DNA from: Brachybacterium sillae
GTDB lineage: Bacteria > Actinomycetota > Actinomycetes > Actinomycetales > Dermabacteraceae
Direction of reading: 5' to 3'
Assembly: GCF_025028335.1 (NCBI RefSeq)
Contig: NZ_JAFEUW010000001.1
Span: 2,418,001 to 2,482,000, forward strand
Length of the DNA: 64,000 bases
Of the stretch, positions 1-64,000 are shown in pieces. The notes under the pieces were generated by a model that made no database searches, was not told where the DNA came from, and saw only the letters and a list, made by a program, of their open reading frames with translations. A program made the position numbers and the translations under genes. Within the stretch, counting starts at the first letter, position 1. Each line of letters begins with the position of its first letter.

Positions 1-1
1 G

Positions 2-663
2 CGCGGTGACGTCGACGCCCTGGTCGAGGCAGTCCGAGCGGTCCGCCCGGATGTGCTGCTTCTGCAGGAGGCCCCGCGCCTGGTGCTGCCGCAGATGCGG
101 TTGGAGCGGTTCGCGCGGCGCGTCGGCCTGCGGGTGCTGCAGGGGGACGTTTCGGCCGCGGTCTGGCGATCCTCGCCACCGACGATGTGGCCGCGCGGGT
201 GGTCCGCCGCGGCATGGAACCGGTGGCGCAGGTGCTGTCGGATCCCCAGGCGGTCTACCCGCGGGGGATCGCGGCCGTGCGTCTGTCGGTGCCCGGTGGT
301 GGGCAGCTCATGGTCTCGACGATCCATCTGGCGCTGCAGCAGGACAACCGGGTGACCCACGCCCGTGAGGCGGTGGAGCGCGTGCGCCGCGCAGGCTGCC
401 CGGTGGTGATGGGCGGGGATCTCAATGAGACCGCCGACGGGCCCGCCCGCCGGATCCTCGACGAGGTGCTGCGCGATCCTGCGGAACCGACGGAGCACAC
501 CTTCCCCGCAACCCGGCCGCGGCGTCGCATCGATGCGGTGCTGGTCACCCCCGGCCTGAGGGTGCGGACGGCGCGGGCACTGCGCTCCGCCCCGGGAGTT
601 CCCGCGGCGCGGATGCGCACCGCTTCGGATCACCTGGGCACAGTGGTCGACCTCGACATCTGA
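2..663 (+). CDS. Endonuclease/exonuclease/phosphatase-family hydrolase, 5'-partial, apparent frameshift
   Basis: This is the C-terminal part of an EEP-superfamily metal-dependent phosphoesterase; the true start lies before the window. Reading from base 2 gives a typical EEP stretch ending VLLLQEAP, GLRVLQG; the downstream part is one frame over and continues GLAILATDD, GGDLNE (catalytic Asp/Asn) and SDHLG (catalytic His near the C-terminus). The break falls at a run of five G at 142-146; one extra G there would join the two parts into a continuous protein. The frameshift is either a real mutation or a homopolymer sequencing error. The substrate cannot be told from the sequence. Family assignment is good; whether the gene is functional is unclear. 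Confidence 0.75.
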
Positions 664-793
664 CCCTCCCCCCCACGTCGAGGGGTCGATCCGCCCCGCA
701 TCCCGCGGTCGACCGCCCCCTCGAGCGGATGGCCCGGGGCCAACCGTGATGCGCGGGACGCGTTCGCCGACTGCGGACAGCCACCCATAACGG

Positions 794-822
794 TTGAAAA
801 CTTAAAGAAAAGCGGGCATGCT
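794..822 (+). promoter_or_regulatory. Putative leaderless promoter of the methyltransferase gene
   Basis: TTGAAA (794-799), a 17-bp spacer and CATGCT (817-822) end six bases before the ATG at 829, with no Shine-Dalgarno between. Transcription would begin at or next to the start codon. A second in-frame ATG at 838 is an alternative start. Confidence 0.5.
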
Positions 823-828
823 AGCAGC

Positions 829-1428
829 ATGACAACCATGACCGAGGGCATCGACTGGCACGTGTTCAACGCCACGGCCTCGGGGCGCCCGCCGCGCCGC
901 ATCATCTCCCGCGCGATCGCCGCGGCCGGTGGGGACCGGCCGGGTCGCGTGGCCCTGGACATCGGCGCCGGCGGTGGATCGGACGCCCTGGAGTTCGTGC
1001 GGCACGGCTGGACGGTGCACGCCTACGACATCGATGACACCCTCGCCTCGCGTCTGGTGGAGAACGAGCGCATGGCGGGGACCCTCCGCTTCCATCACAC
1101 CGACGCCACCACCGTGGAGCGCTTCCCGACCGCGGACGTGCTCTATTCCGGCCATGCCCTGCCGATGTTGGGCCCGGAGGGTCTGGCGCAGACCTGGCCG
1201 CGGCTGGTCGACGCCCTGCGACCCGGGGGGATCGCCGCGGTGGACCTGTTCGGTGATCGCGACACCTGGGCCGATCGCGACGACATCGCCACACTGGATC
1301 AGCGGCAGATCGACGAGATGTTCCGCGGATTCTCCGTGCTGCACCGGGAGGTGCGCGACGAGGACGGCCGCTCCTGGGTCGGCAAGAAGCACTGGCACAT
1401 CATCACGGTGCTCGCCCGCAAACTCTGA
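829..1428 (+). CDS. SAM-dependent class I methyltransferase
   Basis: A 199-residue Rossmann-fold methyltransferase. Motif I is seen as LDIGAGGGSDALEF near residue 40, followed by an acidic residue in the YDIDD stretch that would contact the SAM ribose. Hallmarks continue with DVLYSGHALPML and a C-terminal part typical of small-molecule methyltransferases. The substrate is unknown. The gene stands alone: the upstream EEP fragment ends 165 bp before it and the next gene is convergent. The start is chosen because a promoter-like -10 ends 6 nt upstream and no Shine-Dalgarno is present, so the mRNA is probably leaderless. Confidence 0.85.
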   Translation: MTTMTEGIDWHVFNATASGRPPRRIISRAIAAAGGDRPGRVALDIGAGGGSDALEFVRHGWTVHAYDIDDTLASRLVENERMAGTLRFHHTDATTVERFPTADVLYSGHALPMLGPEGLAQTWPRLVDALRPGGIAAVDLFGDRDTWADRDDIATLDQRQIDEMFRGFSVLHREVRDEDGRSWVGKKHWHIITVLARKL

Positions 1429-1443
1429 TCCGCGTGCCCCTCG

Positions 1444-1466
1444 GCCCCGCCCGTCGCCGGCGGGGC
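1444..1466. terminator. Hairpin between convergent genes
   Basis: A perfect 8-bp GC stem (1444-1451 with 1459-1466, GCCCCGCC/GGCGGGGC) with a 7-base loop sits between the stop of the methyltransferase and the stop of the minus-strand GNAT gene. There is no U-run. It probably serves both directions. Confidence 0.55.
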
Positions 1467-1506
1467 AGAAGCGGTGGGCAGACGACAGAGAGTCAGGGGT
1501 CAGCGA

Positions 1507-2019
1507 TCAGCTCGGTGCGCCGCGCAGGCGTTTGACGAGGATGTCGCTGCCGCCGACGACGATGCCGGTGCGGGTGAAGCCCTCCGAGAGGTACAGCACC
1601 ATCGCGGTGGTGTTCTGCGGTTCGACACTGAGGCTGACCCGCTCCACGCCCCGCTCGATCGCCTGATCGGTCAGCGCCTGCAGAAGCGCCCGACCGATCC
1701 CGCGGCCGCGGGCCACTGGATCCAGGCCGATGGTCAGCTCGGGGACGTCCTCCTCCAGATACCCGTACCCGGGGTCGGTGAACGGCAGATACCGCAGCCA
1801 CGCGGCTCCGACGTCGCGACCCCCGAGGGAGGCGACCACTCCACCCTGGTCTGGGGTCCACCCCTCCACGTAGTGGGACAGTTCGGGGACTGTGCGCACA
1901 TCCGAGCGCGCACGCATCGTGTTCCAGTTCGCGGCATGGTCGAGCATCTCCCACAGGAAGGGGACGTCCTCGGCGCGGGCGGGGCGGATCACCGGGCGAT
2001 TCCCGGGCACGGGGGGCAT
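1507..2019 (-). CDS. GNAT-family N-acetyltransferase
   Basis: A 170-residue single-domain GNAT enzyme that would transfer an acetyl group from acetyl-CoA to an amine. The acetyl-CoA loop is visible as VARGRGIGRALLQAL, preceded by the beta-4 strand ELTIGLDP; the C-terminal half carries the usual SLSVEPQNTTAMVLYLSEGF region. The start lies 4 bp after the stop of the upstream hypothetical gene (end 2024), and a GGAG Shine-Dalgarno lies within that gene's end, so the two are probably co-transcribed and coupled. The substrate is not predictable. Confidence 0.85.
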   Translation of the reverse strand: MPPVPGNRPVIRPARAEDVPFLWEMLDHAANWNTMRARSDVRTVPELSHYVEGWTPDQGGVVASLGGRDVGAAWLRYLPFTDPGYGYLEEDVPELTIGLDPVARGRGIGRALLQALTDQAIERGVERVSLSVEPQNTTAMVLYLSEGFTRTGIVVGGSDILVKRLRGAPS

Positions 2020-2023
2020 GCGC

Positions 2024-2482
2024 CTACGCTCCCACGCGGCCGCCTCGAGTGTCGAGACGCATCCACGCCGCGGGAGACCCGTCGGCGACGACGGTCAGTG
2101 CGGCGCGCTCCCACAGCTCGATCGCGAGGCGGGCGAGTCGTTCCGAACCGGCGGCCGTACGGATCTCGACCTCCGGCCGCCCAGTGATCTCTGTCGAACA
2201 CCGCGGTGCCGTCGGGCGGGGTGCGACGACCACCCACCGCAGCCGGCCATGGTGCCGCAGCCTCCCGATCTCCACCCCGCGCCCGCCTGGAAGGGGCAGC
2301 AGCAGGGAGCCTCCGACCCCGCGCTGCACGGTGCGGGCGAGGTCGGGACGCAGGCGCTGCAGCGCAGCGGCCACCTGTTGCGCCTGATGCTCAGCATCGA
2401 CCGGGACCCCCTGGCGGCGGTCGGGAATCTTTCGGGGCCGGGGGTGGTGCGGACGGGTGCTGGATGGAACCGGGTCGCTCAT
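2024..2482 (-). CDS. Hypothetical protein upstream of the GNAT gene
   Basis: A 152-residue protein I do not recognise. The first 25 residues are rich in Pro, Arg and His and look disordered. The rest reads like a small folded domain (HQAQQVAAALQRL helix, then short strands LLLPLPG, LRWVVVAP). There are no Cys residues apart from one near the middle, no membrane segment and no signal peptide. The ATG at 2482 is supported by an excellent Shine-Dalgarno (AAGGAGG, 5 nt spacing). It is the first gene of a two-gene unit with the GNAT enzyme and is divergent from the NUDIX gene, with only 76 bp between starts. It might modify or accompany the acetyltransferase, but this is only context. Confidence 0.65.
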   Translation of the reverse strand: MSDPVPSSTRPHHPRPRKIPDRRQGVPVDAEHQAQQVAAALQRLRPDLARTVQRGVGGSLLLPLPGGRGVEIGRLRHHGRLRWVVVAPRPTAPRCSTEITGRPEVEIRTAAGSERLARLAIELWERAALTVVADGSPAAWMRLDTRGGRVGA

Positions 2483-2558
2483 GGCGCCTCCTTCCTGGGG
2501 ACGGTCCGGACGCTACGGGCACCCCCCGACAGACGAGGACGCCGACACCTGTGGCCCG

Positions 2559-3026
2559 ATGGAGGCCTACGATTCCGGGGTGGAGTTCACCGAGTACGAC
2601 ACCCGACTGGCCGCCTATGCCGTGATCACCGATGAGGAGGGCCGACTGCTCGTGACCTGGTACAACGGGTCCGGTTGGGGCCCGGCGTCCTGGTCACTGC
2701 CCGGCGGCGGCGTGGACTACGACGAGACCCCGGAGCAGGGCGTCGCCCGGGAGGTCCTCGAGGAAGCGGGGTACGAAGTCATGGTCGGGCCGCTCCTGGC
2801 CGCCGACACCCTGACCGACCCCGCGCCCGGCCCGGGGCGTCGGCCGTGGAAGGGCGTGCGGCTGTACTACGCGGCGACGATCGTCGGAGGCATGCTCGGC
2901 ACCCGCGAACAGGACGGGACCACCGACTTCGCGACGTGGAAGCACCCGGAGAGCATCGACGAGGACGCCGGGCGCGGCGGCCCGGTCAGTACCGCCCTGC
3001 GGCTGCTGCGCGACCGGCTGGCCTGA
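2559..3026 (+). CDS. NUDIX hydrolase
   Basis: A small NUDIX protein of 155 residues from this start. The NUDIX box is complete and matches G-x5-E-x7-REVxEExG: it starts in LPGGGVDYDE and continues through TPEQGVAREVLEEAGYEV, giving the metal-binding Glu residues. Such enzymes cleave nucleoside diphosphates linked to another moiety; the exact substrate is unknown. The upstream in-frame start at 2457 would overlap the 5' end of the divergent gene, whose start has a strong ribosome binding site, so ATG 2559 (sequence MEAYDSG) is preferred. There is no clear Shine-Dalgarno at 2559. Confidence 0.85.
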   Translation: MEAYDSGVEFTEYDTRLAAYAVITDEEGRLLVTWYNGSGWGPASWSLPGGGVDYDETPEQGVAREVLEEAGYEVMVGPLLAADTLTDPAPGPGRRPWKGVRLYYAATIVGGMLGTREQDGTTDFATWKHPESIDEDAGRGGPVSTALRLLRDRLA

Positions 3027-3071
3027 CGGCCCTTGACTCCGCGCGACAGATCCGCGCAGCGGCTCCGCGCG

Positions 3072-4661
3072 TCAGCCCTCGGCGGGCGGCGGGGTCGGTG
3101 CGCCGGCCGGGGGAGCGATCCGACGGCGGGGCGTCCCACCGGTCGGGCCGGTCGTCGAAGCTGCGGCAGCCCCCGTCTCCTCGAGATCGGCGGTCGTCCC
3201 GGCCGTAACGGTCTGCCGCGCGGGCGCGGGATCCCAGCCGCGATCCACCAGCCGCATCTGGACCCATACCGCGAGACCGAGCAGGACCGCTGCGAGCGCG
3301 AGTGCCGTGAGGGCTCCAATGAGCGCCCCCGACCCGGCGCCCGCGCCCAGCAGGATGCCGATGACGGCGAAGTCGGTGTCACCGAAGGTGGTGTTCGCCT
3401 CGCCGAAGCTTCCCAGGGCCCGGAGCAGCAGCGCTGGCAGGAACGTGATCAGCAGACCGTTGGCGAACGCGCCGAGCACCGCCCCGCGACGACCACCGGT
3501 CGCATTGCCGTACACCCCGGCCGCACCACCGGTGAAGAAGTGCGGCACCAGGCCCGGCAGGATCAGCGCCAGCCCGAAGGCGGGGCCGAGCAGCGCACCC
3601 AGCGCGAACAACCCGACCACGCCACCGGCGAAGCTCGACAGGAAGCCGATCAGCACCGCGTTCTGTGCGTAGGGGAAGACGATCGGGCAATCCAGCGCCG
3701 GCACCGCCCCGGGCACGACCTTCGCGGCGATGCCCTGGAAGGCGGGCACCAGCTCCCCGAGGATGGTGCGCACCCCGAAGAGGATCACGGCCACCGCGAT
3801 GCCGAACTGCAGGCCTTGGGTGACGCTGCGCATGAGGTAGTTGCCCACGTTCGCGGCGCCCCCCGAACCGTCGGCGGCGGCGAAGGCCGCGAAGGCTTCC
3901 TCCTGCCCCGCGCGGAGCAGGAACAGGATCGCGATGACCAGATACATCAGCACCATCGACAGGGCCGTGGCGACCATGGAGTCCCGCAGGAACCGCAGGC
4001 CCTCCGGCACGCGCAGATCCTCCGTGGAGCGGCTGCGCCCACGGGGATCCACCAGGCGCCCCACGGCTCCCGCCGTCACATATCCCGCGGTGCCGAAGTG
4101 GCCGATGGCGATAGCATCCCCACCGGTGATCTTCCGCGTCCACACGTGCCCCAGCGCCGGTGTCGCGACCATCAGCACGCCGAGCAGCAGGGCTCCGATC
4201 CCCACCACCGGCAGTGCCGACAGTCCCGTCGTGGACAGCACGATGGTCAGCAGAGTCGCCATGAACAGCAGGTGGTGGCCGGTGAGGAACACGTACCGCA
4301 GCGGGGTGAACCGGGCGAGCATCAGCGCCACGACGAACCCGAGGATCATCAGCCACGACACCCGGGCTCCGAGCTGTTCTTGGGCGATGCCGACGATCGC
4401 CTCATTCGTCGGGACCACGCCCTGGGCGCCGAGCGCGCCCTGGATCATCACCCCCAGCGGACCGAGCGAGGCGACGACGAGTCCGGCGCCGGCACCGACC
4501 AGCAGGAACCCGAGAGTCGCCTTGATGCCACCGCCGACGACCTGGCCTGCGGGCCGGCGCAGGGCGAGCAGGCCTGCGGCGGTGATGAGGCCGATGAGGA
4601 AGGCGGGGACGGCCAGGATCTCGTTCACCACGAATTGGGCGAGGGCGACGAAGGGATTCAT
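3072..4661 (-). CDS. ulaA: PTS ascorbate-type (UlaA/SgaT family) EIIC permease
   Basis: A polytopic membrane protein of 529 residues with about ten or more hydrophobic segments. It matches the L-ascorbate PTS EIIC family: after the first helices comes GALGAQGVVPTNEA, followed by TGHHLLFMATLL and, later, PYAQNAVLIGFLSSF. It would move the sugar acid across the membrane while EIIB phosphorylates it. The last 60 residues form an unusual cytoplasmic tail rich in Ala, Pro, Thr and Gly that is not part of the transport domain. The gene follows the IIAB gene (78 bp gap), so IIAB and IIC form a two-gene operon. The substrate could be ascorbate or another pentose or sugar acid; no ascorbate catabolic genes are nearby. 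Confidence 0.8.
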   Translation of the reverse strand: MNPFVALAQFVVNEILAVPAFLIGLITAAGLLALRRPAGQVVGGGIKATLGFLLVGAGAGLVVASLGPLGVMIQGALGAQGVVPTNEAIVGIAQEQLGARVSWLMILGFVVALMLARFTPLRYVFLTGHHLLFMATLLTIVLSTTGLSALPVVGIGALLLGVLMVATPALGHVWTRKITGGDAIAIGHFGTAGYVTAGAVGRLVDPRGRSRSTEDLRVPEGLRFLRDSMVATALSMVLMYLVIAILFLLRAGQEEAFAAFAAADGSGGAANVGNYLMRSVTQGLQFGIAVAVILFGVRTILGELVPAFQGIAAKVVPGAVPALDCPIVFPYAQNAVLIGFLSSFAGGVVGLFALGALLGPAFGLALILPGLVPHFFTGGAAGVYGNATGGRRGAVLGAFANGLLITFLPALLLRALGSFGEANTTFGDTDFAVIGILLGAGAGSGALIGALTALALAAVLLGLAVWVQMRLVDRGWDPAPARQTVTAGTTADLEETGAAAASTTGPTGGTPRRRIAPPAGAPTPPPAEG

Positions 4662-4739
4662 GTGGGCCTCCGAGCAGAGGTGGGGAAGAGGGACGAGGGG
4701 GACGGACGGTGAGGGGATCCGGGACAGGCCCGGGTGGGA

Positions 4740-5513
4740 TCAGACGTCGTAGATGCGTCGTAGGGCCGCGTCGACCTCACGTGTTGAGGTGAAGTCGGAG
4801 ACGACCTCGACGGGGATGTCGAGCCTGCCGAGGGTGCGGGCGATCTCCCCGGAGGTGAGGATGGCCGCGGCCTCCTGGGAGCGGCCCCGTGCGGAGATGG
4901 TGTCTGTGGCCTCGACTCGAACGTGCGGGGTCCAGCCCCAGCGGTCCAGGACCTGCTCCAGCGTGCTCTTCAGGAACAGGCTGGTTCCCAACCCGTTCCC
5001 GCATACCGTCAGCAACAGGTGCCCGGCGTCGGAGCGGCGTGCCGTGTGCGGTGAGCGGTCCTCGAGCGCCCCGGAGAGGATGCGATGGAGCTGATCGGCG
5101 GAGCCCGCCGAGTCGAGGGACGCGCGACGTTGCGGGTCGGCCAGCAGGCTGGCCAGATGCGCCAATGCCTGCTGGTGCGCGGTGTCATCGGCGGCGGCGA
5201 GCGCCAGGACCAGGGTGACCGGGTCGTTCGTCTCATGCCCGAAGCGCACTGGTCGGGCAAGGCGCACCGCCGACATCCCCGTGCGGTGGACGGATGCGTC
5301 CGGTCGGGCATGGGCGAGGGCCACCCCCGGGGTGATGACGATGTAGGGGCCGTGTTGCTCCACCACGTCGATCATCCGCTGGGTGTACGTGTCGTCCGCG
5401 GCGCCGGTGGCGACGAGGAGATCTCCAGCGGCGCGGATCGCCGCGTTGCGATCATCCGCCTGCACGTCGAGACGGACGGCGTTGCTCGGGAGGAGCTCCT
5501 GAGAGGTGGTCAC
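4740..5513 (-). CDS. PTS fused EIIA-EIIB, ascorbate/fructose-type
   Basis: A 257-residue soluble phosphotransferase. Residues 7-150 form a type-2 EIIA domain with the phospho-accepting His in GVALAHARPD (His68). Residues 165-257 form an EIIB domain with the phosphocysteine in LLTVCGNGLGTS (Cys171). It would pass phosphate from HPr via His68 to Cys171 and on to the sugar bound by the downstream EIIC. The GTG start at 5513 is fixed by a perfect AGGAGG Shine-Dalgarno six bases upstream; the longer frame back to 5633 has a Pro/Arg-rich non-domain extension. No dedicated regulator lies next to it. Fusion of IIA and IIB, which UlaC and UlaB carry separately in E. coli, is a feature of this locus. 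Confidence 0.85.
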   Translation of the reverse strand: MTTSQELLPSNAVRLDVQADDRNAAIRAAGDLLVATGAADDTYTQRMIDVVEQHGPYIVITPGVALAHARPDASVHRTGMSAVRLARPVRFGHETNDPVTLVLALAAADDTAHQQALAHLASLLADPQRRASLDSAGSADQLHRILSGALEDRSPHTARRSDAGHLLLTVCGNGLGTSLFLKSTLEQVLDRWGWTPHVRVEATDTISARGRSQEAAAILTSGEIARTLGRLDIPVEVVSDFTSTREVDAALRRIYDV

Positions 5514-5659
5514 GGCGTTCCTCCTGGTGGGGTGGGGAGGGGGAGGCGTCGATCGTAAACCGCCATCAGGGGCCTCGGCGAGAGCTGTGGGCCGTCGTCG
5601 CCGTTGCGCCGGCGATCGCTCCGCACCGGGCACTGAGGATCACCCCCTACTGTGACGCC

Positions 5660-7483
5660 ATGAGTCTGCGCCTGGCTGTGCCCCGTCCGCTCGTCCCCAC
5701 CCTCCAACCCACTCTGCGCGCCCTGCGGCCCACTCTCTCGGCCGCCCGGCCCGCCCTCCGCGCCCTGCGTCCCGTTGCGCGGAGGCTGCAGCTGCGGGAG
5801 ATCACGCGGCCGCTCGACACCAGTGGCTTCCTGGGGGCGGCCGCCGCCGGGTGGGTCTCCACCTCGCCGAGTCTGATCCCCCGCACGTGGTGGATGTGGG
5901 CGGTGAACACGGGGATGTCCGAGATCTACGGGTACGCCACAGGGTGGGCTGCCGCCCGCTTGGTGCGGTACGTCGGCCGATCGGCCGGGGTCCGTCTCGA
6001 GGTCGTCCCGGAACGGCGGGATCGCCTGCGCTCATGGGTGCGGGCGGGACTCGTCGGTCTCACGGCCTACTCGTGGGTTCGCGGGGCGCTGCGGCAGCGG
6101 GAGATCGAGGCGTTGGTCGGCGCCGAGCGCAAGCCGCTGGCCGCCCACGCGGCGGGGGCCCTCACCGGCCTCACCGGTGCGCTCTGTGTTCTCGGGGTGG
6201 TGCGCGCCACGCGTGCCTCGGCGAAGGTCTACGGCTCGATGCTGCGCACCGTCCTGCCGCCGTCAGTGGCGGCCGCGGTGGCGGTGGCGCTGACCACCGC
6301 GGGTTCCCTGCTGGTCCTGCGTCTGGGCTGTGGCCGACTGGTCGATGACCTCGTGGCCAGTGCACGGCGGACCAACGCGCTGTTCCAGCCCGGGTTGACA
6401 CGCCCGACCAGTCCCCTGAGGTCGGGCAGCAGCCAGTCGTCCGAGAGCTGGACGTCATTGGGGGCGGCCGGTCGCCGCGTGGTCGCCGCCGGGGCGCCCC
6501 CCGAGGCGATCACCCGCGCGGTCGGTACGGCCCACGGCCGACCGGCGATCGAACCGATCCGGGTGTATGCCGGGACAGCCCCGGCCCGAGGACTCGAGGA
6601 CACCGTCGCAGCCGTGCTGGGGGAGCTGGAACGCACCGGTGCGTTCGAGCGCGGCACCATCGTGCTGTTCACGGGGACCGGCACCGGGTGGTTGCAGGAA
6701 TGGTCCCTCTCGGCGATCGAGTTCCTCACCGGCGGCGACTGTGCCACCGCGTCCCTGCAGTACTCGGTCTACCCCAGCCCCATGGCGTTCCTCGCCGACC
6801 GCTCCCTGCCGCGACGTGCCGGAGCGCTTCTGTTCCATGCGGTGCGTCGCCGGATCGACCAGATGCCGCAGGGGGAGCGGCCCGCACTGTACGTGGCCGG
6901 GGAGTCCCTCGGAGCCTTCGGTGGCCACGGGGCCTTCCGGGACCTGCCGGAGATGCTGCGTCTGGTCGACGGCGCGGTATGGACCGGAACCCCGGCCTCC
7001 ACCGAGATCCATCGTCGGCTGACGCAGGAACGTGACCCGGGCTCCCCGCAGATCGCGCCGCTGGTGGACGGTGGCCGGCATGTGCGGGTGGTGACCCGTC
7101 CCGCGGAGCTCGAGCGCACCTTCTGGGGCGGTCGCTACGAGCCGTGGGAGCACCCTCGCATCGTGTATGCGCAGCACGCCTCCGACCCGGTCGTCTGGTG
7201 GGGGTGGAGAGTGCTGTGGGAGGAACCGGAGTGGATCCGGGAGCGCGTGGGCCGGGACGTCACCAGGGCGATCCGCTGGTTCCCCTGGATCACGTTCTGG
7301 CAGCTGGCTGCCGACATGCCGCTGTCGGTGACGCTGCCCGGTGGCCACGGACACTCGTACCACCAGGAGATGGTTCCGATCTGGGCCGCGGTGCTGGCGG
7401 GGGACCCGCGATTGGCCCCGGCGCTGGCCCGGATCGACCAGGACGCCGTCGTCCGGTCGATCCGAGAGCACGCCCTCTCGTGA
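5660..7483 (+). CDS. Membrane-anchored alpha/beta-hydrolase (Abhydrolase_9-type)
   Basis: A 607-residue protein with four or so hydrophobic segments in the first 250 residues and a C-terminal alpha/beta-hydrolase domain. The nucleophile elbow is seen as YVAGESLGAFGG (Ser in GESLG). Other recognisable blocks are LFTGTGTGWLQEW, QYSVYPSPMAFL and the C-terminal PGGHGHSYHQEMV, which supplies a likely catalytic His. This arrangement is the DUF2319/Abhydrolase_9 family found in actinobacteria; the substrate is unknown, with lipid or cell-envelope esters as plausible guesses. The start codon is preceded at 6 nt by TACTGT and by no Shine-Dalgarno, so the transcript is probably leaderless. Confidence 0.8.
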   Translation: MSLRLAVPRPLVPTLQPTLRALRPTLSAARPALRALRPVARRLQLREITRPLDTSGFLGAAAAGWVSTSPSLIPRTWWMWAVNTGMSEIYGYATGWAAARLVRYVGRSAGVRLEVVPERRDRLRSWVRAGLVGLTAYSWVRGALRQREIEALVGAERKPLAAHAAGALTGLTGALCVLGVVRATRASAKVYGSMLRTVLPPSVAAAVAVALTTAGSLLVLRLGCGRLVDDLVASARRTNALFQPGLTRPTSPLRSGSSQSSESWTSLGAAGRRVVAAGAPPEAITRAVGTAHGRPAIEPIRVYAGTAPARGLEDTVAAVLGELERTGAFERGTIVLFTGTGTGWLQEWSLSAIEFLTGGDCATASLQYSVYPSPMAFLADRSLPRRAGALLFHAVRRRIDQMPQGERPALYVAGESLGAFGGHGAFRDLPEMLRLVDGAVWTGTPASTEIHRRLTQERDPGSPQIAPLVDGGRHVRVVTRPAELERTFWGGRYEPWEHPRIVYAQHASDPVVWWGWRVLWEEPEWIRERVGRDVTRAIRWFPWITFWQLAADMPLSVTLPGGHGHSYHQEMVPIWAAVLAGDPRLAPALARIDQDAVVRSIREHALS

Positions 7484-7542
7484 CGGCCGCACCCGGGGTG
7501 TGGGCGACCGGGGGCGGACGGATCGGCCACCGCCGCCGCGGC

Positions 7543-7977
7543 TCATCCGCCGACGACGATGAGGGCCGTGAGAGCGGCGACCACCATGGCGGAGACCACG
7601 ACGCGCCATAGCCGCGGGGGTGACAGGGGTCCGGTCAGCATGCGGCGTACCCCGGGGAGTCGCGTCCGGTCGCTCACACGAGCGGGCTCCTCTGCGGCAC
7701 CGGACACGCGGTGTGACGCAGAGGCGGCCGGTGACCGCACAGCACGCAGCAGACCAACACCCAGACCGATCACGAGAGCAGTCCACAGCACCCACCACAG
7801 CCACCAGGGCATCACCCCGGCGAGCTGACAGACCAGCAGGAGCGCGACCGCGGACAGCAGATCCAGCAGTTGCCGCAGCGGATGCGCACCGGCCACCGCG
7901 AGGCGCCCTCCGACGAGGAGGACGGAAACCGTCGCCACCACCAGGACCGAGAGCGCGACGACACCGAAGACGCTCAC
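7543..7977 (-). CDS. Small membrane protein, third gene of the ArsR/serine hydrolase cassette
   Basis: A 144-residue protein with three or four hydrophobic segments: an N-terminal one starting VFGVVALSVLVVATV, a pair around LLLVCQLAGVMPWW and LVIGLGVGLL, and a C-terminal one ending ALTALIVVGG. No family is recognised. The start is the GTG at 7977, which overlaps the stop codon of the upstream serine hydrolase in a GTGA tetranucleotide, so translation is coupled; the much longer frame upstream of it is a shadow of the hydrolase gene. The tight coupling suggests it works with that hydrolase at the membrane. Confidence 0.7.
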   Translation of the reverse strand: MSVFGVVALSVLVVATVSVLLVGGRLAVAGAHPLRQLLDLLSAVALLLVCQLAGVMPWWLWWVLWTALVIGLGVGLLRAVRSPAASASHRVSGAAEEPARVSDRTRLPGVRRMLTGPLSPPRLWRVVVSAMVVAALTALIVVGG

Positions 7978-9041
7978 AGGGTCACCTCCCCGCTGAGAAG
8001 GCCGCGCCCCAGGGCTGTCGGCAGGTCCCCGGCGGTGTCCGAGAGGATCACCACGCCGGTGCGCCGAGCCGGGTCGAAACCCGCGAAGCTCGCGTACCCG
8101 CCGGTGCCCCCGTTGTGCCAGACGAGGTCGCGGTCGCGGAGCCGTTCTCGCACCCAGGCGATCGCATAGTGCCGGTCGCCCTCCCGGGTCGAGGCCACGG
8201 CATCGAGCCCCCGCGCCCCCGGGTTCGATCCCTCGAGCATGCCTCGGACGTACCGGACCATGTCCTCCAGGGTGGATCGGACGTTCCCCGTCGGGGCATG
8301 GCCGGCCATCGTCCACGGCTCCGCCGGGAGCCCGGCGGCCGTCACCCCGCGGGGGGCCGGTCCCAGCGCGTCGCGGGTGGTCGGTGCGCGGGTGGCTCCC
8401 ATCCCGAGGGGGCCGGTGACGTGCTCGGCGACGGCTGTCTCCCAGTCTTGACCCAGGGTGTGCAGCACGAGCTGCCCGCAGAAGGCTGCTCCCGCATTGG
8501 AGTAGGAGCCCACTCCGCGACCCTCGGGGATCACCCCGAGCCCGGCCTCCAGGACCTCCTGCGGGCTCATCGTGTATGGGTCCTTGCGCAGCAGGACCGC
8601 CGGCAGAGCGCCCCGCTGCAGGTCCGCGAAGAGACGGGGGAACCCGGCGCTGTGGGAGGCCAGTTCCCGCAGCTGCACATCCGCCACGGCCGATCCCCGT
8701 GCCTCCGGCAGGAGCTCACCCACGGTGGTGGTGAGGGAGAGGGCGCCCTGCGCGACCGCACTCAGCAGGACCGCGCCGCTCACCGTCTTGGTGATCGACC
8801 CGATCTCGAACTCCGGTTCCGCGCCGAAGCGCACCAGCCGGTCCCGGCCCGGATCCCGGTCGATCAGGGCGACGGCGACCCGACGTTGCCCGCGCAGGTG
8901 GGGGCGCAGGGCAGTGGCGAGCCCCTCGTCCCCCTGGGGATCGCCGAGCAGGGCCGGTCGCGGGCCTGCGGTGACGGCGGAGACGCCGAGGGTGGCCAGG
9001 GCGGCACCGGTCGAGACGAGGACGGTGCGGCGCCGGATCAC
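7974..9041 (-). CDS. Serine hydrolase, beta-lactamase/class C-like
   Basis: A 355-residue exported hydrolase of the class C beta-lactamase/DD-peptidase superfamily. The three active-site motifs are present: SxxK as Ser82-Ile-Thr-Lys85, YxN as Tyr180-Ser-Asn182, and HNGGTGG in place of KTG. The N-terminus begins with a run of Arg (IRRRT) and a hydrophobic stretch to about residue 26, which looks like a Tat-type signal. The GTG start at 9041 overlaps the stop of the upstream regulator (GTGA). Whether it acts on beta-lactams, peptidoglycan or another ester or amide cannot be told. It is the middle gene of a coupled regulator-hydrolase-membrane protein unit. Confidence 0.85.
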   Translation of the reverse strand: MIRRRTVLVSTGAALATLGVSAVTAGPRPALLGDPQGDEGLATALRPHLRGQRRVAVALIDRDPGRDRLVRFGAEPEFEIGSITKTVSGAVLLSAVAQGALSLTTTVGELLPEARGSAVADVQLRELASHSAGFPRLFADLQRGALPAVLLRKDPYTMSPQEVLEAGLGVIPEGRGVGSYSNAGAAFCGQLVLHTLGQDWETAVAEHVTGPLGMGATRAPTTRDALGPAPRGVTAAGLPAEPWTMAGHAPTGNVRSTLEDMVRYVRGMLEGSNPGARGLDAVASTREGDRHYAIAWVRERLRDRDLVWHNGGTGGYASFAGFDPARRTGVVILSDTAGDLPTALGRGLLSGEVTL

Positions 9042-9673
9042 GGTTCCACCGCCAACATGATGACCAGCAGGGGGACCACGCGTGCCGGGGGAATCTCCCA
9101 CACACCGCGCTGGGGCGAGGTGACCCACCCTTCCGACTGCAGGGCGTGCAGATGGTGGTAGGCCACCCCGGTGGAACCCAGCTGCAGCTGGTCGACGATC
9201 TGGGCCACCGACGTGGGGCCGTCGAGCAGGAGCCGCAGGATGCTCAGGCGCAGGGGCTGCCCCAGGGCCGCGAGGCGCTCGGCGCGCTCTGCCCAATCCG
9301 CGTCGAGCAGGGCCCGAGTGGGGCGCGCCCATTGGTAGACGTAGGCCCCGGCCGGGGTGGTGACGGACCCCGCGTAGAGGGCGCCACCCTCCGGGGAACG
9401 GTCGCGCAACCCGTCGACGGCCCACAGGTCCAGGCCCTCGTTGCCTGCGGGATCCGCGATGGACGGATCGGAGGCGCGGGCCGATGCCGTCGCGGACCCT
9501 GTGGTGCCGGAGTGGTCGGCCAGGTGGGTGACGAGGGCTTCGAGTCGCTCGATCCGCGCGACGAGGTCCGCCTTGGGTGGGTCGGTGGGGGGCTGGGCCG
9601 GCTCGGGCTGGGAGGCCGAGAGGGAGGGAGTCTGGTGTGACGGTGGAGGCGAGGGGCGGGAGACGTCGGCCAT
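9038..9673 (-). CDS. ArsR-like winged-helix transcriptional regulator
   Basis: A 211-residue regulator. The C-terminal half contains a winged helix of the ArsR/HTH_20 type, with helix 2-turn-recognition helix in LSILRLLLDG, TSVAQIVDQL and STGVAYHHLHALQSEGW. The first 100 residues are Pro/Ser/Ala-rich followed by a short predicted coil (RIERLEALVTHLA), which is unusual for this family. The start ATG 9673 (MADVSRP) has a promoter-like TATTGT six bases upstream and no Shine-Dalgarno. No Cys pair for metal sensing is seen, so it probably senses something else. It is likely to regulate the coupled serine hydrolase gene downstream. Confidence 0.75.
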   Translation of the reverse strand: MADVSRPSPPPSHQTPSLSASQPEPAQPPTDPPKADLVARIERLEALVTHLADHSGTTGSATASARASDPSIADPAGNEGLDLWAVDGLRDRSPEGGALYAGSVTTPAGAYVYQWARPTRALLDADWAERAERLAALGQPLRLSILRLLLDGPTSVAQIVDQLQLGSTGVAYHHLHALQSEGWVTSPQRGVWEIPPARVVPLLVIMLAVEP

Positions 9674-9679
9674 GCGTCG

Positions 9680-9709
9680 ACAATATCGGAACTCCGGAAT
9701 GACGAACAA
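9680..9709 (-). promoter_or_regulatory. Leaderless promoter of the ArsR/serine hydrolase cassette
   Basis: On the minus strand TTGTTC (9709-9704), an 18-bp spacer and TATTGT (9685-9680) end 6 nt before the ATG at 9673. The spacer contains TTCCGGAGTTCCG, a repeated TTCCG motif that could be bound by the regulator encoded immediately downstream; that role is inferred. Confidence 0.5.
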
Positions 9710-9815
9710 GAGGGTGGAGGTCTGCCGGGCTCGATGTCGGTGAGGGGGCTGGAGTGGGGGGCTATCGCAGCGGTGTCCCCTGGGAGTGTGCAGACGCGGC
9801 CCCTACGGTGTCGGC

Positions 9816-10295
9816 ATGACCACTGAGACGCTCTCCCAGGACCAGGTCGTCGCGACCCTGCGCGACGCACGATTCGTCATGCTGACCACTGCTGCCTCTG
9901 ACGGCTCGCTGCTCGCCCATCCGATGGTGCCGCAGCGCGTCACCGATGATGCCGACGTCTACTTCTTCCTGGGCCTCGAGGGTGGGCAGGTGGAGGCGCT
10001 GCGGGGGGACCGGCAGGTGAACATCGCGGTCTCCGAGGCCGGAAGCTGGCTCTCCGTCGCCGGCCGCGTCCAGTTCGTGGAGGACCGCGAGCTCCTGCGC
10101 GAGCTGTGGAACGACGAGGCGAGCGCCTACGCCGACGGTCCTGAGGACCCGTCGCTCGGGCTGATCCTCGTGACCACCGAGTCCGCCCAGTTCTGGGGTA
10201 TGCCGGGCGGCAAGGCCAGCGCCCTCGCCCGGATCGTGAAGGCGAAGGTCACCGGTGACCGTCCGGCGGGTGGAAGCGCCACCACCGAACTCTGA
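9816..10295 (+). CDS. Pyridoxamine 5'-phosphate oxidase-like general stress protein
   Basis: A 159-residue protein of the split beta-barrel flavin-binding fold (general stress protein 26-like). Recognisable blocks are the N-terminal ATLRDARFVMLTT, DADVYFFLG and, further on, VNIAVSEAGSWLSVAGRV. Such proteins bind FMN or F420, but the substrate is unknown. The start MTTETL at 9816 is preferred to the upstream in-frame ATG because TACGGT lies six bases before it with no Shine-Dalgarno, the leaderless pattern common in this window. The gene is monocistronic; the dnaK control region follows. Confidence 0.8.
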   Translation: MTTETLSQDQVVATLRDARFVMLTTAASDGSLLAHPMVPQRVTDDADVYFFLGLEGGQVEALRGDRQVNIAVSEAGSWLSVAGRVQFVEDRELLRELWNDEASAYADGPEDPSLGLILVTTESAQFWGMPGGKASALARIVKAKVTGDRPAGGSATTEL

Positions 10296-10407
10296 TGCCG
10301 CGACGGGAACCCCGGTCACCGGGTGCCGCACGGGGGTTGTGCGGCACCCGGCGGCTGTGATGCCGGACACTCCCGCCCGGCGGAGGAATACTCGCCCGTC
10401 CACTGAG

Positions 10408-10428
10408 GTTGAGTCGAATGTGCTCAAC
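10408..10428. promoter_or_regulatory. HAIR element 1 (HspR operator) upstream of dnaK
   Basis: GTTGAGT-N7-GCTCAAC, an inverted repeat that matches the HspR consensus CTTGAGT-N7-ACTCAAG except at its outermost and one inner base. It lies about 17 bp upstream of the -35 box of the dnaK promoter. Confidence 0.8.
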
Positions 10429-10444
10429 ATGGGTGCGTGGCGGT

Positions 10445-10473
10445 TTGACAGCCGATCCACCCCTCACCACAGT
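10445..10473 (+). promoter_or_regulatory. dnaK operon promoter
   Basis: A perfect TTGACA -35 (10445-10450), a 17-bp spacer and a weak -10 CACAGT (10468-10473). It is bracketed by two HAIR repeats, the second overlapping the -10, so repressor binding would block polymerase. The predicted leader is about 130 nt. The 315-bp gap 10296-10610 holds only this control region. Confidence 0.65.
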
Positions 10474-10492
10474 TGAGTCCGCATCACTCAGT
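10472..10492. promoter_or_regulatory. HAIR element 2 (HspR operator) at the dnaK -10
   Basis: GTTGAGT-N7-ACTCAGT. The central TTGAGT-N7-ACTCA is a perfect match to the HAIR consensus. It overlaps the last bases of the -10 and the start of the transcript, the usual repressing position for HspR. Confidence 0.8.
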
Positions 10493-10610
10493 CTTGCCGC
10501 CGGCCTCGGCGGCCGGCGGAGTCGAGGCGAGAGCACCGGATCGACCGGACTCCGCCCCGACGCCTCCGAAACCCAGCGCGGAGCGAGACTCCGCAGGAAG
10601 GCAGGCACAC

Positions 10611-12488
10611 ATGTCCCGTGTCGTCGGAATCGATCTCGGCACCACCAACTCCGTCGTCGCCGTCCTCGAGGGCGGCCAGCCCACGGTGATTGCGAACGCC
10701 GAGGGCTCCCGCACCACCCCGTCTGTCGTCGCCTTCTCCAAGCAGGGTGAGGTGCTCGTCGGTGAGGTCGCCAAGCGCCAGGCCGTCACCAACGTCGACC
10801 GCACCATCGCGTCCGTGAAGCGCCACATGGGCACCGACTGGACCATCACGATCGACGACAAGAAGTACACCCCGCAGGAGATCTCCGCCCGCATCCTCGG
10901 CAAGCTCAAGCGTGACGCCGAGTCCTACCTGGGCGAGACCGTCACCGATGCGGTGGTCACCGTCCCGGCGTACTTCTCCGACTCCCAGCGCCAGGCCACG
11001 AAGGACGCCGGTCAGATCGCCGGCCTGAACGTACTGCGCATCATCAACGAGCCGACCGCGGCGGCCCTCGCCTACGGTCTGGAGAAGGGCAAGGATGACG
11101 AGCGCATCCTGGTCTTCGACCTCGGCGGCGGCACCTTCGACGTCTCCCTGCTCGAGGTGAGCAAGGACGAGGACGGCTCCACCATCCAGGTCGTCGCGAC
11201 CGCCGGTGACAACCGCCTCGGTGGTGACGACTGGGACCAGAAGGTCGTCGACTGGCTGATCTCGCAGGTCAAGAGCAAGGACGGGGTGGACCTGTCGAAG
11301 GACCGCATCGCCCTCCAGCGTCTGAAGGAGGCCGCGGAGCAGGCGAAGAAGGAGCTGAGCTCCTCCACCTCCACCAACATCTCCCTGCAGTACCTGTCGA
11401 TGACCGAGAACGGACCGCTGCACCTCGATGAGCGCCTCACGCGCGCCCAGTTCGAGGACATGACCAGCGATCTGCTGGAGCGCACCAAGGCTCCGTTCCA
11501 CCAGGTCATCAAGGACGCCGGCATCTCCGTCAACGACATCGACCATGTCGTCCTGGTCGGCGGGTCCACCCGGATGCCCGCCGTGACGGAGGTCGTGAAG
11601 TCCCTGACCGGCGGCAAGGAGCCCAACAAGGGTGTGAACCCGGATGAGGTCGTGGCTGTGGGCGCCGCCCTGCAGGCTGCGGTCATCAAGGGTGAGCGCA
11701 AGGACGTCCTGCTGATGGACGTGACCCCGCTGAGCCTGGGCATCGAGACCAAGGGTGGGGTGATGACGAAGCTCATCGAGCGCAACGCCGCCATCCCGAC
11801 CAAGACCTCCGAGGTGTTCTCCACCGCCGAGGACAACCAGCCCTCCGTCGCGATCCAGGTGTTCCAGGGTGAGCGTCAGTTCACCCGGGACAACAAGCTG
11901 CTGGGCACCTTCGAGCTCACCGGCATCGCCCCGGCCCCGCGCGGCATCCCGCAGATCGAGGTCACCTTCGACATCGACTCCAACGGCATCGTGCACGTGA
12001 CCGCGAAGGACCGCGGCACCGGCAACGAGCAGTCCATCCAGATCACCGGCGGCTCCGCCCTCTCCAAGGAGGACATCGACCGGATGATCAAGGACGCCGA
12101 GGCCCACGCCGCCGAGGACGAGGAGCGCCGTCGCACCGCCGACGCCCGCAACACCCTCGAGCAGCTCGTCTACCAGGGCGAGAAGCTCCTGGCGGACAAC
12201 GGCGACAAGGTCGGGGAGTCCGAGAAGAGCGCCGCGGAGTCGGCCATCAAGGACGCGAAGGAGACCCTCGCCAAGGAGGACGCCCCCACCAGCGACCTCG
12301 AGGCCAAGCGCGACGCCCTCAACAACGCCCTGCAGGCGGTGGGCACCGCGATCTACTCGCAGCAGGGTGACGCCGCCGGCGCCCAGGGCTTCGACGGCAC
12401 CGCCGGCGCCCAGGGCGGGGCCACCGGGTCGTCCGATGACGACGTGGTGGACGCGGAGATCGTGGACGACGACGAGGAGAAGAAGTGA
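10611..12488 (+). CDS. dnaK: Molecular chaperone DnaK (Hsp70)
   Basis: A 625-residue Hsp70. The ATPase domain opens with [16 protein letters not shown] and contains the phosphate-binding [15 protein letters not shown] and [13 protein letters not shown]; the substrate-binding domain begins around [13 protein letters not shown], and the acidic tail ends [14 protein letters not shown]. It folds and refolds proteins in the cytoplasm with GrpE and DnaJ encoded downstream. The ATG at 10611 is preceded by AAGGCAGG; an in-frame upstream extension to 10473 lies in the promoter and is not used. The stop codon overlaps the start of grpE. Expression is probably repressed by HspR through the two HAIR elements upstream. 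Confidence 0.98.
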
Positions 12489-13228
12489 TGACCGAGGACC
12501 ACAGCACTCCCGAGGACGCCCCGCGTCCCGAGGGCGAGCCGCGGTTCTCCTTCACCGACAAGCGCAAGGTGGACCCGACGGACGGCAGCGTCCGTCCGTC
12601 GGGGCCCGCCCCCGCCGCCGATGGACAGCAGTCCGCGGCCCCGCAGCCCACGGGTGACCAGCCCGCGGCCGCCGGTCAGACGGGTGATCCGCTCGACGCG
12701 GAGGCGGCGGAGCTGTTCGCCGCCGCGCAGAAGGAGCGCACCGCCCAGGGTGACCAGGGTCAGACCGGCGAGGGCCAGAGCGGCCCGGACCCGCGGGTCG
12801 CCCAGCTGGAGGCGCAGGTCGCGGACCTCACCGAGGAGCTCAAGCGCTCCCAGGCGGAGTACGTGAACTCCCGACGCCGCATCGAGGCCACCGCCGCGGC
12901 GAACGTCGAGTCCGCCGTCGCGCGGGTGCTGACGAGCCTCATCGGCGTCCTGGATGACATCGAGCTGGGACGGCAGCACGGCGACATCGCCGAGGGCACC
13001 CCCTTCCACTCGATCACCCAGAAGCTGGAGGACGCCCTGCGCGGTCAGGGGCTCGAGCGGTTCGGCGCCGTGGGGGAGGACTTCGACCCCACCCGGCACG
13101 AGGCCCTGATGCACGAGACCGCCGACGACGCCGAGACCACCACCCTCGCCGTCGTCATGCAGCCGGGGTACCTGCTCTCCGGGCGCGTGCTGCGCCCGGC
13201 GCGGGTGGGCACCCGAGGCCCGCAGTGA
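12488..13228 (+). CDS. grpE: Nucleotide exchange factor GrpE
   Basis: A 246-residue GrpE. The first 100 residues are a disordered, Gln/Gly/Pro-rich extension, longer than in E. coli but common in actinobacteria. A coiled coil follows (VAQLEAQVADLTEELKRSQ), then the signature C-terminal domain with FDPTRHEALMH and VVMQPGYLLSGRVLRPARV. It releases ADP from DnaK. The ATG at 12488 shares its A with the TGA of dnaK and has GAGGAG upstream; GTG at 12485 is an alternative. Translation is probably coupled to dnaK. Confidence 0.97.
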   Translation: MTEDHSTPEDAPRPEGEPRFSFTDKRKVDPTDGSVRPSGPAPAADGQQSAAPQPTGDQPAAAGQTGDPLDAEAAELFAAAQKERTAQGDQGQTGEGQSGPDPRVAQLEAQVADLTEELKRSQAEYVNSRRRIEATAAANVESAVARVLTSLIGVLDDIELGRQHGDIAEGTPFHSITQKLEDALRGQGLERFGAVGEDFDPTRHEALMHETADDAETTTLAVVMQPGYLLSGRVLRPARVGTRGPQ

Positions 13229-13316
13229 CCACCGGACGCTGACCGGCCGGGCACCGGAGGCCGTGACCCCTGATCGGTCACGACCGGCCCGGTCGCCGGA
13301 CCGGAGGTCCAGCATC

Positions 13317-13351
13317 GGTGGGGCGGGCGCCGCGAGGGTGCCCGCCCCACC
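13317..13351 (+). other. Intra-operon hairpin between grpE and dnaJ
   Basis: A perfect 12-bp stem (13317-13328 with 13340-13351) with an 11-base loop in the 155-bp gap between grpE and dnaJ. There is no U-run. It could reduce read-through into dnaJ-hspR or mark a processing or stabilising site. Confidence 0.6.
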
Positions 13352-13383
13352 GCCCCTGTCGTCCCCATCGGAAGGAGGCCGCC

Positions 13384-14409
13384 ATGACCGGCCAGGACTG
13401 GTTCGAGAAGGACTTCTACGCGACTCTCGGAGTGGCGAAGGACGCCTCCGCCGAGGAGATCAAGAAGGCCTACCGCAGCAAGGCCAAGAAGCTGCACCCG
13501 GACCGCCACCCCGGCGACAAGAACGCCGAGGAACAGTTCAAGAAGGTCGGTGAGGCCTACGCGGTCCTCAACGACCCCGAGCAGCGCAAGCAGTACGACG
13601 CGATCCGCGCCATGGGTGCCGGTGGTGCCCGCTTCGCCTCCGGTCCCGGGGGCGCCGCTGGCGGGTTCGAGGACGTCTTCTCCGCCGTGTTCGGCGGCCC
13701 CGGTGGCAGCAACGTGCGTTTCCAGACCAACGGTGGTGGCCCCCGCATGGAGGACATCTTCTCCATGTTCGGGCAGGGTGCCGGGGGTGGATTCCCCCAG
13801 GGCGCCGGCGGTTACGGCGGCGGCTTCGGCCAGGGCACCGGTGGGTACGGCGGCGCCCCGGCGAAGGGGCGCGACCTCAGCGCCCGCACTCGCCTGTCGT
13901 TCCGGGAGGCGGCTCTGGGCACGGAGATCCGTCTGACGGTCGGTGGCCGCCCCGTCACCGCACGCATCCCCGCCGGGGTGCACGACGGGCAGAAGATCCG
14001 CCTGCGCGGGAAGGGAGAACCCGGCCCGAACGGGGCGCCAGCCGGGGACCTGCTGCTCACCCTCGACGTCGAGTCCCATCCCGTGTGGAGCGCGGACGGG
14101 AACTCCTTGAGGCTGACCGTGCCGGTCTCCTTCGACGAGGCCGTGCTCGGCGCCACCGTGCAGGTGCCGTTGCTGGACGGCGGCACGGTGTCGGTGAAGA
14201 TCCCCGCGGGTACCCCGTCCGGCCGCATCCTGCGGGTGAAGGGCAAGGGCCTCACGACCTCGAAGGGCACGGGTGATCTGCTCGTGACCGTCCAGGTCGC
14301 CGTGCCCTCGCATGTGGAGGGGCGTGCACGACGTGCCGTGGAGGAGCTGCGCGACGCCCTGGCGGGGGAGGATCCCCGCAGCGGGCTTGCGGAGGCGGCC
14401 GGGCGCTGA
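13384..14409 (+). CDS. dnaJ: DnaJ-type co-chaperone lacking the zinc-finger domain
   Basis: A 341-residue J-protein. The J domain (residues 8-75) has the HPD motif at 38-40 ([10 protein letters not shown]). A Gly/Phe-rich linker of about 85 residues follows, with repeated [10 protein letters not shown] units. The two C-terminal beta domains are present, but there are no CxxCxGxG repeats, so it is the type II (CbpA-like) form rather than a classic zinc-binding DnaJ. It stimulates DnaK ATPase and delivers clients. The start is fixed by GAAGGAGG upstream. It is the third gene of the dnaK operon. Confidence 0.95.
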
Positions 14410-14426
14410 TGCGACCGGACGGCGCC

Positions 14427-14452
14427 CCGGGCCGGTGACCCCACCGGCCCGG
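14427..14452 (+). other. Intra-operon hairpin between dnaJ and hspR
   Basis: A perfect 10-bp stem (14427-14436 with 14443-14452, CCGGGCCGGT/ACCGGCCCGG) with a 6-base loop lies in the 104-bp gap before hspR. It has no U-run and may tune the amount of repressor made from the operon. Confidence 0.5.
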
Positions 14453-14513
14453 CCGGAGCCAGCAGGGGAGACCGGGCGACGGGTCATGGAGCCCATCACG
14501 GGAAGGAGCAGTC

Positions 14514-15026
14514 ATGAACGGCATCGACGAACGCGCGCCCGTCTTCGTGATCTCCGTGGCGGCGGAGCTGTCGGGGATGCATCCGCAGACGCTGCGCCAG
14601 TACGACCGGTTGGGACTGGTCTCCCCGCGCCGCACCTCGGGACGCGGGCGCCGGTACAGCGCCCGTGACATCGCCCGCCTGCGCCAGGTGCAGCACCTCT
14701 CCCAGGAGGAGGGCATCAACCTCGCAGGCATCAAGCGCATCTTCGAGCTGCAGGATCAGGTGGCCGCGCAGCAGGAGGAGCTGCGCGCACTGAACGAGGC
14801 CCTGCAGCGGATGAGCGGTAGCGGCTCCCGCATCTTCGCGGCCGACAGCAGTGGGCAGGTCAGTGCCCTGCGCCGCGGGGAGCGCCCCGAACGGCGTCCG
14901 GGCGGGGCTCTCGTGCTGTGGAGGGGCCGCGCCTGCGCTGATCGGCATGTCGGCCGTTGGGCTGACGACCACCCGGCCGGGTGGAGCCGGAGCGGAGCCC
15001 TCAGCGCCGGGGGCGTACCCCGGTGA
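14514..15026 (+). CDS. hspR: Heat-shock repressor HspR (MerR family)
   Basis: A 170-residue MerR-type regulator. The winged helix-turn-helix spans about residues 11-75 (VFVISVAAELSGMHPQTLR, then RRYSARDIARLR), followed by a short coil LQDQVAAQQEELRALNEAL. The conserved HspR end FAADSSGQV...ALVLWR occurs at 108-137. About 33 residues follow that I do not expect in the family, and they overlap the 3' end of the convergent glycosyltransferase gene by 26 bp. HspR binds HAIR repeats and, with DnaK as co-repressor in Streptomyces, represses heat-shock genes; HAIR sites occur here at dnaK and clpB. The start has GGAAGGAG upstream. Confidence 0.93.
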   Translation: MNGIDERAPVFVISVAAELSGMHPQTLRQYDRLGLVSPRRTSGRGRRYSARDIARLRQVQHLSQEEGINLAGIKRIFELQDQVAAQQEELRALNEALQRMSGSGSRIFAADSSGQVSALRRGERPERRPGGALVLWRGRACADRHVGRWADDHPAGWSRSGALSAGGVPR

Positions 15027-16227
15027 CACGGTGGATCCGGCTGAGCCCCTCGGCGACACGATCGAGGTCCACAGCCTCGGCTGCCGCCCGACCGGCCGAC
15101 GTGAGATCCGGCAGTCGCCCCGCGAGGAGATCCGTCAGGCGCCGACGGGCGTCAGCCACGACCGCAGGGCCGTCGCCACGCACCATGTGGGTGACCCGCC
15201 CGTCGGGCAGCCAGTCGTGGTAGATGGGGATGTCCCGCACGATCACCGGCACGGCGCAGGCCAGGGCCTCCAGCAGCACGATGCCCTCGGTCTCCTCGTG
15301 GGTGAGGAACACGAAGGCATCGGCGCCGCAGTACGCCTCGCGCACCACCTCAGCCGGAACGTGGCCGGGGAAGCGGCAGTTCGGCGGAGCGGTCTGGATG
15401 GCCTCTCGCACCGGGGCGGTGATCAGCGCCGGATCGGTCCGGCCGTACCAGACGAAGGTCACGTCGGGCATGCTCCGGGCGAGCTCCACCCAGTCGAGGA
15501 TGCCCTTGCGGACGATCTGCAGGCCCACGCTGACGACCACGGGGGCGTCGGGGACCAATCCGAGGCTCTCCCGCAGGCGTTCCCGCGCCGTCGGGTCGGG
15601 CCGGAAGAAGCGGGTGTCGACCCCGTTGGACAACACGTGCACGTTGCGGCGCAGACGATACTCGGGGCGCAGGATGATGTCGCGGGAGTAGGCGGTGGGG
15701 GTCACCACGGCGTCCCCCAGGCGGTACAGGTGGGCGATCCAGCGGCGGAACAGCGGCGCCAGTCGGTCCGCGCCGTGGAAGGAGCCACGGAAGTCCTCCT
15801 CGGTGGAGTGTGCCCACATCAGGACCGGGATCCCACGGCGCCGCGCCCACCACGCCATCAGCGGGGTGTCCGGCAGTGGGGTGTTCAGGTGCACCACATC
15901 CGCCGGGGCGAAGGGCGAATGCACGACCGTTCCACCGAGCCGCCGCACCGTCTCCTCCTGGTGCCTCACGGCCGCGCCGATGCCCGAGCGCCCCACGAGG
16001 CGGGACAGACCCCGAGGGAACCATACGCGCGGCGGGACCGTCCCGGTCGGGTCCCCACTGGAGCCTGAGGAGCGGGGAAGCGGGGCGAGATCCCGGCGCA
16101 GACGGCGCCCCGGGCTCAGCGACTCCAGGGTCCGGTCGCCCCAGGCGCCGACTCGCGCCCCCCACTGTTGCAGCGTCCCGCCGGGGACGCGCACCGGGGC
16201 CCCGGTCAGGGACGGTCCGGCGCTCAC
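15001..16227 (-). CDS. Group 1 glycosyltransferase (GT4-like), third gene of the GT-VTT-GT operon
   Basis: A 408-residue GT-B enzyme. The first third carries HSPFAPADVVHLNTPLPDT; the donor-binding half contains VVVSVGLQIVRKG and the nucleotide-sugar signature HEETEGIVLLEALACAVPVIV (the EX7E motif). It would transfer a sugar to a lipid or glycan on the cytoplasmic side. The GTG start at 16227 overlaps the stop of the VTT gene as GTGA; the longer frame to 16356 runs through that gene and is discarded. Its partner GT and VTT protein lie upstream in the same unit. The acceptor is unknown. Confidence 0.85.
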   Translation of the reverse strand: MSAGPSLTGAPVRVPGGTLQQWGARVGAWGDRTLESLSPGRRLRRDLAPLPRSSGSSGDPTGTVPPRVWFPRGLSRLVGRSGIGAAVRHQEETVRRLGGTVVHSPFAPADVVHLNTPLPDTPLMAWWARRRGIPVLMWAHSTEEDFRGSFHGADRLAPLFRRWIAHLYRLGDAVVTPTAYSRDIILRPEYRLRRNVHVLSNGVDTRFFRPDPTARERLRESLGLVPDAPVVVSVGLQIVRKGILDWVELARSMPDVTFVWYGRTDPALITAPVREAIQTAPPNCRFPGHVPAEVVREAYCGADAFVFLTHEETEGIVLLEALACAVPVIVRDIPIYHDWLPDGRVTHMVRGDGPAVVADARRRLTDLLAGRLPDLTSAGRAAAEAVDLDRVAEGLSRIHRVTGVRPRR

Positions 16228-16967
16228 CAGCCGATCACCCGGGTCAGCACCGCGGACATCCCCAGCCCGTAGGCGATCAGCGCCCAGGGTTTGCCCAGCA
16301 GGATCACCGCCGCGAAGGTGCGACACCGCATCCGGGTGGTCCCGGCGAGGTAGCACAACAGGTCATCCGGGGCGACAGGCAGCACGATCGCAGTGGCGAA
16401 CGCCCGCGTGGCATGGGGGCTGCGGGTCCACCCGAGATACTTCTCCACCGTGGCGGGGGCGACGAACCGCTCGATAACGCTGAGGCCGACGTGACGGGCG
16501 ATCACGAAGTTCAGCATCGACCCGGCACATACGGCGACATAGTTCAGCACCGTGCCGCCGACCGTCCCGAACAGCACCGGGGCCGCGATCACCAGCAGCC
16601 CTCCCGGCACGATCGGGAAGACCACGGCCGCCACGCTCACCAGGGCGTACACCAGGGGGCCCCATATGCCGAGCCCCTCGACGAAGGATCGCAGGGAATC
16701 GGAGGACTCCAGGACCCCCGTGGCCATCCCCCACACGATGATGGCGATGCACGCCGCAAGCCCGACCAGCGGGACCAGCCGGGCCAGACGGCGCACAGCA
16801 TCGGGCTCGATGCGGGGGGTGTCGATGCGGCGGGGGGTCCGGGTGCGCAGAGCGTCGGAGCCGTCCGCGGCGGGGACGGAGCGGCGGTCGGCGGAGCGGT
16901 CGGCGGACCGCGGTGCGGTGACGGGATCGGGACGGTTCTCGGGGCGCACCGGCAGCCCCGCGCTCAC
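16224..16967 (-). CDS. TVP38/TMEM64 (VTT/DedA-like) membrane protein
   Basis: A 247-residue membrane protein. A basic, Arg/Asp/Pro-rich cytoplasmic stretch of about 60 residues precedes the membrane part (RLARLVPLVGLAACIAIIVWG). The VTT core follows: FPIVPGGLLVIAAPVLFG, YVAVCAGSMLNFVIAR and the conserved AIVLPVAPDDLLCYLAG with acidic residues. This family moves phospholipids or polyprenyl-phosphate carriers across the membrane. The GTG start at 16967 overlaps the stop of the upstream GT gene (GTGA) and its own stop overlaps the start of the next GT. The sandwiching suggests it recycles or presents a lipid used by the two GTs, but this is inference. Confidence 0.82.
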   Translation of the reverse strand: MSAGLPVRPENRPDPVTAPRSADRSADRRSVPAADGSDALRTRTPRRIDTPRIEPDAVRRLARLVPLVGLAACIAIIVWGMATGVLESSDSLRSFVEGLGIWGPLVYALVSVAAVVFPIVPGGLLVIAAPVLFGTVGGTVLNYVAVCAGSMLNFVIARHVGLSVIERFVAPATVEKYLGWTRSPHATRAFATAIVLPVAPDDLLCYLAGTTRMRCRTFAAVILLGKPWALIAYGLGMSAVLTRVIGW

Positions 16968-18178
16968 GCCGCGACCCCGGCGGGAAGCGCAGCAGCGGGT
17001 GCGGCCGGCGCCAGGGCCGACCAGTAGACCGCGAGCGCGGCCTGAGCGAAGGCCTCGGCACCACAGGTGGAGCGGGCGTGGGCGACGGCGGCGTCCGCCA
17101 TCTGCGCACGGCCCCGGGTGTCCTGCAGCAGGTTGGACAGGCGGATGAGGAATTCCTCGGGGCCCTCGTACAGCCAGCCGGTGCGGCCCTCCAGCACCAC
17201 ACCCGTCAGGCTCGGGTCACGACGGCATAGCAGCGGCAGTCCGCAGGCCAGGGCCTCGATGAAGGTCAGGCCCTGGGTCTCGCTCAGCGAGGCGCTGACG
17301 AAGATGTCGCCCATCCGATACCAGCGGGCGACCTCCTGCGGCGGCACGACACCGACGAACCGCACCCGATCGGCGACCCCGAGCTCCTGCACCCATGCCT
17401 CCAGGGTGCCGCGGTAGGGGCCGTCCCCGACGACCACCAGCACGGCGTCATCCCGGTCGGCCGCGGCCACGTGCGCGATGACCTCCTCGAGGTTCTTCTC
17501 CTTCGCCAGCCGGCACACCGACAGCAGCACCTTCTGGTCCTCGGAGATCCCCAGAGATGCGCGCAGCGCGCGAGCATCGGCCCGTTCCGCCTCCGTCACG
17601 GCGGGTCGGAACGAGCGCAGGTCCAAACCCGTGGGGACCACGTGCAGGGGGGTGCGCACCCCGTACGCCGTGAGCAGACGCGCCACCTTCTGCGTCGGCA
17701 CGATCACTGCGTCGGTGCGGTCCAGCACCCGCCGGGAGAACGCCGCGCACATCTTGCGCCCCATGACGCGGCTGGGCGAGTAGTAGTGGGTGTAGTCCTC
17801 GTAGATCGTGTGGTACGTGTGGACCAGCGGCACCCCGAGCAGGCCCGACAGCCGGCGAGCCCACACATAGGTGGAGAACTCGCAGTGGGAATGGATCACG
17901 TCCGGCCGCCACTGCAGGATCTCCCGCCGGATCGGGTCGCTGCGCAGCGCCCCGATGCGTGCCCGGTCGTACACCATCGAGGCGCTCAGGGAGCCGAGGC
18001 GGTACACGTCGCCGTCCCGCGAGGAATGGCGGCCCTCGGCGAGGGTCAGCACACGCACCTCACACCCCGCGGCCTCCAGTTCCCGCCGCAGGGTGGTCAC
18101 GCTCGCCACCACACCGTTGACGACGGGCTCCCACCAGTCGGTGGTGAGCAGAACGCGCAGGGGACGATCTTCGGTCAT
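16964..18178 (-). CDS. GT4 glycosyltransferase, 1,2-diacylglycerol 3-glucosyltransferase-like
   Basis: A 404-residue GT-B enzyme. The N-terminal domain has WWEPVVNGVVASVTTLRREL and VIHSHCEFSTYVWARRL, resembling diacylglycerol glucosyltransferases that make monoglycosyl diacylglycerol. The C-terminal donor domain has LLSVCRLAKEKNLEEVI and SETQGLTFIEALACGLPLL (EX7E motif). The preferred start MTEDRPLRVLL at 18178 is 6 nt below CACAGT, a weak leaderless-type -10. It is the first gene of the coupled GT-VTT-GT unit. A membrane-lipid substrate is likely but unproven. Confidence 0.85.
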   Translation of the reverse strand: MTEDRPLRVLLTTDWWEPVVNGVVASVTTLRRELEAAGCEVRVLTLAEGRHSSRDGDVYRLGSLSASMVYDRARIGALRSDPIRREILQWRPDVIHSHCEFSTYVWARRLSGLLGVPLVHTYHTIYEDYTHYYSPSRVMGRKMCAAFSRRVLDRTDAVIVPTQKVARLLTAYGVRTPLHVVPTGLDLRSFRPAVTEAERADARALRASLGISEDQKVLLSVCRLAKEKNLEEVIAHVAAADRDDAVLVVVGDGPYRGTLEAWVQELGVADRVRFVGVVPPQEVARWYRMGDIFVSASLSETQGLTFIEALACGLPLLCRRDPSLTGVVLEGRTGWLYEGPEEFLIRLSNLLQDTRGRAQMADAAVAHARSTCGAEAFAQAALAVYWSALAPAAPAAALPAGVAA

Positions 18179-18416
18179 GTGCCCACTGTGCCCGAGGCCG
18201 GCGCCGAGGGGATCCGCCCCACGGCTCGACCGCATCAGCCCGCAGTCGGAGACGGGGGCCTCGGCGGTGACCGGAAGGTGGGGACTCATAGGGACCATCG
18301 TGCCCAACCGCGCCCCGGATCGTCACCGCGACACAGCACACGCACGGTGATTGTTCCGACGATGTTCGCCCGGGTGTTCGCCGATGCCGCGCACCCCGAG
18401 CGGGCGCAGTGGGCGG

Positions 18417-18917
18417 TCAGGAACCGGCCTGGTAGGTCCCGGTGACCGACCCGGAGGCCAGCTGCTGGGTGTGGATCGCGAACCGCACCTGCACATGCGG
18501 GGTGCCCGCCTCCACGCCGAGGGACTCGACCGGCAGGGCATGCACCGTGAACACGTACCGGTGGGCGGGGCCCTCCGGCGGGTTCGGGCCGTCGTAACCG
18601 GTGGAGCCGTAGTCGTTCGCGGTCTGCTTCAGGGTGTCGGCATCCCGGGGGACACCGAGCGGCAGGGAGGTCACATCGGCGGGGATGTCCCAGGCGATCC
18701 AGTGCCAGAACCCGGAGCCGGTCGGGGCATCGGGGTCGTAGCAGGTGACCGCGAAGGACTTCGTGCCCTCCGGGGCTCCCGACCACGCCAGATCCGGCGA
18801 CAGGTTCTCGCCGCCGAGGTCCTCGACCAGCTGCTGCGCAGCGATGACGGAGCCCTCGGGGACCGCCCGCGAGGTGACGGTCAGCGAGGACGGGGCGGTG
18901 CTCTGATCGGTGCTCAT
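18417..18917 (-). CDS. YbhB/YbcL-family phosphatidylethanolamine-binding-like protein
   Basis: A 166-residue cytoplasmic protein of the PEBP superfamily. It contains the ligand-pocket signatures DLAWSGAPEGTKSFAVTCYDPDAP and WHWIAWDIP, and YDGPNPPEG...HRYVFTVHAL near the C-terminal half. The bacterial members have no settled function. The start ATG 18917 is preceded at 7 nt by TACACT and no Shine-Dalgarno, so the mRNA is probably leaderless. It stands alone between the GT operon and the ATP-grasp pair. Confidence 0.9.
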   Translation of the reverse strand: MSTDQSTAPSSLTVTSRAVPEGSVIAAQQLVEDLGGENLSPDLAWSGAPEGTKSFAVTCYDPDAPTGSGFWHWIAWDIPADVTSLPLGVPRDADTLKQTANDYGSTGYDGPNPPEGPAHRYVFTVHALPVESLGVEAGTPHVQVRFAIHTQQLASGSVTGTYQAGS

Positions 18918-19021
18918 GCGGCCCAGTGTAGGAAGAGCCGCTGAGGGCGGGAAGGGACGCCGGGACCTCGTCCGCAGTGGCGGCTCAGACCCTCGCCGCC
19001 GACCGGTGTGACCGCGGGGGA

Positions 19022-20296
19022 TCAGAACCCGTCGTCGGTGGGCCGCGGGTAGTGAGTGAGGAACTTCTTCACCTGGTTGGCCATGGCCGCGGAGACGTAG
19101 GCCCGGCGCTTCACTCCCTCGGGTCCGTACGCCAGGGGGTGCACGGTCCGGTGGCGGGCGATCCGCCGGGCGCGGCGGCGCAGCTCCGGATCGCGCACGT
19201 ACCGCCACAGCAGCGGTCGCGGCACGATCGAGTAGAGGATCTCGTCACTCGGTCGCAGCTGCGGCATCCGCCGCTCCTCCAGGAGGTCGGCCACCACGGC
19301 GCGCGCCACATTCGCCCCGGCGCTGGTCATGTACTGGTTGTTGCGGCCGATCCGCGGATTCACCTCGAAGAACTTCGCGACGCCGTCGCGGGGATCCACC
19401 TTCACGTCGAAGTTGGCGTACCCGCGGTACCCGGTGTGCTCCAGGAACCGCACCGCCGCATCGAACACCTCACCCAGATCCGTGGTGATCATCGCCGCCG
19501 GGTTCCCCAGCGCCCCGGGGGTGTGCTCCTCCAGCAGCACGTGCGCACCACCCAGCAGCGTCACCTCCCCGGCGGAATCGACGTACGCCGTGACCGACCG
19601 CATGGCGGTGTCGTCCCCGGGGATCATCTCCTGCACCACGAAACGGTCCCGGAACCCGGCGGCGTCGAGCCTGCGCACCAGGTCCTCCAGCTCCGCCCGG
19701 TCGGCCAGCTCGAACACCTTCCGCTTCCCGGGGAAGGACACATGCGTGTACGCGGAGGACCGGGAGGCCTTCGCCACCACCGGCCAGCCGAGGTCCAGTT
19801 CCGGCACCGCCGTGGGCCCGCCCTGCGAGAAATCGAGGACGACGGTGCGCGGGGTCGGCACGTCGATCTCCGAGCACAGACGGGAGAACGTCGCCTTGTC
19901 GGAGACGGCGTCGAACAACTGCTGCGACAGGATCGGCAGGTGGTAGTGCTGCGCGAGCTGCTCGCGGTGGGCACCGATCAGTGCCACCAGCCAGTCGGCG
20001 TTCGCCAGCAGCACCGGTCGGGTGCGCGGGTCGGGGGAGCCGCCCGCTGCGGCACGACGCCGCGCGGTGTGCTCCTCGCCCACGCGCAGCAGCGCCTGCG
20101 CCATCTGCTCCTCGGTGGCGTCCTTGCCCAGTTCGATGGTGCGCAGGATCCGCGAATCCGCCACCGGCCCGGACACGCTGCGGGTGACGACCGTGGAGAC
20201 CGTGCCGTACTGCTCGTGGAAGGCGCGGGCCAGGGCGTACACACCGATGTCACCGCCCAGCAGGACCAGGTCGACGTCGCGGGGGGAGATGCTCAT
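19022..20296 (-). CDS. ATP-grasp carboxylate-amine ligase, paralogue 2
   Basis: A 424-residue ATP-grasp enzyme. A Rossmann-like N-terminus (DLVLLGGDIGVYALARAFHE) precedes the ATP-grasp domain with GWPVVAKASRSS, QEMIPGDDTAMRSVTAYV and the metal-binding NPRIGRNNQY. It would couple a carboxylate to an amine using ATP. It shares order and length with the gene just upstream (20339-21595): both have NFDVKVDPR, NPRIGRNN and end YPRPTDxGF, so they are duplicates. The ATG at 20296 has GAGGAG upstream and lies 42 bp after the first paralogue. The family includes D-aspartate ligases that build peptidoglycan side chains; the substrate here is unproven. Confidence 0.82.
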   Translation of the reverse strand: MSISPRDVDLVLLGGDIGVYALARAFHEQYGTVSTVVTRSVSGPVADSRILRTIELGKDATEEQMAQALLRVGEEHTARRRAAAGGSPDPRTRPVLLANADWLVALIGAHREQLAQHYHLPILSQQLFDAVSDKATFSRLCSEIDVPTPRTVVLDFSQGGPTAVPELDLGWPVVAKASRSSAYTHVSFPGKRKVFELADRAELEDLVRRLDAAGFRDRFVVQEMIPGDDTAMRSVTAYVDSAGEVTLLGGAHVLLEEHTPGALGNPAAMITTDLGEVFDAAVRFLEHTGYRGYANFDVKVDPRDGVAKFFEVNPRIGRNNQYMTSAGANVARAVVADLLEERRMPQLRPSDEILYSIVPRPLLWRYVRDPELRRRARRIARHRTVHPLAYGPEGVKRRAYVSAAMANQVKKFLTHYPRPTDDGF

Positions 20297-20338
20297 GGGA
20301 CTCCTCGGGAGGGCTGGGGTGCGCGGGGGCGGGCCGCG

Positions 20339-21595
20339 TCAGAAACCGGTGTCGGTGGGGCGGGGGTAGACGGCGCGGTACTTCCGCACGAAGTTCAGTC
20401 CGGACACCGTCGCGTAGGTGCGCATCCACAGGCCCTCCGGGCGGTACCGGAAGGGGTTGCGCAGGGCGGTACGGGCCAGGCGCCGGACGGTGGCGCGCAG
20501 CTGCGGGTCACGCAGGTACCGCAGCACCAGGGCCGTGGGCAGGATCGAATACAGCACCGGGCGGGTGACCACCACCTGCGCGATGTCGCGGCCGCGCACC
20601 CGGTCCTCCACCACATGCCGGGCCACCGGCTCCCCGGCACCGGTCACGTAGTAGTTGTTGCGGCCGATGCGCGGGTTGATCTCGAAGAAGCACTCGGCGC
20701 CGGTGCGCGGATCCACCTTGACATCGAAGTTCGCGAAGCCGACGTAGTCCACGTGGTCGAGGAAGCGTTCGGCGGCCGCGGTGAGGGTGGGGAAGGAACC
20801 GGTCATCATGGCGGCCGGCCGCCCCAGCGCATCGGGGGTGTGCTCCCCGAGCAGCACCTGTGCGGCGCACAGCAGGGTGACGCGGCCGCGGCTGGAACGG
20901 TACGCCGTCACCGAGCGCAGGGTGGTGTCGTCGCCCGGGATCAGCTCCTGGAACAGGAAGCGGCCGGTGAACCCGGCGGCGCGCAGATCCCGCACCAGGG
21001 CGTCCTTCTGCTCCGCGTTCTCCAGGAAGAACACCTTCTTCTTCCCAGTGAACCTGACGTGGTGGTACTCGGCGGTGTTCGCGGCCTTCCCGACACACGG
21101 GTACGACCACGGCAGCGGTTCCTCGCCGTTCCACCCGGGCTCCCCGGCTCGGGAGAAGTCCACGATGACCGTGGGCGGGGTGGCGATGCCGAGTTCCTCG
21201 CAGATCTGTGCGAACTCCGCCTTGTCGGCCAGACGCTCCAGGGTGGCGGCGGGTACCTGCGCCAACAGGTAGTGCGGCTCGAGGTCGGCGCGGAAGCGGT
21301 CGATGAAGGCGATCAGCGAATCGGCGTTGGTCAGCAGCAGCGCCGGGCGGCCCTGTGGTCGCGCCGCCGCCAGCTCGAGGAGGGCGTCGCGCATGGCCTC
21401 GTCGCTCGCCCCGGCGCCGAGGACCAGCAGGTCCGAGGTCACCGTGTGCTCGTTCATCGCCACCGGGGTGCGCACCACGGTGGTGCAGCGCATCCCGTAC
21501 TGCTGGTGGAAGGCGATGGTTAGGTTCAGCGAGTTGAGGCCGGCGCCGAGCACGACGACGTCGAACCCGGGATCGGCAGGGGGCGTGGTGGCCAT
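20339..21595 (-). CDS. ATP-grasp carboxylate-amine ligase, paralogue 1
   Basis: A 418-residue ATP-grasp enzyme, first gene of a two-gene unit with its paralogue. Motifs include DVVVLGAGLNSLNLTIAFHQ, PCVGKAANTAEYHH, FQELIPGDDTTLRSVTAY, NFDVKVDPRTGAE and FEINPRIGRNNYY. Like the paralogue it carries a C-terminal alpha-helical extension ending YPRPTDTGF. It activates a carboxylate as acyl-phosphate and joins it to an amine. The start at 21595 has TAGGAT at 7 nt and no Shine-Dalgarno, so it is probably leaderless. A role in adding residues to a peptidoglycan interpeptide bridge is a hypothesis. Confidence 0.82.
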   Translation of the reverse strand: MATTPPADPGFDVVVLGAGLNSLNLTIAFHQQYGMRCTTVVRTPVAMNEHTVTSDLLVLGAGASDEAMRDALLELAAARPQGRPALLLTNADSLIAFIDRFRADLEPHYLLAQVPAATLERLADKAEFAQICEELGIATPPTVIVDFSRAGEPGWNGEEPLPWSYPCVGKAANTAEYHHVRFTGKKKVFFLENAEQKDALVRDLRAAGFTGRFLFQELIPGDDTTLRSVTAYRSSRGRVTLLCAAQVLLGEHTPDALGRPAAMMTGSFPTLTAAAERFLDHVDYVGFANFDVKVDPRTGAECFFEINPRIGRNNYYVTGAGEPVARHVVEDRVRGRDIAQVVVTRPVLYSILPTALVLRYLRDPQLRATVRRLARTALRNPFRYRPEGLWMRTYATVSGLNFVRKYRAVYPRPTDTGF

Positions 21596-21615
21596 GGGGG
21601 CGATCCTAACGAGGA

Positions 21616-21645
21616 CGGGCGGCGCCCCCGGGGAGGCGCCGCCCG
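21616..21645 (-). terminator. Terminator hairpin of the mal operon
   Basis: An 11-bp GC stem (21616-21626 with 21635-21645, core GGGCGGCGCC/GGCGCCGCCC) with an 8-base loop follows the last mal gene (stop at 21668 on the minus strand). It lies just upstream of the ATP-grasp start. No U-run. Confidence 0.6.
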
Positions 21646-21667
21646 GTCCGATCGATCGACGTGCAGG

Positions 21668-23386
21668 TCACGCGGCGGTGGGCACCAGCCAGACCGCGGC
21701 GTCGGCGGGCAGAACGCCCTCCTCGGCGGGGACGGAGGCCACCGCCGGGGCGAGGCCCTCCGGCAGCGGAAGCGTCTCCAGCGGCACCGGATCGGCAGTG
21801 GTGTTCACCGCGACGACGATCCCACCGGTGGCCAGCAGCAGCACCCCCTCCGGGGCGCCGGACAGCACCTCGACCTGCTCACCGTCCCGGTGACGACCCA
21901 GCTCCAGTTCGCGCCGCAGCCGAAGTGCCGCCCGGTACAGCTCGAGGGTGGAACCCTCCACCCCGCGCTGGGCATCCGCGGCGAGAGTGCCGAACACCGC
22001 GGGCTGCGGCAGCCAGGACCGGCCCGAGGGGGAGTACCCGTGGGCGGGGGCGTCGGCCTCCCACGGGATCGGGACGCGGCAGCCGTCACGTCCCGGCACA
22101 CCGGCCCGGTGATGGGCCGGATCCTCCCGCAGCTCATCGGGGATGTCCGCCACCTCCGGCAGACCCAGCTCCTCCCCCTGGTACAGGTAGGCCGAACCGG
22201 GCAGCGCGAGCATCAGCAGGGTCGCGGCGCGGGCACGACGCAGTCCGAGCGCCGCATCGGGGATCTCCTCGCGCGACAGACCCTCCCCGAACTGATGGTC
22301 CGGCGGGAACCCGTAGCGGGTGGCGTGGCGGATCACATCGTGGTTCGACAGCACCCAGGTGGTGGGGGAGTCGACCGCGTCGGCCAGCCGCAGCGGCTCG
22401 AGGATCGCCCGGGTCAGCGCCGGGACGGTCCAGCGGGCCTGCAGGAAGTCGAAGTTGAAGGCCTGATGGGCGCGGTCGGCGCCGATGTACCGGGGCATCC
22501 GGTCCTCCGGGATCCACGCCTCCAGCACCATCATTCGGTCGCCCTCGTAGGAGTCGAGGATCGCTCGCCATTCGCGGTAGATGTCCACCACGCGGTCCTG
22601 GTCGAAGTAGATCGGGGAGCGCCCCGGCGGCACCGCCATGCGGCCCGACTCATCGAGCGCGGAATCCGGCAGGCCCTCCGGCTTGATCATCCCGTGGGCG
22701 ACGTCCACCCGGAAACCATCCACCCCGCGGTCCAGCCAGAACCGCAGGATGCCCTCGAACATCTCGTGGACCCTCGGGTTCTCCCAGTTCCAGTCGGGCT
22801 GGCTGGTGTCGAACAGGTGCAGGTACCACTGCCCGGGGGCGCCGTCGGCCTCGGTGACCCGGGTCCAGGCGTCCCCGTGGAAGATGGACTGCCAGTTGTT
22901 GGGCGGCAGCTCGCCGTGCTCCCCGCGCCCCTCGCGGAACATGTACATCTCGCGCTCGGGGGAGCCGGGGGCAGCCGCCAGGGCCTGCTTGAACAGCACG
23001 TGCTCGCTGGAGGAGTGGTTCGGGACGATGTCGACGATCACCCGCAGCCCCAGCTCATGGGCGCGAGAGATCAGCGCATCGGCGTCGGCGAGGGTGCCGA
23101 ACCGCGGATCGACGTCGCAGTAGTCGGCCACGTCGTACCCGCCGTCGTTCTGCGGCGAGGTGTAGAAGGGCGACAGCCAGATCGCATCGGCACCCAGGTC
23201 CCGCACATGCTCGAGCCGTGCGGTGATGCCGGCGAGGTCGCCCAGGCCGTCGCCGTCGGAGTCGGCGAAGGACCGCGGGTAGACCTGGTACACGACCGCG
23301 TCTCGCCACCACTGCGCATGGTCGGCGCCCTGCGGGTCTGTGGTGTCGGGGCGGGCCCCGGTGGGCGTGAGGTCGGTGGTGGTCAT
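21668..23386 (-). CDS. GH13 alpha-glucosidase / oligo-1,6-glucosidase
   Basis: A 572-residue GH13 hydrolase that would release glucose from maltodextrins imported by the MalEFG transporter of the same operon. The N-terminal barrel signature WWRDAVVYQVYPRSFADSDG is intact. The catalytic residues are the nucleophile Asp228 in GFRVDVAHG, acid/base Glu289 in VLEAWIPED and Asp350 in SNHDVIRHA; QPDWNWENP is typical of alpha-glucosidases. It has no signal peptide, so it is intracellular. The start has AAAGGA upstream. It is the last gene of the operon, 107 bp after the other GH13 gene. Confidence 0.93.
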   Translation of the reverse strand: MTTTDLTPTGARPDTTDPQGADHAQWWRDAVVYQVYPRSFADSDGDGLGDLAGITARLEHVRDLGADAIWLSPFYTSPQNDGGYDVADYCDVDPRFGTLADADALISRAHELGLRVIVDIVPNHSSSEHVLFKQALAAAPGSPEREMYMFREGRGEHGELPPNNWQSIFHGDAWTRVTEADGAPGQWYLHLFDTSQPDWNWENPRVHEMFEGILRFWLDRGVDGFRVDVAHGMIKPEGLPDSALDESGRMAVPPGRSPIYFDQDRVVDIYREWRAILDSYEGDRMMVLEAWIPEDRMPRYIGADRAHQAFNFDFLQARWTVPALTRAILEPLRLADAVDSPTTWVLSNHDVIRHATRYGFPPDHQFGEGLSREEIPDAALGLRRARAATLLMLALPGSAYLYQGEELGLPEVADIPDELREDPAHHRAGVPGRDGCRVPIPWEADAPAHGYSPSGRSWLPQPAVFGTLAADAQRGVEGSTLELYRAALRLRRELELGRHRDGEQVEVLSGAPEGVLLLATGGIVVAVNTTADPVPLETLPLPEGLAPAVASVPAEEGVLPADAAVWLVPTAA

Positions 23387-23493
23387 GGGGATCCTTTCCG
23401 TGAGGGGGATCGGGCAGGAATCCGGGGAGGCGGAGGGGAGCGAGCGCGCGGGCTGCGGGCCACGGCGGGCAGCCCCGCCCCCGCGCCAGCGGG

Positions 23494-25434
23494 TCAGGGC
23501 AGGGGCCGTTCCAGGCAGAGCACCGCCCCGCCGGGGCCGCCGGCCCGAAGGGTGACGGACCCGGACACGGGATCGGCCGTCACGGCACCGTGGGCGTGGA
23601 GGAGCCGGGCCGAGGGGGCACCGGGCAGGGCCGACAGCTCCAGGGTCACCGCCGTGTGGGCGGCGCGCGCGAGATGGACCAGGACGTCACCCTCGGGGTG
23701 GGTGCGCAGCAGCGTCACCGCGTCCTCCTCCACGTGGATCAGGCGCAGACCGCCACGGCGCAAAGCCGGCAGCTGTCGCCGCAGCCCCAGCATCGTCCGG
23801 GTGTGGGCGAGAGTGCCGGTGTCCACCCCCGGGGTGTCGCGGCCGGTGCGTTCGGCCGCCGCCAGGGCGCTCCACGGCATCGGGGTGCGGGAATGCTCCC
23901 CGGTGGTGCCCTCCGCCCCGAGCTCCTCCCCGGCGAAGAGGGTCGGCGCGCCGGGCAGGGCCGCCAGCGCGGTGAGGCCCACGTGATGCACCTCGCGGTC
24001 ACCGGCGAGGGTGCGAAGGCGCGGAGTGTCGTGGCTGCTCAGCAGGTTCTGGGAACACAGGCGCGCCGGCCAACTCAACTCGGCGTTGTACTCCGACAGG
24101 GTGTGGGCGAGGGCCTGACCGGGCAGGCGTGGCACGGACATCGGCAGCCCCAGCCAGTTCAGGTCGGAGCCGTCGGCGGCCAGCCACGTCCACAGTGGAC
24201 GGGTGATGCCCGCGTAGTTCATCGTGCCGTGCCAGCCGTCGCCGACCAGGTCCCCAGTGGCGTCATGACCGTGCTCGGCCACCAGCCACGTCGGGCGACC
24301 GGTGCGGCGTGCCGTCTCATCCAGGGTGCGACGCACCGACCGGGCCACCTCATGGGCGAGATCCACCGCCCCATGCCGGCCGGTCATGTTCGCCACGTCG
24401 ATACGCCAGCCATCGGCCTCGACAGGGGCATCGAGCCACCGGGCGACGACGCTGCCGGGGCCCTCGTACATCCGGGCGCGCAGCGGGGCACTGCGGTGAT
24501 CCAGCTTCGGCAGCGAGGGGACGTCCAGCCAGGAGGCGTACCCGTCCGGATGGTGGGTGAACAGGTAGAAACCGGCCTCGACGGAGGCGGGATCGGCCTG
24601 GGCGGTGCGGAACCACTCGTGCCCCGCCCCGGTGTGGTTCGTGGTGAGGTCCAGGATCAGGCGCATCCCGCGCTCATGCAGGGCCCGCGAGAGCCGCACC
24701 AGGGCCTCGTCCCCGCCGAGCAGCGGATCGACCCGGTCGAAGGTGGTGGCGTCGTAGCGGTGCACCGACCCGGCCGGGAAGATCGGCGTGAGGTAGACAG
24801 TGTCCGCACCGAGGGACGCCACATGGTCCAGGTGCTCGATGATGCCGTCGAGATCCCCGCCGTAGAGCTGGCGGCCGGTGATGTCGCCGCGCACCGCGGG
24901 CTCCTCGTGCCAGGCCCGCGGCTCCGCCCACTCGGGCAGGTCCTCCACCTGCGGGCGGCCGTCGGGGTCGACCGGAGCGCCGGTGGAGCGCGCGAACCGG
25001 TCCGGGAAGATCTGATAGACCACCGCGTCGGCCACCCACTCGGGGTGCTCATGGATCGTCAGCCGGAAGTCGCGGGCGTCGGAGACGTCCCACGGCACCA
25101 GACCGGCAGCGGTCAGCCAGGCGTACGCCGGCACGTCCGCCCGTGCCGCCTCCTGCGGGTCACAGGAGAGGACGAAACGGTACGGCTGGACCGGGTTGTG
25201 GAGCGTCAGACGGGCCTCCCACCAGGCGCCGCCCGGCACCTGCTCGACGGGGCCGAGCACCCGTGAGGAGATCTCCCCGTCGACCACGGTGCGCACCGCG
25301 GCCGCCGACAGCGGATACCCCTCCGGCACCCACAACCGCAGCAGCACCTCGTCGCCGAGATGCCGCGGCGGCTGCGGGACGTGGACCGGGCCGCTGTCGT
25401 GATGAGGCTGCTGCAGGAGAGGGGGAAGCGTCAT
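23494..25434 (-). CDS. GH13 enzyme, neopullulanase/cyclomaltodextrinase-like
   Basis: A 646-residue GH13 enzyme with an N-terminal carbohydrate-binding-like beta domain of about 125 residues and a catalytic barrel starting EWVADAVVYQIFPDRF. Catalytic residues are Asp346 in GWRIDVANM, Glu387 in LVAEHGHD and Asp469 in SSHDTPRLR. The N-terminal domain and QIFPDRF suit the cyclomaltodextrinase, neopullulanase and maltogenic amylase group. No signal peptide is present, so it is cytoplasmic. The ATG at 25434 overlaps the malG stop as ATGA, giving translational coupling to the transporter. Confidence 0.9.
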   Translation of the reverse strand: MTLPPLLQQPHHDSGPVHVPQPPRHLGDEVLLRLWVPEGYPLSAAAVRTVVDGEISSRVLGPVEQVPGGAWWEARLTLHNPVQPYRFVLSCDPQEAARADVPAYAWLTAAGLVPWDVSDARDFRLTIHEHPEWVADAVVYQIFPDRFARSTGAPVDPDGRPQVEDLPEWAEPRAWHEEPAVRGDITGRQLYGGDLDGIIEHLDHVASLGADTVYLTPIFPAGSVHRYDATTFDRVDPLLGGDEALVRLSRALHERGMRLILDLTTNHTGAGHEWFRTAQADPASVEAGFYLFTHHPDGYASWLDVPSLPKLDHRSAPLRARMYEGPGSVVARWLDAPVEADGWRIDVANMTGRHGAVDLAHEVARSVRRTLDETARRTGRPTWLVAEHGHDATGDLVGDGWHGTMNYAGITRPLWTWLAADGSDLNWLGLPMSVPRLPGQALAHTLSEYNAELSWPARLCSQNLLSSHDTPRLRTLAGDREVHHVGLTALAALPGAPTLFAGEELGAEGTTGEHSRTPMPWSALAAAERTGRDTPGVDTGTLAHTRTMLGLRRQLPALRRGGLRLIHVEEDAVTLLRTHPEGDVLVHLARAAHTAVTLELSALPGAPSARLLHAHGAVTADPVSGSVTLRAGGPGGAVLCLERPLP

Positions 25435-26315
25435 CCCTTCACCGCACCGGCGGTGGAGCCACCGACGATGTAGCGCTGCAGGAACTGGTACAGCAGGATC
25501 ACGGGGATCATGACCATCACGGACCCGGCGGCGAACACCCCGAGGTTGTTGGAGCGGTCGCCGGAGAGCATCCCGTACAGGCCCACCGCCAGGGTCTTCT
25601 TCTCGTCACTGGTGAGCATGATCGCGCCGAGGAGGAAGTCGCTCATCACGCCCACCAGGGACAGCAGCAGCGTGGTGGCGAGGATCGGGGTGAGGGCGGG
25701 CAGCAGCACGCGGCTGAAGACCTGCCAGTGGCTGGCGCCGTCGATGATCGCCGCCTCGTCGAGCTCCTTCGGGACGGTGTCGAAGAAGCCCTTGATCAGC
25801 CACACCTGCCCCAGAGAGCCGCCCAGCATCACCAGGATGTACCCGGGCAGCGAATCCAGACCCAGCAGGGGGATCACCTCACCGAGGCGGGAGATCATGG
25901 TGAAGATCGCGATCATCGAGATGATCGCCGGGAACATCATGATCAGCAACAGCGCCAGCATGCCCACCCGGCGGCCCGCGAAACGCATCCGGCTGAACGC
26001 GTAGGACGCGAGCACGGAGAGGAACACCTGGGCGGAGGCGACCACTGCGCAGACGATGGCGGTGTTCAGGTACCAGCGCAGGAAGGGGCCGCGCTCGCCG
26101 GAGAGCAGGGTGCTGAAGTGCACCAGGCTGACGTCGCGCGGGATGAGGCTGGTGGAGGCGACCGTGCCGAGCGGGTTCAGGGACGCCGAGATCACGAAGA
26201 GGATCGGGAACACGGCGAAGGCCACAGCGGCCAGGCCCACGAGGTGGCGCCAGCCGATCTCGGCGAACCAGCGTCCGACGGGCATCCGGCGGCGGGAGGG
26301 AGTGGTGGAGGTCAT
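25431..26315 (-). CDS. malG: Maltose/maltodextrin ABC transporter permease MalG
   Basis: A 294-residue inner-membrane permease with six hydrophobic segments. The EAA loop is seen as ELDEAAIIDGASHWQVFSRVLLPAL, which contacts the ATPase. No ATPase gene is in the operon; a shared MsiK-type ATPase elsewhere is likely, as is known for Streptomyces sugar transporters. The start has GGAAGGA upstream and lies 18 bp after malF. Its stop overlaps the start of the GH13 gene. Confidence 0.94.
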   Translation of the reverse strand: MTSTTPSRRRMPVGRWFAEIGWRHLVGLAAVAFAVFPILFVISASLNPLGTVASTSLIPRDVSLVHFSTLLSGERGPFLRWYLNTAIVCAVVASAQVFLSVLASYAFSRMRFAGRRVGMLALLLIMMFPAIISMIAIFTMISRLGEVIPLLGLDSLPGYILVMLGGSLGQVWLIKGFFDTVPKELDEAAIIDGASHWQVFSRVLLPALTPILATTLLLSLVGVMSDFLLGAIMLTSDEKKTLAVGLYGMLSGDRSNNLGVFAAGSVMVMIPVILLYQFLQRYIVGGSTAGAVKG

Positions 26316-26332
26316 GGCGGTCCTTCCCGGGC

Positions 26333-27913
26333 TCAGTTGACGTCTTCGAGGACGTTGGTGAAACGGAACTGCACGGCGGCGATGAGACCGGTGAGCACGA
26401 ACAGTGTCACGGCCATCGCGGAGGCGAAGCCGAAGTCGGCTCCGGAGCCGCCGAAGGCGATGCGGTACACCATCGAGATGAGGATGTCGGTGCCTCCGCG
26501 GATGAACTCACCCGGGGCGAAGGGCCCGCCGCCGGTGAGCAGCTCGATGGCGTTGAAGTTGTTGAAGTTGAAGGCGAAGGACGCCACCAGCAGGGGGGAC
26601 ACCGCCACCAGCAGCAGCGGCATGACGATCTTCACCGTGGTCTGCAGGCGGCTGGCACCGTCGATGCGAGCGGCCTCCTTGATGTCCTCGGGGATCGACT
26701 GCAGCGCACCGGTGCAGACGATGAACATGTAGGGGAAACCCATCCACAGGTTCGTCAGCAGCACCGCGGCCTTCGCCAGGGTCGGATCGCCGAACCAGTT
26801 CAGATGCAGACCCAGGGTCTGGTTGATCAGGCCGAAGTCGCGGTTGTAGAAGTTCGACCACACCAGCAGGGCGATGAAGCCGGGGACTGCATAGGGCATG
26901 AGCAGGATCGACCGGTAGATCTTGCGCCCGCGCAGACGCTCGTCGTTGAGGATCAGCGCCAGCGCGAACCCGACGAGGAAGGTGAGCAAAACGCTGCCCG
27001 CCGCGAACACGACGGTCCACACGAAGGCCGCGCCGAACTGCGAGGCGATCTTCGGGTTGGTGAACAGGCGCTCGTAGTTGGAGGTGCCGACGCCCTGGAG
27101 CCACGACTGGCTGAAGGCCCGCTGGCCGTTCTCGTCGACGAAGTACTCCGTGTCGCCGACGGTGCCCACGGTGTAGGTCTTCCCGGTGACGGTGTCGGTG
27201 ATGGTGTCGGTGGCCTCGTCGTACTGCAGCCTCTTGGTGCCCACGAAGGCCTGGTTCACGCCGAGGATGCGGATCGCGGAGGTCTCGTCGACCGGGACCG
27301 CGATCTGCTGGAGGGTCTTGTACGCGGTGTTGATCTCGCGCGGGGTGAGCACGGTGTACCCGTCGGCCTCGGTCACGCGGCCATCGGTGACGGTCACCTC
27401 GTCCGCCGGGACCGGCTCAAGCGGGGTCTCCTCATCACCGCGGAACACCTGCTGCGTCGCGGGGTCCACCAGGAAGAACGTGAAGGGCCCCTCGGCGGCG
27501 CTGCCCTGGGTCGCGACGGTGAGGTTGTACCGCGGGGCATCCGGGGTCTGCTGCACCGAGTTGCCGGTGATCGACTCGATCGCCTGTTCCTTCGTGCCGC
27601 GGGTGCCGTCACCGAAGTTCGTGAAGGAGTAACCGACGGTCAGCACGATCGGCGTGATGAGGAAGACCAGCAGGAAGAACGTGCCGGGGAAGATGTACTT
27701 CAGCGGGACCAGCCGACGCGTCGAATAGATGACGAAGATCGCGGCGGCCGCCAGCAGCGTCACCGTGAGCCACATCCAGGTCTGCAGTCGGATCATCACC
27801 GGGACGATCCAGATCAGCAGGGCCAGGACCAGGCCGAGCAGGAGGGCGCGCGCCAGGAGAGCGGTCACCGAGGTGGAGCGACCGGTGTGCGCGGGGGCGT
27901 TGAGGGACGTCAT
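26333..27913 (-). CDS. malF: Maltose/maltodextrin ABC transporter permease MalF
   Basis: A 526-residue permease. Two or three N-terminal helices are followed by KYIFPGTFFLLVFLITPIVL, then a periplasmic loop of about 170 residues (roughly 115-285), the P2 domain that in E. coli MalF helps the binding protein engage. The C-terminal half has the remaining membrane segments with the EAA loop (IPEDIKEAARIDGAS). It works with MalG and the MalE lipoprotein. The start has an AAAGG Shine-Dalgarno at longer spacing. A strong hairpin separates it from malE. Confidence 0.95.
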   Translation of the reverse strand: MTSLNAPAHTGRSTSVTALLARALLLGLVLALLIWIVPVMIRLQTWMWLTVTLLAAAAIFVIYSTRRLVPLKYIFPGTFFLLVFLITPIVLTVGYSFTNFGDGTRGTKEQAIESITGNSVQQTPDAPRYNLTVATQGSAAEGPFTFFLVDPATQQVFRGDEETPLEPVPADEVTVTDGRVTEADGYTVLTPREINTAYKTLQQIAVPVDETSAIRILGVNQAFVGTKRLQYDEATDTITDTVTGKTYTVGTVGDTEYFVDENGQRAFSQSWLQGVGTSNYERLFTNPKIASQFGAAFVWTVVFAAGSVLLTFLVGFALALILNDERLRGRKIYRSILLMPYAVPGFIALLVWSNFYNRDFGLINQTLGLHLNWFGDPTLAKAAVLLTNLWMGFPYMFIVCTGALQSIPEDIKEAARIDGASRLQTTVKIVMPLLLVAVSPLLVASFAFNFNNFNAIELLTGGGPFAPGEFIRGGTDILISMVYRIAFGGSGADFGFASAMAVTLFVLTGLIAAVQFRFTNVLEDVN

Positions 27914-27983
27914 GGCGGCGGTGCCTTTCGAACACGGGGCCGGGGCGGCGGGTCGGCGCGGGACGGAGCAGCGCCGGGATGCC

Positions 27984-28016
27984 GCGGCCGGGGCGCCTCA
28001 GGGGCACCCCGGCCGC
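27984..28016 (-). other. Intercistronic hairpin between malE and malF
   Basis: A 14-bp GC stem with a single non-Watson-Crick position (27984-27997 with 28003-28016) and a 5-base loop lies 12 nt after the malE stop. There is no U-run. It is placed like the REP-containing malE-malF gap of E. coli and may stabilise malE mRNA or limit read-through, so that the binding protein is made in excess. Confidence 0.6.
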
Positions 28017-28027
28017 AGCGGACGGCA

Positions 28028-29329
28028 TCAGCCGATCTGGGAGGCGATCTCCTCACCGGCGGCCTGCATGGTGGAGGCCGGGTCGGCGCCGCCGACGATG
28101 GAGGACTGGGCCTTGCCCAGCGGGCCCCAGATGGCGGCCATCTCGGGGATGGACGGCATCGGGTCCGCGCCTTCGGCGAACTCGGCGATCTGCACGATCT
28201 CCGGGTTGTCGCCCGCGAGGGACTGCTGAAGCGCCGCGTGAGCCGGCGGCAGCTGGTTGACCGCGAACATCGCCTCGGGGATTTCCGGAGCGGTGGCGAC
28301 CTCGTTGACGAACTGCTGCGCGAAGGCGGCGTTCTGCCCCTGGGAGGCCACGTAGAAGGCGTTCACGCCGGCGAACGGCTTGGCCGGCTGCATGCCCTCG
28401 AAGCCGGGCACGGCACTCAGGGTGACGTCCATGCCGGCCTTCTCGATGTCGGCCAGGGCCCAGGGGCCGGAGACCAGGTAGGCGGCCTTGCCGTCGGTGA
28501 ACAGCGAGATCGCGTTGGTGCCGTCGATGGAGGTCTTCAGCACCCCCTGCTCGCCGAGCTCCTTGATCTTCTCGCCGGCCGCGATGGAGCCCTCCTTGCC
28601 CACGCCCAGGTCCTTCGGGTCGTGGTTGCCGTCCGCATCCTGGCCGAACAGGTATCCACCGCCGGAGGTGTACAGGGGCTGCATGTGGTAGGCGTCGCCC
28701 TCCTCGCCCACCGGGAGCGCGAGCACGTTCTCGGCGCCCTTGGCCTTGCCGGCCTCGATGAGCTCCTCGATGGTCTTCGGCTCGGGCACATCGGTGAGGG
28801 CGTTGTTGGCGAACAGCGCCAGGGTCTCCACCGCGTACGGGACGCCGTAGGTCTGACCGTTGAAGGTCACGGCCTTCAGGGCGATCGGCGCGAGGGCGGT
28901 GGAGGCGTCGGCCGGCAGCTGCACGGGGGAGATGGCGCCGTTCTGCACGAGGTTGCCGATCCAGTCATGGGCGCCCAGGACGATGTCCGGGCCGTTGCCG
29001 TTCTGGTTGGCCGTGATGAAGGCGGCCTGGAGGTCGTTGGCGACGGTCTGCACGGCCACGGTGACACCGTTGGCGTCGGCCCAGGCCTTCGCGGGCTCCT
29101 GCAGCGACTGCGCCTTCTTCTCGTCGGCCCAGATCACGAGGTCGGCATTGGCGCGGGCGGGGGCTCCGCCCTCACCGCCGCCATCGGAGGCGCCACCGGC
29201 GTCGGAGGCGCCGGTGCCACCGGAGGTGCCCCCGGCAGCGGTGTCGTCGGACCCGCCGCAGGCGGCGAGCAGGGCCGCGGACGCGCTGGCGGCACCGAGG
29301 GCGAGGAAGGACTTACGACGGATCAGCAC
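28028..29329 (-). CDS. malE: Maltose/maltodextrin-binding lipoprotein MalE
   Basis: A 433-residue extracellular solute-binding lipoprotein. The signal ends with a lipobox LLAAC (Cys in AACGGSDD), so it is anchored by lipid on the outer face of the membrane; a Gly/Ser/Ala-rich linker follows. The mature part has PYAVETLALFANN and other type 1 sugar-binding protein signatures. The GTG at 29329 is fixed by AAAGGAG seven bases upstream; the upstream in-frame stretch to 29419 is Pro/His-rich and not used. It is the first gene of malE-malF-malG-GH13-GH13, transcribed away from the LacI-type gene. Confidence 0.94.
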   Translation of the reverse strand: MLIRRKSFLALGAASASAALLAACGGSDDTAAGGTSGGTGASDAGGASDGGGEGGAPARANADLVIWADEKKAQSLQEPAKAWADANGVTVAVQTVANDLQAAFITANQNGNGPDIVLGAHDWIGNLVQNGAISPVQLPADASTALAPIALKAVTFNGQTYGVPYAVETLALFANNALTDVPEPKTIEELIEAGKAKGAENVLALPVGEEGDAYHMQPLYTSGGGYLFGQDADGNHDPKDLGVGKEGSIAAGEKIKELGEQGVLKTSIDGTNAISLFTDGKAAYLVSGPWALADIEKAGMDVTLSAVPGFEGMQPAKPFAGVNAFYVASQGQNAAFAQQFVNEVATAPEIPEAMFAVNQLPPAHAALQQSLAGDNPEIVQIAEFAEGADPMPSIPEMAAIWGPLGKAQSSIVGGADPASTMQAAGEEIASQIG

Positions 29330-29389
29330 CGGATGTCTCCTTTGAACCATGTGCGGGGGCGGGGGCATCGGACACCCCCGGTACCAAGG

Positions 29390-29438
29390 ACGATAGACCC
29401 CCGCGCATCTGCTGTGCAAGAATGCGCAAGATCTTGCA
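29390..29438. promoter_or_regulatory. malE promoter with overlapping LacI-type operator
   Basis: A perfect 12-bp palindrome GCAAGATCTTGC (29426-29437) has two further TGCAAG/CGCAAG half-sites at its left. On the minus strand -35 TTGCAC (29419-29414), an 18-bp spacer and -10 TATCGT (29395-29390) form the malE promoter, with its -35 inside the operator half-sites. CTTGCA repeats are the known MalR sites of Streptomyces. Confidence 0.75.
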
Positions 29439-29481
29439 CCGCGTGGCGGTGCTCACGAGGTACGGACCGAAGGGGGGGCGG

Positions 29482-30483
29482 GTGAAACCGCGACTGGTGG
29501 ACATCGCTCGGGCGTCCGGCGTCAGCGAGGCCACGGTGTCCCGAGTGCTCAACGGGCGCGGCGGCGTCCAGGAGGCGACCCGCCAGAAAGTTCTTGCGGA
29601 ATCGCGCCGCCTGGGGCGGGATCCGGCCCCGGAGGCGGACACTCGCCCGCTGGTCGGGATCATGGTCCCGGACCTCGAGAACCCCGTGTTCCCGGCGTGG
29701 GTGGAACGGATCGAGGCCGAACTGTTCCTGCGCGGCGCCTCGGGCATCGTCGCCACGCGTGTGCGGACGGAGGAACGGGAGGCCGAGGCCTTCGACCGCT
29801 TCCTGCGTGCCGGGGCCCGCGGCATCATCGTCGTCTCCGGCTTCCATGCCGTGCGTCCCACCGGCCTCGATCACTATCGCGCCGTCCTGGCCCGCGGCGT
29901 CCCGCTGTGCATGGTCAACGGAGTGCGTCCCGACCTCGACGGGACCTTCCTGTCCACCGACGATGGGGAGGCCGTGCGCCTGGCGCTGACGCACCTGGTG
30001 GACCTCGGGCACCGGCGCATCGGTCTGGGTGTCGGCGATGAGCACACCTGGCCGGTGCAGCAGAAGGTCCGTGCCTTCCATGCGGTGGCGGGCGATCTCG
30101 ACCTCGAGGCGTCCCCTGTGGCGTACACCGACTTCACCTACGCCGGGGGGTACCAGGCGGCACGGGAGCTGGTGGGCCAGGGATGCACCGGCATGATCCT
30201 TGGCAGTGACGTGATGGCCGCCGGGGCGCTGGAGGGCGTGCAGTCGCGGCGTCTCACCGTGCCGGGCGATGTCTCCGTGGTGGGATACGACGACATCCCC
30301 TGGGCGCAGCTCACCACCCCGCCGTTGACGACCCTGCGCCAGGCGATCCCCGAGATCTCCCGGGCCGCGGTGAGGGCGGTGCTGGAAGGAGGGGACGGCA
30401 GTCGGCGCGCCCCGCGCAGCGAGTTCGCCGTGCGTCCGCAGCTGGTGGTGCGGGGGTCGACCGGTGCCGCGCTGCGGCGCTGA
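29482..30483 (+). CDS. LacI-family regulator of the mal operon
   Basis: A 333-residue LacI-type repressor. The N-terminal helix-turn-helix VDIARASGVSEATVSRVLNG occupies residues 6-25, followed by a periplasmic-binding-protein-like effector domain (PLVGIMVPDLENPVF, then VSVVGYDDIPWAQLTTPPLTTL). The GTG start at 29482 has a G-rich Shine-Dalgarno region; an in-frame ATG at 29422 would lie inside the operator and is less likely. It is divergent from malE and probably binds the CTTGCA palindrome between them, releasing it on maltodextrin, as does MalR. Confidence 0.9.
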   Translation: MKPRLVDIARASGVSEATVSRVLNGRGGVQEATRQKVLAESRRLGRDPAPEADTRPLVGIMVPDLENPVFPAWVERIEAELFLRGASGIVATRVRTEEREAEAFDRFLRAGARGIIVVSGFHAVRPTGLDHYRAVLARGVPLCMVNGVRPDLDGTFLSTDDGEAVRLALTHLVDLGHRRIGLGVGDEHTWPVQQKVRAFHAVAGDLDLEASPVAYTDFTYAGGYQAARELVGQGCTGMILGSDVMAAGALEGVQSRRLTVPGDVSVVGYDDIPWAQLTTPPLTTLRQAIPEISRAAVRAVLEGGDGSRRAPRSEFAVRPQLVVRGSTGAALRR

Positions 30484-30576
30484 CCCCTCCAGCTGTGCGC
30501 CGCGGTCGGCCGCGGTGCCACGGGATGCCGGGACGGACGCCGTCGAGGGGTCGTCCCCCCTGGCTACGATGACGGG

Positions 30577-31662
30577 GTGAACCACCCTGAGAACCAGCCT
30601 GAGATCTCCCACAGCAGCTACCGCACCGCGCAGGAGCGGTCCGCCGCCGTCGAGCGCCGGATCGCCGAGGACCCGGCGTCGGTCCGGATGCTCACCGGTG
30701 ACCGGCCGACCGGTGCCCTGCACATCGGCCATTACTTCGGCACCCTGCGCAACCGCGTGCGCCTGCAGGAGTCCGGGGTGGAGACCTGGGTGATCGTGGC
30801 GGACTACCAGGTGATCACCGACCGGGACGTCATCGGTGACATCCGCGGCAGCGTCCGCGAGCTGCTCACCGACTACCTCGCGGTGGGCATCGATCCCGAG
30901 CGCACCACGATCTTCACGCATTCCGCGGTGCCGGCGCTGAACCAGCTGCTGCTGCCGTTCCTGTCCCTGGTGACCCAGCCGGAGCTCGAGCGCAACCCCA
31001 CCGTCAAGAGCGAACTCGCGGCGGCGGGGAAGAGCGCCATGGGCGGTCTCATGCTCACCTACCCGGTGCACCAGGCGGCCGACATCCTCTTCTGCCACGG
31101 ACAGGTGGTGCCCGTGGGCAAGGACCAACTGCCCCACATCGAACAGACCCGGGTGATCGCACGACGCTTCAACGAGCGGTACAACCATGGCGAGGTCTAC
31201 TTCCGCGAGCCCGACGCGCTGCTCTCGGAGGCGCCCACCATCCTGGGCCTGGACGGCGACAAGATGAGCAAGTCCCGCGGCAACAGCGTCATGCTCTCCA
31301 TGACGGCCGACGAGACCGCCAAGCGCATCCGCAAGGCGAAGACCGACTCCGACCGCGTGATCACCTTCGACCCGGAGGGTCGTCCCGAGATCGCGAACCT
31401 GCTCACCATCACCTCGCTGTGCATCGGGAGGAGCCCCGAGGCGATCGCCGAGGAGATCGAGGACCGCGGCGCGGGCACCCTGAAGGTGATGTGTGCCGAG
31501 GCGCTCAACGAGCACCTGGCACCGATTCGGGCGCGGCGCGCGGAGCTCGAGAAGGCACCGGATCACCTCTTCGAGGTGCTGCGTGCCGGCAATGCGCGGG
31601 CCAACGAGGAGGCCGACCGCACCCTCGCGCGGGTGCGGGAGATCATGGGGATGGTGTACTGA
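30577..31662 (+). CDS. trpS: Tryptophanyl-tRNA synthetase
   Basis: A 361-residue class I synthetase that charges tRNA-Trp. HIGH is present at 49-52 (GALHIGHYFG) and KMSKS at 229-233 (DKMSKSRGN). Other landmarks are YPVHQAADILFCHGQVVPVGKDQLPHIE. The GTG start at 30577 lies exactly six bases after TACGAT with no Shine-Dalgarno, so the transcript is probably leaderless. It is a single gene. No leader-peptide attenuator is seen upstream, in contrast to leuS in this window. Confidence 0.97.
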   Translation: MNHPENQPEISHSSYRTAQERSAAVERRIAEDPASVRMLTGDRPTGALHIGHYFGTLRNRVRLQESGVETWVIVADYQVITDRDVIGDIRGSVRELLTDYLAVGIDPERTTIFTHSAVPALNQLLLPFLSLVTQPELERNPTVKSELAAAGKSAMGGLMLTYPVHQAADILFCHGQVVPVGKDQLPHIEQTRVIARRFNERYNHGEVYFREPDALLSEAPTILGLDGDKMSKSRGNSVMLSMTADETAKRIRKAKTDSDRVITFDPEGRPEIANLLTITSLCIGRSPEAIAEEIEDRGAGTLKVMCAEALNEHLAPIRARRAELEKAPDHLFEVLRAGNARANEEADRTLARVREIMGMVY

Positions 31663-31695
31663 CCCGGCCCCGTCGCACGTCGGTGCCGACCCGCG

Positions 31696-33300
31696 TCAGA
31701 AGCGGCTGGAACTGCCGGACCCGGAGAAGCCCCCGCCGATCGAGCCGGAGTAGCCGCTGAAACCGCCGCCCGAGCCGCTGGTGACCGGCGGCGTGCGATG
31801 CGTCTCGATGCTCTGCCGGGAGATCGCGTCCCAGGTCCACAGCCACAGCAGGGGGTCGAAGGCAAAGAAGGCGCCGTAGGACGCGGGGTAGTAGTGGCGT
31901 CGGCGTGAGCGGATCGTGGGCGACCACTGATCACCGTCGCCCGCCGTGGCGGAGCGCATGATCCGTTCCTCCTCGGCGGAGCGGGCGGTCGCGGCGATCA
32001 CGGCATCCTGGTGGGCGACCGCGGCGGAGGACAGATCACCGGTCATGCGATCGAGGGTCTCGAGCGCCTGATCGGGGGTGATGGACCGGGCATCGAGCTG
32101 CTGTTCGAGCCGCGGCAGGGCGGCGGCGATCCCGGCGGCGGTGCGGCGGACCGCCAGAGCGGTCGGGGAGTCGGCCAGCACCGGGTGGGCCCGCACCACC
32201 TCATCGGTCCGGGCCAGGGACTCGCGCAGGGGTTCGGTCTCGACCTGCCATGCCTGGTGCCAACGATGGTTCATGCTCAACAGGTCGTTGGCACGGATGA
32301 TGCGGTCGTCCAGGTCATCGATCTGCGCGACGGCCGTGGCGTACTGCGACACCAGGTGCGCGCTGGGCGGCGAGATGCCCCACAGCGGACCGGGAGAGGC
32401 CGGCAGTTGGCCGTCCAGGCGCGTGGCCTCGGCGGCGCTGCGCGTGAAGGACTCCCAGTCGCGCAGCACCGGTTCGCCGTACATCGACTCCCGCGGGATC
32501 GTCCGTGCCGCGAGCTCCGTCTCCGAGGCGAGCATCATCGTGGCGGTGTAGCGCTCTCGGGCCCGACGCAGCGTCGTCCGCGAAGAGGAGCGGCGGGCGA
32601 GTGCCGCGCCGACGCCGGTCAGGCCCAGCACACCCGCTCCCAGGGCGCCGACCCCGACGAGCGGGGAGAGATACCACGGGCGGCCGAGCAGGTCGGCGTA
32701 CCGGCGGGCCCCCTCGACCATCGTCCCGTCCCAGTCACCCTCCTGGGCCGGTCCGGTCATCGCCTCGCGCACCGCCTGCTGGCCGCCTTCGTCGAGGGCG
32801 ACGTCCTCACCGGCGTACACCCCCAGCAAGCGATTGCGCTCGTCAAGGGCGAGGATGACCAGGCCATCCGCCCAGAACGCCCCACCGGAGGTGATCCACT
32901 CCGGGTGCTCCCGACGGGCGTGGAGCAGCACCGCATCGTTCAACGCGAGATCGTCCTGCGGGTCGCGCCCCTCGTCCTGCACGTCGATCGACAGGGCGAC
33001 CACGTGGACGTCCTCGCGGAAATCGATCTGCTGCAACCGCTCCGTCAGGGGGCCCGGGTGGAGGGAGCCGGTGGTGTCGACGACGTCCACGCGGGAGGGC
33101 GGGGCGGCCTGGGCCCACGGGGTCGGCAGGAGCATCAGCACCGCGAGCACCAGCAGCACCAGAAGGGTCGTCAGCGGGCGCCGGGCCCTCGACGGAGTCT
33201 CCATGAGGGCGACGGCCGATGCCGGGCGGGTCTCCGCCATCGAGCGGGCCCCGGTCTCCTGAGTGGTCCGGGAAGCGGGATCAGGCGTGACGCGCGTCAT
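31696..33300 (-). CDS. TPM-domain membrane protein (YgcG-like) with Gly/Ser-rich C-terminus
   Basis: A 534-residue protein. After a hydrophobic signal or anchor at residues 45-65 (ending WAQAAPP) comes a TPM-type domain (VDVVDTTGSLHPGPLTERLQQ, then ALNDAVLLHARR). A second membrane segment at about residue 205 (VGVGALGAGVLGLTGVGAAL) is followed by a long helical, coiled region, and the protein ends with a Gly/Ser/Phe tail FSGSGSSSRF, a trademark of these proteins. The function is unknown; relatives are linked to membrane-protein quality control. The ATG at 33300 has TAGGGT 7 nt upstream and no Shine-Dalgarno, so it is probably leaderless. Confidence 0.75.
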   Translation of the reverse strand: MTRVTPDPASRTTQETGARSMAETRPASAVALMETPSRARRPLTTLLVLLVLAVLMLLPTPWAQAAPPSRVDVVDTTGSLHPGPLTERLQQIDFREDVHVVALSIDVQDEGRDPQDDLALNDAVLLHARREHPEWITSGGAFWADGLVILALDERNRLLGVYAGEDVALDEGGQQAVREAMTGPAQEGDWDGTMVEGARRYADLLGRPWYLSPLVGVGALGAGVLGLTGVGAALARRSSSRTTLRRARERYTATMMLASETELAARTIPRESMYGEPVLRDWESFTRSAAEATRLDGQLPASPGPLWGISPPSAHLVSQYATAVAQIDDLDDRIIRANDLLSMNHRWHQAWQVETEPLRESLARTDEVVRAHPVLADSPTALAVRRTAAGIAAALPRLEQQLDARSITPDQALETLDRMTGDLSSAAVAHQDAVIAATARSAEEERIMRSATAGDGDQWSPTIRSRRRHYYPASYGAFFAFDPLLWLWTWDAISRQSIETHRTPPVTSGSGGGFSGYSGSIGGGFSGSGSSSRF

Positions 33301-33402
33301 GTGCCCGACCCTACGTGGTGCATCCGGACGACCGCTGGGGTGAGCTGGGGATGACGTCACGATGACCGGTGGACGTTCCAGCGCCCACTCATCGTCTATC
33401 CT

Positions 33403-33441
33403 TATACTGGCCCCAAGCACAACTTGGCGGGGTGGCCCGCC
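33403..33441 (+). promoter_or_regulatory. cysK promoter -10 and leader hairpins
   Basis: A near-consensus -10 TATACT (33403-33408) lies upstream of cysK without a clear -35. The leader starts around 33415 and can form CCAAG/CTTGG (33413-33417 with 33423-33427) or GGCGGG/CCCGCC (33426-33431 with 33436-33441). The two hairpins share G33426-33427, so they exclude each other. Regulatory meaning is not established. Confidence 0.4.
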
Positions 33442-33483
33442 ATGGAGGCGGTGGGCCGGTCCTGCCGCAGGGAAGGAGTCAGC

Positions 33484-34413
33484 ATGCGCGTCTACGACAG
33501 CGTCTCCGAGCTGGTCGGCGGCACCCCGCTGGTCCGTCTGAACCGTCTGGGTGAGGACGTGAAGGCCACGGTTCTCGCCAAGATCGAGTTCACCAACCCG
33601 GCGCACTCCGTGAAGGACCGCATCGGCGTGGCCATGATCGACGCCGCCGAGGCCTCGGGGCAGCTGCAGCCCGGCGGCACCATCGTCGAGGCCACCAGTG
33701 GCAACACCGGCATCGCCCTGGCGATGATCGGCGCCTCCCGTGGCTACCGAGTGGTGCTGACCATGCCGGAGTCCATGTCGAAGGAGCGGCGGGCCCTGCT
33801 GCGCGCCTTCGGGGCCGAACTGGTCCTCACCGAGGCGGCCCAGGGGATGAAGGGCGCCGTCGCGAAGGCCGAGGAGATCGCCGCCGAGACCGGCGGGGTG
33901 CAGGTCAAGCAGTTCGAGAACGAGGCCAACGCCGAGATCCACCGCCGCACCACCGCCCAGGAGATCTGGGACGACACCGACGGTCAGGTCGACGCCCTGG
34001 TGGCGGGCATCGGCACCGGCGGCACCATCACCGGTGTGGGACAGGTGCTCAAGGAGCGCAAGGACGGCGTGCGGATCATCGGCGTCGAGCCCGCCGAATC
34101 GGCGATCCTCACCGGTGGTCAGCCCGGGCCGCACAAGATCCAGGGCATCGGCGCGAACTTCGTGCCGCCGCTGCTGGACACCGAGGTCTACGACGAGATC
34201 CTCGACATCGACGCCGACACCGCCATGGAGCGCGCGCGCACCGTCGCCCGCACCGAGGGCCTGCTCGTCGGGATCTCCTCCGGCGCGGCCATCGAGGCCG
34301 CCGTGCGCGTCGGCTCCCGCGAGGAGATGGCCGGGAAGACGATCGTCGTGGTCGTCCCGTCCTTCGGTGAGCGGTACCTCACCACCCCGCTGTACGCCGA
34401 GTACATGGACTGA
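33484..34413 (+). CDS. cysK: Cysteine synthase (O-acetylserine sulfhydrylase) CysK
   Basis: A 309-residue PLP enzyme that makes cysteine from O-acetylserine and sulfide. The PLP lysine is Lys44 in AHSVKDRIG, the phosphate-binding loop is [10 protein letters not shown] and the substrate loop is [11 protein letters not shown]. The ATG at 33484 has AAGGAG upstream. cysE follows six bases after its stop, so the two steps from serine to cysteine are encoded together. Confidence 0.97.
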
Positions 34414-34418
34414 CCGCC

Positions 34419-35003
34419 ATGGGTGTGGTGCAGAGGGCGCGGCAGCTCTCCGAGCGCGTCCGCGAGGACCTCGCCGTCGCCTGCGAGAAGGATCCCGCCT
34501 CGCAGTCGGCGGTGCAGGTCGCGTTGACCTCGCCGGGCCTGCACGCCATCTGGACCCACCGGGCCGCGCATGCGCTGTGGCAGCGGCGCCGGGGGAGGCT
34601 CCCGGCGCTGCTGCTGGCGCAGACGGCGCGGTCGATCACCGGGGTGGAGATCCATCCCGGGGCCTCGATCGGTCGGCGCTTCTTCATCGACCACGGCATG
34701 GGCGTGGTGATCGGGGAGACCGCGGAGATCGGTGATGATGTGATGCTGTACCACGGGGTCACCCTCGGCGGCCGGTCGATGGAGCGAGTCAAGCGGCACC
34801 CGACCGTCGCCGATGGCGTCACGATCGGGGCCGGGGCGCGTGTGCTCGGCCCGGTGCTCATCGGGCGCGGCGCCCAGATCGGGGCGAACGCCGTCGTGGT
34901 GCGGGATGTCCCGGACGACGCGACGGCGGTCGGAGTGCCCGCGGTGGTGCGGCCGCATGCCGCGGCGCCGGAGAGCCATATCGATCCGGCGATCTGGATC
35001 TGA
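34419..35003 (+). CDS. cysE: Serine O-acetyltransferase CysE
   Basis: A 194-residue left-handed beta-helix acetyltransferase that supplies O-acetylserine to CysK. The hexapeptide repeats run from about residue 65 ([28 protein letters not shown]), followed by LYHGVTLGG with the catalytic His. The C-terminal peptide ends in Ile (DPAIWI), the residue that inserts into the CysK active site to form the cysteine synthase complex. It is shorter than E. coli CysE, as is usual for the bacterial short type. It lies 6 bp after cysK. Confidence 0.95.
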
Positions 35004-35026
35004 GGCCGCCGCCGGCGCTGTGCGGC

Positions 35027-35809
35027 TCAGCCCTCCCGTCCGAAAGGCTCCAGGAACGGATTGCGGGGGCGGCCGGCGGCCCGCGCCTCCCACTCCGGCA
35101 GGACCTCATGGGCGTCGCGGACGATCACGCGGTCGTATCCGGCGGCCAGCGCCGCGGCACTGGGAGCCACGTCGATGAGCACGGTCGTCGCGCCGTGGGC
35201 GGCGGCCCGGTGCACCAGTCGGGCCGCCGGGTGCACGGTGCCGCTGGTGCCGACCGCGACGAACAGGTCGCAGTCAGCGGTCCAGCGCTCGGCCGCCGCC
35301 AGGGCGTCGGTCGGCAGCAGCTCATCGAACAGGACCACGTCCGGGCGCGTCGGCGCCCCGCACAGGGGGCAGGAATCCGGGGCGCCGTGGTCTCGGGCAT
35401 GGTCGCCGTGCCCCGGGGTGACCGCGGCCGACCAGGGGCAGGAGTCCGTCAGGCACACGGCGCGCAGCGCACTGCCGTGCAGTTCCGCGACCTCCCTCGA
35501 CCCGGCCAGCTGATGCAGCCCGTCGATGTTCTGGGTGATGATGCGGGCGCCCAGACGGGCCGCCGCCAGATGCCCCGGCGTGGGGCCATGGGCGCGGGCA
35601 CGGCTGGCCATCTCACCCCAGATCCGCCACAGCATCGGCAGGGATCCGGGCAGGCGCTCGGCGTGCATCGCCTCCTCGGCCTCCGGGGCCAGCGCCCAGA
35701 GACCATCGGGCCCGCGGAACGTCCCCAGTCCCGCCCGGGCCGACAGCCCCGCCCCGGTCAGCAGCACCATGCGGTGCCCCGGCCGACCGGGGAGGGCGCC
35801 GTCTCTCAC
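35027..35809 (-). CDS. NAD-dependent sirtuin (Sir2-family) deacetylase
   Basis: A 260-residue Sir2 protein. NAD-binding GAGLSARAGLGTFRG and TQNIDGLHQLAGS are present, the catalytic His is in ELHGSALR, and a zinc site is given by two Cys pairs around CLTDSC and CPLCG. It removes acyl groups from lysine with NAD. The GTG at 35809 overlaps the stop of the aldo/keto reductase (GTGA); GTG 35812 and ATG 35770 are alternatives. Coupling to the reductase suggests co-expression only; no target is indicated. Confidence 0.85.
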   Translation of the reverse strand: MRDGALPGRPGHRMVLLTGAGLSARAGLGTFRGPDGLWALAPEAEEAMHAERLPGSLPMLWRIWGEMASRARAHGPTPGHLAAARLGARIITQNIDGLHQLAGSREVAELHGSALRAVCLTDSCPWSAAVTPGHGDHARDHGAPDSCPLCGAPTRPDVVLFDELLPTDALAAAERWTADCDLFVAVGTSGTVHPAARLVHRAAAHGATTVLIDVAPSAAALAAGYDRVIVRDAHEVLPEWEARAAGRPRNPFLEPFGREG

Positions 35810-36657
35810 CACTCCTCGTGCTCCCGTGAATCCCAGGCGGCGGACTCACCGAGGTCCAGGCTCGCCAGCAGGGCGCGGTCCTCATCGTCCAGCGTGATCT
35901 GCGCGAGATCGGCGTTGGTGCGGCGACGCGCCGGATCGTTGGACTTCGGGATGACGACGATGTCCTGGTCGATCGCCCAGCGCAGGGCGATCCGGGCCGG
36001 ATCCACCCCGTGCTTCGCTGCCACCCGTCGGATCGCGAACTGCTGCGGCAGGTCCTCGCGGCCCCCCAGCGGTCCCCACGCCTCGGTGACGATGCCATGG
36101 TCGCGGTGGTACGCGACGGAGGTCTGCCGAGGCAGGGCGGGGGAGAGCTGGATCTGGTTGATCTCCGGAGTCTCACCGGTCTCCTTGACCAGGGAGTCGA
36201 TCTGCTCGGGGCGGAAGTTCGACACCCCGACGTGCCGCACCAGCCCCTCGTCGCGCAGATCCAGGAGCGTGCGCCAGGTGTCGGTGGCCAGACCGCGCGA
36301 GGGGTTCGGCCAGTGGATCAGCACCACATCGACGTACTCGACCCCGAGACGACGCAGGGAGGTGAGGACGCCCTCCCTCGAGGCCTCCCGCCCCTGGTCT
36401 CCGCCGGCCACCTTGGTCGTCAGCACGACCTCCGCGCGGTCGACACCGGAGACCCGCAGACCCTCGCCGACGGCTGCCTCGTTGCCGTACTGCGAGGCGG
36501 TGTCGACGAGGCGGTAGCCCAGCCGCAGGGCGTCGCTGACGGCGGTGGCGCACTCGACCCCCTTGAGGGAGCTCGTGCCCAGACCGATCAGCGGGAACGG
36601 CGTGCCATCGCGCAACGTCGTGGTGGGGATCTCGAGGGTCTCGGGGGTGATGGACAT
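35806..36657 (-). CDS. Aldo/keto reductase
   Basis: A 283-residue (beta/alpha)8 NADPH-dependent oxidoreductase. The catalytic tetrad residues are visible: Asp in LVDTASQYGNE with its Tyr, Lys in VLTTKV and His in VLIHWPNP. NADPH-binding is seen in VIPKSNDPARRRTN. Its substrate is a carbonyl compound that cannot be named. The start at 36657 has a GGAG upstream at close spacing. It precedes the sirtuin gene in a two-gene unit. Confidence 0.9.
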   Translation of the reverse strand: MSITPETLEIPTTTLRDGTPFPLIGLGTSSLKGVECATAVSDALRLGYRLVDTASQYGNEAAVGEGLRVSGVDRAEVVLTTKVAGGDQGREASREGVLTSLRRLGVEYVDVVLIHWPNPSRGLATDTWRTLLDLRDEGLVRHVGVSNFRPEQIDSLVKETGETPEINQIQLSPALPRQTSVAYHRDHGIVTEAWGPLGGREDLPQQFAIRRVAAKHGVDPARIALRWAIDQDIVVIPKSNDPARRRTNADLAQITLDDEDRALLASLDLGESAAWDSREHEEW

Positions 36658-36792
36658 GGTGACTCCGTTCGTGGACGCTGCGGGCGCTCCTGTCCTACCA
36701 CGGGAGTCCGGGAGGCGACCCGATAGAGTGCGATGTCCGTCACGTGCGCTGCGCCATCGTCGCCTCACCGCACCGCCTCCGGGAGGAGTTCC

Positions 36793-38031
36793 ATGAGCAC
36801 TGCATCGACTGTCCCCCTGGGGGTCCGGGACGAGGTCTCGCCGCTGCGGCGGGTCCTCCTGCACCGCCCGGGCCCGGAGCTGGAGCGGTTGACCCCCACG
36901 AATCACGACCGGTTCCTGTTCGACGAGGTGCTGTGGCTGGACCGCGCCCGCGCCGAGCACGACGCCTTCACCGATCTTCTGCGCCGCGAAGGTGCAGAGG
37001 TGCTGTTGCTGGAGGATCTGCTGCGGGAGGTGCTCGACATCCCGCAGGCCCGCGCGGAACTGCTCGACCAGACCCTCGACCCCGGGGAGCTCGGCCCGCA
37101 GACCGCCGGCGACATGTTCGAGGCCCTCACCGACCTGGACTCCACGCACCTGGCGACGATCCTGTTGGCCGGGGTGACCCGCAGGGAACTCGAGCAGCTG
37201 GGGGTCCCCATGCGGGCCCTGACCCTGAGTCGGCTGCGCCCGGACGCCCTGGTGCTCGACCCGCTGCCCAACCACCTCTTCACCCGCGACCCCTCCGCGG
37301 TCGTCGGGCACGCGGTGCTGGTCAGCTCCCTGCGGCGTCGGGCGCGTCGACGCGAGAGCCTCCACCTCACGGCGATCCACCGCCACCATCCGCTCTTCGG
37401 CGATGGGCGCGGGGCCGGTCTGGACCTTCTCTCCGATGCCCTGACGGGTGCCCGGGCCACGGTCGAGGGCGGCGACGTTCTGGTGCTGCGCGACGGCGTC
37501 GTCGCCGTCGGTCTGTCGGAACGCACGAGCGCCGTGGGGGTGGAGCTGATGGCCGGCGCCCTGCTGGGGTCCGGCGCGGTGGAACGGGTGATCGCCGTGG
37601 CGCTCCCGCACCACCGCTCGATGATGCACCTGGACACCGTGATGACGATGGTCGACCACGAGAGCGTCGTGCGGTACAGCCTCCTGGCGCCGCTGGAGAC
37701 GATCGAGATCACCCGCACCGACGGGCGGCTCACCAGCCGCGCCCATCCGGCCTCCGAGATGGACGATGTGCTCGCCCGGGCCCTCGGCATCGATCGGCTC
37801 CGGGTCATCTCCCCGCAGCTGGATCCCTACGCCGCAGCCCGGGAGCAGTGGGATGACGGGTGCAATGTGCTGGCCCTCGCCCCGGGGCGGGTCGTCGCCT
37901 ACGAACGCGCCGTCGCGACGAACGACGTGCTGCGCGATCACGGGGTGGAGGTGCTGGAGATCTCCGGCAGCGAGCTCGGCCGGGGGCGCGGGGGGCCGCG
38001 CTGCATGACCTGCCCGGTGGCGCGCGACTGA
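36793..38031 (+). CDS. arcA: Arginine deiminase
   Basis: A 412-residue guanidine-modifying enzyme that converts arginine to citrulline and ammonia. Family signatures are [16 protein letters not shown] near the N-terminus, [19 protein letters not shown] and the C-terminal [12 protein letters not shown], whose first Cys (Cys404) is the nucleophile. The ATG at 36793 has GGAGGAG upstream, and the longer upstream frame is not needed. No ornithine transcarbamylase, carbamate kinase or arginine/ornithine antiporter gene is nearby, so this arcA is orphaned in the window. Confidence 0.93.
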
Positions 38032-38064
38032 GCGCCCGACGGCAGTCGTCCGGAGGTGCGACGG

Positions 38065-38107
38065 GGCGGGGGTGAGGGGACGCCCCCGCCGGTCCCTCGC
38101 CGGGACC
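38065..38107. terminator. Tandem hairpins between arcA and the convergent GNAT gene
   Basis: An 8-bp stem GGCGGGGG/CCCCCGCC (38065-38072 with 38083-38090) is followed by GGTCCC/GGGACC (38091-38096 with 38102-38107) in the 125-bp gap. Neither has a U-run. Confidence 0.55.
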
Positions 38108-38156
38108 CGGCGGGCCTTCAGGGGGTCCGTGCCGACGTCGGCGCGGAGGGGCCGCC

Positions 38157-38753
38157 TCAGTTGCTGTCCGGCGTGCCGGACGCCGGGCGCAGGGGTTCGG
38201 GGCCCTCGCGCCAGGGGTCCGTGGGCGACGACGGCGGGGGGAGCGGCTCCCGCAGCGAACGCTGCATCAGCAGTTGCTGGGCGCCGAACTCCTCCAGGCC
38301 GCGGCGGACGGTGAAACCGAGGCGCTTCAGCAGGGCCACGCTGCGCTTGTTGCGGGTCTGGGTGACGGCGATGACGGTGTCGTCCTCGAGGTTCGCGCGT
38401 GCCCAGTCGAGCAGCGCCCGGCAGGCCTCGCCGGCATAGCCCTGGCCCACGTGCTCGGGCAGGAGTGCGTAGGAGAGCTCCAGCTCACCACGGTCGTAGG
38501 CCAGGGTGATCGAACCGATCATGCGATCCGTGGCGGCGTCGGCGATCACCCAGCTGCCCCAGGTCAACCCGAGGGGGGACAGTTCCAGGGCCTGGCGCGA
38601 GGCGTAGTCGACGGCACCACCCAGGTACTCCCGGGTGGTGGGGTCCGTCATCAGCCGGATGATGGTGCCGCGGTCGTCCTCGCCCGCTTCGCGCAGCTGG
38701 AGCCGGGCACTGGAGATCCGCACGGGCCACTCCGCGGTTCCTTCTCGTGCCAC
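38157..38753 (-). CDS. RimJ/RimL-type GNAT acetyltransferase
   Basis: A 198-residue GNAT protein of the type that acetylates protein N-termini or small molecules. It opens RISSARLQLREAGEDD and has LSYALLPEHVGQGYAGEACRALLDWA, the acetyl-CoA-binding loop, then NKRSVALLKRLGF. The last 25 residues are Pro-rich and probably disordered. GTG 38753 is the start because TAGGCT lies six bases upstream with no Shine-Dalgarno, so the mRNA is probably leaderless. It is a single gene. Confidence 0.87.
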   Translation of the reverse strand: MAREGTAEWPVRISSARLQLREAGEDDRGTIIRLMTDPTTREYLGGAVDYASRQALELSPLGLTWGSWVIADAATDRMIGSITLAYDRGELELSYALLPEHVGQGYAGEACRALLDWARANLEDDTVIAVTQTRNKRSVALLKRLGFTVRRGLEEFGAQQLLMQRSLREPLPPPSSPTDPWREGPEPLRPASGTPDSN

Positions 38754-38934
38754 GCCGCCAGCCTAACCGTCCGGACCCCGATCCGGAGGGCTCCCGTGGC
38801 CGCCCTCGACCCGTCGGGGAATGTCAGGACTGAGCGGTACAGTTGGCGCGCGGCCCGCCGGAGCGTCGCAGCGCCCCTGACGGGCGAGGCCGGCTCCTGA
38901 CCCGGGCACCTCTGGAGTGAGAAGGAGATTTTTC

Positions 38935-40059
38935 ATGACCGGGCAGGATCTTCGGACCACCGCCCTGCACAGCGTGCACGAGCGTCTGGGTGCGTCCTTC
39001 ACCGACTTCGCCGGGTGGAGCATGCCCGTGCGCTACAGCTCGGACCTCGCCGAGCACAAGGCCGTGCGCGCCTCCGCCGGCATCTTCGACCTCAGCCACA
39101 TGGGCGAGATCTTCGTGACCGGTGAGCAGTGCGGGGAGTATCTCGACTACGCCTTCGCCGGCAAGCTGTCCGGCATCGGTGTCGGGCGCGCCAAGTACAC
39201 CCTGCTGCTGCAGGAGGACGGCGGCGTCATCGACGACCTCATCGTCAACCGCCTCGACGAGAAGCGCTACATGGTCGTCGCCAACGCGAGCAACGCCGAG
39301 GTGGACGCCGAGGAGATGCGCAAGCGCGCCGAGGACTTCGACGTCACCGTCACCGACTCGTCCCTCGACTACTCGCTGATCGCGGTGCAGGGCCCGGAGA
39401 GCGCGGACATCGTCACCCGCGGCCTGACCTCCGGTGCGGAGGGCATCACCGCCGAGGACATCGCGGACCTCAAGTACTACCGCGTGCTGCAGGGCACCTA
39501 CCAGGGTGACGAGATCCTCGTGGCCCGCACCGGATACACCGGTGAGGACGGCTTCGAGCTCTATGTGCCCAACGCCCACGCCGAGTCGCTGTGGGACCTG
39601 ATGGTGTCCACCGGTGGCGACTCGCTCGTCCCGTGCGGCCTGGCCGCCCGTGACTCGCTGCGTCTCGAGGCCGGCATGCCGCTGTACGGCAATGAGCTCG
39701 GCCGCGACAAGCTGCCGGCCCAGTCCGGTCTCGAGAAGGTCGTGGCGCTGTCCTCGAAGGGTGACTTCGTGGGCCGCTCCGGCATCGAGAACACCGACGT
39801 CTCCGACCGCCCCGTCCTGGTGGGCCTGACAGCCGAGGGCCGTCGCGCCGCCCGCGCCGGCTCCGCGGTGAAGGATTCCGAGGGCACCGAGGTCGGCGTC
39901 GTCACGTCCGGGGCGCTGTCCCCGACCCTCGGGCACCCGATCGCCATGGCGTTCGTGCGCCCGGACCTGAACGCCGAGGGCACCGAGCTCGTCATCGACG
40001 TGCGCGGCAAGGACCTCCCGGCCACCGTCACGGCGCTGCCGTTCTACACCCGTTCCTGA
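38935..40059 (+). CDS. gcvT: Glycine cleavage system T protein (aminomethyltransferase)
   Basis: A 374-residue folate-dependent enzyme that releases ammonia and transfers a methylene to tetrahydrofolate from the H-protein arm. Motifs include FTDFAGWSMPVRYS, FDLSHMGEI and RTGYTGEDGFELYVP. The ATG at 38935 has AAGGAG upstream; the extra upstream in-frame codons are not needed. It heads the gcvT-gcvH-gcvP operon. The upstream region has a promoter-like TACAGT at 38838-38843 but no glycine riboswitch signature. Confidence 0.97.
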   Translation: MTGQDLRTTALHSVHERLGASFTDFAGWSMPVRYSSDLAEHKAVRASAGIFDLSHMGEIFVTGEQCGEYLDYAFAGKLSGIGVGRAKYTLLLQEDGGVIDDLIVNRLDEKRYMVVANASNAEVDAEEMRKRAEDFDVTVTDSSLDYSLIAVQGPESADIVTRGLTSGAEGITAEDIADLKYYRVLQGTYQGDEILVARTGYTGEDGFELYVPNAHAESLWDLMVSTGGDSLVPCGLAARDSLRLEAGMPLYGNELGRDKLPAQSGLEKVVALSSKGDFVGRSGIENTDVSDRPVLVGLTAEGRRAARAGSAVKDSEGTEVGVVTSGALSPTLGHPIAMAFVRPDLNAEGTELVIDVRGKDLPATVTALPFYTRS

Positions 40060-40099
40060 CCTCCCTCCACCACACACCTTTCGAAGGAAGGACACAGCC

Positions 40100-40468
40100 A
40101 TGGCTGATCTGCTCTACAGCAAGGACCACGAGTGGGTTCGCGTCGAGTCCGACGGTGTCGCCGTCATCGGCGTGACCAAGTTCGCCGCCGACCAGCTCGG
40201 TGACGTCGTCTACGTCGACCTGCCCGAGACCGGTGCCTCCATCAGCGCCGGCCAGGAGATGGGCGAGATCGAGTCCACCAAGTCGGTCTCCGATCTGTTC
40301 TCCCCGATCGACGGCACCGTCACCGAGGTCAACCAGGACGTCGTCGACGCCCCGGAGACCGTGAACAGCGACCCGCTCGGGGACGGCTGGCTCGTGAAGG
40401 CCTCCTTCGACAGCCTGCCCGACGACCTCCTCTCCGAGAAGGAGTACAACAAGCTCACTGCTGAGTGA
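40100..40468 (+). CDS. gcvH: Glycine cleavage system H protein
   Basis: A 122-residue lipoyl carrier. Lys61 in GEIESTKSVSD is the lipoylation site. It shuttles the aminomethyl group between GcvP and GcvT. The start has AAGGAAGGA upstream. It lies between gcvT (40 bp gap) and gcvP (15 bp gap). Confidence 0.98.
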   Translation: MADLLYSKDHEWVRVESDGVAVIGVTKFAADQLGDVVYVDLPETGASISAGQEMGEIESTKSVSDLFSPIDGTVTEVNQDVVDAPETVNSDPLGDGWLVKASFDSLPDDLLSEKEYNKLTAE

Positions 40469-40483
40469 GGATCTGACGTTCCG

Positions 40484-43453
40484 ATGACGAATTCTTCGAC
40501 GCCGACGGGTTCCGCCGTCGACGACGCCCTGTACGGCCAGCACTCCTTCGTCCGTCGCCACGTCGGCACCACGGGCGACGCGCAGGCGACGATGCTCGAG
40601 ACCCTCGGTCTGGAGTCCCTCGACGACCTGCTGCAGAAGGCGGTGCCCGGCACCATCCTGCTGGACGGCACCGTCGACGGTGTCGTGCCCGAGGGCATCA
40701 GCGAGCCCGATGCGCTGCGTGAGCTGCGCGCCCTGGCCGAGCGGAACACGGTGCGTCGTCCGCTCATCGGCCTGGGGTACCACGGCACGCAGACTCCCGC
40801 GGTGATCCAGCGCAACGTCCTGGAGAACCCGGCCTGGTACACGGCGTACACCCCGTACCAGCCCGAGATCTCCCAGGGCCGCCTGGAGGCCCTGCTCACC
40901 TTCCAGACCATGATCTGCGACCTCACCGGGATGGACGTCTCCAACGCGTCCACCCTGGACGAGGCCACCTCCGCCGCCGAGGCGCTGATGCTCGCCCGCC
41001 GCCAGACCCGCGGCAAGAGCAACGTGTTCCTCGTCGACGCCGACGCCCTCCCCGCCACCAAGGCCGTCCTGGCCGGTCGCGCCGCGGGCCTCGGTGTGGA
41101 GCTGCGCGAGGTCGACTTCGCCGCCGAGGGTGCCCCCGAGGATCTCGACTGCTTCGGCGCGCTGATCCAGTACCCGGGCGCCTCCGGCCGGGTCTGGGAT
41201 CCGAGCGAGGTCATCGCGAAGGTGAAGGAGGCCAAGGCGGTCTCCATCGTCGCCGCCGACCTCCTGGCCCTCACCCAGCTGAAGACCCCGGGGGAGCTGG
41301 GCGCCGACGTCACCGTCGGCACCTCCCAACGCTTCGGTATCCCGCTGGGCTTCGGTGGCCCCCACGCCGGTTTCGTGGCCGTGCGCAAGGGCCTCGAGCG
41401 TCAGCTGCCGGGCCGCCTCGTCGGCGTCTCGGTGGATGCCGAGGGCAAGCCCGCCTACCGCCTGTCCCTGCAGACCCGCGAGCAGCACATCCGGCGTGAG
41501 AAGGCCACGAGCTCGATCACCACGGCCCAGGTGCTGCTCGCCGTGATGGCGGCGTTCTACGCCGTCTACCACGGCCCCGAGGGTGTCCGCGCGATCGGCC
41601 GTCAGGTGGCCGAGCGCGCCGCCGCCTTTGCGAAGGGTGCGCAGGACGCCGGCCTGGAGCTGGTGCACGACGCCTTCTTCGACACCGTCGAGGTGAAGGT
41701 CCCGGGCCGCGCCGAGGAGCTGAAGTCCGCGTTCGCGGACGCCGGCTTCCTGGTGCACACCCCGGGTGAGGACGTGCTCCACCTGGCCTTCGACGAGACC
41801 ATCACCGCGGCCGACGTCGAGCAGCTGCTCGGTGTGCTGTCCGAGGGTGCGAAGGCCCCGTCCGAGGTCGATCCCGAGGCCGCCTGGGGCGAGCTGCGCC
41901 GGGAGTCGGAGTTCCTCACCCACCCGGTGTTCACCTCGTACCACTCCGAGACCGCGATGATGCGTTACCTGCGCCGCCTCGCGGATCGCGACTACGCGCT
42001 GGATCGCGGCATGATCCCCCTGGGGTCGTGCACGATGAAGCTCAACGCCGCGACGGAGATGGCCGGGATCACCTGGTCGGAGTTCAACGGGCCGCACCCC
42101 TTCGCGCCGCGTGAGGACGTCGAGGGCTACCTCGACCTCATCACCCAGCTCGAGACCTGGCTCGCGGAGCTCACCGGATACGACACCGTCTCCCTGCAGC
42201 CGAACGCCGGCTCGCAGGGTGAGTACGCCGGCCTGATGGCCATCAAGGCGTACCACGACTCCCGTGGCGAGTCGGAGCGCGACGTCTGCCTGGTGCCGTC
42301 CTCGGCCCACGGCACCAACGCCGCCTCCGCCGTCAACGCGGGTCTGCGGGTCGTGGTGGTGGCCTCGGACTCCCACGGCAACGTGGACCTCGAGGACCTG
42401 AAGCAGAAGATCAAGGACCACGGCGATCAGCTCGCGGCCATCATGATCACCTACCCGTCCACGCACGGCGTGTACGAGTCGGAGGTCCGGACGGTCTGTC
42501 AGCTGGTGCATGACGCCGGCGGTCAGGTGTACGTGGACGGTGCGAACCTCAACGCGCTGCTCGAGGTCGCCCGCCCGGGCGAGTTCGGCGGCGACGTCTC
42601 GCACCTGAACCTGCACAAGACCTTCTGCATCCCCCACGGCGGCGGCGGCCCGGGCGTCGGCCCGGTCGCGGCGCGCGCCCACCTGGCGCCGTTCCTGCCC
42701 GGTCACCCGTTCATCCAGAAGCCGGAGCATCCGGTCGTGGGTGGTGCGGACACCGTGCACGGCGGGGCGCCGGTCTCTCAGGCGCCGTACGGCTCCCCGT
42801 CGATCTTCCCGATCACGTGGACCTACATCCGCCTGATGGGGCCGAAGGGCCTGCGTCACGCCACCGCCTCGGCGGTCCTCGCGGCGAACTACATCGCCAA
42901 GCGGCTGTCGGAGTCCTACCCGATCCTCTACACCGGTGAGAACGGCCTGGTGGCCCACGAGTGCATCGTGGACCTGCGCCCCTTCAGCGCCCGCACGGGG
43001 ATCACGGTCGATGACGTCGCCAAGCGCCTCATCGACTACGGCTTCCACGCCCCGACCATGTCGTTCCCCGTCGCGGGCACGCTCATGGTGGAGCCGACGG
43101 AGTCGGAGGACCTCGAGGAGATCGACCGCTTCGTCGACGCCATGTTGATGATCGCCCAGGAGGCCGAGGACGTGCTCTCCGGCACCTGGCCGAAGGACGA
43201 CAACCCGCTGGTGAACTCCCCGCACACCGCGGCGCACGTCACCGCCGACGAGTGGACCCATCCGTACCCGCGCTCCGTCGCGGCGTACCCCGGTGTCCAT
43301 GCGTCCAAGGAGACCGTCGCCTCGGACGGGCAGCACGCCACCCTGGAGATGCGTGTCCAGGCCAAGTACTGGCCGCCGGTGCGTCGCATCGACCAGGCCT
43401 ACGGCGACCGCCACCTGGTGGTCCGCTGGCAGGACGTCGTCGTCGACGAGTGA
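40484..43453 (+). CDS. gcvP: Glycine dehydrogenase (decarboxylating), GcvP
   Basis: A 989-residue full-length P protein in which both halves are fused. The PLP lysine is at residue 712 in [18 protein letters not shown]. The N-terminal half begins [16 protein letters not shown] and continues with [15 protein letters not shown]. It decarboxylates glycine and loads the H-protein. The ATG at 40484 has a GAGGAT motif upstream at longer spacing. The operon ends at a strong hairpin 64 bp downstream. Confidence 0.98.
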
Positions 43454-43516
43454 TCCCACCATCGAGCTGGCCGCCCGTCGCCCCCGCGGCGGCGGGTGAC
43501 CGGCCCGCATGAACCA

Positions 43517-43551
43517 CTGTGACGCCCCGGCCCCCGGCCGGGGCGTCACAG
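43517..43551 (+). terminator. Terminator hairpin of the gcv operon
   Basis: A perfect 16-bp stem (43517-43532 with 43536-43551) with a 3-base loop lies after gcvP. No U-run follows. The right arm ends five bases before the -10 of the next, leaderless, gene, so the hairpin would cover its -35 region. Confidence 0.7.
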
Positions 43552-43567
43552 CGTCTAGCGTGGTCCC

Positions 43568-44779
43568 ATGACCACGATCCTGACCTCCCACGCCGGCTCG
43601 CTTCCCCGCACGCCCGAGCTGATCGCCGCCAACGCCTCCCGGCCCCTCGCCGAGGACGGCATCACCCCGCTGCCCGATGAGGACTTCGACGCGGTGCTGC
43701 GCGCCGCCGTCGACTCCGTCGTCGCCAAGCAGCGCGAGATCGGCATCGACGTCCCCAACGACGGCGAATACGGCCATGCCATGGGCAGTGCCCTGAACTA
43801 CGGGTCGTGGTGGTCCTACGTGTTCGACCGCGTCGAGGGCCTGGAGCTCACCGGCGTCGACCACCGCACCGCCGAGCCCGTCCGCTCCGCCCCCGGTCAG
43901 GTGCGTCTGACGAGCTTCCCCGATCGGCGGGACTGGGTGCGGTTCCGCGAGGCCTACAACGATCCGAGCGCCGGCATCACCCTGGGGGAGCAGAAGGTGT
44001 TCCCGGCGGCGACCGGCCCGGTCTCCTACTCCGAGACGGGACGGCAGCAGACCGCCCGCGATGCGGAGAACCTCTGGGCGGCACTCCGGGCGCACGGGTA
44101 CGAGGGCGGATTCCTCAACTCGGTGGCGCCCGGTTCGGGGGCACGGATCGCCGATGACCACTACGACGATGTGGACGCGTTCCTGGACGCCTGGGTGGAG
44201 GTGATGCGCCCGGAGTACGAGGCGATCGCCGCCGCGGGTCTCACCGTGCAGATCGACGATCCGTCGATCGCGGAGAACTGGGACCAGATCAACCCCGAGC
44301 CCAGCATCGAGGACTATGTGGCCTTCACCCGCAAGCGGGTCGAGGCGATCAACCGTGCGGTGGAGAACGTCCCCACGGAGCAGACCCGGTTCCACCTGTG
44401 CTGGGGCTCCTGGCACGGCCCGCACACCACCGATATCGAGCTGAAGCACATCGCCGGTCTGCTGCTGGAGATCGACGCCCGCTACTACAGTTTCGAGGCC
44501 GCCAACGTGCGGCATGAGCACGAGTGGACGGTGTGGGAGCAGGTGCAGCTGCCGCAGGACAAGGTCATCGTCCCCGGCATCGTGTCGCACTCGACGAACG
44601 TGGTGGAGCATCCGGAGCTGGTGGCGCAGCGCATCGAACGCTTCGCCCGGCTGGTCGGGCCGGAGCGCGTGATCGCCTCCACCGACTGCGGTCTGGGCGG
44701 CCGCATCCACGCGGACATCGCCTGGGCGAAGCTGGAGAGCCTCGTCGAGGGGGCGCGCCTGGCGTCCTCCCGGATCTGA
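43568..44779 (+). CDS. MetE C-terminal-like (cobalamin-independent methionine synthase family) protein
   Basis: A 403-residue zinc-dependent methyl or alkyl transferase. It carries the family signature TSHAGSLPRTPEL at the N-terminus, then VPNDGEYGH. Likely zinc ligands are the His/Cys in FHLCWGSWHG and the Cys in STDCGLGGR. It corresponds to the C-terminal half of MetE and is close to the epoxyalkane:coenzyme M transferase-like proteins, so methionine synthesis is not assured. TAGCGT lies six bases before the ATG with no Shine-Dalgarno: probably leaderless. It is downstream of gcvP, which makes one-carbon units, but separated by a strong terminator. Confidence 0.8.
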   Translation: MTTILTSHAGSLPRTPELIAANASRPLAEDGITPLPDEDFDAVLRAAVDSVVAKQREIGIDVPNDGEYGHAMGSALNYGSWWSYVFDRVEGLELTGVDHRTAEPVRSAPGQVRLTSFPDRRDWVRFREAYNDPSAGITLGEQKVFPAATGPVSYSETGRQQTARDAENLWAALRAHGYEGGFLNSVAPGSGARIADDHYDDVDAFLDAWVEVMRPEYEAIAAAGLTVQIDDPSIAENWDQINPEPSIEDYVAFTRKRVEAINRAVENVPTEQTRFHLCWGSWHGPHTTDIELKHIAGLLLEIDARYYSFEAANVRHEHEWTVWEQVQLPQDKVIVPGIVSHSTNVVEHPELVAQRIERFARLVGPERVIASTDCGLGGRIHADIAWAKLESLVEGARLASSRI

Positions 44780-44786
44780 ACGTCGG

Positions 44787-44820
44787 TCCCCCGACCGCCG
44801 CGTCCGGCGGCGGCCGGGGA
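44787..44820 (+). terminator. Terminator hairpin after the MetE-like gene
   Basis: A CCGCCG/CGGCGG stem (44795-44800 with 44805-44810, loop CGTC) is extended by TCCCC/GGGGA at the outside. No U-run. Confidence 0.55.
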
Positions 44821-44913
44821 GTCGGTCCGCCGCGTCGAGCGGTCCAAGAGTTCACCGAGTCGTCATGGACACGTCATGGCGCGGCGGGCCGGGCGTGAGG
44901 CAGGAGGAGCACC

Positions 44914-46062
44914 GTGGGATCCGTGCGGATACTTGTCGTGACCGAGTCCTTCCTGCCCCATATGAACGGTGTGACGAACTCCGTCCTGCGGGTCGTCGAC
45001 CATTTCGCCTCCACCGGGGATGACGTCCAGATCATCGCCCCCAAGCAGCCCGGGTGCGAGAAGTTCCTGCGGACCTCCACCGGTCGGAAGGTGCGGGTGC
45101 GGCGCATCACCTCGGTGCCGATGGCCGGGTACCACGACGTGCGGATCGCCACGACGAGCGCACTGAGTCTGCGCCAGAAGATCGACGACTTCGGCCCCGA
45201 CGTCATCCACCTGGCCTCGCCGACGATCCTCGGGGGCCGGGCAGTGGTCGCGGCGCAGAAGCTGGGGATCCCGACCGTCGCGGTGTACCAGACGGACATC
45301 CCCGGGTACACCGCGAAATACGGGATGCCGTTCCTGGAGTCCGCCAGCTGGCAGCTGCTGCGGGACGTGCACAACCGGGCCACGTTCACGCTGGCCCCGT
45401 CGACGCACACCCGTGACGAGCTCGTGGAGCACGGCATCGAGCGGGTCGACCTGTGGCGGCGCGGGGTGGACACCTCCCTGTTCGGCCCACGGCATCGCAG
45501 TGCGTCCCTGCGGCGGAGGCTCGCCGACCCGGGGGAGCGGATCGTGGTGTACGTCGGGCGGCTCGCCCCCGAGAAGCAGGTCGGAGACCTGCAGGTGGTC
45601 CACGACATCCCCGGGGTGCGACTGGTGATCGTCGGAGATGGCCCGGATCGTGACGCCCTGCAGCGGCAGATGCCGCGGGCCCGGTTCGTCGGGTTCCGCA
45701 GCGGCGAGGATCTCGCCGCGCACCTGGCCAGTGCCGACCTGTTCATCCACCCGGGGGAGCTGGAGACCTTCTGTCAGACGATCCAGGAGGCCATGGCCTC
45801 GGGGCTGCCGGCGATCGCGCCGCGCCGCGGCGGGCCGGTGGATCTCATCGCCCCCAGCCGCACCGGGTGGCTGTACACCCCCGGCAGGCTCGACGAACTG
45901 CGGGACGCGGCCGCCGATCTGCTGTTCGACGACGCGAAGCGAGCGGCCTTCGGGCAGGCGGCGCTGGAGTCGGTGGCGCAGCGGTCCTGGCCGGCGCTCT
46001 CGGAGCAGCTGCGCGGCCACTACCAGCGCGCGATGGCCATGCACCGGGTGGGCGTCGCCTGA
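44914..46062 (+). CDS. mgtA: GDP-mannose-dependent alpha-mannosyltransferase (MgtA-like GT4)
   Basis: A 382-residue GT-B enzyme. The N-terminal domain begins RILVVTESFLPHMNGVTNSV and contains VAVYQTDIPGYTAKYG; the C-terminal domain has VVYVGRLAPEKQV and GELETFCQTIQEAMASGLPAI with the EX7E motif. These features match MgtA of Corynebacterium, which adds mannose from GDP-mannose to a glucuronyl or phosphatidylinositol-type lipid anchor. The GTG at 44914 has AGGAGGAG upstream. It is a single gene between two terminators. The exact acceptor is not provable here. Confidence 0.85.
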   Translation: MGSVRILVVTESFLPHMNGVTNSVLRVVDHFASTGDDVQIIAPKQPGCEKFLRTSTGRKVRVRRITSVPMAGYHDVRIATTSALSLRQKIDDFGPDVIHLASPTILGGRAVVAAQKLGIPTVAVYQTDIPGYTAKYGMPFLESASWQLLRDVHNRATFTLAPSTHTRDELVEHGIERVDLWRRGVDTSLFGPRHRSASLRRRLADPGERIVVYVGRLAPEKQVGDLQVVHDIPGVRLVIVGDGPDRDALQRQMPRARFVGFRSGEDLAAHLASADLFIHPGELETFCQTIQEAMASGLPAIAPRRGGPVDLIAPSRTGWLYTPGRLDELRDAAADLLFDDAKRAAFGQAALESVAQRSWPALSEQLRGHYQRAMAMHRVGVA

Positions 46063-46066
46063 CACC

Positions 46067-46117
46067 CCTGCCGACCCCGTCGCGGTGTCGGCAGGACCTT
46101 CCCGCGTGCCGGGAAGG
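46067..46117. terminator. Tandem hairpins between convergent genes
   Basis: CCTGCCGAC/GTCGGCAGG (46067-46075 with 46087-46095) is followed by CCTTCCCG/CGGGAAGG (46097-46104 with 46110-46117) and then GTTTCTC, a weak U-run for the plus strand. Confidence 0.7.
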
Positions 46118-46150
46118 GTTTCTCCCGAGCACACGCGAGAGCGAACCGGG

Positions 46151-46879
46151 TCACTCGCGCCGGCGGGGGGCCACCTGACGGGTCCACGCCTCCAGCAAGG
46201 CGACCCACGCCTGGGCGGCCTCACCGGCGTCACGTATCTGCTGGGCGAACTCCTCCGGTCGTCTGCCGGCCGGCGTCAGGGAACTGGTGGTCGCCCAGCG
46301 CTCCATGATCCGGTCGTCGACCTCGGGGTGGAACTGGACGCCCCACTGGGCGGGCCCGACCCGGAAGGCCTGGATCGCCCCGCCGCCCCGGGCGAGCACC
46401 GTGGCCCCCGGCGGCAGGCGATCGACCTCGTCCTGGTGGAACTGGGGGACGGTGACGGGGGATCCGTCGGGGGAGAGGGCGGACAGCACCGGATCCTGCG
46501 CGGCCTTCTCCGTCAGCGTCACCTCATGCAGTCCGATCTCGGGGATGTCGCGGCGGCGAAGCGTCCCCTCGAGGGCCACCGCCAGAAGTTGGGCGCCGAG
46601 GCAGATGCCGAGGGTGGGGATCTCCCGGTCTGCGGCCTCGCGCAGGAGGTCGCGGGTGCGCGGGAGCCACGGGGCTCTGTCGTCGTCCGTCGCCCCCACG
46701 CCGCCGCCGAGCACCACCAACCCGTCGACGGTGCGCAGATCCCCCGGCAGAGGCTCACCCCGATGCGCCTGCACGAGGTGCACCCGCAGCGGGGCACGTC
46801 CCAGAGCTCCCTCCAGGGCGCCCATCGGTGCATCGTCCTCGTGCTGGATGACCACCACATCCGGGTCGATTCTCTCCAT
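46151..46879 (-). CDS. Class I glutamine amidotransferase
   Basis: A 242-residue amidotransferase with a triad Cys in LGICLGAQLLAVAL, His in GVQFHPEVDD and a Glu following it. It resembles GMP synthase-type glutaminase domains used alone, and could hydrolyse gamma-glutamyl compounds. The start MERIDPD at 46879 has CAGAAT six bases upstream and no Shine-Dalgarno, so it is probably leaderless. A second amidotransferase gene starts divergently 224 bp away. Confidence 0.87.
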   Translation of the reverse strand: MERIDPDVVVIQHEDDAPMGALEGALGRAPLRVHLVQAHRGEPLPGDLRTVDGLVVLGGGVGATDDDRAPWLPRTRDLLREAADREIPTLGICLGAQLLAVALEGTLRRRDIPEIGLHEVTLTEKAAQDPVLSALSPDGSPVTVPQFHQDEVDRLPPGATVLARGGGAIQAFRVGPAQWGVQFHPEVDDRIMERWATTSSLTPAGRRPEEFAQQIRDAGEAAQAWVALLEAWTRQVAPRRRE

Positions 46880-47103
46880 GGCGCGATTCTGCCAGGCCCG
46901 CCGAAGACCCTCCCCGCCCTCCGCACCGCGGGGCCCGGAAGCGGCCGGGACACCCGCGCCCCGGTTCACACAGCGCCACGGTTCTTGGGCCCGGGCCGTT
47001 CTGCGAGGTCTGCTGGGGTGGCCGCCGGGGATCACCCCGGAACGCCCACGCCGGGGCCGGCCGTCTCGGTTCGCCCCTGATCCTCAGAATGGAAGGAACG
47101 GAC

Positions 47104-47898
47104 ATGACCGCATCGTCTCCGCGTCGCCCGCTCATCGGCGTCACCGCGGGACGCATGGTCATGCCGGGTGGTGCCTGGGCCGGGCACCCCGCCGTCGCGG
47201 TCACTGAGCACTACGTCCGTGCTCTGCGGGAGGCCGGTGCCCGAGTGGTGATCCTGGCCCCGCAGGACCCGTGGAGCGACACCGAGGTCGCCGAGCTCGA
47301 CGGCCTGGTGCTGACTGGGGGGAACGACCTCGACCCGACCGGCTGGGGTGCGGAGGCGTTGCCCACGGATCTCCCTGCCGATCCGGAGCGCGACGCCTTC
47401 GAGGCCGACCTCTACCGTGCCGCCCGGCGGGTGGGGATCCCGGTGCTGGGGATCTGCCGCGGCCTGCAGATCATCGCCACCGCCGAGGGCGGAGACCTGG
47501 TGCGCCATCTTCCCGCGGATGTGCCCGCCCACCCGGACTCCTCCCAGCGGCCGACGGAGGTCGAGGTCGACGTCGATGCCGCGAGCGACCTCGCGCTCGC
47601 CCTCGGGACACGACCCACCGTCACCGCCTATCACCATCAGGCGGCCGGGAGGATCCCCGACGGTCTGCGACCCGTCGCCCACCACGCCAGCGGGGTGGTG
47701 ATGGCACTCGAATCCGCTGAGGGCAGCCCGGTGCTCGCGGTCCAGTGGCATCCCGAACTCGATCGACGCGCGGAGGCACTGTTCGCGCGCTTCGTCGACA
47801 GCACCATCCGCGGCAGCCGTCCCTGGGGTGAGCGCACCACGACGGACCAGGTGACGGCCGCGTCGAAGCGACGTGCCCCGCTCGCACCCCTGGTCTAG
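47104..47898 (+). CDS. Gamma-glutamyl-gamma-aminobutyrate hydrolase-like protein (PuuD family)
   Basis: A 264-residue class I amidotransferase-like hydrolase. The Cys nucleophile is in LGICRGLQII, the His in VQWHPELD, and the family block LVLTGGNDLDPTGWG is present. PuuD releases GABA from gamma-glutamyl-GABA in putrescine breakdown; the substrate here may differ, as no puu genes are seen. The start MTASSP at 47104 has GGAAGGA upstream. The last codons are followed by the small membrane gene 36 bp later. Confidence 0.85.
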   Translation: MTASSPRRPLIGVTAGRMVMPGGAWAGHPAVAVTEHYVRALREAGARVVILAPQDPWSDTEVAELDGLVLTGGNDLDPTGWGAEALPTDLPADPERDAFEADLYRAARRVGIPVLGICRGLQIIATAEGGDLVRHLPADVPAHPDSSQRPTEVEVDVDAASDLALALGTRPTVTAYHHQAAGRIPDGLRPVAHHASGVVMALESAEGSPVLAVQWHPELDRRAEALFARFVDSTIRGSRPWGERTTTDQVTAASKRRAPLAPLV

Positions 47899-47933
47899 AA
47901 TCGACCTGCACGCCCGACACCCCTGGAGGTCGA

Positions 47934-48182
47934 ATGTCCGAGCAGGTTCCCACCACCTCGCACCGCGAGGCGACCCGCGACGAGCGCAGCGAGCTCGTGG
48001 AGACCTCCGGCGGCAACCCGCTGGGGCAGAGCATCCTGCTGTTCATCCTGCTGTTCGGCGCCTTCATCGCCGGCCTCTACGTCATGAGCCTGCTCACCCC
48101 CGTCACCTTCCTGGTCGGCCTGGCGGTGTGCATCCTCGCGCTGTTCGGCGCCTTCGCGGTGGTGCCCAAGTTCCTCAGCTGA
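47934..48182 (+). CDS. Small two-helix membrane protein
   Basis: An 82-residue protein with a hydrophilic N-terminus (SEQVPTTSHREATRDERSE) and two hydrophobic segments, one starting SILLFILLFGAF and one PVTFLVGLAVCIL. No family is recognised. The ATG at 47934 has TGGAGG upstream. A promoter-like TAGAAT (47896-47901) overlaps the stop of the upstream gene, so it could be transcribed separately. It ends 42 bp before a strong bidirectional terminator. Confidence 0.7.
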   Translation: MSEQVPTTSHREATRDERSELVETSGGNPLGQSILLFILLFGAFIAGLYVMSLLTPVTFLVGLAVCILALFGAFAVVPKFLS

Positions 48183-48223
48183 CCGGGGTACCGGCGGGAC
48201 GGCTGCGACGCCTCTCACGCCAC

Positions 48224-48279
48224 CCCGGATGACGGCGGCCCCGGATCCCCCACGGGATCCGGGGCCGCCGTCATCCGGG
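48224..48279. terminator. 25-bp perfect-stem bidirectional terminator
   Basis: 48224-48248 pairs with 48255-48279 without any mismatch, loop CCCACG. It sits between the stop of the small membrane gene and the stop of deoD, which converge. The stem is unusually long, with no U-run. Confidence 0.8.
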
Positions 48280-48289
48280 CGCCCGCATC

Positions 48290-49012
48290 TCAGGCGCTGC
48301 GGTGCTCCAGGTGCACGATGGTCTCCAGGGCCATGATGATCATGTCCTCGAAGCTCTCCTGCCGCTCCTGCGCCGAGGTCTCCTCACCCGTGAGCAGGTG
48401 ATCCGACACCGTGCACAGGGCCAGCGCCCGCCGACTGAACTGCGCCGCCAGGGTGTACAGCGCGGACGCCTCCATTTCCACACCGAGCACCCCGTAGCGC
48501 GCCAGCGTGGAGGTGATCTCCCGATCCGGGTTGTAGAACTGATCCGAGGAGAACAGGCCGCCCGCGACGTACGGCAGCAGACGCTCCTCCGCCACCGAGG
48601 CGGCGATCCGGGCGAGCTCGAAATCGGCGGCGGGGGCGAACGTCACGTGGCCGAAGCGGGGTGTGTTCATCGCCGAATCGGTGGACGCGGCCGTGCCCAG
48701 CACCACGTCGCGCACCTTTACACGGTCCGACAGTCCGCCGCAGGTCCCCACCCGGATGATGGTCTCCACGTCGTACTGCTCGAACAGTTCCTGCGCGTAG
48801 ATGCCGAGGGACGGCTGCCCCATCCCGGATCCCTGGGCGGAGATCCGCACTCCGCGATAGGTGCCGGTGTACCCCAGCATTCCGCGGACGTCGTTGTAGA
48901 GAGTCGGGTCCTCCAGGAAGGTCTCGGCGATCCAGCGGGCGCGCAGGGGATCCCCGGGCATGAGGACGTGGGAGGCGATCTGGCCGGGCTCGGCAGCGAT
49001 ATGGGTCGACAT
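48290..49012 (-). CDS. deoD: Purine-nucleoside phosphorylase DeoD
   Basis: A 240-residue hexameric-type purine nucleoside phosphorylase that cleaves nucleosides with phosphate to base and ribose-1-phosphate. It has HVLMPGDPLRARWIAETFL, the phosphate-binding GSGMGQPSLGIYAQEL, RVGTCGGL and VLGVEMEASALY. It differs from E. coli only in minor loops. ATG 49012 lies 6 nt after TACGGT with no Shine-Dalgarno; the longer frame is discarded. Probably leaderless and monocistronic, divergent from the MFS gene. Confidence 0.95.
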   Translation of the reverse strand: MSTHIAAEPGQIASHVLMPGDPLRARWIAETFLEDPTLYNDVRGMLGYTGTYRGVRISAQGSGMGQPSLGIYAQELFEQYDVETIIRVGTCGGLSDRVKVRDVVLGTAASTDSAMNTPRFGHVTFAPAADFELARIAASVAEERLLPYVAGGLFSSDQFYNPDREITSTLARYGVLGVEMEASALYTLAAQFSRRALALCTVSDHLLTGEETSAQERQESFEDMIIMALETIVHLEHRSA

Positions 49013-49119
49013 GCCGCCACCGTAGCGAACCCGCGCCCGGGGCACCGCCCCCGGGGATCCACCGTCGGTCTGCGGCGTCGCCCCGGTCCGATATCGGCCG
49101 CGTCTCGTAGACTCCCGCG

Positions 49120-50445
49120 GTGAGGACCCGACCCGCCCCTGCCCCGTCCGTGCCGGACGGCGCGCTGCGCCGTGCCCGCTGGGCCGTCTCGCTGATCTTC
49201 CTGCTCAACGGCGCCTCGTTCTGTGCGATCCTGCCGCGCTATCCCGAACTTGTGGAGCGGATCGGCCTCAGCGACGGCGCGTTCGGGCTCGCCGTCGGTC
49301 TCGGCCCCCTGGGTGGTCTCGCCGCCGGGCTCGCGGCGGCGCCGCTCATGGCGCGTTTCGGCAGCGCCCGCGTGGCAGTGATCGTGCAGGTCATCGCCAG
49401 ATCCGTGCACGTGCTGGTGTATGTGGCGGCGAGTTGGCTGTGGCTCGCGGGGGCGCTGTTCGTGGCCGCCGCCGCCGATGCCCTCACCGACGTCGCGATG
49501 AACGCCCACGGCCTGCGCGTCGAGCGCCGCTACCGCCGGTCGATCATCAACAGCTTCCACGGCTGGTGGTCCGCCGGTGCCGTGATCGGGGGCCTGATCG
49601 GTGCCGCCTGCGCCCAGTGGGGGGTGCCCCTGGTGGTGCAGGGGCTCGCCGGGCTGGTGGTGTTCGGCGCGCTTGCCCTGGCGGTGCTGCCGTGGCATCT
49701 GCCCGGCCCCGAGAACACCGAACGGGAGATGGCCGCGCCCGCCCCGGCCAGTGCGGCCGAGGTCCCGGTGCCCGATGCGGAGGCCGCCCTTCCCACCGGC
49801 ACCCGCCCCGGTGACACCACCGGCTCGCGGCGGCCCGCGGGGTCGCGGCATGGTGCGACGACCCCTGTGGCCCCCTCCGGTCTGGTCATCGCGCTCGCCC
49901 TCGGGGCGGTGCTGGTCTTCGCCGGTTCCACCGAGGACGCCGGGAACTCCTGGGGCGCCCTGTTCATGCGGCGCACCTTCGAGGTCTCCCCGTTCGTCGC
50001 CGGTCTGGCCTTCGTGGCGCTCCAGGGTGCCCAGATGGTCGGACGCTTCACCGGCGATGCCGTGGTCAACCGCCTTGGCGACCGTCGCACAGCGCGGGTG
50101 GGCGCGGTCATCGCGGCCGTTGGCATGGGCCTGGGGCTGCTCATCGCCCACCCGGTCATGGCCCTGCTGGGTTTCGCCGCCGCCGGGTGGGGCATCGCCA
50201 CCCTCTTCCCGGCGGCCTGCCGGGCCGCCGATGACATCCGGGACCTGCCGCCGGGGCGGGGCATCGCGGTCGTCGGCTGGTTGGCTCGTCTCGGATTCTT
50301 CCTGGCGCCGCCGCTGGTCGGGGCGCTGTCGGACCTGCTCACCCTGCGGTACGCGCTGTGGTTGGTCCCGCTGTACGCCGTCGGGGTGCTGGTCTTCTCG
50401 TGGGCGCTGGACGGACGACCCCACAGGACGGCCCGCCCGGCATGA
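49120..50445 (+). CDS. Major facilitator superfamily transporter
   Basis: A 441-residue transporter with about 12 hydrophobic segments, beginning RWAVSLIFLLNGASFCAILP. Between the two six-helix halves is an unusually long, disordered loop at residues 205-250 rich in Pro, Ala, Gly and Thr. The helix 2-3 loop has FGSARVAVIVQV instead of the classical GxxxDRxGRR. The substrate is unknown. The GTG at 49120 lies 6 nt after TAGACT with no Shine-Dalgarno, so it is probably leaderless. Its stop directly abuts the stop of the convergent AMP-binding gene. Confidence 0.85.
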   Translation: MRTRPAPAPSVPDGALRRARWAVSLIFLLNGASFCAILPRYPELVERIGLSDGAFGLAVGLGPLGGLAAGLAAAPLMARFGSARVAVIVQVIARSVHVLVYVAASWLWLAGALFVAAAADALTDVAMNAHGLRVERRYRRSIINSFHGWWSAGAVIGGLIGAACAQWGVPLVVQGLAGLVVFGALALAVLPWHLPGPENTEREMAAPAPASAAEVPVPDAEAALPTGTRPGDTTGSRRPAGSRHGATTPVAPSGLVIALALGAVLVFAGSTEDAGNSWGALFMRRTFEVSPFVAGLAFVALQGAQMVGRFTGDAVVNRLGDRRTARVGAVIAAVGMGLGLLIAHPVMALLGFAAAGWGIATLFPAACRAADDIRDLPPGRGIAVVGWLARLGFFLAPPLVGALSDLLTLRYALWLVPLYAVGVLVFSWALDGRPHRTARPA

Positions 50446-51948
50446 TCAGCGCAGAGTGAGGTGGCGGGGTCGCTTGCTGGGGGAGAGACGCCGTGCCAGG
50501 TGGCGCTCCACCTCCGCCAGCGACAGCCCCGATCCCTCCCTGACCGTCACGCTCGCCGCGAGGCAGCTGCCGCCGTCGGGGGAACCCCGCACCTCGACCT
50601 GCGCGTCGACCACATCGGGGTGCGCCGCGAGCACATGCGCGACCTCACGCGGTGACAGGACCTCGCCATCGCCGGTGACCGCCGTGTACCGGGGTCGGAT
50701 GAGGTCCAGCGCGTCATCGCCCGCGAGGCGGTGCACGCGGTCGCCGGTGCGTGCCCACCCATCTCCCGAGAGCATCAGGGCCGTCTCATCGGGCCGCTGC
50801 CAGTACCCGTGGAACACCTGAGCACCGTGGATGCTCAGCCACCCGTCCTCGTCGACCTGCAGGGAGCAACCGTGCGGTACCCGCCAGCGCGTCGGCCCGG
50901 TGGGCGCCGGCGTCGGCGTGGCAGCGAGGGGATCGGCTGCCGGTTCGAGCACCGCGGTGAGGGTGACGCCGCTCTCGGCGCGCACCAGCGCGCGCGTCAC
51001 CGGTCGGTCGCTGCGACGCTGCCACGCCGTGAGGACCTCGGCAGCGGGCTCATCCGCCCCCAGCAGCACGACCCGGTGGACGGCCCGCCGATCGGGCGGA
51101 AGCAGGGCGTCCAGGGCCGTCAGCTGTCCGGCGGTGGCGCACAACACGCCACCGGACGCGCGCTGCAGAAGGGCAGCGGCACGGTCCACGCGGCGCGGCG
51201 CCAGACAGCGGTGCCCCCGCAGCAGCGGCAGCGCCAGCTGGGTCAGGAGCCCTGTGGCCTCCTGCAGCGGCAGCAGACTTATCACGTCCGCCCCCGGTGC
51301 GTCGATGAGGTCCTCGAGGGCCTGCGCCCACGCATAGAGGTTCTCGTGCGTGAGCTTGCTCGCGAACACCGCCCCGCCGGGTCCCGGCTCGTACTGCAAC
51401 ACGGCGAGATCGCGGGGGCCGGGGAGGGGATGGTGCGGATCCAGCGGCACACTGCCGACCACCCGCGACCAGGGGATCAGGCGGTCCTCCGCCGGATCCT
51501 CGATCGGCGGGGTCCCCCGGGAGACAGCCTGGGCCAGACGGACCGTGACCCGAGGCGGCAGCAGGATCGCCGCCTTCGGGGCCAGATCTGGGGGCAGAGC
51601 GAGCAGCGCCGCGCGGGAGCGGGGATCCACCACCGCTGCGGACGGCGCGTGATCCTCGACGACGCGGCGCAGTTCCCGGGCGGTGCTCGTGGGGTCGAGG
51701 AGGACCGCGACGGCGCCGATGCGCCAGATGGCACCCACTGCGACGGTGGTCTCGGGCCGCGCCGGAGCGATCACGGCGACGCGGTGCCCGGGCCGGATCC
51801 CGAGGTTCCACAGACCCCGGGCGGCGCGCGCCACGGACATGTCGAGAGCGCTCGACGGCGGACGCAGCACCCGCACCATGCGGGTCGCGCCACTGGCCCC
51901 GGCGCGGACGGCGCGCCGCAGGGCTGCGGGGCGAGGGACCAGGGGCAT
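50446..51948 (-). CDS. Degenerate AMP-binding (acyl-CoA synthetase-like) protein
   Basis: A 500-residue protein of the acyl-adenylating fold. It retains ARGLWNLGIRPGHRVAVIAP, SLLPLQEATGLL, QVFHGYWQRPDET and WARTGDRVHRL. But the nucleotide-binding loop, normally [YTSGTTGxPKG], reads LQYEPGPGGAVFASKLTH, without Ser/Thr-Gly-rich residues or the Lys. The C-terminus stops at SPSKRPRHLTLR, before the PxxxxGK catalytic-lysine motif. It probably cannot form acyl-adenylates; a structural or regulatory role is possible. The ATG 51948 has TAGCAT at 7 nt and no Shine-Dalgarno. Confidence 0.75.
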   Translation of the reverse strand: MPLVPRPAALRRAVRAGASGATRMVRVLRPPSSALDMSVARAARGLWNLGIRPGHRVAVIAPARPETTVAVGAIWRIGAVAVLLDPTSTARELRRVVEDHAPSAAVVDPRSRAALLALPPDLAPKAAILLPPRVTVRLAQAVSRGTPPIEDPAEDRLIPWSRVVGSVPLDPHHPLPGPRDLAVLQYEPGPGGAVFASKLTHENLYAWAQALEDLIDAPGADVISLLPLQEATGLLTQLALPLLRGHRCLAPRRVDRAAALLQRASGGVLCATAGQLTALDALLPPDRRAVHRVVLLGADEPAAEVLTAWQRRSDRPVTRALVRAESGVTLTAVLEPAADPLAATPTPAPTGPTRWRVPHGCSLQVDEDGWLSIHGAQVFHGYWQRPDETALMLSGDGWARTGDRVHRLAGDDALDLIRPRYTAVTGDGEVLSPREVAHVLAAHPDVVDAQVEVRGSPDGGSCLAASVTVREGSGLSLAEVERHLARRLSPSKRPRHLTLR

Positions 51949-52049
51949 GCCCGCGATGCTAGGGGGCGATGCTGACCGGCGTCTGCGTACGACCCCCGAC
52001 GGGCGAGACGCGGCCCGCGTCCTCCACGACGGCCCCGGCGGGCGTGCCC

Positions 52050-52415
52050 TCAGGCGATGACGACGAATTCGCGGCCGATCCAGCGGGTCCGACGCAGCCG
52101 CAGCACCGCATCGATCGGGAGGGGCCCGCGAATGTGCGGATAGGCCTCGCCACCTCCGGCGAGGTCCCGTTCGAACTCGACCACCACACCCGTCGCCTCC
52201 ACTCGGGCCACGTCGATCTCCAGGATCACGAGATCCGCCGGATGATCGGGGTACACGGCCTTGGCGACCTGCGAGATCTGCTCCGGCAGCGAGGCGTGGA
52301 TGAAACCGACCTCCTCGAGGCTGCGCCCCCGCGTGGAGCAGGTGTAGACGCCCTGCCGCACCGCGCTCCGCCAAGAGTCGTGGTCGGTGATATGCCAGAT
52401 CAGCGGCGCGGGCAT
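52050..52415 (-). CDS. DUF952-family protein
   Basis: A 121-residue protein of DUF952, with the family motifs LIWHITDHDSW, GFIHASLPEQ and YPHIRGPLPIDAV. The fold resembles ADP-ribosyltransferase-like glutathione S-transferase relatives; biochemical function is unknown. The ATG at 52415 is 7 nt below TACACT with no Shine-Dalgarno. It is divergent from the small-ORF/phosphatase unit, with promoter-like hexamers of the two directions overlapping at 52423-52432. Confidence 0.85.
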   Translation of the reverse strand: MPAPLIWHITDHDSWRSAVRQGVYTCSTRGRSLEEVGFIHASLPEQISQVAKAVYPDHPADLVILEIDVARVEATGVVVEFERDLAGGGEAYPHIRGPLPIDAVLRLRRTRWIGREFVVIA

Positions 52416-52466
52416 GGAGCGCAGTGTAGCGTGACCGGAAGCGCCGGCCGTGCGGAGGGAGATGGC

Positions 52467-52541
52467 ATGAGCAGCCTGCAGGTGGTCCACGTGCCCCAGC
52501 AGCAGCGGGTCGAGGTCCGGTTGGCGGGGGAGCAGCAGTGA
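52467..52541 (+). CDS. 24-residue small ORF coupled to the LMW phosphatase gene
   Basis: ATG 52467 has a GGAGGGAGA Shine-Dalgarno and opens a 24-codon frame, MSSLQVVHVPQQQR and further, whose TGA overlaps the GTG of the phosphatase as GTGA. The peptide is Gln- and Val-rich with no signal or membrane segment. It may serve mainly to bring ribosomes to the phosphatase start, which has only a weak Shine-Dalgarno of its own, or it may be a functional small protein. No homologue is recalled. Confidence 0.45.
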   Translation: MSSLQVVHVPQQQRVEVRLAGEQQ

Positions 52542-53038
52542 CCTACCGGATCCTCACTGTCTGCACCGGCAATATCTGCCGCTCCCCGATGGCCCAGCTG
52601 ATCCTGCAGCGAGCCGTCGACGACGCCGGGCTGGAGGACGTCGAGGTCCGCAGCGCCGGCACCACCGGCTGGGAGGAGGGCGAGCCGATCGACCCCCGCG
52701 CCGCCGCCATGCTCACCGCCCACGGCATCGACTCCCGCGGCCATGTCGCGCACCAGATGACCCGCAGCCAGCTGGAGCAGGCGGACCTCATCCTCCTCGC
52801 GGACCATGACCACCTCGGTCCCGTCGAGCGCCTCGGTGGTCGCACTGTCGCCCCGAAGGTGCGGATGCTCCGCTCCTTCGATCCGGACGCCGGTGATGAC
52901 CTGGGGATACGCGACCCCTGGTACGGCGACGACAGTGACTTCGAGGCCACCTACGACATGCTCGTCGCCGCCGTGCCCGGTGTGATCGACCACGTCCGCT
53001 CCGACCTCGCGGGGCGGACCGACCTGCCGCGGCCGTGA
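52538..53038 (+). CDS. Low-molecular-weight protein tyrosine phosphatase
   Basis: A 166-residue LMW phosphatase. The P-loop is CTGNICRSPMAQ with nucleophile Cys9 and Arg15, and the acid is the Asp in IRDPWYGDD near the C-terminus. It removes phosphate from phosphotyrosine or, in some families, phosphoarginine. The GTG at 52538 overlaps the stop of the 24-codon small ORF; its own stop overlaps the amidase start as GTGA. It is the second gene of a four-frame coupled cluster. Confidence 0.93.
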   Translation: MTYRILTVCTGNICRSPMAQLILQRAVDDAGLEDVEVRSAGTTGWEEGEPIDPRAAAMLTAHGIDSRGHVAHQMTRSQLEQADLILLADHDHLGPVERLGGRTVAPKVRMLRSFDPDAGDDLGIRDPWYGDDSDFEATYDMLVAAVPGVIDHVRSDLAGRTDLPRP

Positions 53039-54504
53039 CCGCCCTCCCCGACACCGATCCGCTCGATCTCGGGGTCCTCGCGCTGCGCGACGCCCTGCGG
53101 GCGGGGGTCGTCGACCCCGTCGAACACCTGGAGGGTGTGCTCCAGCGGGCCGCCGACCGCGGCGCCGCCCTGGGGGCGTTCGCGAGACTGCTGCCCGACC
53201 TGTCCGCCGATCAGGCGCGCCACGCCCGGGACCGACTGCGTGCCGGACACCCCCGGCCGCTCGACGGAGTGCCGGTGCCGATCAAGGCGCTCACCCGCCT
53301 CACCGGGGTTCCCTGGGATGCGGGCAGCGCCGCGCTGCCCGCCTCCCCCGCACAGGTCACCGACGGTGTGGCCGAGAGCCTGCTGGAGGCCGGCACCGTG
53401 ACCGTCGGCACCACCACCGCGCCCGAGTTCGGCCTGCCCGCCTACACCGAACCCGCGCATCAGGCCCCGGCCCGCACCCCCTGGGACCCGACCCGTATCG
53501 CCGGCGGGTCCAGCGGCGGTGCCGCCGTCGCGGTCGCCTGCGGGATCGTGCCGGCCGCCCACGGCTCCGACGGGGGCGGCAGCATCCGCATCCCCGCCGC
53601 CTGCTGCGGCGTGGTGGGTGTCAAGCCCTCTCGCGGGCTGATCTCCGCAGGTCCCCACGGCGTCGATGGCGTCGGGCTCGTCACCGACGGGGTCCTCGCC
53701 CGCAGCGTGGAGGATGCCGCCGCGGTGCTGGAGGTGATGGCCCGCACCCGGCCCGGTGATCTCGCACCGCTGCCGCTGCCCCCGGGAGGTCTGGTCCCCG
53801 GACCGGGGGACGGTCGCACGCCCCGCCGCATCGGGATGCTCCTCGAGCCGGTCGTCGCGGAGGTCGAGGTGCATCCCGCCGCACGGCGCGGCGTGGAGAG
53901 AGCGGCGGCCTCGCTGCGCGCGCTCGGTCACGAGGTGGTGGAGATCGAGGCGCCGATCCACCCGTGGCAGTGGCAGGCCTTCGTGCCGTTGTGGGCCGCC
54001 GGGGCCGCCTCCCTGCCCGTGCCCCCGGCTGCCGAGGAGCACCTGGAGCCGCTCACCCGCTGGCTGCGGGAGCAGGGCCGCCGCACCACCGGCGCCGAGG
54101 TGGTCGCCGCCCTCACCGAGGTGCAGCGCCTCACCCGGATCGTGATCGACCGTCTCGCAGTGTTCGATGCCATCCTCAGCCCCGTCCTGTCGGGGCCGCC
54201 GCCGTATCCGCAGGAGGTGCGCCTGGCGGACCCCTCCGCCGATTTCGCGGCCCAGAGCGCCATGACCCCGTGGACCAGTCTGTGGAACATGATCGGTGCC
54301 GCGGCGGTCGCCCTGCCGTTGCACCGCGAGCGCATCGACGGGGTGGAGGTGCCGTTCGGGGTGCAGATGGGAGCGGTGCGCCGCGGCCAGGACGCCGAGC
54401 TTCTGGCGCTCGCCGCGCGTCTGGCGGAGGTGGACCCGTGGCCCGCACCGCCCACCGGGGCGTCGGCGGCGACCGACGCTCCGACGGGGGAGGTGGGGCC
54501 ATGA
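53035..54504 (+). CDS. Amidase-signature-family protein
   Basis: A 489-residue amidase. The Ser-cisSer-Lys triad is Lys84 in VPIKAL, Ser159 in AGGSSGGAA and Ser183 in GGGSIRIPA. It is GatA-like in length, but no gatB or gatC is close, so it is more likely a stand-alone hydrolase of amides. The GTG start at 53035 overlaps the phosphatase stop (GTGA), and its stop overlaps the S4 gene start (ATGA). Confidence 0.9.
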   Translation: MTALPDTDPLDLGVLALRDALRAGVVDPVEHLEGVLQRAADRGAALGAFARLLPDLSADQARHARDRLRAGHPRPLDGVPVPIKALTRLTGVPWDAGSAALPASPAQVTDGVAESLLEAGTVTVGTTTAPEFGLPAYTEPAHQAPARTPWDPTRIAGGSSGGAAVAVACGIVPAAHGSDGGGSIRIPAACCGVVGVKPSRGLISAGPHGVDGVGLVTDGVLARSVEDAAAVLEVMARTRPGDLAPLPLPPGGLVPGPGDGRTPRRIGMLLEPVVAEVEVHPAARRGVERAAASLRALGHEVVEIEAPIHPWQWQAFVPLWAAGAASLPVPPAAEEHLEPLTRWLREQGRRTTGAEVVAALTEVQRLTRIVIDRLAVFDAILSPVLSGPPPYPQEVRLADPSADFAAQSAMTPWTSLWNMIGAAAVALPLHRERIDGVEVPFGVQMGAVRRGQDAELLALAARLAEVDPWPAPPTGASAATDAPTGEVGP

Positions 54505-54875
54505 GCAGCGGTGTGCGGCTGGACGTGTGGCTGTGGTCGGTGCGTGCCTACCCGACGCGCTCCGCGGCCACAGCCGCCTGCCGTGCCGGCCACGTCCGCC
54601 GCGGCGGGGTGCCCGCGAAGGCGGCCCAGCAGGTGTCGGTCGGCGACGAGATCCGTCTGCGCTTCCCCGGGGGACGGGAACGCCACCTGGTGGTGACGGA
54701 GCTGCTCACGCGGCGCGTCGGCGCATCCCTCGCCCGCACCGCCTATGAGGACCTCACCCCCGCACCCGACCCGGTGCTGGCGGCGCCCCCACCGCGACGC
54801 GATCGGGGCACCGGGCGGCCGACGAAGAAGGAGCGTCGAGCGCTGGACCGGTTGCGCGGTCGCAGCAGCAGCTGA
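54501..54875 (+). CDS. S4-domain RNA-binding protein (Hsp15-like)
   Basis: A 124-residue protein with an N-terminal S4 domain (RLDVWLWSVRAYPTRSAA, then GHVRRGGVPAK) and a basic tail rich in Arg and Lys (RPTKKERRALDRLRG). It resembles Hsp15/HslR, which binds stalled 50S subunits with nascent chains. ATG 54501 overlaps the amidase stop as ATGA. Whether it works with the amidase or phosphatase is unknown. Confidence 0.88.
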   Translation: MSSGVRLDVWLWSVRAYPTRSAATAACRAGHVRRGGVPAKAAQQVSVGDEIRLRFPGGRERHLVVTELLTRRVGASLARTAYEDLTPAPDPVLAAPPPRRDRGTGRPTKKERRALDRLRGRSSS

Positions 54876-54905
54876 GGCCGGGGCGTCGCCGCGACGCCCC
54901 GACGC

Positions 54906-56231
54906 TCAGGCGGCCTGCCCGGCGCGCTGCAGCAGCGCCTGCCGGTTCGCGGTCATGCGTTGCAGCAGCTCGTGCTCCACCGCGATCGCCTTTGGTGTCG
55001 CGCCCTCCGCGAGGATCCGCTGGCGGGCCGAGGCGAGTTCCGCGCTGTCGGCGATGAAACGCTTCATCAGCGGCTTCGCCCCGATCGCGGCAGCCCAGCG
55101 ACGCCCCTCCCGGCGGCCGCCCCAGGTGCCGAGCATGGCGACCTCCTCCTGGGTGAGCCAGCCCACGCCGGCGTACTCCGACAGCCGTCGGCGTGTGTGG
55201 CGCACCTCGTCGACCACCAGCCACCCGATCAGACCCAGCCACAGGGCGCTCTCGAGCATCTGCAGCACCACCATCAGCAGCAGGGACAGCGCCGATCCGC
55301 CCAGCATCAGCGGCAGGAAGGTCGCGGTCCCGTTCCACAGGGCGTGCAGGGCGATGCCGGGCCAGGTGGCGACGAGGAAGACCAGCACCCCGCGCCAGGT
55401 GCCACCGTGGCGCACCGCCAGGCCGACGATCACCCCGGTCAGGGAGGTGTACATGCAGTGGCCGAAGATGCCGAAGACTCCGCGCAGCACCACCGTGACA
55501 CCGGAGGAGAACAGGGCGATGTCCATGCCGTATTCGAGGCCGGTGGTGAACGCCCGCGTGTAGTAGAGGATGTTCTCCACGAAGGCGAAGCCACCGCCGA
55601 TCAGTGCCCCGTAGATCAGACCGTCCAGTGGCCCGCTGAAGTGGCGGCGGGCCACCAGCAGGATCACCAGCAGACCGAGGCCCTTGGAGGTCTCCTCCGT
55701 GATCGGGGCGCTGACGATGGCCCCCATGACGGCCGCCCCCGTCTCCCCGCCGATCGCGTACCCCAGGGAGCTCATCGCGGAGTTGATCACCAGGGATATC
55801 GCCACGGCCACCACCGCGCCCCAGAACACCGCGGTGAGCAACAACGGGAGGGGTTCGGGGTCCCAGCGGTCCGCGATCCACACCAGCAGGGCGATCACCA
55901 GCAGGGACAGGGCGGCGAGGAAGGCGTACACCAGCCACCAGGCCGGGTTGGCGCGGCCCTGCAGGGCGAACAGTGCGAACCCCAGCCCCAGCACCGTGAT
56001 GAAGCCGAGGCCGAGGATCCCTGCGAGGATCCACTGCACGATGGAGCGCACCGGCATGCCGGTGGGCGCGGGATGCCGGGCGACGGCCTGGACGTACGGC
56101 GTCTGCTGCGCCCAGGCGCTGCGGGGCTGCTCCTGGCTGGGGGCCTGGGGCGCCGGGTGGGACGCGGCACCGTACTGCTGGCGGGGATCGGCTCCGGCCT
56201 GCTGCGGAGCGCTGAACTGCGGGTGGGTCAT
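54906..56231 (-). CDS. PrsW-family intramembrane metalloprotease
   Basis: A 441-residue membrane protein with an N-terminal Gln/Ala/Pro-rich cytoplasmic tail of about 55 residues and eight or so hydrophobic segments. The catalytic motifs are PITEETSKGLG (EExxK), FAFVENILYY and HCMYTSLTG. PrsW cleaves anti-sigma factors in other bacteria; no sigma/anti-sigma pair lies here. The C-terminal soluble tail is unusual and about 100 residues long. The start has GGAAGG upstream; it is divergent from clpB. Confidence 0.87.
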   Translation of the reverse strand: MTHPQFSAPQQAGADPRQQYGAASHPAPQAPSQEQPRSAWAQQTPYVQAVARHPAPTGMPVRSIVQWILAGILGLGFITVLGLGFALFALQGRANPAWWLVYAFLAALSLLVIALLVWIADRWDPEPLPLLLTAVFWGAVVAVAISLVINSAMSSLGYAIGGETGAAVMGAIVSAPITEETSKGLGLLVILLVARRHFSGPLDGLIYGALIGGGFAFVENILYYTRAFTTGLEYGMDIALFSSGVTVVLRGVFGIFGHCMYTSLTGVIVGLAVRHGGTWRGVLVFLVATWPGIALHALWNGTATFLPLMLGGSALSLLLMVVLQMLESALWLGLIGWLVVDEVRHTRRRLSEYAGVGWLTQEEVAMLGTWGGRREGRRWAAAIGAKPLMKRFIADSAELASARQRILAEGATPKAIAVEHELLQRMTANRQALLQRAGQAA

Positions 56232-56380
56232 GTCAGCCTTCCGGGGTGGGACGCGCCGCTCGGCGCGGGCTCAGGCTATCGGGGAGGTGGCGGACTCACC
56301 GGCAGATCATCCGCAGTGGGGACAACCGGTTGACCCGGGCGGGTCCGACCCCCTGGTCTGCGGACCCCGTGACCCGGGGA

Positions 56381-56412
56381 TCGACATCAGGGTTGAGCGG
56401 AATAGACTCAAG
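56381..56412 (+). promoter_or_regulatory. clpB promoter with HAIR element 3
   Basis: TCGACA (56381-56386), a 16-bp spacer and TAGACT (56403-56408) form a promoter. A HAIR repeat GTTGAGC-N7-ACTCAAG at 56392-56412, with a perfect right half, covers its -10. This ties clpB to HspR. The 243-bp gap 56232-56474 contains only this control region and the PrsW start. Confidence 0.75.
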
Positions 56413-56474
56413 ATCGCGGACGTTGTGCTGATCGGTGGGGACACCGCCACCGGAACGACCATCGGAGGAGACGC

Positions 56475-59165
56475 GTGGACTTCCACTTCACGACCCGCTC
56501 CCAGGACGCGGTGCAGGCGGCTGCGACGCGCGCCGAACTGAGGGGCAATCCGCAGGTGCTGGCCGTGCACCTGCTCGCCGAGCTCGCCCGTCAGGCCGAC
56601 GGCATCGCCCGGGCGGCCCTGATCGACGCGGGCGCCGATCCGGAGCGCATCGGCGGGGAGGCCGACCGCGTGATCGACGGCCTGCCGCGGGTCAGCGGCA
56701 GCTCCACGGCCCGCCCGACCTTCCAGGGCACCGGATATGACGCCCTCGAGGCCGCCCGCCGCGAGGCCGACTCCCAGGGTGCCCAGTACCTCTCCACCGA
56801 GCACCTGCTGCTCGGCATCGCCCTCGGGGACGACGACGCCGCGCGCATCCTGCGCCGCGCGGGCGCGACCCCCGAGGTCCTCCGCACCGCCGTCACCCGA
56901 CTGAAGGGAACGACCATGAACGACAGCCAGAACCCCGAAGGCACCTTCCGCAGCCTCGAGAAGTTCGGGGTGGACCTCACCGAGCGCGCCCGCGAGGGCC
57001 GACTCGACCCCGTGATCGGACGCGATGCGGAGATCCGTCGCGTGGTGCAGGTGCTCTCGCGCCGCACGAAGAACAACCCGGTCCTGATCGGTGAGCCCGG
57101 CGTCGGCAAGACCGCCGTCGTCGAGGGTCTCGCCCAGCGCATCGTCGCCGGGGACGTCCCGGAGTCCCTGCGCGGCAAGCGGTTGATCTCCCTGGACCTG
57201 TCCTCGATGGTCGCGGGGTCGAAGTACCGCGGTGAGTTCGAGGAGCGGATGAAGTCCGTCCTGGACGAGATCCGCACCAGCGACGGCCAGATCATCACCT
57301 TCATCGACGAGCTCCACACCGTCGTCGGCGCGGGCGGCTCCGAGGGTGCCATGGACGCCGGCAACATGCTCAAGCCCATGCTCGCCCGCGGTGAGCTGCG
57401 GATGGTCGGTGCGACCACGCTCGATGAGTACCGCGAACGGATCGAGAAGGACCCGGCCCTGGAGCGGCGCTTCCAGCAGGTGTTCGTCGGCGAGCCCAGC
57501 GTCGAGGACACCGTGACGATCCTGCGCGGGCTGAAGGACAAGTACGAGGCGCACCACAAGGTGTCGATCACCGATGCCGCGCTGGTGGCCGCCGCGACCC
57601 TCTCCGACCGGTACATCACCGGCCGTCAGCTGCCCGACAAGGCCATCGACCTGGTCGATGAGGCCGCGTCGCGCCAGCGGATGGAGCTGGACTCCTCTCC
57701 GGTGGAGCTCGACATCCTGCGTCGTCAGGTGGATCGCCTGAAGATGGAGGAGATGGCGTTGCAGGGCAGTGACGACCCCGGCAGCGTCGCGCAGCTGGAG
57801 TCGGTGCGCTCGCAGCTGGCCGATCGCACCGAGCGCATGACTGCGCTGTCGGCGCGGTGGGAGCGGGAGAAGGCCGGCCTCAACCGGGTCGGCGAGCTCA
57901 AGGCCCGCCTGGAGGAGCTGCGCATGCAGGCCGACCGCGCTCAGCGCGAGGGTGACCTGGCCACCGCCTCGAAGATCCTCTACGGCGACATCCCCGCCCT
58001 GAAGACCGAGTTGCGCGAGGCCGAGGAGCAGGAGGCCGACGGCCCCGCTCCGGAGGAGAAGCCTCTGGTCGCGGAGAAGGTGGGCCCGGATGACATCGCC
58101 GAGGTGGTCGCGAACTGGACCGGCATCCCCGCCGGCCGTCTGATGCAGTCCGAGACGACGAAGCTGCTGGAGATGGAATCCCTCATCGGCCGACGTCTGA
58201 TCGGACAGCAGCGAGCCGTGCAGGAGGTCTCCGATGCGGTGCGGCGCGCCCGCGCCGGCATCTCCGACCCCGATCGACCCACCGGGTCCTTCCTCTTCCT
58301 CGGCCCGACGGGCGTGGGCAAGACGGAGCTGGCGAAGTCGCTCGCCGAGTTCCTCTTCGACGATGAACGCTCGATGGTGCGCATCGACATGTCGGAGTAC
58401 GGCGAGAAGCACAGCGTCTCCCGCCTCGTCGGCGCCCCTCCGGGGTACGTCGGCTACGAGGAGGGCGGCCAGCTGACGGAGGCCGTGCGGCGCCGCCCCT
58501 ACAGCGTGATCCTGCTGGATGAGATCGAGAAGGCGCACCCGGACGTCTTCGACATCCTGCTGCAGGTGCTCGACGACGGTCGCCTCACCGATGGTCAGGG
58601 CCGCACGGTGGACTTCCGCAACACGCTGCTGATCCTCACGTCGAACCTCGGGGCCCACTTCTTGCAGGACCAGGGGCTCTCCCCGGAGGCGCGCACCGAG
58701 GCCGTCATGGGTGTGGTGCGCTCGGCCTTCAAGCCGGAGTTCCTCAACCGCCTCGATGCCGTCGTGATGTTCGACCCGCTCAGCCCCGAGGAGCTGGCGC
58801 GGATCGTCCGCCTGCAGATCGACTCGGTGGGTCGCCGCCTGGCCGACCGCCGGATCCGCCTGGACGTCACCGACGAGGCCACGGCGTGGCTGGCCCGCAC
58901 CGGATTCGACCCGGCCTACGGGGCTCGCCCGCTGAAGCGGCTGGTGCAGAAGGAGATCGGCGACGGCCTGGCACGGCTCATCCTGCGCGGCGAGGTGCAG
59001 GATGACCAGGGCGTGCGGGTGGACCTCGACGGCGCGGGAGAGGGCCTGCGCCTCTCGGTCACCGACGGTGAGGACCGCGCGGAGGCCGCGGAGACGGCCC
59101 GGGGCGAGTCCCGCGAGGAGCCGCCCGCCGAGGAACGGACCGCAGGATCCGACACGGCTCGTTGA
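56475..59165 (+). CDS. clpB: ATP-dependent disaggregase ClpB
   Basis: An 896-residue ClpB. Residues 1-145 form the N-domain; the first AAA+ module has Walker [11 protein letters not shown] and Walker [11 protein letters not shown], a complete M-domain coiled coil of about 130 residues follows, and the second AAA+ module has [10 protein letters not shown] and [12 protein letters not shown]. It rescues aggregated proteins with DnaK, GrpE and DnaJ. The C-terminal tail is acidic and rich in Glu/Ala/Arg and longer than usual. GTG 56475 has a GGAGGAG Shine-Dalgarno. It is likely part of the HspR regulon. Confidence 0.96.
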
Positions 59166-59204
59166 ATAGTTGACAACTCCCCCGGGGGTGGTTAACTCTT
59201 CAAT
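59161..59204 (+). promoter_or_regulatory. Promoter embedded in a large imperfect palindrome, upstream of the secreted peptide
   Basis: TTGACA (59170-59175), a 17-bp spacer and TAACTC (59193-59198) lie within an imperfect inverted repeat centred on CCCCCGGGGG (59179-59188). The outer arms are TTGAA-n-AGTT and AACT-n-TTCAA. The arms therefore overlap both the -35 and the -10, as expected for a dimeric repressor operator; it could instead be a terminator of clpB. Confidence 0.45.
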
Positions 59205-59281
59205 GACCTTCGGGTGAGGCAGTGCCCGGGGGCCGCAACACCTTCGAGAGACTCCGATCGCTACAACGAGGAGAGTGGATC

Positions 59282-59434
59282 ATGAAGAAGTTCGCGAAGA
59301 TCGCCGCTGCGTCGCTCGTCGCCGGTGGGGCCGTCTTCGGCGGTGCCACCGCAGCGTCCGCCGACACCGGGTACCAGCTGCCCGAGGGCAGCGACTACCA
59401 GCAGACGCTGTACGAGTACTACTACGCGCGCTGA
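59282..59434 (+). CDS. Secreted 23-residue Tyr-rich peptide precursor
   Basis: A 50-residue precursor with a Sec signal (MKKFAKIAAASLVAGGAV) and an ATAASA-D cleavage site after residue 27. The predicted mature peptide has 23 residues, six of them Tyr, and ends LYEYYYAR. No Cys and no leader-type double-Gly cleavage are present, so it is not a typical lantibiotic. ATG 59282 has GAGGAGAG upstream; the longer in-frame start at 59222 is rejected. A dedicated promoter and a terminator bracket it. Function is unknown. Confidence 0.7.
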   Translation: MKKFAKIAAASLVAGGAVFGGATAASADTGYQLPEGSDYQQTLYEYYYAR

Positions 59435-59449
59435 TCGCCCCTGCCGCAA

Positions 59450-59485
59450 GAACGGGCCGCACCCCCTCGGGGATGCGGCCCGTTC
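59450..59485. terminator. Terminator hairpin after the peptide gene
   Basis: A perfect 12-bp stem (59450-59461 with 59474-59485, GAACGGGCCGCA/TGCGGCCCGTTC) with further inner C/G pairing sits between the peptide stop and the end of leuS on the other strand. No U-run. Confidence 0.75.
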
Positions 59486-59522
59486 GCGATCTCCGGGGCC
59501 GGCAGGACCGGATCCGGCGGCC

Positions 59523-62411
59523 TCAGACCACCAGGTTGACGAGCTTCGGGGCGCGCACGATCACCTTGCGCACCTCCTGGCCACCCAACACCTGCTGCAC
59601 CGTCGGATCCGCCAGCACCAACGCCTCCAGCTCGGTCTCCGAGATCTCCGGATCCACCTCGAGCCTGTGCTTCACCTTGCCCTTGACCTGCACCACGCAG
59701 GTCACGGCGTCGGCCTTGACCAGCTCCGGGTCGGCCGTCGGGTAGGCCTCGCGCGCCAGTGACTGCTCATGTCCCAGGCGCTGCCACAGCTCCTCCGCCA
59801 GGTGCGGCGCGAAGGGGGAGACCATCAGCACCAGCGGCTCCACCGCGGCGCGCGGCGCCCGCCCCTCCTTCGTCAGGTGGTTCACCAGCTCGATCAGCCG
59901 GGCGATGGCGGTGTGGAACTGCAGGCCCTCCATGTCCCGCGTCACCTGGTCGATGGTGCGGTGGACCGCCTGGGCGGTCGCCCGGGGCATCTCCTCGTCG
60001 GAGACGACCAGCTCCCCGGTGGTCTCGTCCACCACCAGTCGCCACAGACGCTGCAGGAAGCGCTGGGCACCGACCACCGCTCGGGTCTCCCAGGGGCGGG
60101 AGAGCTCCAGCGGACCCATGCTCATCTCGTACACGCGCAGGGTGTCGGCCCCGTACTCGCGGTACATGTCGTCGGGAGCCACCGCGTTCTTCAGCGACTT
60201 GCCCATCTTCCCGTACTCCTGGGAGACGGGTGTGCCCTGATAGGTGAAGGTGCCGTCGTCCTCGTGCACGACCTCCTCGGCCGGCACATAGACCCCGCGC
60301 GAGTCGGTGTAGGCGTAGGCCTGGATGTAGCCCTGGTTGAACAGACGGTGGAAGGGCTCCTGGCTGGAGACGTCCCCACGGTCGAACAGCACCTTGTGCC
60401 AGAAGCGGGCATACAGCAGGTGCAGCACGGCGTGCTCGACCCCGCCGACGTACAGATCCACACCGCCGACGTCGCCCTCGCGGCGCGGTCCCATCCAGTA
60501 CCGCTCGTTCTGCGGGTCCGTCAGACGCTCCGCATTGGTCGGATCGGTGTAGCGCAGCTCGTACCAGCTGGACCCGGCCCAGTTGGGCATGGTGTTGGTC
60601 TCGCGACGGTACTCCTTGGGGCCGTCCCCGAGGTCAAGGGTCACGTGCACCCAGTCCTCCGCGCGGGAGAGCGGGGTCTGGGGTTCGGTGTCGGCATCCT
60701 CCGGGTCGAAGGTGCGCGGGGAGAAGTCGCTGACCTCCGGCAGCGGCACCGGCAGCATGTCCTCCGGGAGGGCGATCGGGGTCTCCGGGTCGTCCACGGC
60801 ATAGACGATCGGGAACGGCTCACCCCAGTACCGCTGGCGGGAGAACAGCCAGTCCCGCAGACGGTAGGTGGTGCGGGCATGCCCGAAACCGCGCTCCTCG
60901 GCGAAGGCCGTGGCGCGGCGCTTCGCCTCGTCCTTGTCGAGACCGTTGAGGTCAAGGTCGGCGCTGGCGGAGTTGATCTTCTCGCCCTCACCGGTCCAGG
61001 CGCCCCCGGTGAAATCCTCCGGCGGGCGGACGGTGCGGATCACCGGCAGCTCGAAACGCTCGGCGAAGGCGAAGTCGCGTTCATCCTCGGCCGGGACGGC
61101 CATGATCGCGCCGGTGCCGTACCCGGTGAGCACGTAGTCGGCGGTGAACACCGGCAGCAGACGCCCGTCCATCGGGTTCACCGCCATCAGCCCGGTGAAC
61201 ACACCGGTCTTCTCACGGTCCTCGGCGGTGCGCTCGGCATCATCCCGGGCAGCGGCCTGCTGCTGGTACGCGGCGACGGCCTCCCGCGGCGAGGGGGCGT
61301 CCGCACGCCACGCGGCCGGGGCCTCGGCCGGCCACTGGTCGGGCAGAGCGGCCGGGTCCGCCAGGAGCTCGTGTTCCGGTGCCAGCACGCAGAAGGTCGC
61401 ACCGAAGAGGGTGTCGGCGCGGGTGGTGAAGACATCGAAGGTGGTAGCGGTGCCCTGCACCGCGAAGGTGATCTGGGCACCCTCGCTGCGGCCGATCCAG
61501 TGCCGCTGCATGGCCTTGACGGCCTCGGGCCAGTCCACCCGGTCCAGGTCCTCGAGAAGCCGGTCGGCGTACGCCGTGATCCGCATGTTCCACTGCCGCA
61601 GGCGCCGACGGAACACCGGGAAGTTGCCGCGCTCGGAGCGGCCGTCCGCGGTGACCTCCTCGTTCGCCAGCACGGTGCCCAGTCCCGGGGCCCAGTTGAC
61701 GGGGGTGTCGGAGACGTACGCCAGACGGAAGGCGTCGACCACCTTCCGCAGCGCGGCCGGATCGTCCGCCAGGCGCGTCGTGTCGACCTCGGGCAGCTCG
61801 ATGCCGCTGCGTTCAGCCAGCGCGACGGCATCGATCTCCCCGCTGCGCAGGCCCTCTCGCAGGTCCGCGATGGGGCGGGCGCGGCCGGTGATGCCGTCCG
61901 CGTTCGGGGCGTCCGGGTCGTACCAGGAGTCGAAGATCCGCAGGAAGATCCACTGGGTCCAGCGGACGAAGTCCTCATCGGTGGTGGCGAAGGACCGGCG
62001 GGCGTCATGGGACAGGCCCAGCCGCGCCAGCTGCCAGCGCATGTTCGCGATGTTCTGCTCGGTGGTGACCCGCGGGTGGGTGCCGGTGGTGATGGCGTAC
62101 TGCTCGGCCGGCAGACCGAAGGCGTCGTACCCCATCGTGTACAGGACGTTCTTGCCCAGCATGCGCTGGTGGCGCGCCACCACGTCGGTGGCGATGTACC
62201 CCAGGGGATGCCCCACGTGCAGTCCCGCCCCCGAGGGGTACGGGAACATGTCCATGATGAACATCTTCTCGCCCAGCTCCGCGCCGTCGGCGGCGAGCTC
62301 ACCCACCGGGTTGGGGGCGGCGAAGGTCTGCTCGTCCTGCCAGCGCTGCTGCCAGCGCAGTTCGATGTCATCGGCCAGCGCGGCCGTGTAGCGGTGCGGG
62401 GTCTCGCTCAT
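59523..62411 (-). CDS. leuS: Leucyl-tRNA synthetase
   Basis: A 962-residue class I synthetase. HIGH is HVGH at 65-68 ([13 protein letters not shown]), KMSKS is replaced by KMGKS ([11 protein letters not shown]), a variant that I recall from actinobacterial enzymes, and the editing (CP1) domain has [13 protein letters not shown] and [15 protein letters not shown]. It charges and proofreads tRNA-Leu. The ATG at 62411 has GAAGGACG upstream, weak and distant. About 115 nt of leader upstream contain an attenuator with a leader peptide, so its expression probably responds to Leu-tRNA charging. Confidence 0.97.
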
Positions 62412-62464
62412 CGCTCAGTCGTCCTTCGTGAGTGGGGTGCAGGCCGTATGGCGCCCTGACATGG

Positions 62465-62499
62465 AAAAACCCCCGCACAGGCGAGGGGAGCCGCATCGG
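62465..62499 (-). terminator. Attenuator terminator in the leuS leader
   Basis: On the minus strand CCCUCGC/GCGGGGG (62487-62481 with 62476-62470, one G-U pair, loop CUGU) is followed by UUUUU (62469-62465), an intrinsic terminator before leuS. A second, upstream hairpin GCCGCGUCGG/CCGAUGCGGC (62527-62518 with 62499-62490) begins at the leader stop codon. Confidence 0.75.
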
Positions 62500-62526
62500 T
62501 GCCCGCTGGGGCCTTCTCCGACGCGG

Positions 62527-62553
62527 CTACGGAAGCAGGAGCACACGCGCCAC
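62527..62553 (-). CDS. leuL: Leaderless leucine leader peptide of leuS (MARVLLLP)
   Basis: GTG 62553 opens GTG GCG CGT GTG CTC CTG CTT CCG TAG, an eight-residue peptide with three consecutive Leu codons, all different. It starts six bases after TACACT (62565-62560) with no Shine-Dalgarno. The stop overlaps the left arm of a hairpin; a terminator with a U-run follows. Ribosome stalling at the Leu codons when Leu-tRNA is scarce would alter folding and allow read-through into leuS. It is too short to be called by length alone; context makes it convincing. The gene symbol leuL is used by analogy. Confidence 0.75.
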   Translation of the reverse strand: MARVLLLP

Positions 62554-62559
62554 GGCGCC

Positions 62560-62565
62560 AGTGTA
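62560..62565 (-). promoter_or_regulatory. -10 box for the leuS leader transcript
   Basis: TACACT on the minus strand ends six bases before the leader-peptide GTG. A weak TCGACG at 62586-62581 may be the -35. Its position indicates that transcription begins at the leader start codon. Confidence 0.5.
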
Positions 62566-62712
62566 CGCGGGTGACTGGTCCGTCGACGGTGCGGCCGGGC
62601 CGTGGACGACCCGCCGCCCCGGGAGGCTCGGCCACCGGTGTGAGGCACGGGACGCCCCGGATGTGACCCGCGAGGCGGCGAGCGGAGGCTGCGCGGGCGT
62701 AGCGTCGGAGGC

Positions 62713-62928
62713 ATGGACAGCGCGAACCCCACCGGCAACGGACGACACGCCTCGGGGAAGGCGATGCCGAGGTGTCCGTTGCGGCCCGGTGACCCGTGCT
62801 CCCTGTGCGTCCCCGGGGCCACTGGCCCCCACGACTGCCAGACTGTGCGTCTGGTGATGGAGGACCCGGATCTGCGGGAGATGCTGCGCGAGAAGCAGGC
62901 CGCGTACCGCGCCTCCACGGCGGCCTGA
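62713..62928 (+). CDS. Small Cys-rich protein (DUF6767-like)
   Basis: A 71-residue protein. The core from residue 18 has four Cys in MPRCPLRPGDPCSLCVPG and PHDCQTVRLVM, followed by an acidic helix PDLREMLREKQAAY. The spacing resembles a small metal-binding site (CPLRPGDPCxLC). It is a conserved actinobacterial family of unknown function as far as I recall. ATG 62713 lies 7 nt after TAGCGT and probably is leaderless. It stands alone between leuS (divergent) and panD. Confidence 0.75.
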   Translation: MDSANPTGNGRHASGKAMPRCPLRPGDPCSLCVPGATGPHDCQTVRLVMEDPDLREMLREKQAAYRASTAA

Positions 62929-62956
62929 CCCTGCGTCGGCACTGCGGCGGTCGGGC

Positions 62957-63364
62957 TCAGCGGGTGGGCAGCTGGTCGGTCGCCCCGGGCACGGGCTGCC
63001 CGGCATCGTGGCCGATCTCCACGATCCGGTTGTTCTCGTCGACGTGCACCACCCGCGGTTGGTGCTGGGCCATCTCCTCCGGAGTGAACATCCCGTAGGC
63101 CATGACGATCACCAGATCGCCCGGGTTCACCAGGTGGGCGGCCGCCCCGTTGATGGAGAGGATGCCACTGCCGCGCTCGCCCTCGATCACGTAGGTCTCC
63201 AGGCGGGAGCCGTTGGAGACGTCCACCACCGCGACCTTCTCGTTCTCGACCAGACCGGCGGCATCCAGCAGGTCGGCGTCGATGGTGACGGAACCGATGT
63301 AGTGCAGGTCCGCCTGGGTCACGGTCGCACGGTGGATCTTCGAGGTCATCAGAGTGCGCATCAT
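62957..63364 (-). CDS. panD: Aspartate 1-decarboxylase precursor PanD
   Basis: A 135-residue proenzyme that makes beta-alanine for pantothenate and CoA. Self-cleavage occurs between Gly24 and Ser25 (HYIGSVTID), and the residue numbering then matches E. coli PanD exactly, which supports ATG 63364. The core follows with [14 protein letters not shown] and [15 protein letters not shown] promoter-like CAGACT ends 8 nt before the ATG. Monocistronic here; other pan genes are not in the window. Confidence 0.97.
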
Positions 63365-63460
63365 CGCCGTCCAGTCTGGCACGCCGCGGGTGAACGGCGA
63401 AGGCCGAAGCGTGTGGGATGCGCGATGATGGTCGGACTCGTCCCGGAAGGAATCCCCACC

Positions 63461-64000
63461 ATGCCCAAGGCCCGTCGGCGCTCTGCGCACCGCTCCGAGC
63501 GTTTCGAGGAGATGGCGCTGCCCGAGGAGCTTCTCGTCGCCCTCGAGGAGCAGGGGCTGGTGCGCGCCTTCGAGATCCAGGAGGCGATCCTCCCGGACGC
63601 CCTCGCCGGGCGGGACGTCCTGGCGCGGGCCGAGACCGGCTCCGGCAAGACCCTCGCGTTCGCGCTGGCGCTCACGGCCCGCTTCCGGGGTCGCCGCGCG
63701 CATCGCCGCCGCCCCCTGGGCGTGGTGCTGGTGCCCACCCGGGAGCTCGCGGTGCAGGTGGTCGACACCCTGCATCCCTTCGCGCGGGCCGTCGGGATCC
63801 GCGCGCAACTGGTCTCCGGCGGCATGAACATCGACAAGCAGGCCGAGGCCCTCGCCCGCGGCGTCGAGATCATCGTCGCCACCCCCGGCCGCCTGCTGGA
63901 CCTCGCCGAACGAGGCGACCTGATGCTCGACCGGGTCGAGAGCACCGTCATCGACGAGGCCGACCACATGGCCGACCTCGGCTTCCTCCCGGATGTGGCG
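63461..64000 (+). CDS. DEAD-box RNA helicase, 3'-partial
   Basis: The first 180 residues of a DEAD-box ATPase, running off the end of the window. Motifs in order are the Q-motif FEIQEAI, motif I AETGSGKT, Ia PTRELAV, Ib TPGRLLD and II DEADHM. It would unwind RNA using ATP. ATG 63461 has GGAAGGA upstream at 9 nt. The N-terminus is short and basic ([12 protein letters not shown]). The C-terminal half and any extension lie outside the window. Confidence 0.95.

Follow-up and report, generated by a model that had tools for sequence, protein, structure and literature searches.

The leuS locus of Brachybacterium sillae

The window analysed here, a stretch of 64,000 nucleotides from Brachybacterium sillae, carries on its minus strand the gene leuS (59523–62411), which encodes a leucyl-tRNA synthetase of 962 amino acids and scores 879.1 bits against the NCBIfam model TIGR00396 (cut-off 548.4). 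Directly before it, on the same strand, lies a compact leader. A −10 promoter element, TACACT (62560–62565), can be read from the sequence 6 nt before the start of a leader ORF (62527–62553), GTG GCG CGT GTG CTC CTG CTT CCG TAG, which would encode the peptide MARVLLLP. The Leu codons CTC CTG CTT occupy 62533–62541, with CTT at 62535–62533, and a 5-nt spacer (62528–62532) leads from CTT to the GCCGCG arm of a hairpin, here termed hairpin 1:2. Its left arm (AGCCGCGTCGG, 62518–62528) and right arm (CCGATGCGGCT, 62489–62499) were defined by folding and by covariation in a 40-row alignment (A5), and are followed by an intrinsic terminator, found by a terminator scan, with a 7 bp stem (CCCTCGC/GCGGGGG), a loop of 4 nt and a U5 run (62487–62465). 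The U run stands 53 nt before the start of leuS, and the probable leuS Shine–Dalgarno sequence, GAAGGA (62422–62427), was read from the sequence outside the terminator hairpin.

Much of this layout had been proposed in a preliminary description made from the sequence alone. The promoter hexamer, the six-base gap, the GTG and the eight-codon ORF with its three Leu codons, Pro and stop are all present on the minus strand, and the terminator lies exactly where that description had placed it. The left arm of the hairpin does start at the stop codon, its first base being the A of TAG, but the 10 bp originally counted become 11 pairs, one of which is G-U. The terminator is the sole terminator-like site in 62380–62960 (shuffled mean 0.0), and the pattern TAnnnT, 6–7 nt, ATG or GTG, 2–6 codons and three Leu codons occurs once in the 64-kb window, both strands included, and in none of 60 dinucleotide shuffles of it. 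The stability of the fold is unremarkable (z scores of 0.02 over 142 nt and −1.03 over 99 nt), and since fold energies are uninformative here, the case for the leader rests on comparison with relatives. A generic sigma-70 scan of the locus did not find the promoter, so that the assignment of the −10 box likewise draws on its near-constant distance to the start codon in relatives.

Upstream of leuS and on the same strand lies panD, encoding aspartate 1-decarboxylase (62957–63361; TIGR00223, 167.8 bits). An ORF of 71 amino acids with several Cys residues is found on the opposite, plus strand (62713–62928), between panD and the leuS promoter.

Leaders before leuS in relatives

In a sample made up of the window genome and 35 others of the genus, leuS loci were fetched from 30, and the leader is present in all 30 (L003–L032, of which L003 is the window's own copy). 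More widely, LeuS homology combined with a regular expression, with no RNA model involved, yielded 56 distinct leaders with a start codon, short ORF, Leu run and hairpin, drawn from 110 leuS loci which were partly duplicates and gave 94 distinct upstream regions. These leaders occur in Brachybacterium, one Dermabacter, Ornithinimicrobium, Serinicoccus and Virgisporangium, as well as in several genera of the Pseudonocardiales (Prauserella, Amycolatopsis, Actinophytocola, Thermocrispum and others). The Leu codons upstream of leuS are thus conserved in relatives, a check that the preliminary description had itself set, and its reading of the layout as a ribosome-mediated attenuator before leuS is borne out by the same 56 leaders.

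The regular expression, which scanned 230–260 nt before leuS, is incomplete, as a leader in locus L086 that it missed was found by a covariance model (R1, below). Within that scan it found no leader in, for example, Corynebacterium, Bifidobacteriaceae, Schaalia, Cellulomonas and some Amycolatopsis, and among near relatives Dermabacter hominis, Helcobacillus and two other Dermabacteraceae are without one in the 230 nt scanned. A script detected the terminator in 53 of the 56 leaders; it found none in L017, L072 and L081 and misplaced it in L080, L082 and L109. L017 (1326–1447) is a Brachybacterium leuS leader whose terminator is without a U run.

The spacing of the promoter is nearly constant. 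The −10 box stands 6 nt before all 33 GTG starts and 6 or 7 nt before 17 ATG starts, making 50 of 56 leaders, and 9–10 nt before the remaining 6 ATG starts, all of which belong to Ornithinimicrobium and Serinicoccus, where a short 5′ leader would be expected. Because the regular expression demanded TAnnnT 4–11 nt before the start, the presence of the box in 56/56 is given by construction, and it is the near-constant distance that constitutes the finding. A homologue of this leader before leuS in Streptomyces lividans has been reported as transcribed leaderless, according to the available part of that study (PMC8079986), and by analogy the leader ORF in the window is probably translated from the first nucleotide of its RNA.

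The sensing codon

CTT is the last codon of the Leu run in 53 of the 56 leaders, or in 54 if L013, whose run of four (CTC CTG CTT CTG) had its sensing codon set by hand to the third, is read at that codon. By comparison, CTT makes up 0.74% of the 4315 Leu codons in 57 leuS genes. At the penultimate position CTG, CTC and CTT all occur, and most runs open with CTC or CTG. In one leuS leader (L145, 1501–1600) the single Leu codon left is CTT (MASQQQRLIGPR), with hairpin and terminator retained. We therefore regard CTT at 62535–62533 as the probable conserved sensor codon of the window leader. The preliminary description had placed weight on the three different Leu codons; this does not hold up, the first two being variable and only the last conserved (53 or 54/56), and the proposal that three tRNA-Leu isoacceptors are sensed was dropped for the same reason.

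The window genome encodes one tRNA-Leu each with the anticodons GAG, CAG, UAG and CAA, as judged from the nine long tRNA genes examined among 49 tRNA matches. By the usual decoding rules the GAG anticodon reads both CTC and CTT, and since these two codons share it, two isoacceptors would suffice for CTC CTG CTT. We found no earlier record of the rule that the last sensing codon is CTT, which is thus apparently new.

Hairpin geometry and covariation

In 54 of the 56 distinct leaders, exactly 5 nt separate the sensing codon from GCCG[C/T]. In 86 leaders measured with a script-based stem finder, loop lengths span 3 to 58 nt, and hairpin and terminator stand 0–4 nt apart, in a set where many leaders are near-identical, the stem of L051 is mis-called and the exact gap depends on which outer pairs are counted.

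The pairing itself is strongly conserved. Among the 30 Brachybacterium leaders 98.7% of cells are paired and 3 pairs change on both sides, giving 9 cells with two-sided change against 2.2 in shuffles, and the 24 leaders from outside the genus have 97.4% of cells paired and 2 pairs with two-sided change. Some measures fall within the shuffle range in these smaller sets, the number of pairs with two-sided change being equalled in 19/500 shuffles for the 24 others and in 54/500 for the 30 Brachybacterium leaders. Two misaligned rows, L017 and L051, were excluded from alignment A2. Across the phylum the signal is clearer: in the 40 leaders of alignment A5 (41 chosen sources, of which L004 fell below threshold), which was fitted to the structure in a way that favours covariation, 98.3% of cells are paired, 10 of 15 pairs show two-sided change, and 55 cells with such change are found against 9.2 in shuffles, with 0/500 shuffles as high on any of five measures. 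Covariation is common to both helices, the terminator too being conserved with two-sided changes in relatives.

Length of the leader ORF

The end of the ORF wanders. Leader ORFs of 8, 12, 13, 15 and 21 codons occur among the distinct leaders, so that a stop codon at the base of the hairpin, as described for the window, is not general. Within Brachybacterium the ninth codon is TAG in 12 of 31 distinct leaders, giving the 8-codon ORF, and CAG, ACG or CCG in the other 19, giving 12, 15 or 21 codons. When these two classes are placed on a LeuS tree of 32 rows (the 31 and one Dermabacter) 3 changes are needed; well-supported branches force all three, and the tree leaves their direction unsettled. 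On this tree the Brachybacterium ORF switched between 8 and 12–21 codons at least three times. In classical attenuation the place of the stop codon decides the position of an unhindered ribosome; here it moved repeatedly, which indicates that its place is free to shift. These leaders show that a leader peptide may shrink to 8 codons, with its stop moving repeatedly, while the sensing part stays fixed.

A wider family before branched-chain amino acid genes

Covariance models extend these observations beyond leuS. R1, a model of 24 leaders none of which comes from Brachybacterium, matches the window copy with 23.7 bits (E 0.0011 over 75 loci). In a whole-genome search it found places in 34 of 396 genomes, missing the window genome under the stricter filters used there; a second place in one genome, G036, lies at 859661. 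A further model, R3, searched with strict filters against the same number of actinomycete genomes (396), returned 47 places in 45 genomes and 23 of 246 genera at E values up to 0.001. All 47 stand before branched-chain amino acid genes, as called by tblastn, reading of the sequence and NCBIfam: 31 before leuS, 10 before leuA, 4 before citramalate synthase and 2 before ilvB. R3 was trained on 13 of the 47, and 18 of the leuS places were not in its training set; the 16 non-training places L189–L204 comprise 9 leuA, 4 citramalate synthase, 2 ilvB and 1 leuS. R3 itself contains CTT and thus favours such matches, a bias of which the count of 53–54/56 given above is free.

The codons of the leader follow the gene behind it, with Leu runs before leuS and leuA, Ile before citramalate synthase and Val/Leu/Ile before ilvB. 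Of the four citramalate synthase leaders (L198, L199, L200 and L202), L198 has CTT ATT, two have ATC ATT and the fourth has ATC ATT ATC, and the two ilvB leaders (L194/L207 and L203/L208) carry GTC CTC GTA CTT ATT in one and CTT CTC GTC GTC GTT in the other. The last sensing codon before citramalate synthase and ilvB is U-ending, as in leuS leaders, although in L200 the U-ending codon is the last but one. The leuA leaders (L147, L189, L191, L192, L193, L195, L196, L197, L201, L204 and L206) have the same build, and CTT closes the Leu run in 10 of these 11, the exception being L147, whose run finishes with CTC TTG. The ATG or GTG start of the leader ORF was not visible in L194 and L201. The assembly of L208 has a break in the ilvB frame, and its leader is separated from ilvB by a small hydrolase gene.

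Of all the evidence for sensing of charged tRNAs by the leaders, this match between codon and pathway is the strongest. Sequence comparison shows the leuS leader to be widespread in actinomycetes and related to those of leuA, citramalate synthase and ilvB. In the literature searched, which left subscription journals mostly outside, there was no leader of this kind before citramalate synthase and nothing relevant on leaderless leaders in Brachybacterium, and a common family of such leaders is not named in the titles and abstract openings covered; Lopatovskaya 2010, reportedly a review of such attenuators, may hold prior art.

How the leader may act on leuS

We consider the leader to be a ribosome-mediated transcription attenuator of leuS, with a probability of about 0.82, and one that very probably raises LeuS synthesis when charged tRNA-Leu runs short. 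To what was observed (the anatomy and its conservation, covariation in both helices, the constant CUU with its 5-nt spacing, and leader codons that suit the gene), this adds a stall, an order of folding and a terminator-preventing step that we infer, together with a leaderless start taken from the homologue. Transcription would start at or beside the GTG of the 8-codon ORF, so that a ribosome could bind directly at the 5′ end of the RNA. With ample charged Leu-tRNA it would translate through CTC-CTG-CTT and leave, hairpin 1:2 would close, the adjacent terminator would form and most transcripts would end at about 62465. When charged tRNA-Leu is scarce, particularly the GAG isoacceptor, which is expected to decode the rare CUU, the ribosome would wait with CUU in its A site. 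Judging from the general dimensions of the mRNA channel of ribosomes, its leading edge should then touch the base of hairpin 1:2 and open it, freeing the right arm beside the terminator, upon which RNA polymerase would read on into leuS. Prevention of the terminator may perhaps proceed through weak GCGG:UCGC pairing of the right arm with the terminator arm, as a short and kinetic interaction, or through the geometric block described below. Apart from the weakness of any antiterminator, points that speak against the attenuator reading are the missing U run of L017, the single Leu codon of L145 and the several near relatives in which no leader was seen within the scanned 230 nt.

In strict classical attenuation, as in the Escherichia coli trp operon, a stable antiterminator of arm 2 with arm 3, mutually exclusive with the terminator, would form once the ribosome masks arm 1. 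Classical attenuation requires a pairing that sequesters the 5′ arm of the terminator once the left arm is masked. The order of ORF, hairpin and terminator fits it, and antiterminators have been reported for Streptomyces leuS leaders in the part of the 2005 survey available to us (PMC1262725). Our folding tests, in which the ribosome-covered part was masked and folds were made with and without the last terminator arm, give a divided answer. With the first 31 nt blocked, the terminator falls from 0.85–0.90 to 0.06 or less in the window copy (L003), L006 and L018, and its probability drops below 0.5 in some blocked state in five of 24 chosen leaders (L003, L004, L006, L018 and L032), so that a competing fold is possible in the model for the window genome taken alone; in the other 19 of the 24 it stays at or above 0.5 in every blocked state tried. 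Over 53 leaders (L017, L072 and L081 being absent, and L080, L082 and L109 kept with a misplaced terminator) there is no excess of pairing over shuffles, the 5′ terminator arm pairing upstream with a mean of 0.41 when the left arm is blocked, against 0.44 in shuffles (Wilcoxon p 0.11). The test is of moderate power, since in a similar one three of five E. coli leaders pass (the share of 100 shuffles as high being 0 for thrL, 0 for ilvL and 0.04 for hisL) and two fail (0.21 for leuL and 0.32 for trpL).

At the level of the alignment there is a weak GCGG:UCGC signal in favour of the classical arrangement. In 12 Brachybacterium rows this hairpin reaches 0.52 against 0.06 in shuffled columns, at −2.3 kcal/mol and with no covariation, and fainter antiterminator signals appear over 26 other rows (0.20 against 0.03) and over the full set of 40 (0.11 against 0.02), with no antiterminator pair in the best fold of either the 26-row or the 40-row set. 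Against it, the terminator arm varies (CCCTCGC, CCCTCGT, CCCCTC, CCCTCC, CCCCTT) while the right arm is CGCGGC in most leaders, and mutual pairing of the two would not allow this freely; the leader stop codon, moreover, moved at least three times in Brachybacterium. The folding models thus suggest that a classical antiterminator is detectable at best weakly in leuS leaders, and we would give the strict trp-like arrangement a real chance while leaning against it. By eye, the Leu run can also be paired with the 3′ arm of the terminator; this was rejected, as a ribosome on those codons would favour termination, which is the wrong direction.

A purely geometric mode of action can be envisaged for attenuation of leuS, and it might embrace the leuA, citramalate synthase and ilvB leaders as one phylum-wide attenuator family. 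Here the sensor would be a single U-ending cognate codon (CUU, AUU or GUU), presumably decoded by a tRNA with a wobbling G34, and the waiting ribosome would abut the base of a hairpin fixed 5 nt downstream in leuS leaders and, judged by eye, roughly 5–8 nt downstream of the sensor in the non-leuS members. With the terminator 0–4 nt past the hairpin, a waiting ribosome would block it sterically and a departed one would not. If true, this would explain why loop, ORF length and stop drift while both junctions stay fixed. We offer this proposal as speculative, and it is rather unlikely to be correct in full.

The remaining explanations place the leader outside transcription attenuation. One is that it acts on translation, the peptide or hairpin controlling access to the leuS ribosome-binding site in the manner of the LEU element, and translation control has indeed been proposed for leuA in Actinobacteria, in the part of that survey available to us (PMC1262725); a strong intrinsic terminator nevertheless stands between leader and leuS, and the GAAGGA region lies outside the hairpins and is weakly paired in the fold, making this improbable. 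Another is that the terminator is an ordinary one, belonging to the upstream gene or acting as a constitutive brake on leuS, with the small ORF incidental. Many genes have upstream terminators, and panD does lie upstream on the same strand, but the absence of the combination from the 60 window shuffles, the conservation of start codon, Leu run and 5-nt spacing in 56 leaders and the way codon identity tracks gene function leave very little room for such a coincidence. A T-box or other known riboswitch class can be set aside, even though unusual T-boxes have been proposed for ileS in some Actinobacteria (PMC1262725, available part), since Rfam searches contradict it, Rfam 15 giving no family at E up to 1 in 55000–64000 of the window and none at E up to 0.5 in 19 related loci.

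Comparison with known systems

The preliminary description had called a leaderless peptide of this kind little described, which needs correction. Attenuators of leuS were predicted in Streptomyces coelicolor and Streptomyces avermitilis in 2005 (PMC1262725), and in S. lividans TK24 the leader leuL2, with the peptide MRAVRLLLSEPR, was described in 2021 as leaderless and followed by a hairpin and a U run before leuS (PMC8079986), as far as the available parts of both papers go. Judged by sequence, the window leader is homologous to this Streptomyces leuS leader. Both are short leaders with three Leu codons, placed before leuS with a hairpin and intrinsic terminator and leaderless, the window leader by prediction, and the genomes carrying the leuL2 peptide, which stands before leuS in 17 of 30 loci examined (covariance-model places, tblastn), share with the window the GCCGCG arm and CTT as last codon. 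The two differ, by the same partial account (PMC8079986), in length (12 codons in leuL2, 8 in the window), in the GTG start of the window leader, in the stop codon, which lies inside the left arm of the hairpin in leuL2 and at the hairpin base in the window, and in the transcript start, which comes from data for leuL2 and is inferred for the window leader. The leader found in genomes having the S. lividans peptide is lacking from Streptomyces sp. NP160 (L055), a strain whose LeuS scores next to Quadrisphaera and which is possibly misnamed.

The LEU element of leuA likewise has a run of Leu codons in the leader ORF of an actinobacterial leucine gene, and has been described as a pseudoknot in which the Leu codons pair with the leuA Shine–Dalgarno sequence (PMC1262725); S. 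lividans LeuL1 is leaderless and reported to be without a typical terminator (PMC8079986). The window leader, with its hairpin and terminator, is set apart from the LEU pseudoknot by layout and by description, insofar as the latter is available (PMC1262725). The leuA leaders found in this study, too, look distinct from the described LEU element.

Like the E. coli attenuators leuL, trpL, hisL, thrL and ilvL, the window leader combines an ORF containing cognate codons with a downstream intrinsic terminator; unlike them, it probably has no 5′ untranslated leader, its ORF is only 8 codons long, and a clear antiterminator was not found. In mycobacteria, leaderless polycysteine ORFs have reportedly been described by Canestrari et al. 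in 2020. These share with the probable mechanism of the window leader the use of a leaderless mini-ORF of cognate codons as an attenuator. They respond to cysteine and work by translation attenuation, not through an intrinsic terminator, according to the available part of PMC13236596. The same source reports transcription attenuation with experimental support for the ilvB1NC leader of Mycobacterium tuberculosis, an actinomycete operon for branched-chain amino acids under ribosome-mediated control, as is probable for the window leader; it differs in its leader of 166 nt, which is not leaderless, and in the defined antiterminator proposed for it (PMC13236596, available part).

A leaderless leuS leader is thus already known in Streptomyces, and the wider family was not found on record. 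What the present comparison adds to scattered Streptomyces leuS predictions is a family that spans Actinomycetota and can be tested, a covariance model for it, and a rule for leuS leaders, in which the sensing run closes with the rare U-ending codon and the hairpin begins 5 nt further on. Set beside the systems above, it raises the question of whether a leaderless mini-ORF can control termination without a classical antiterminator.
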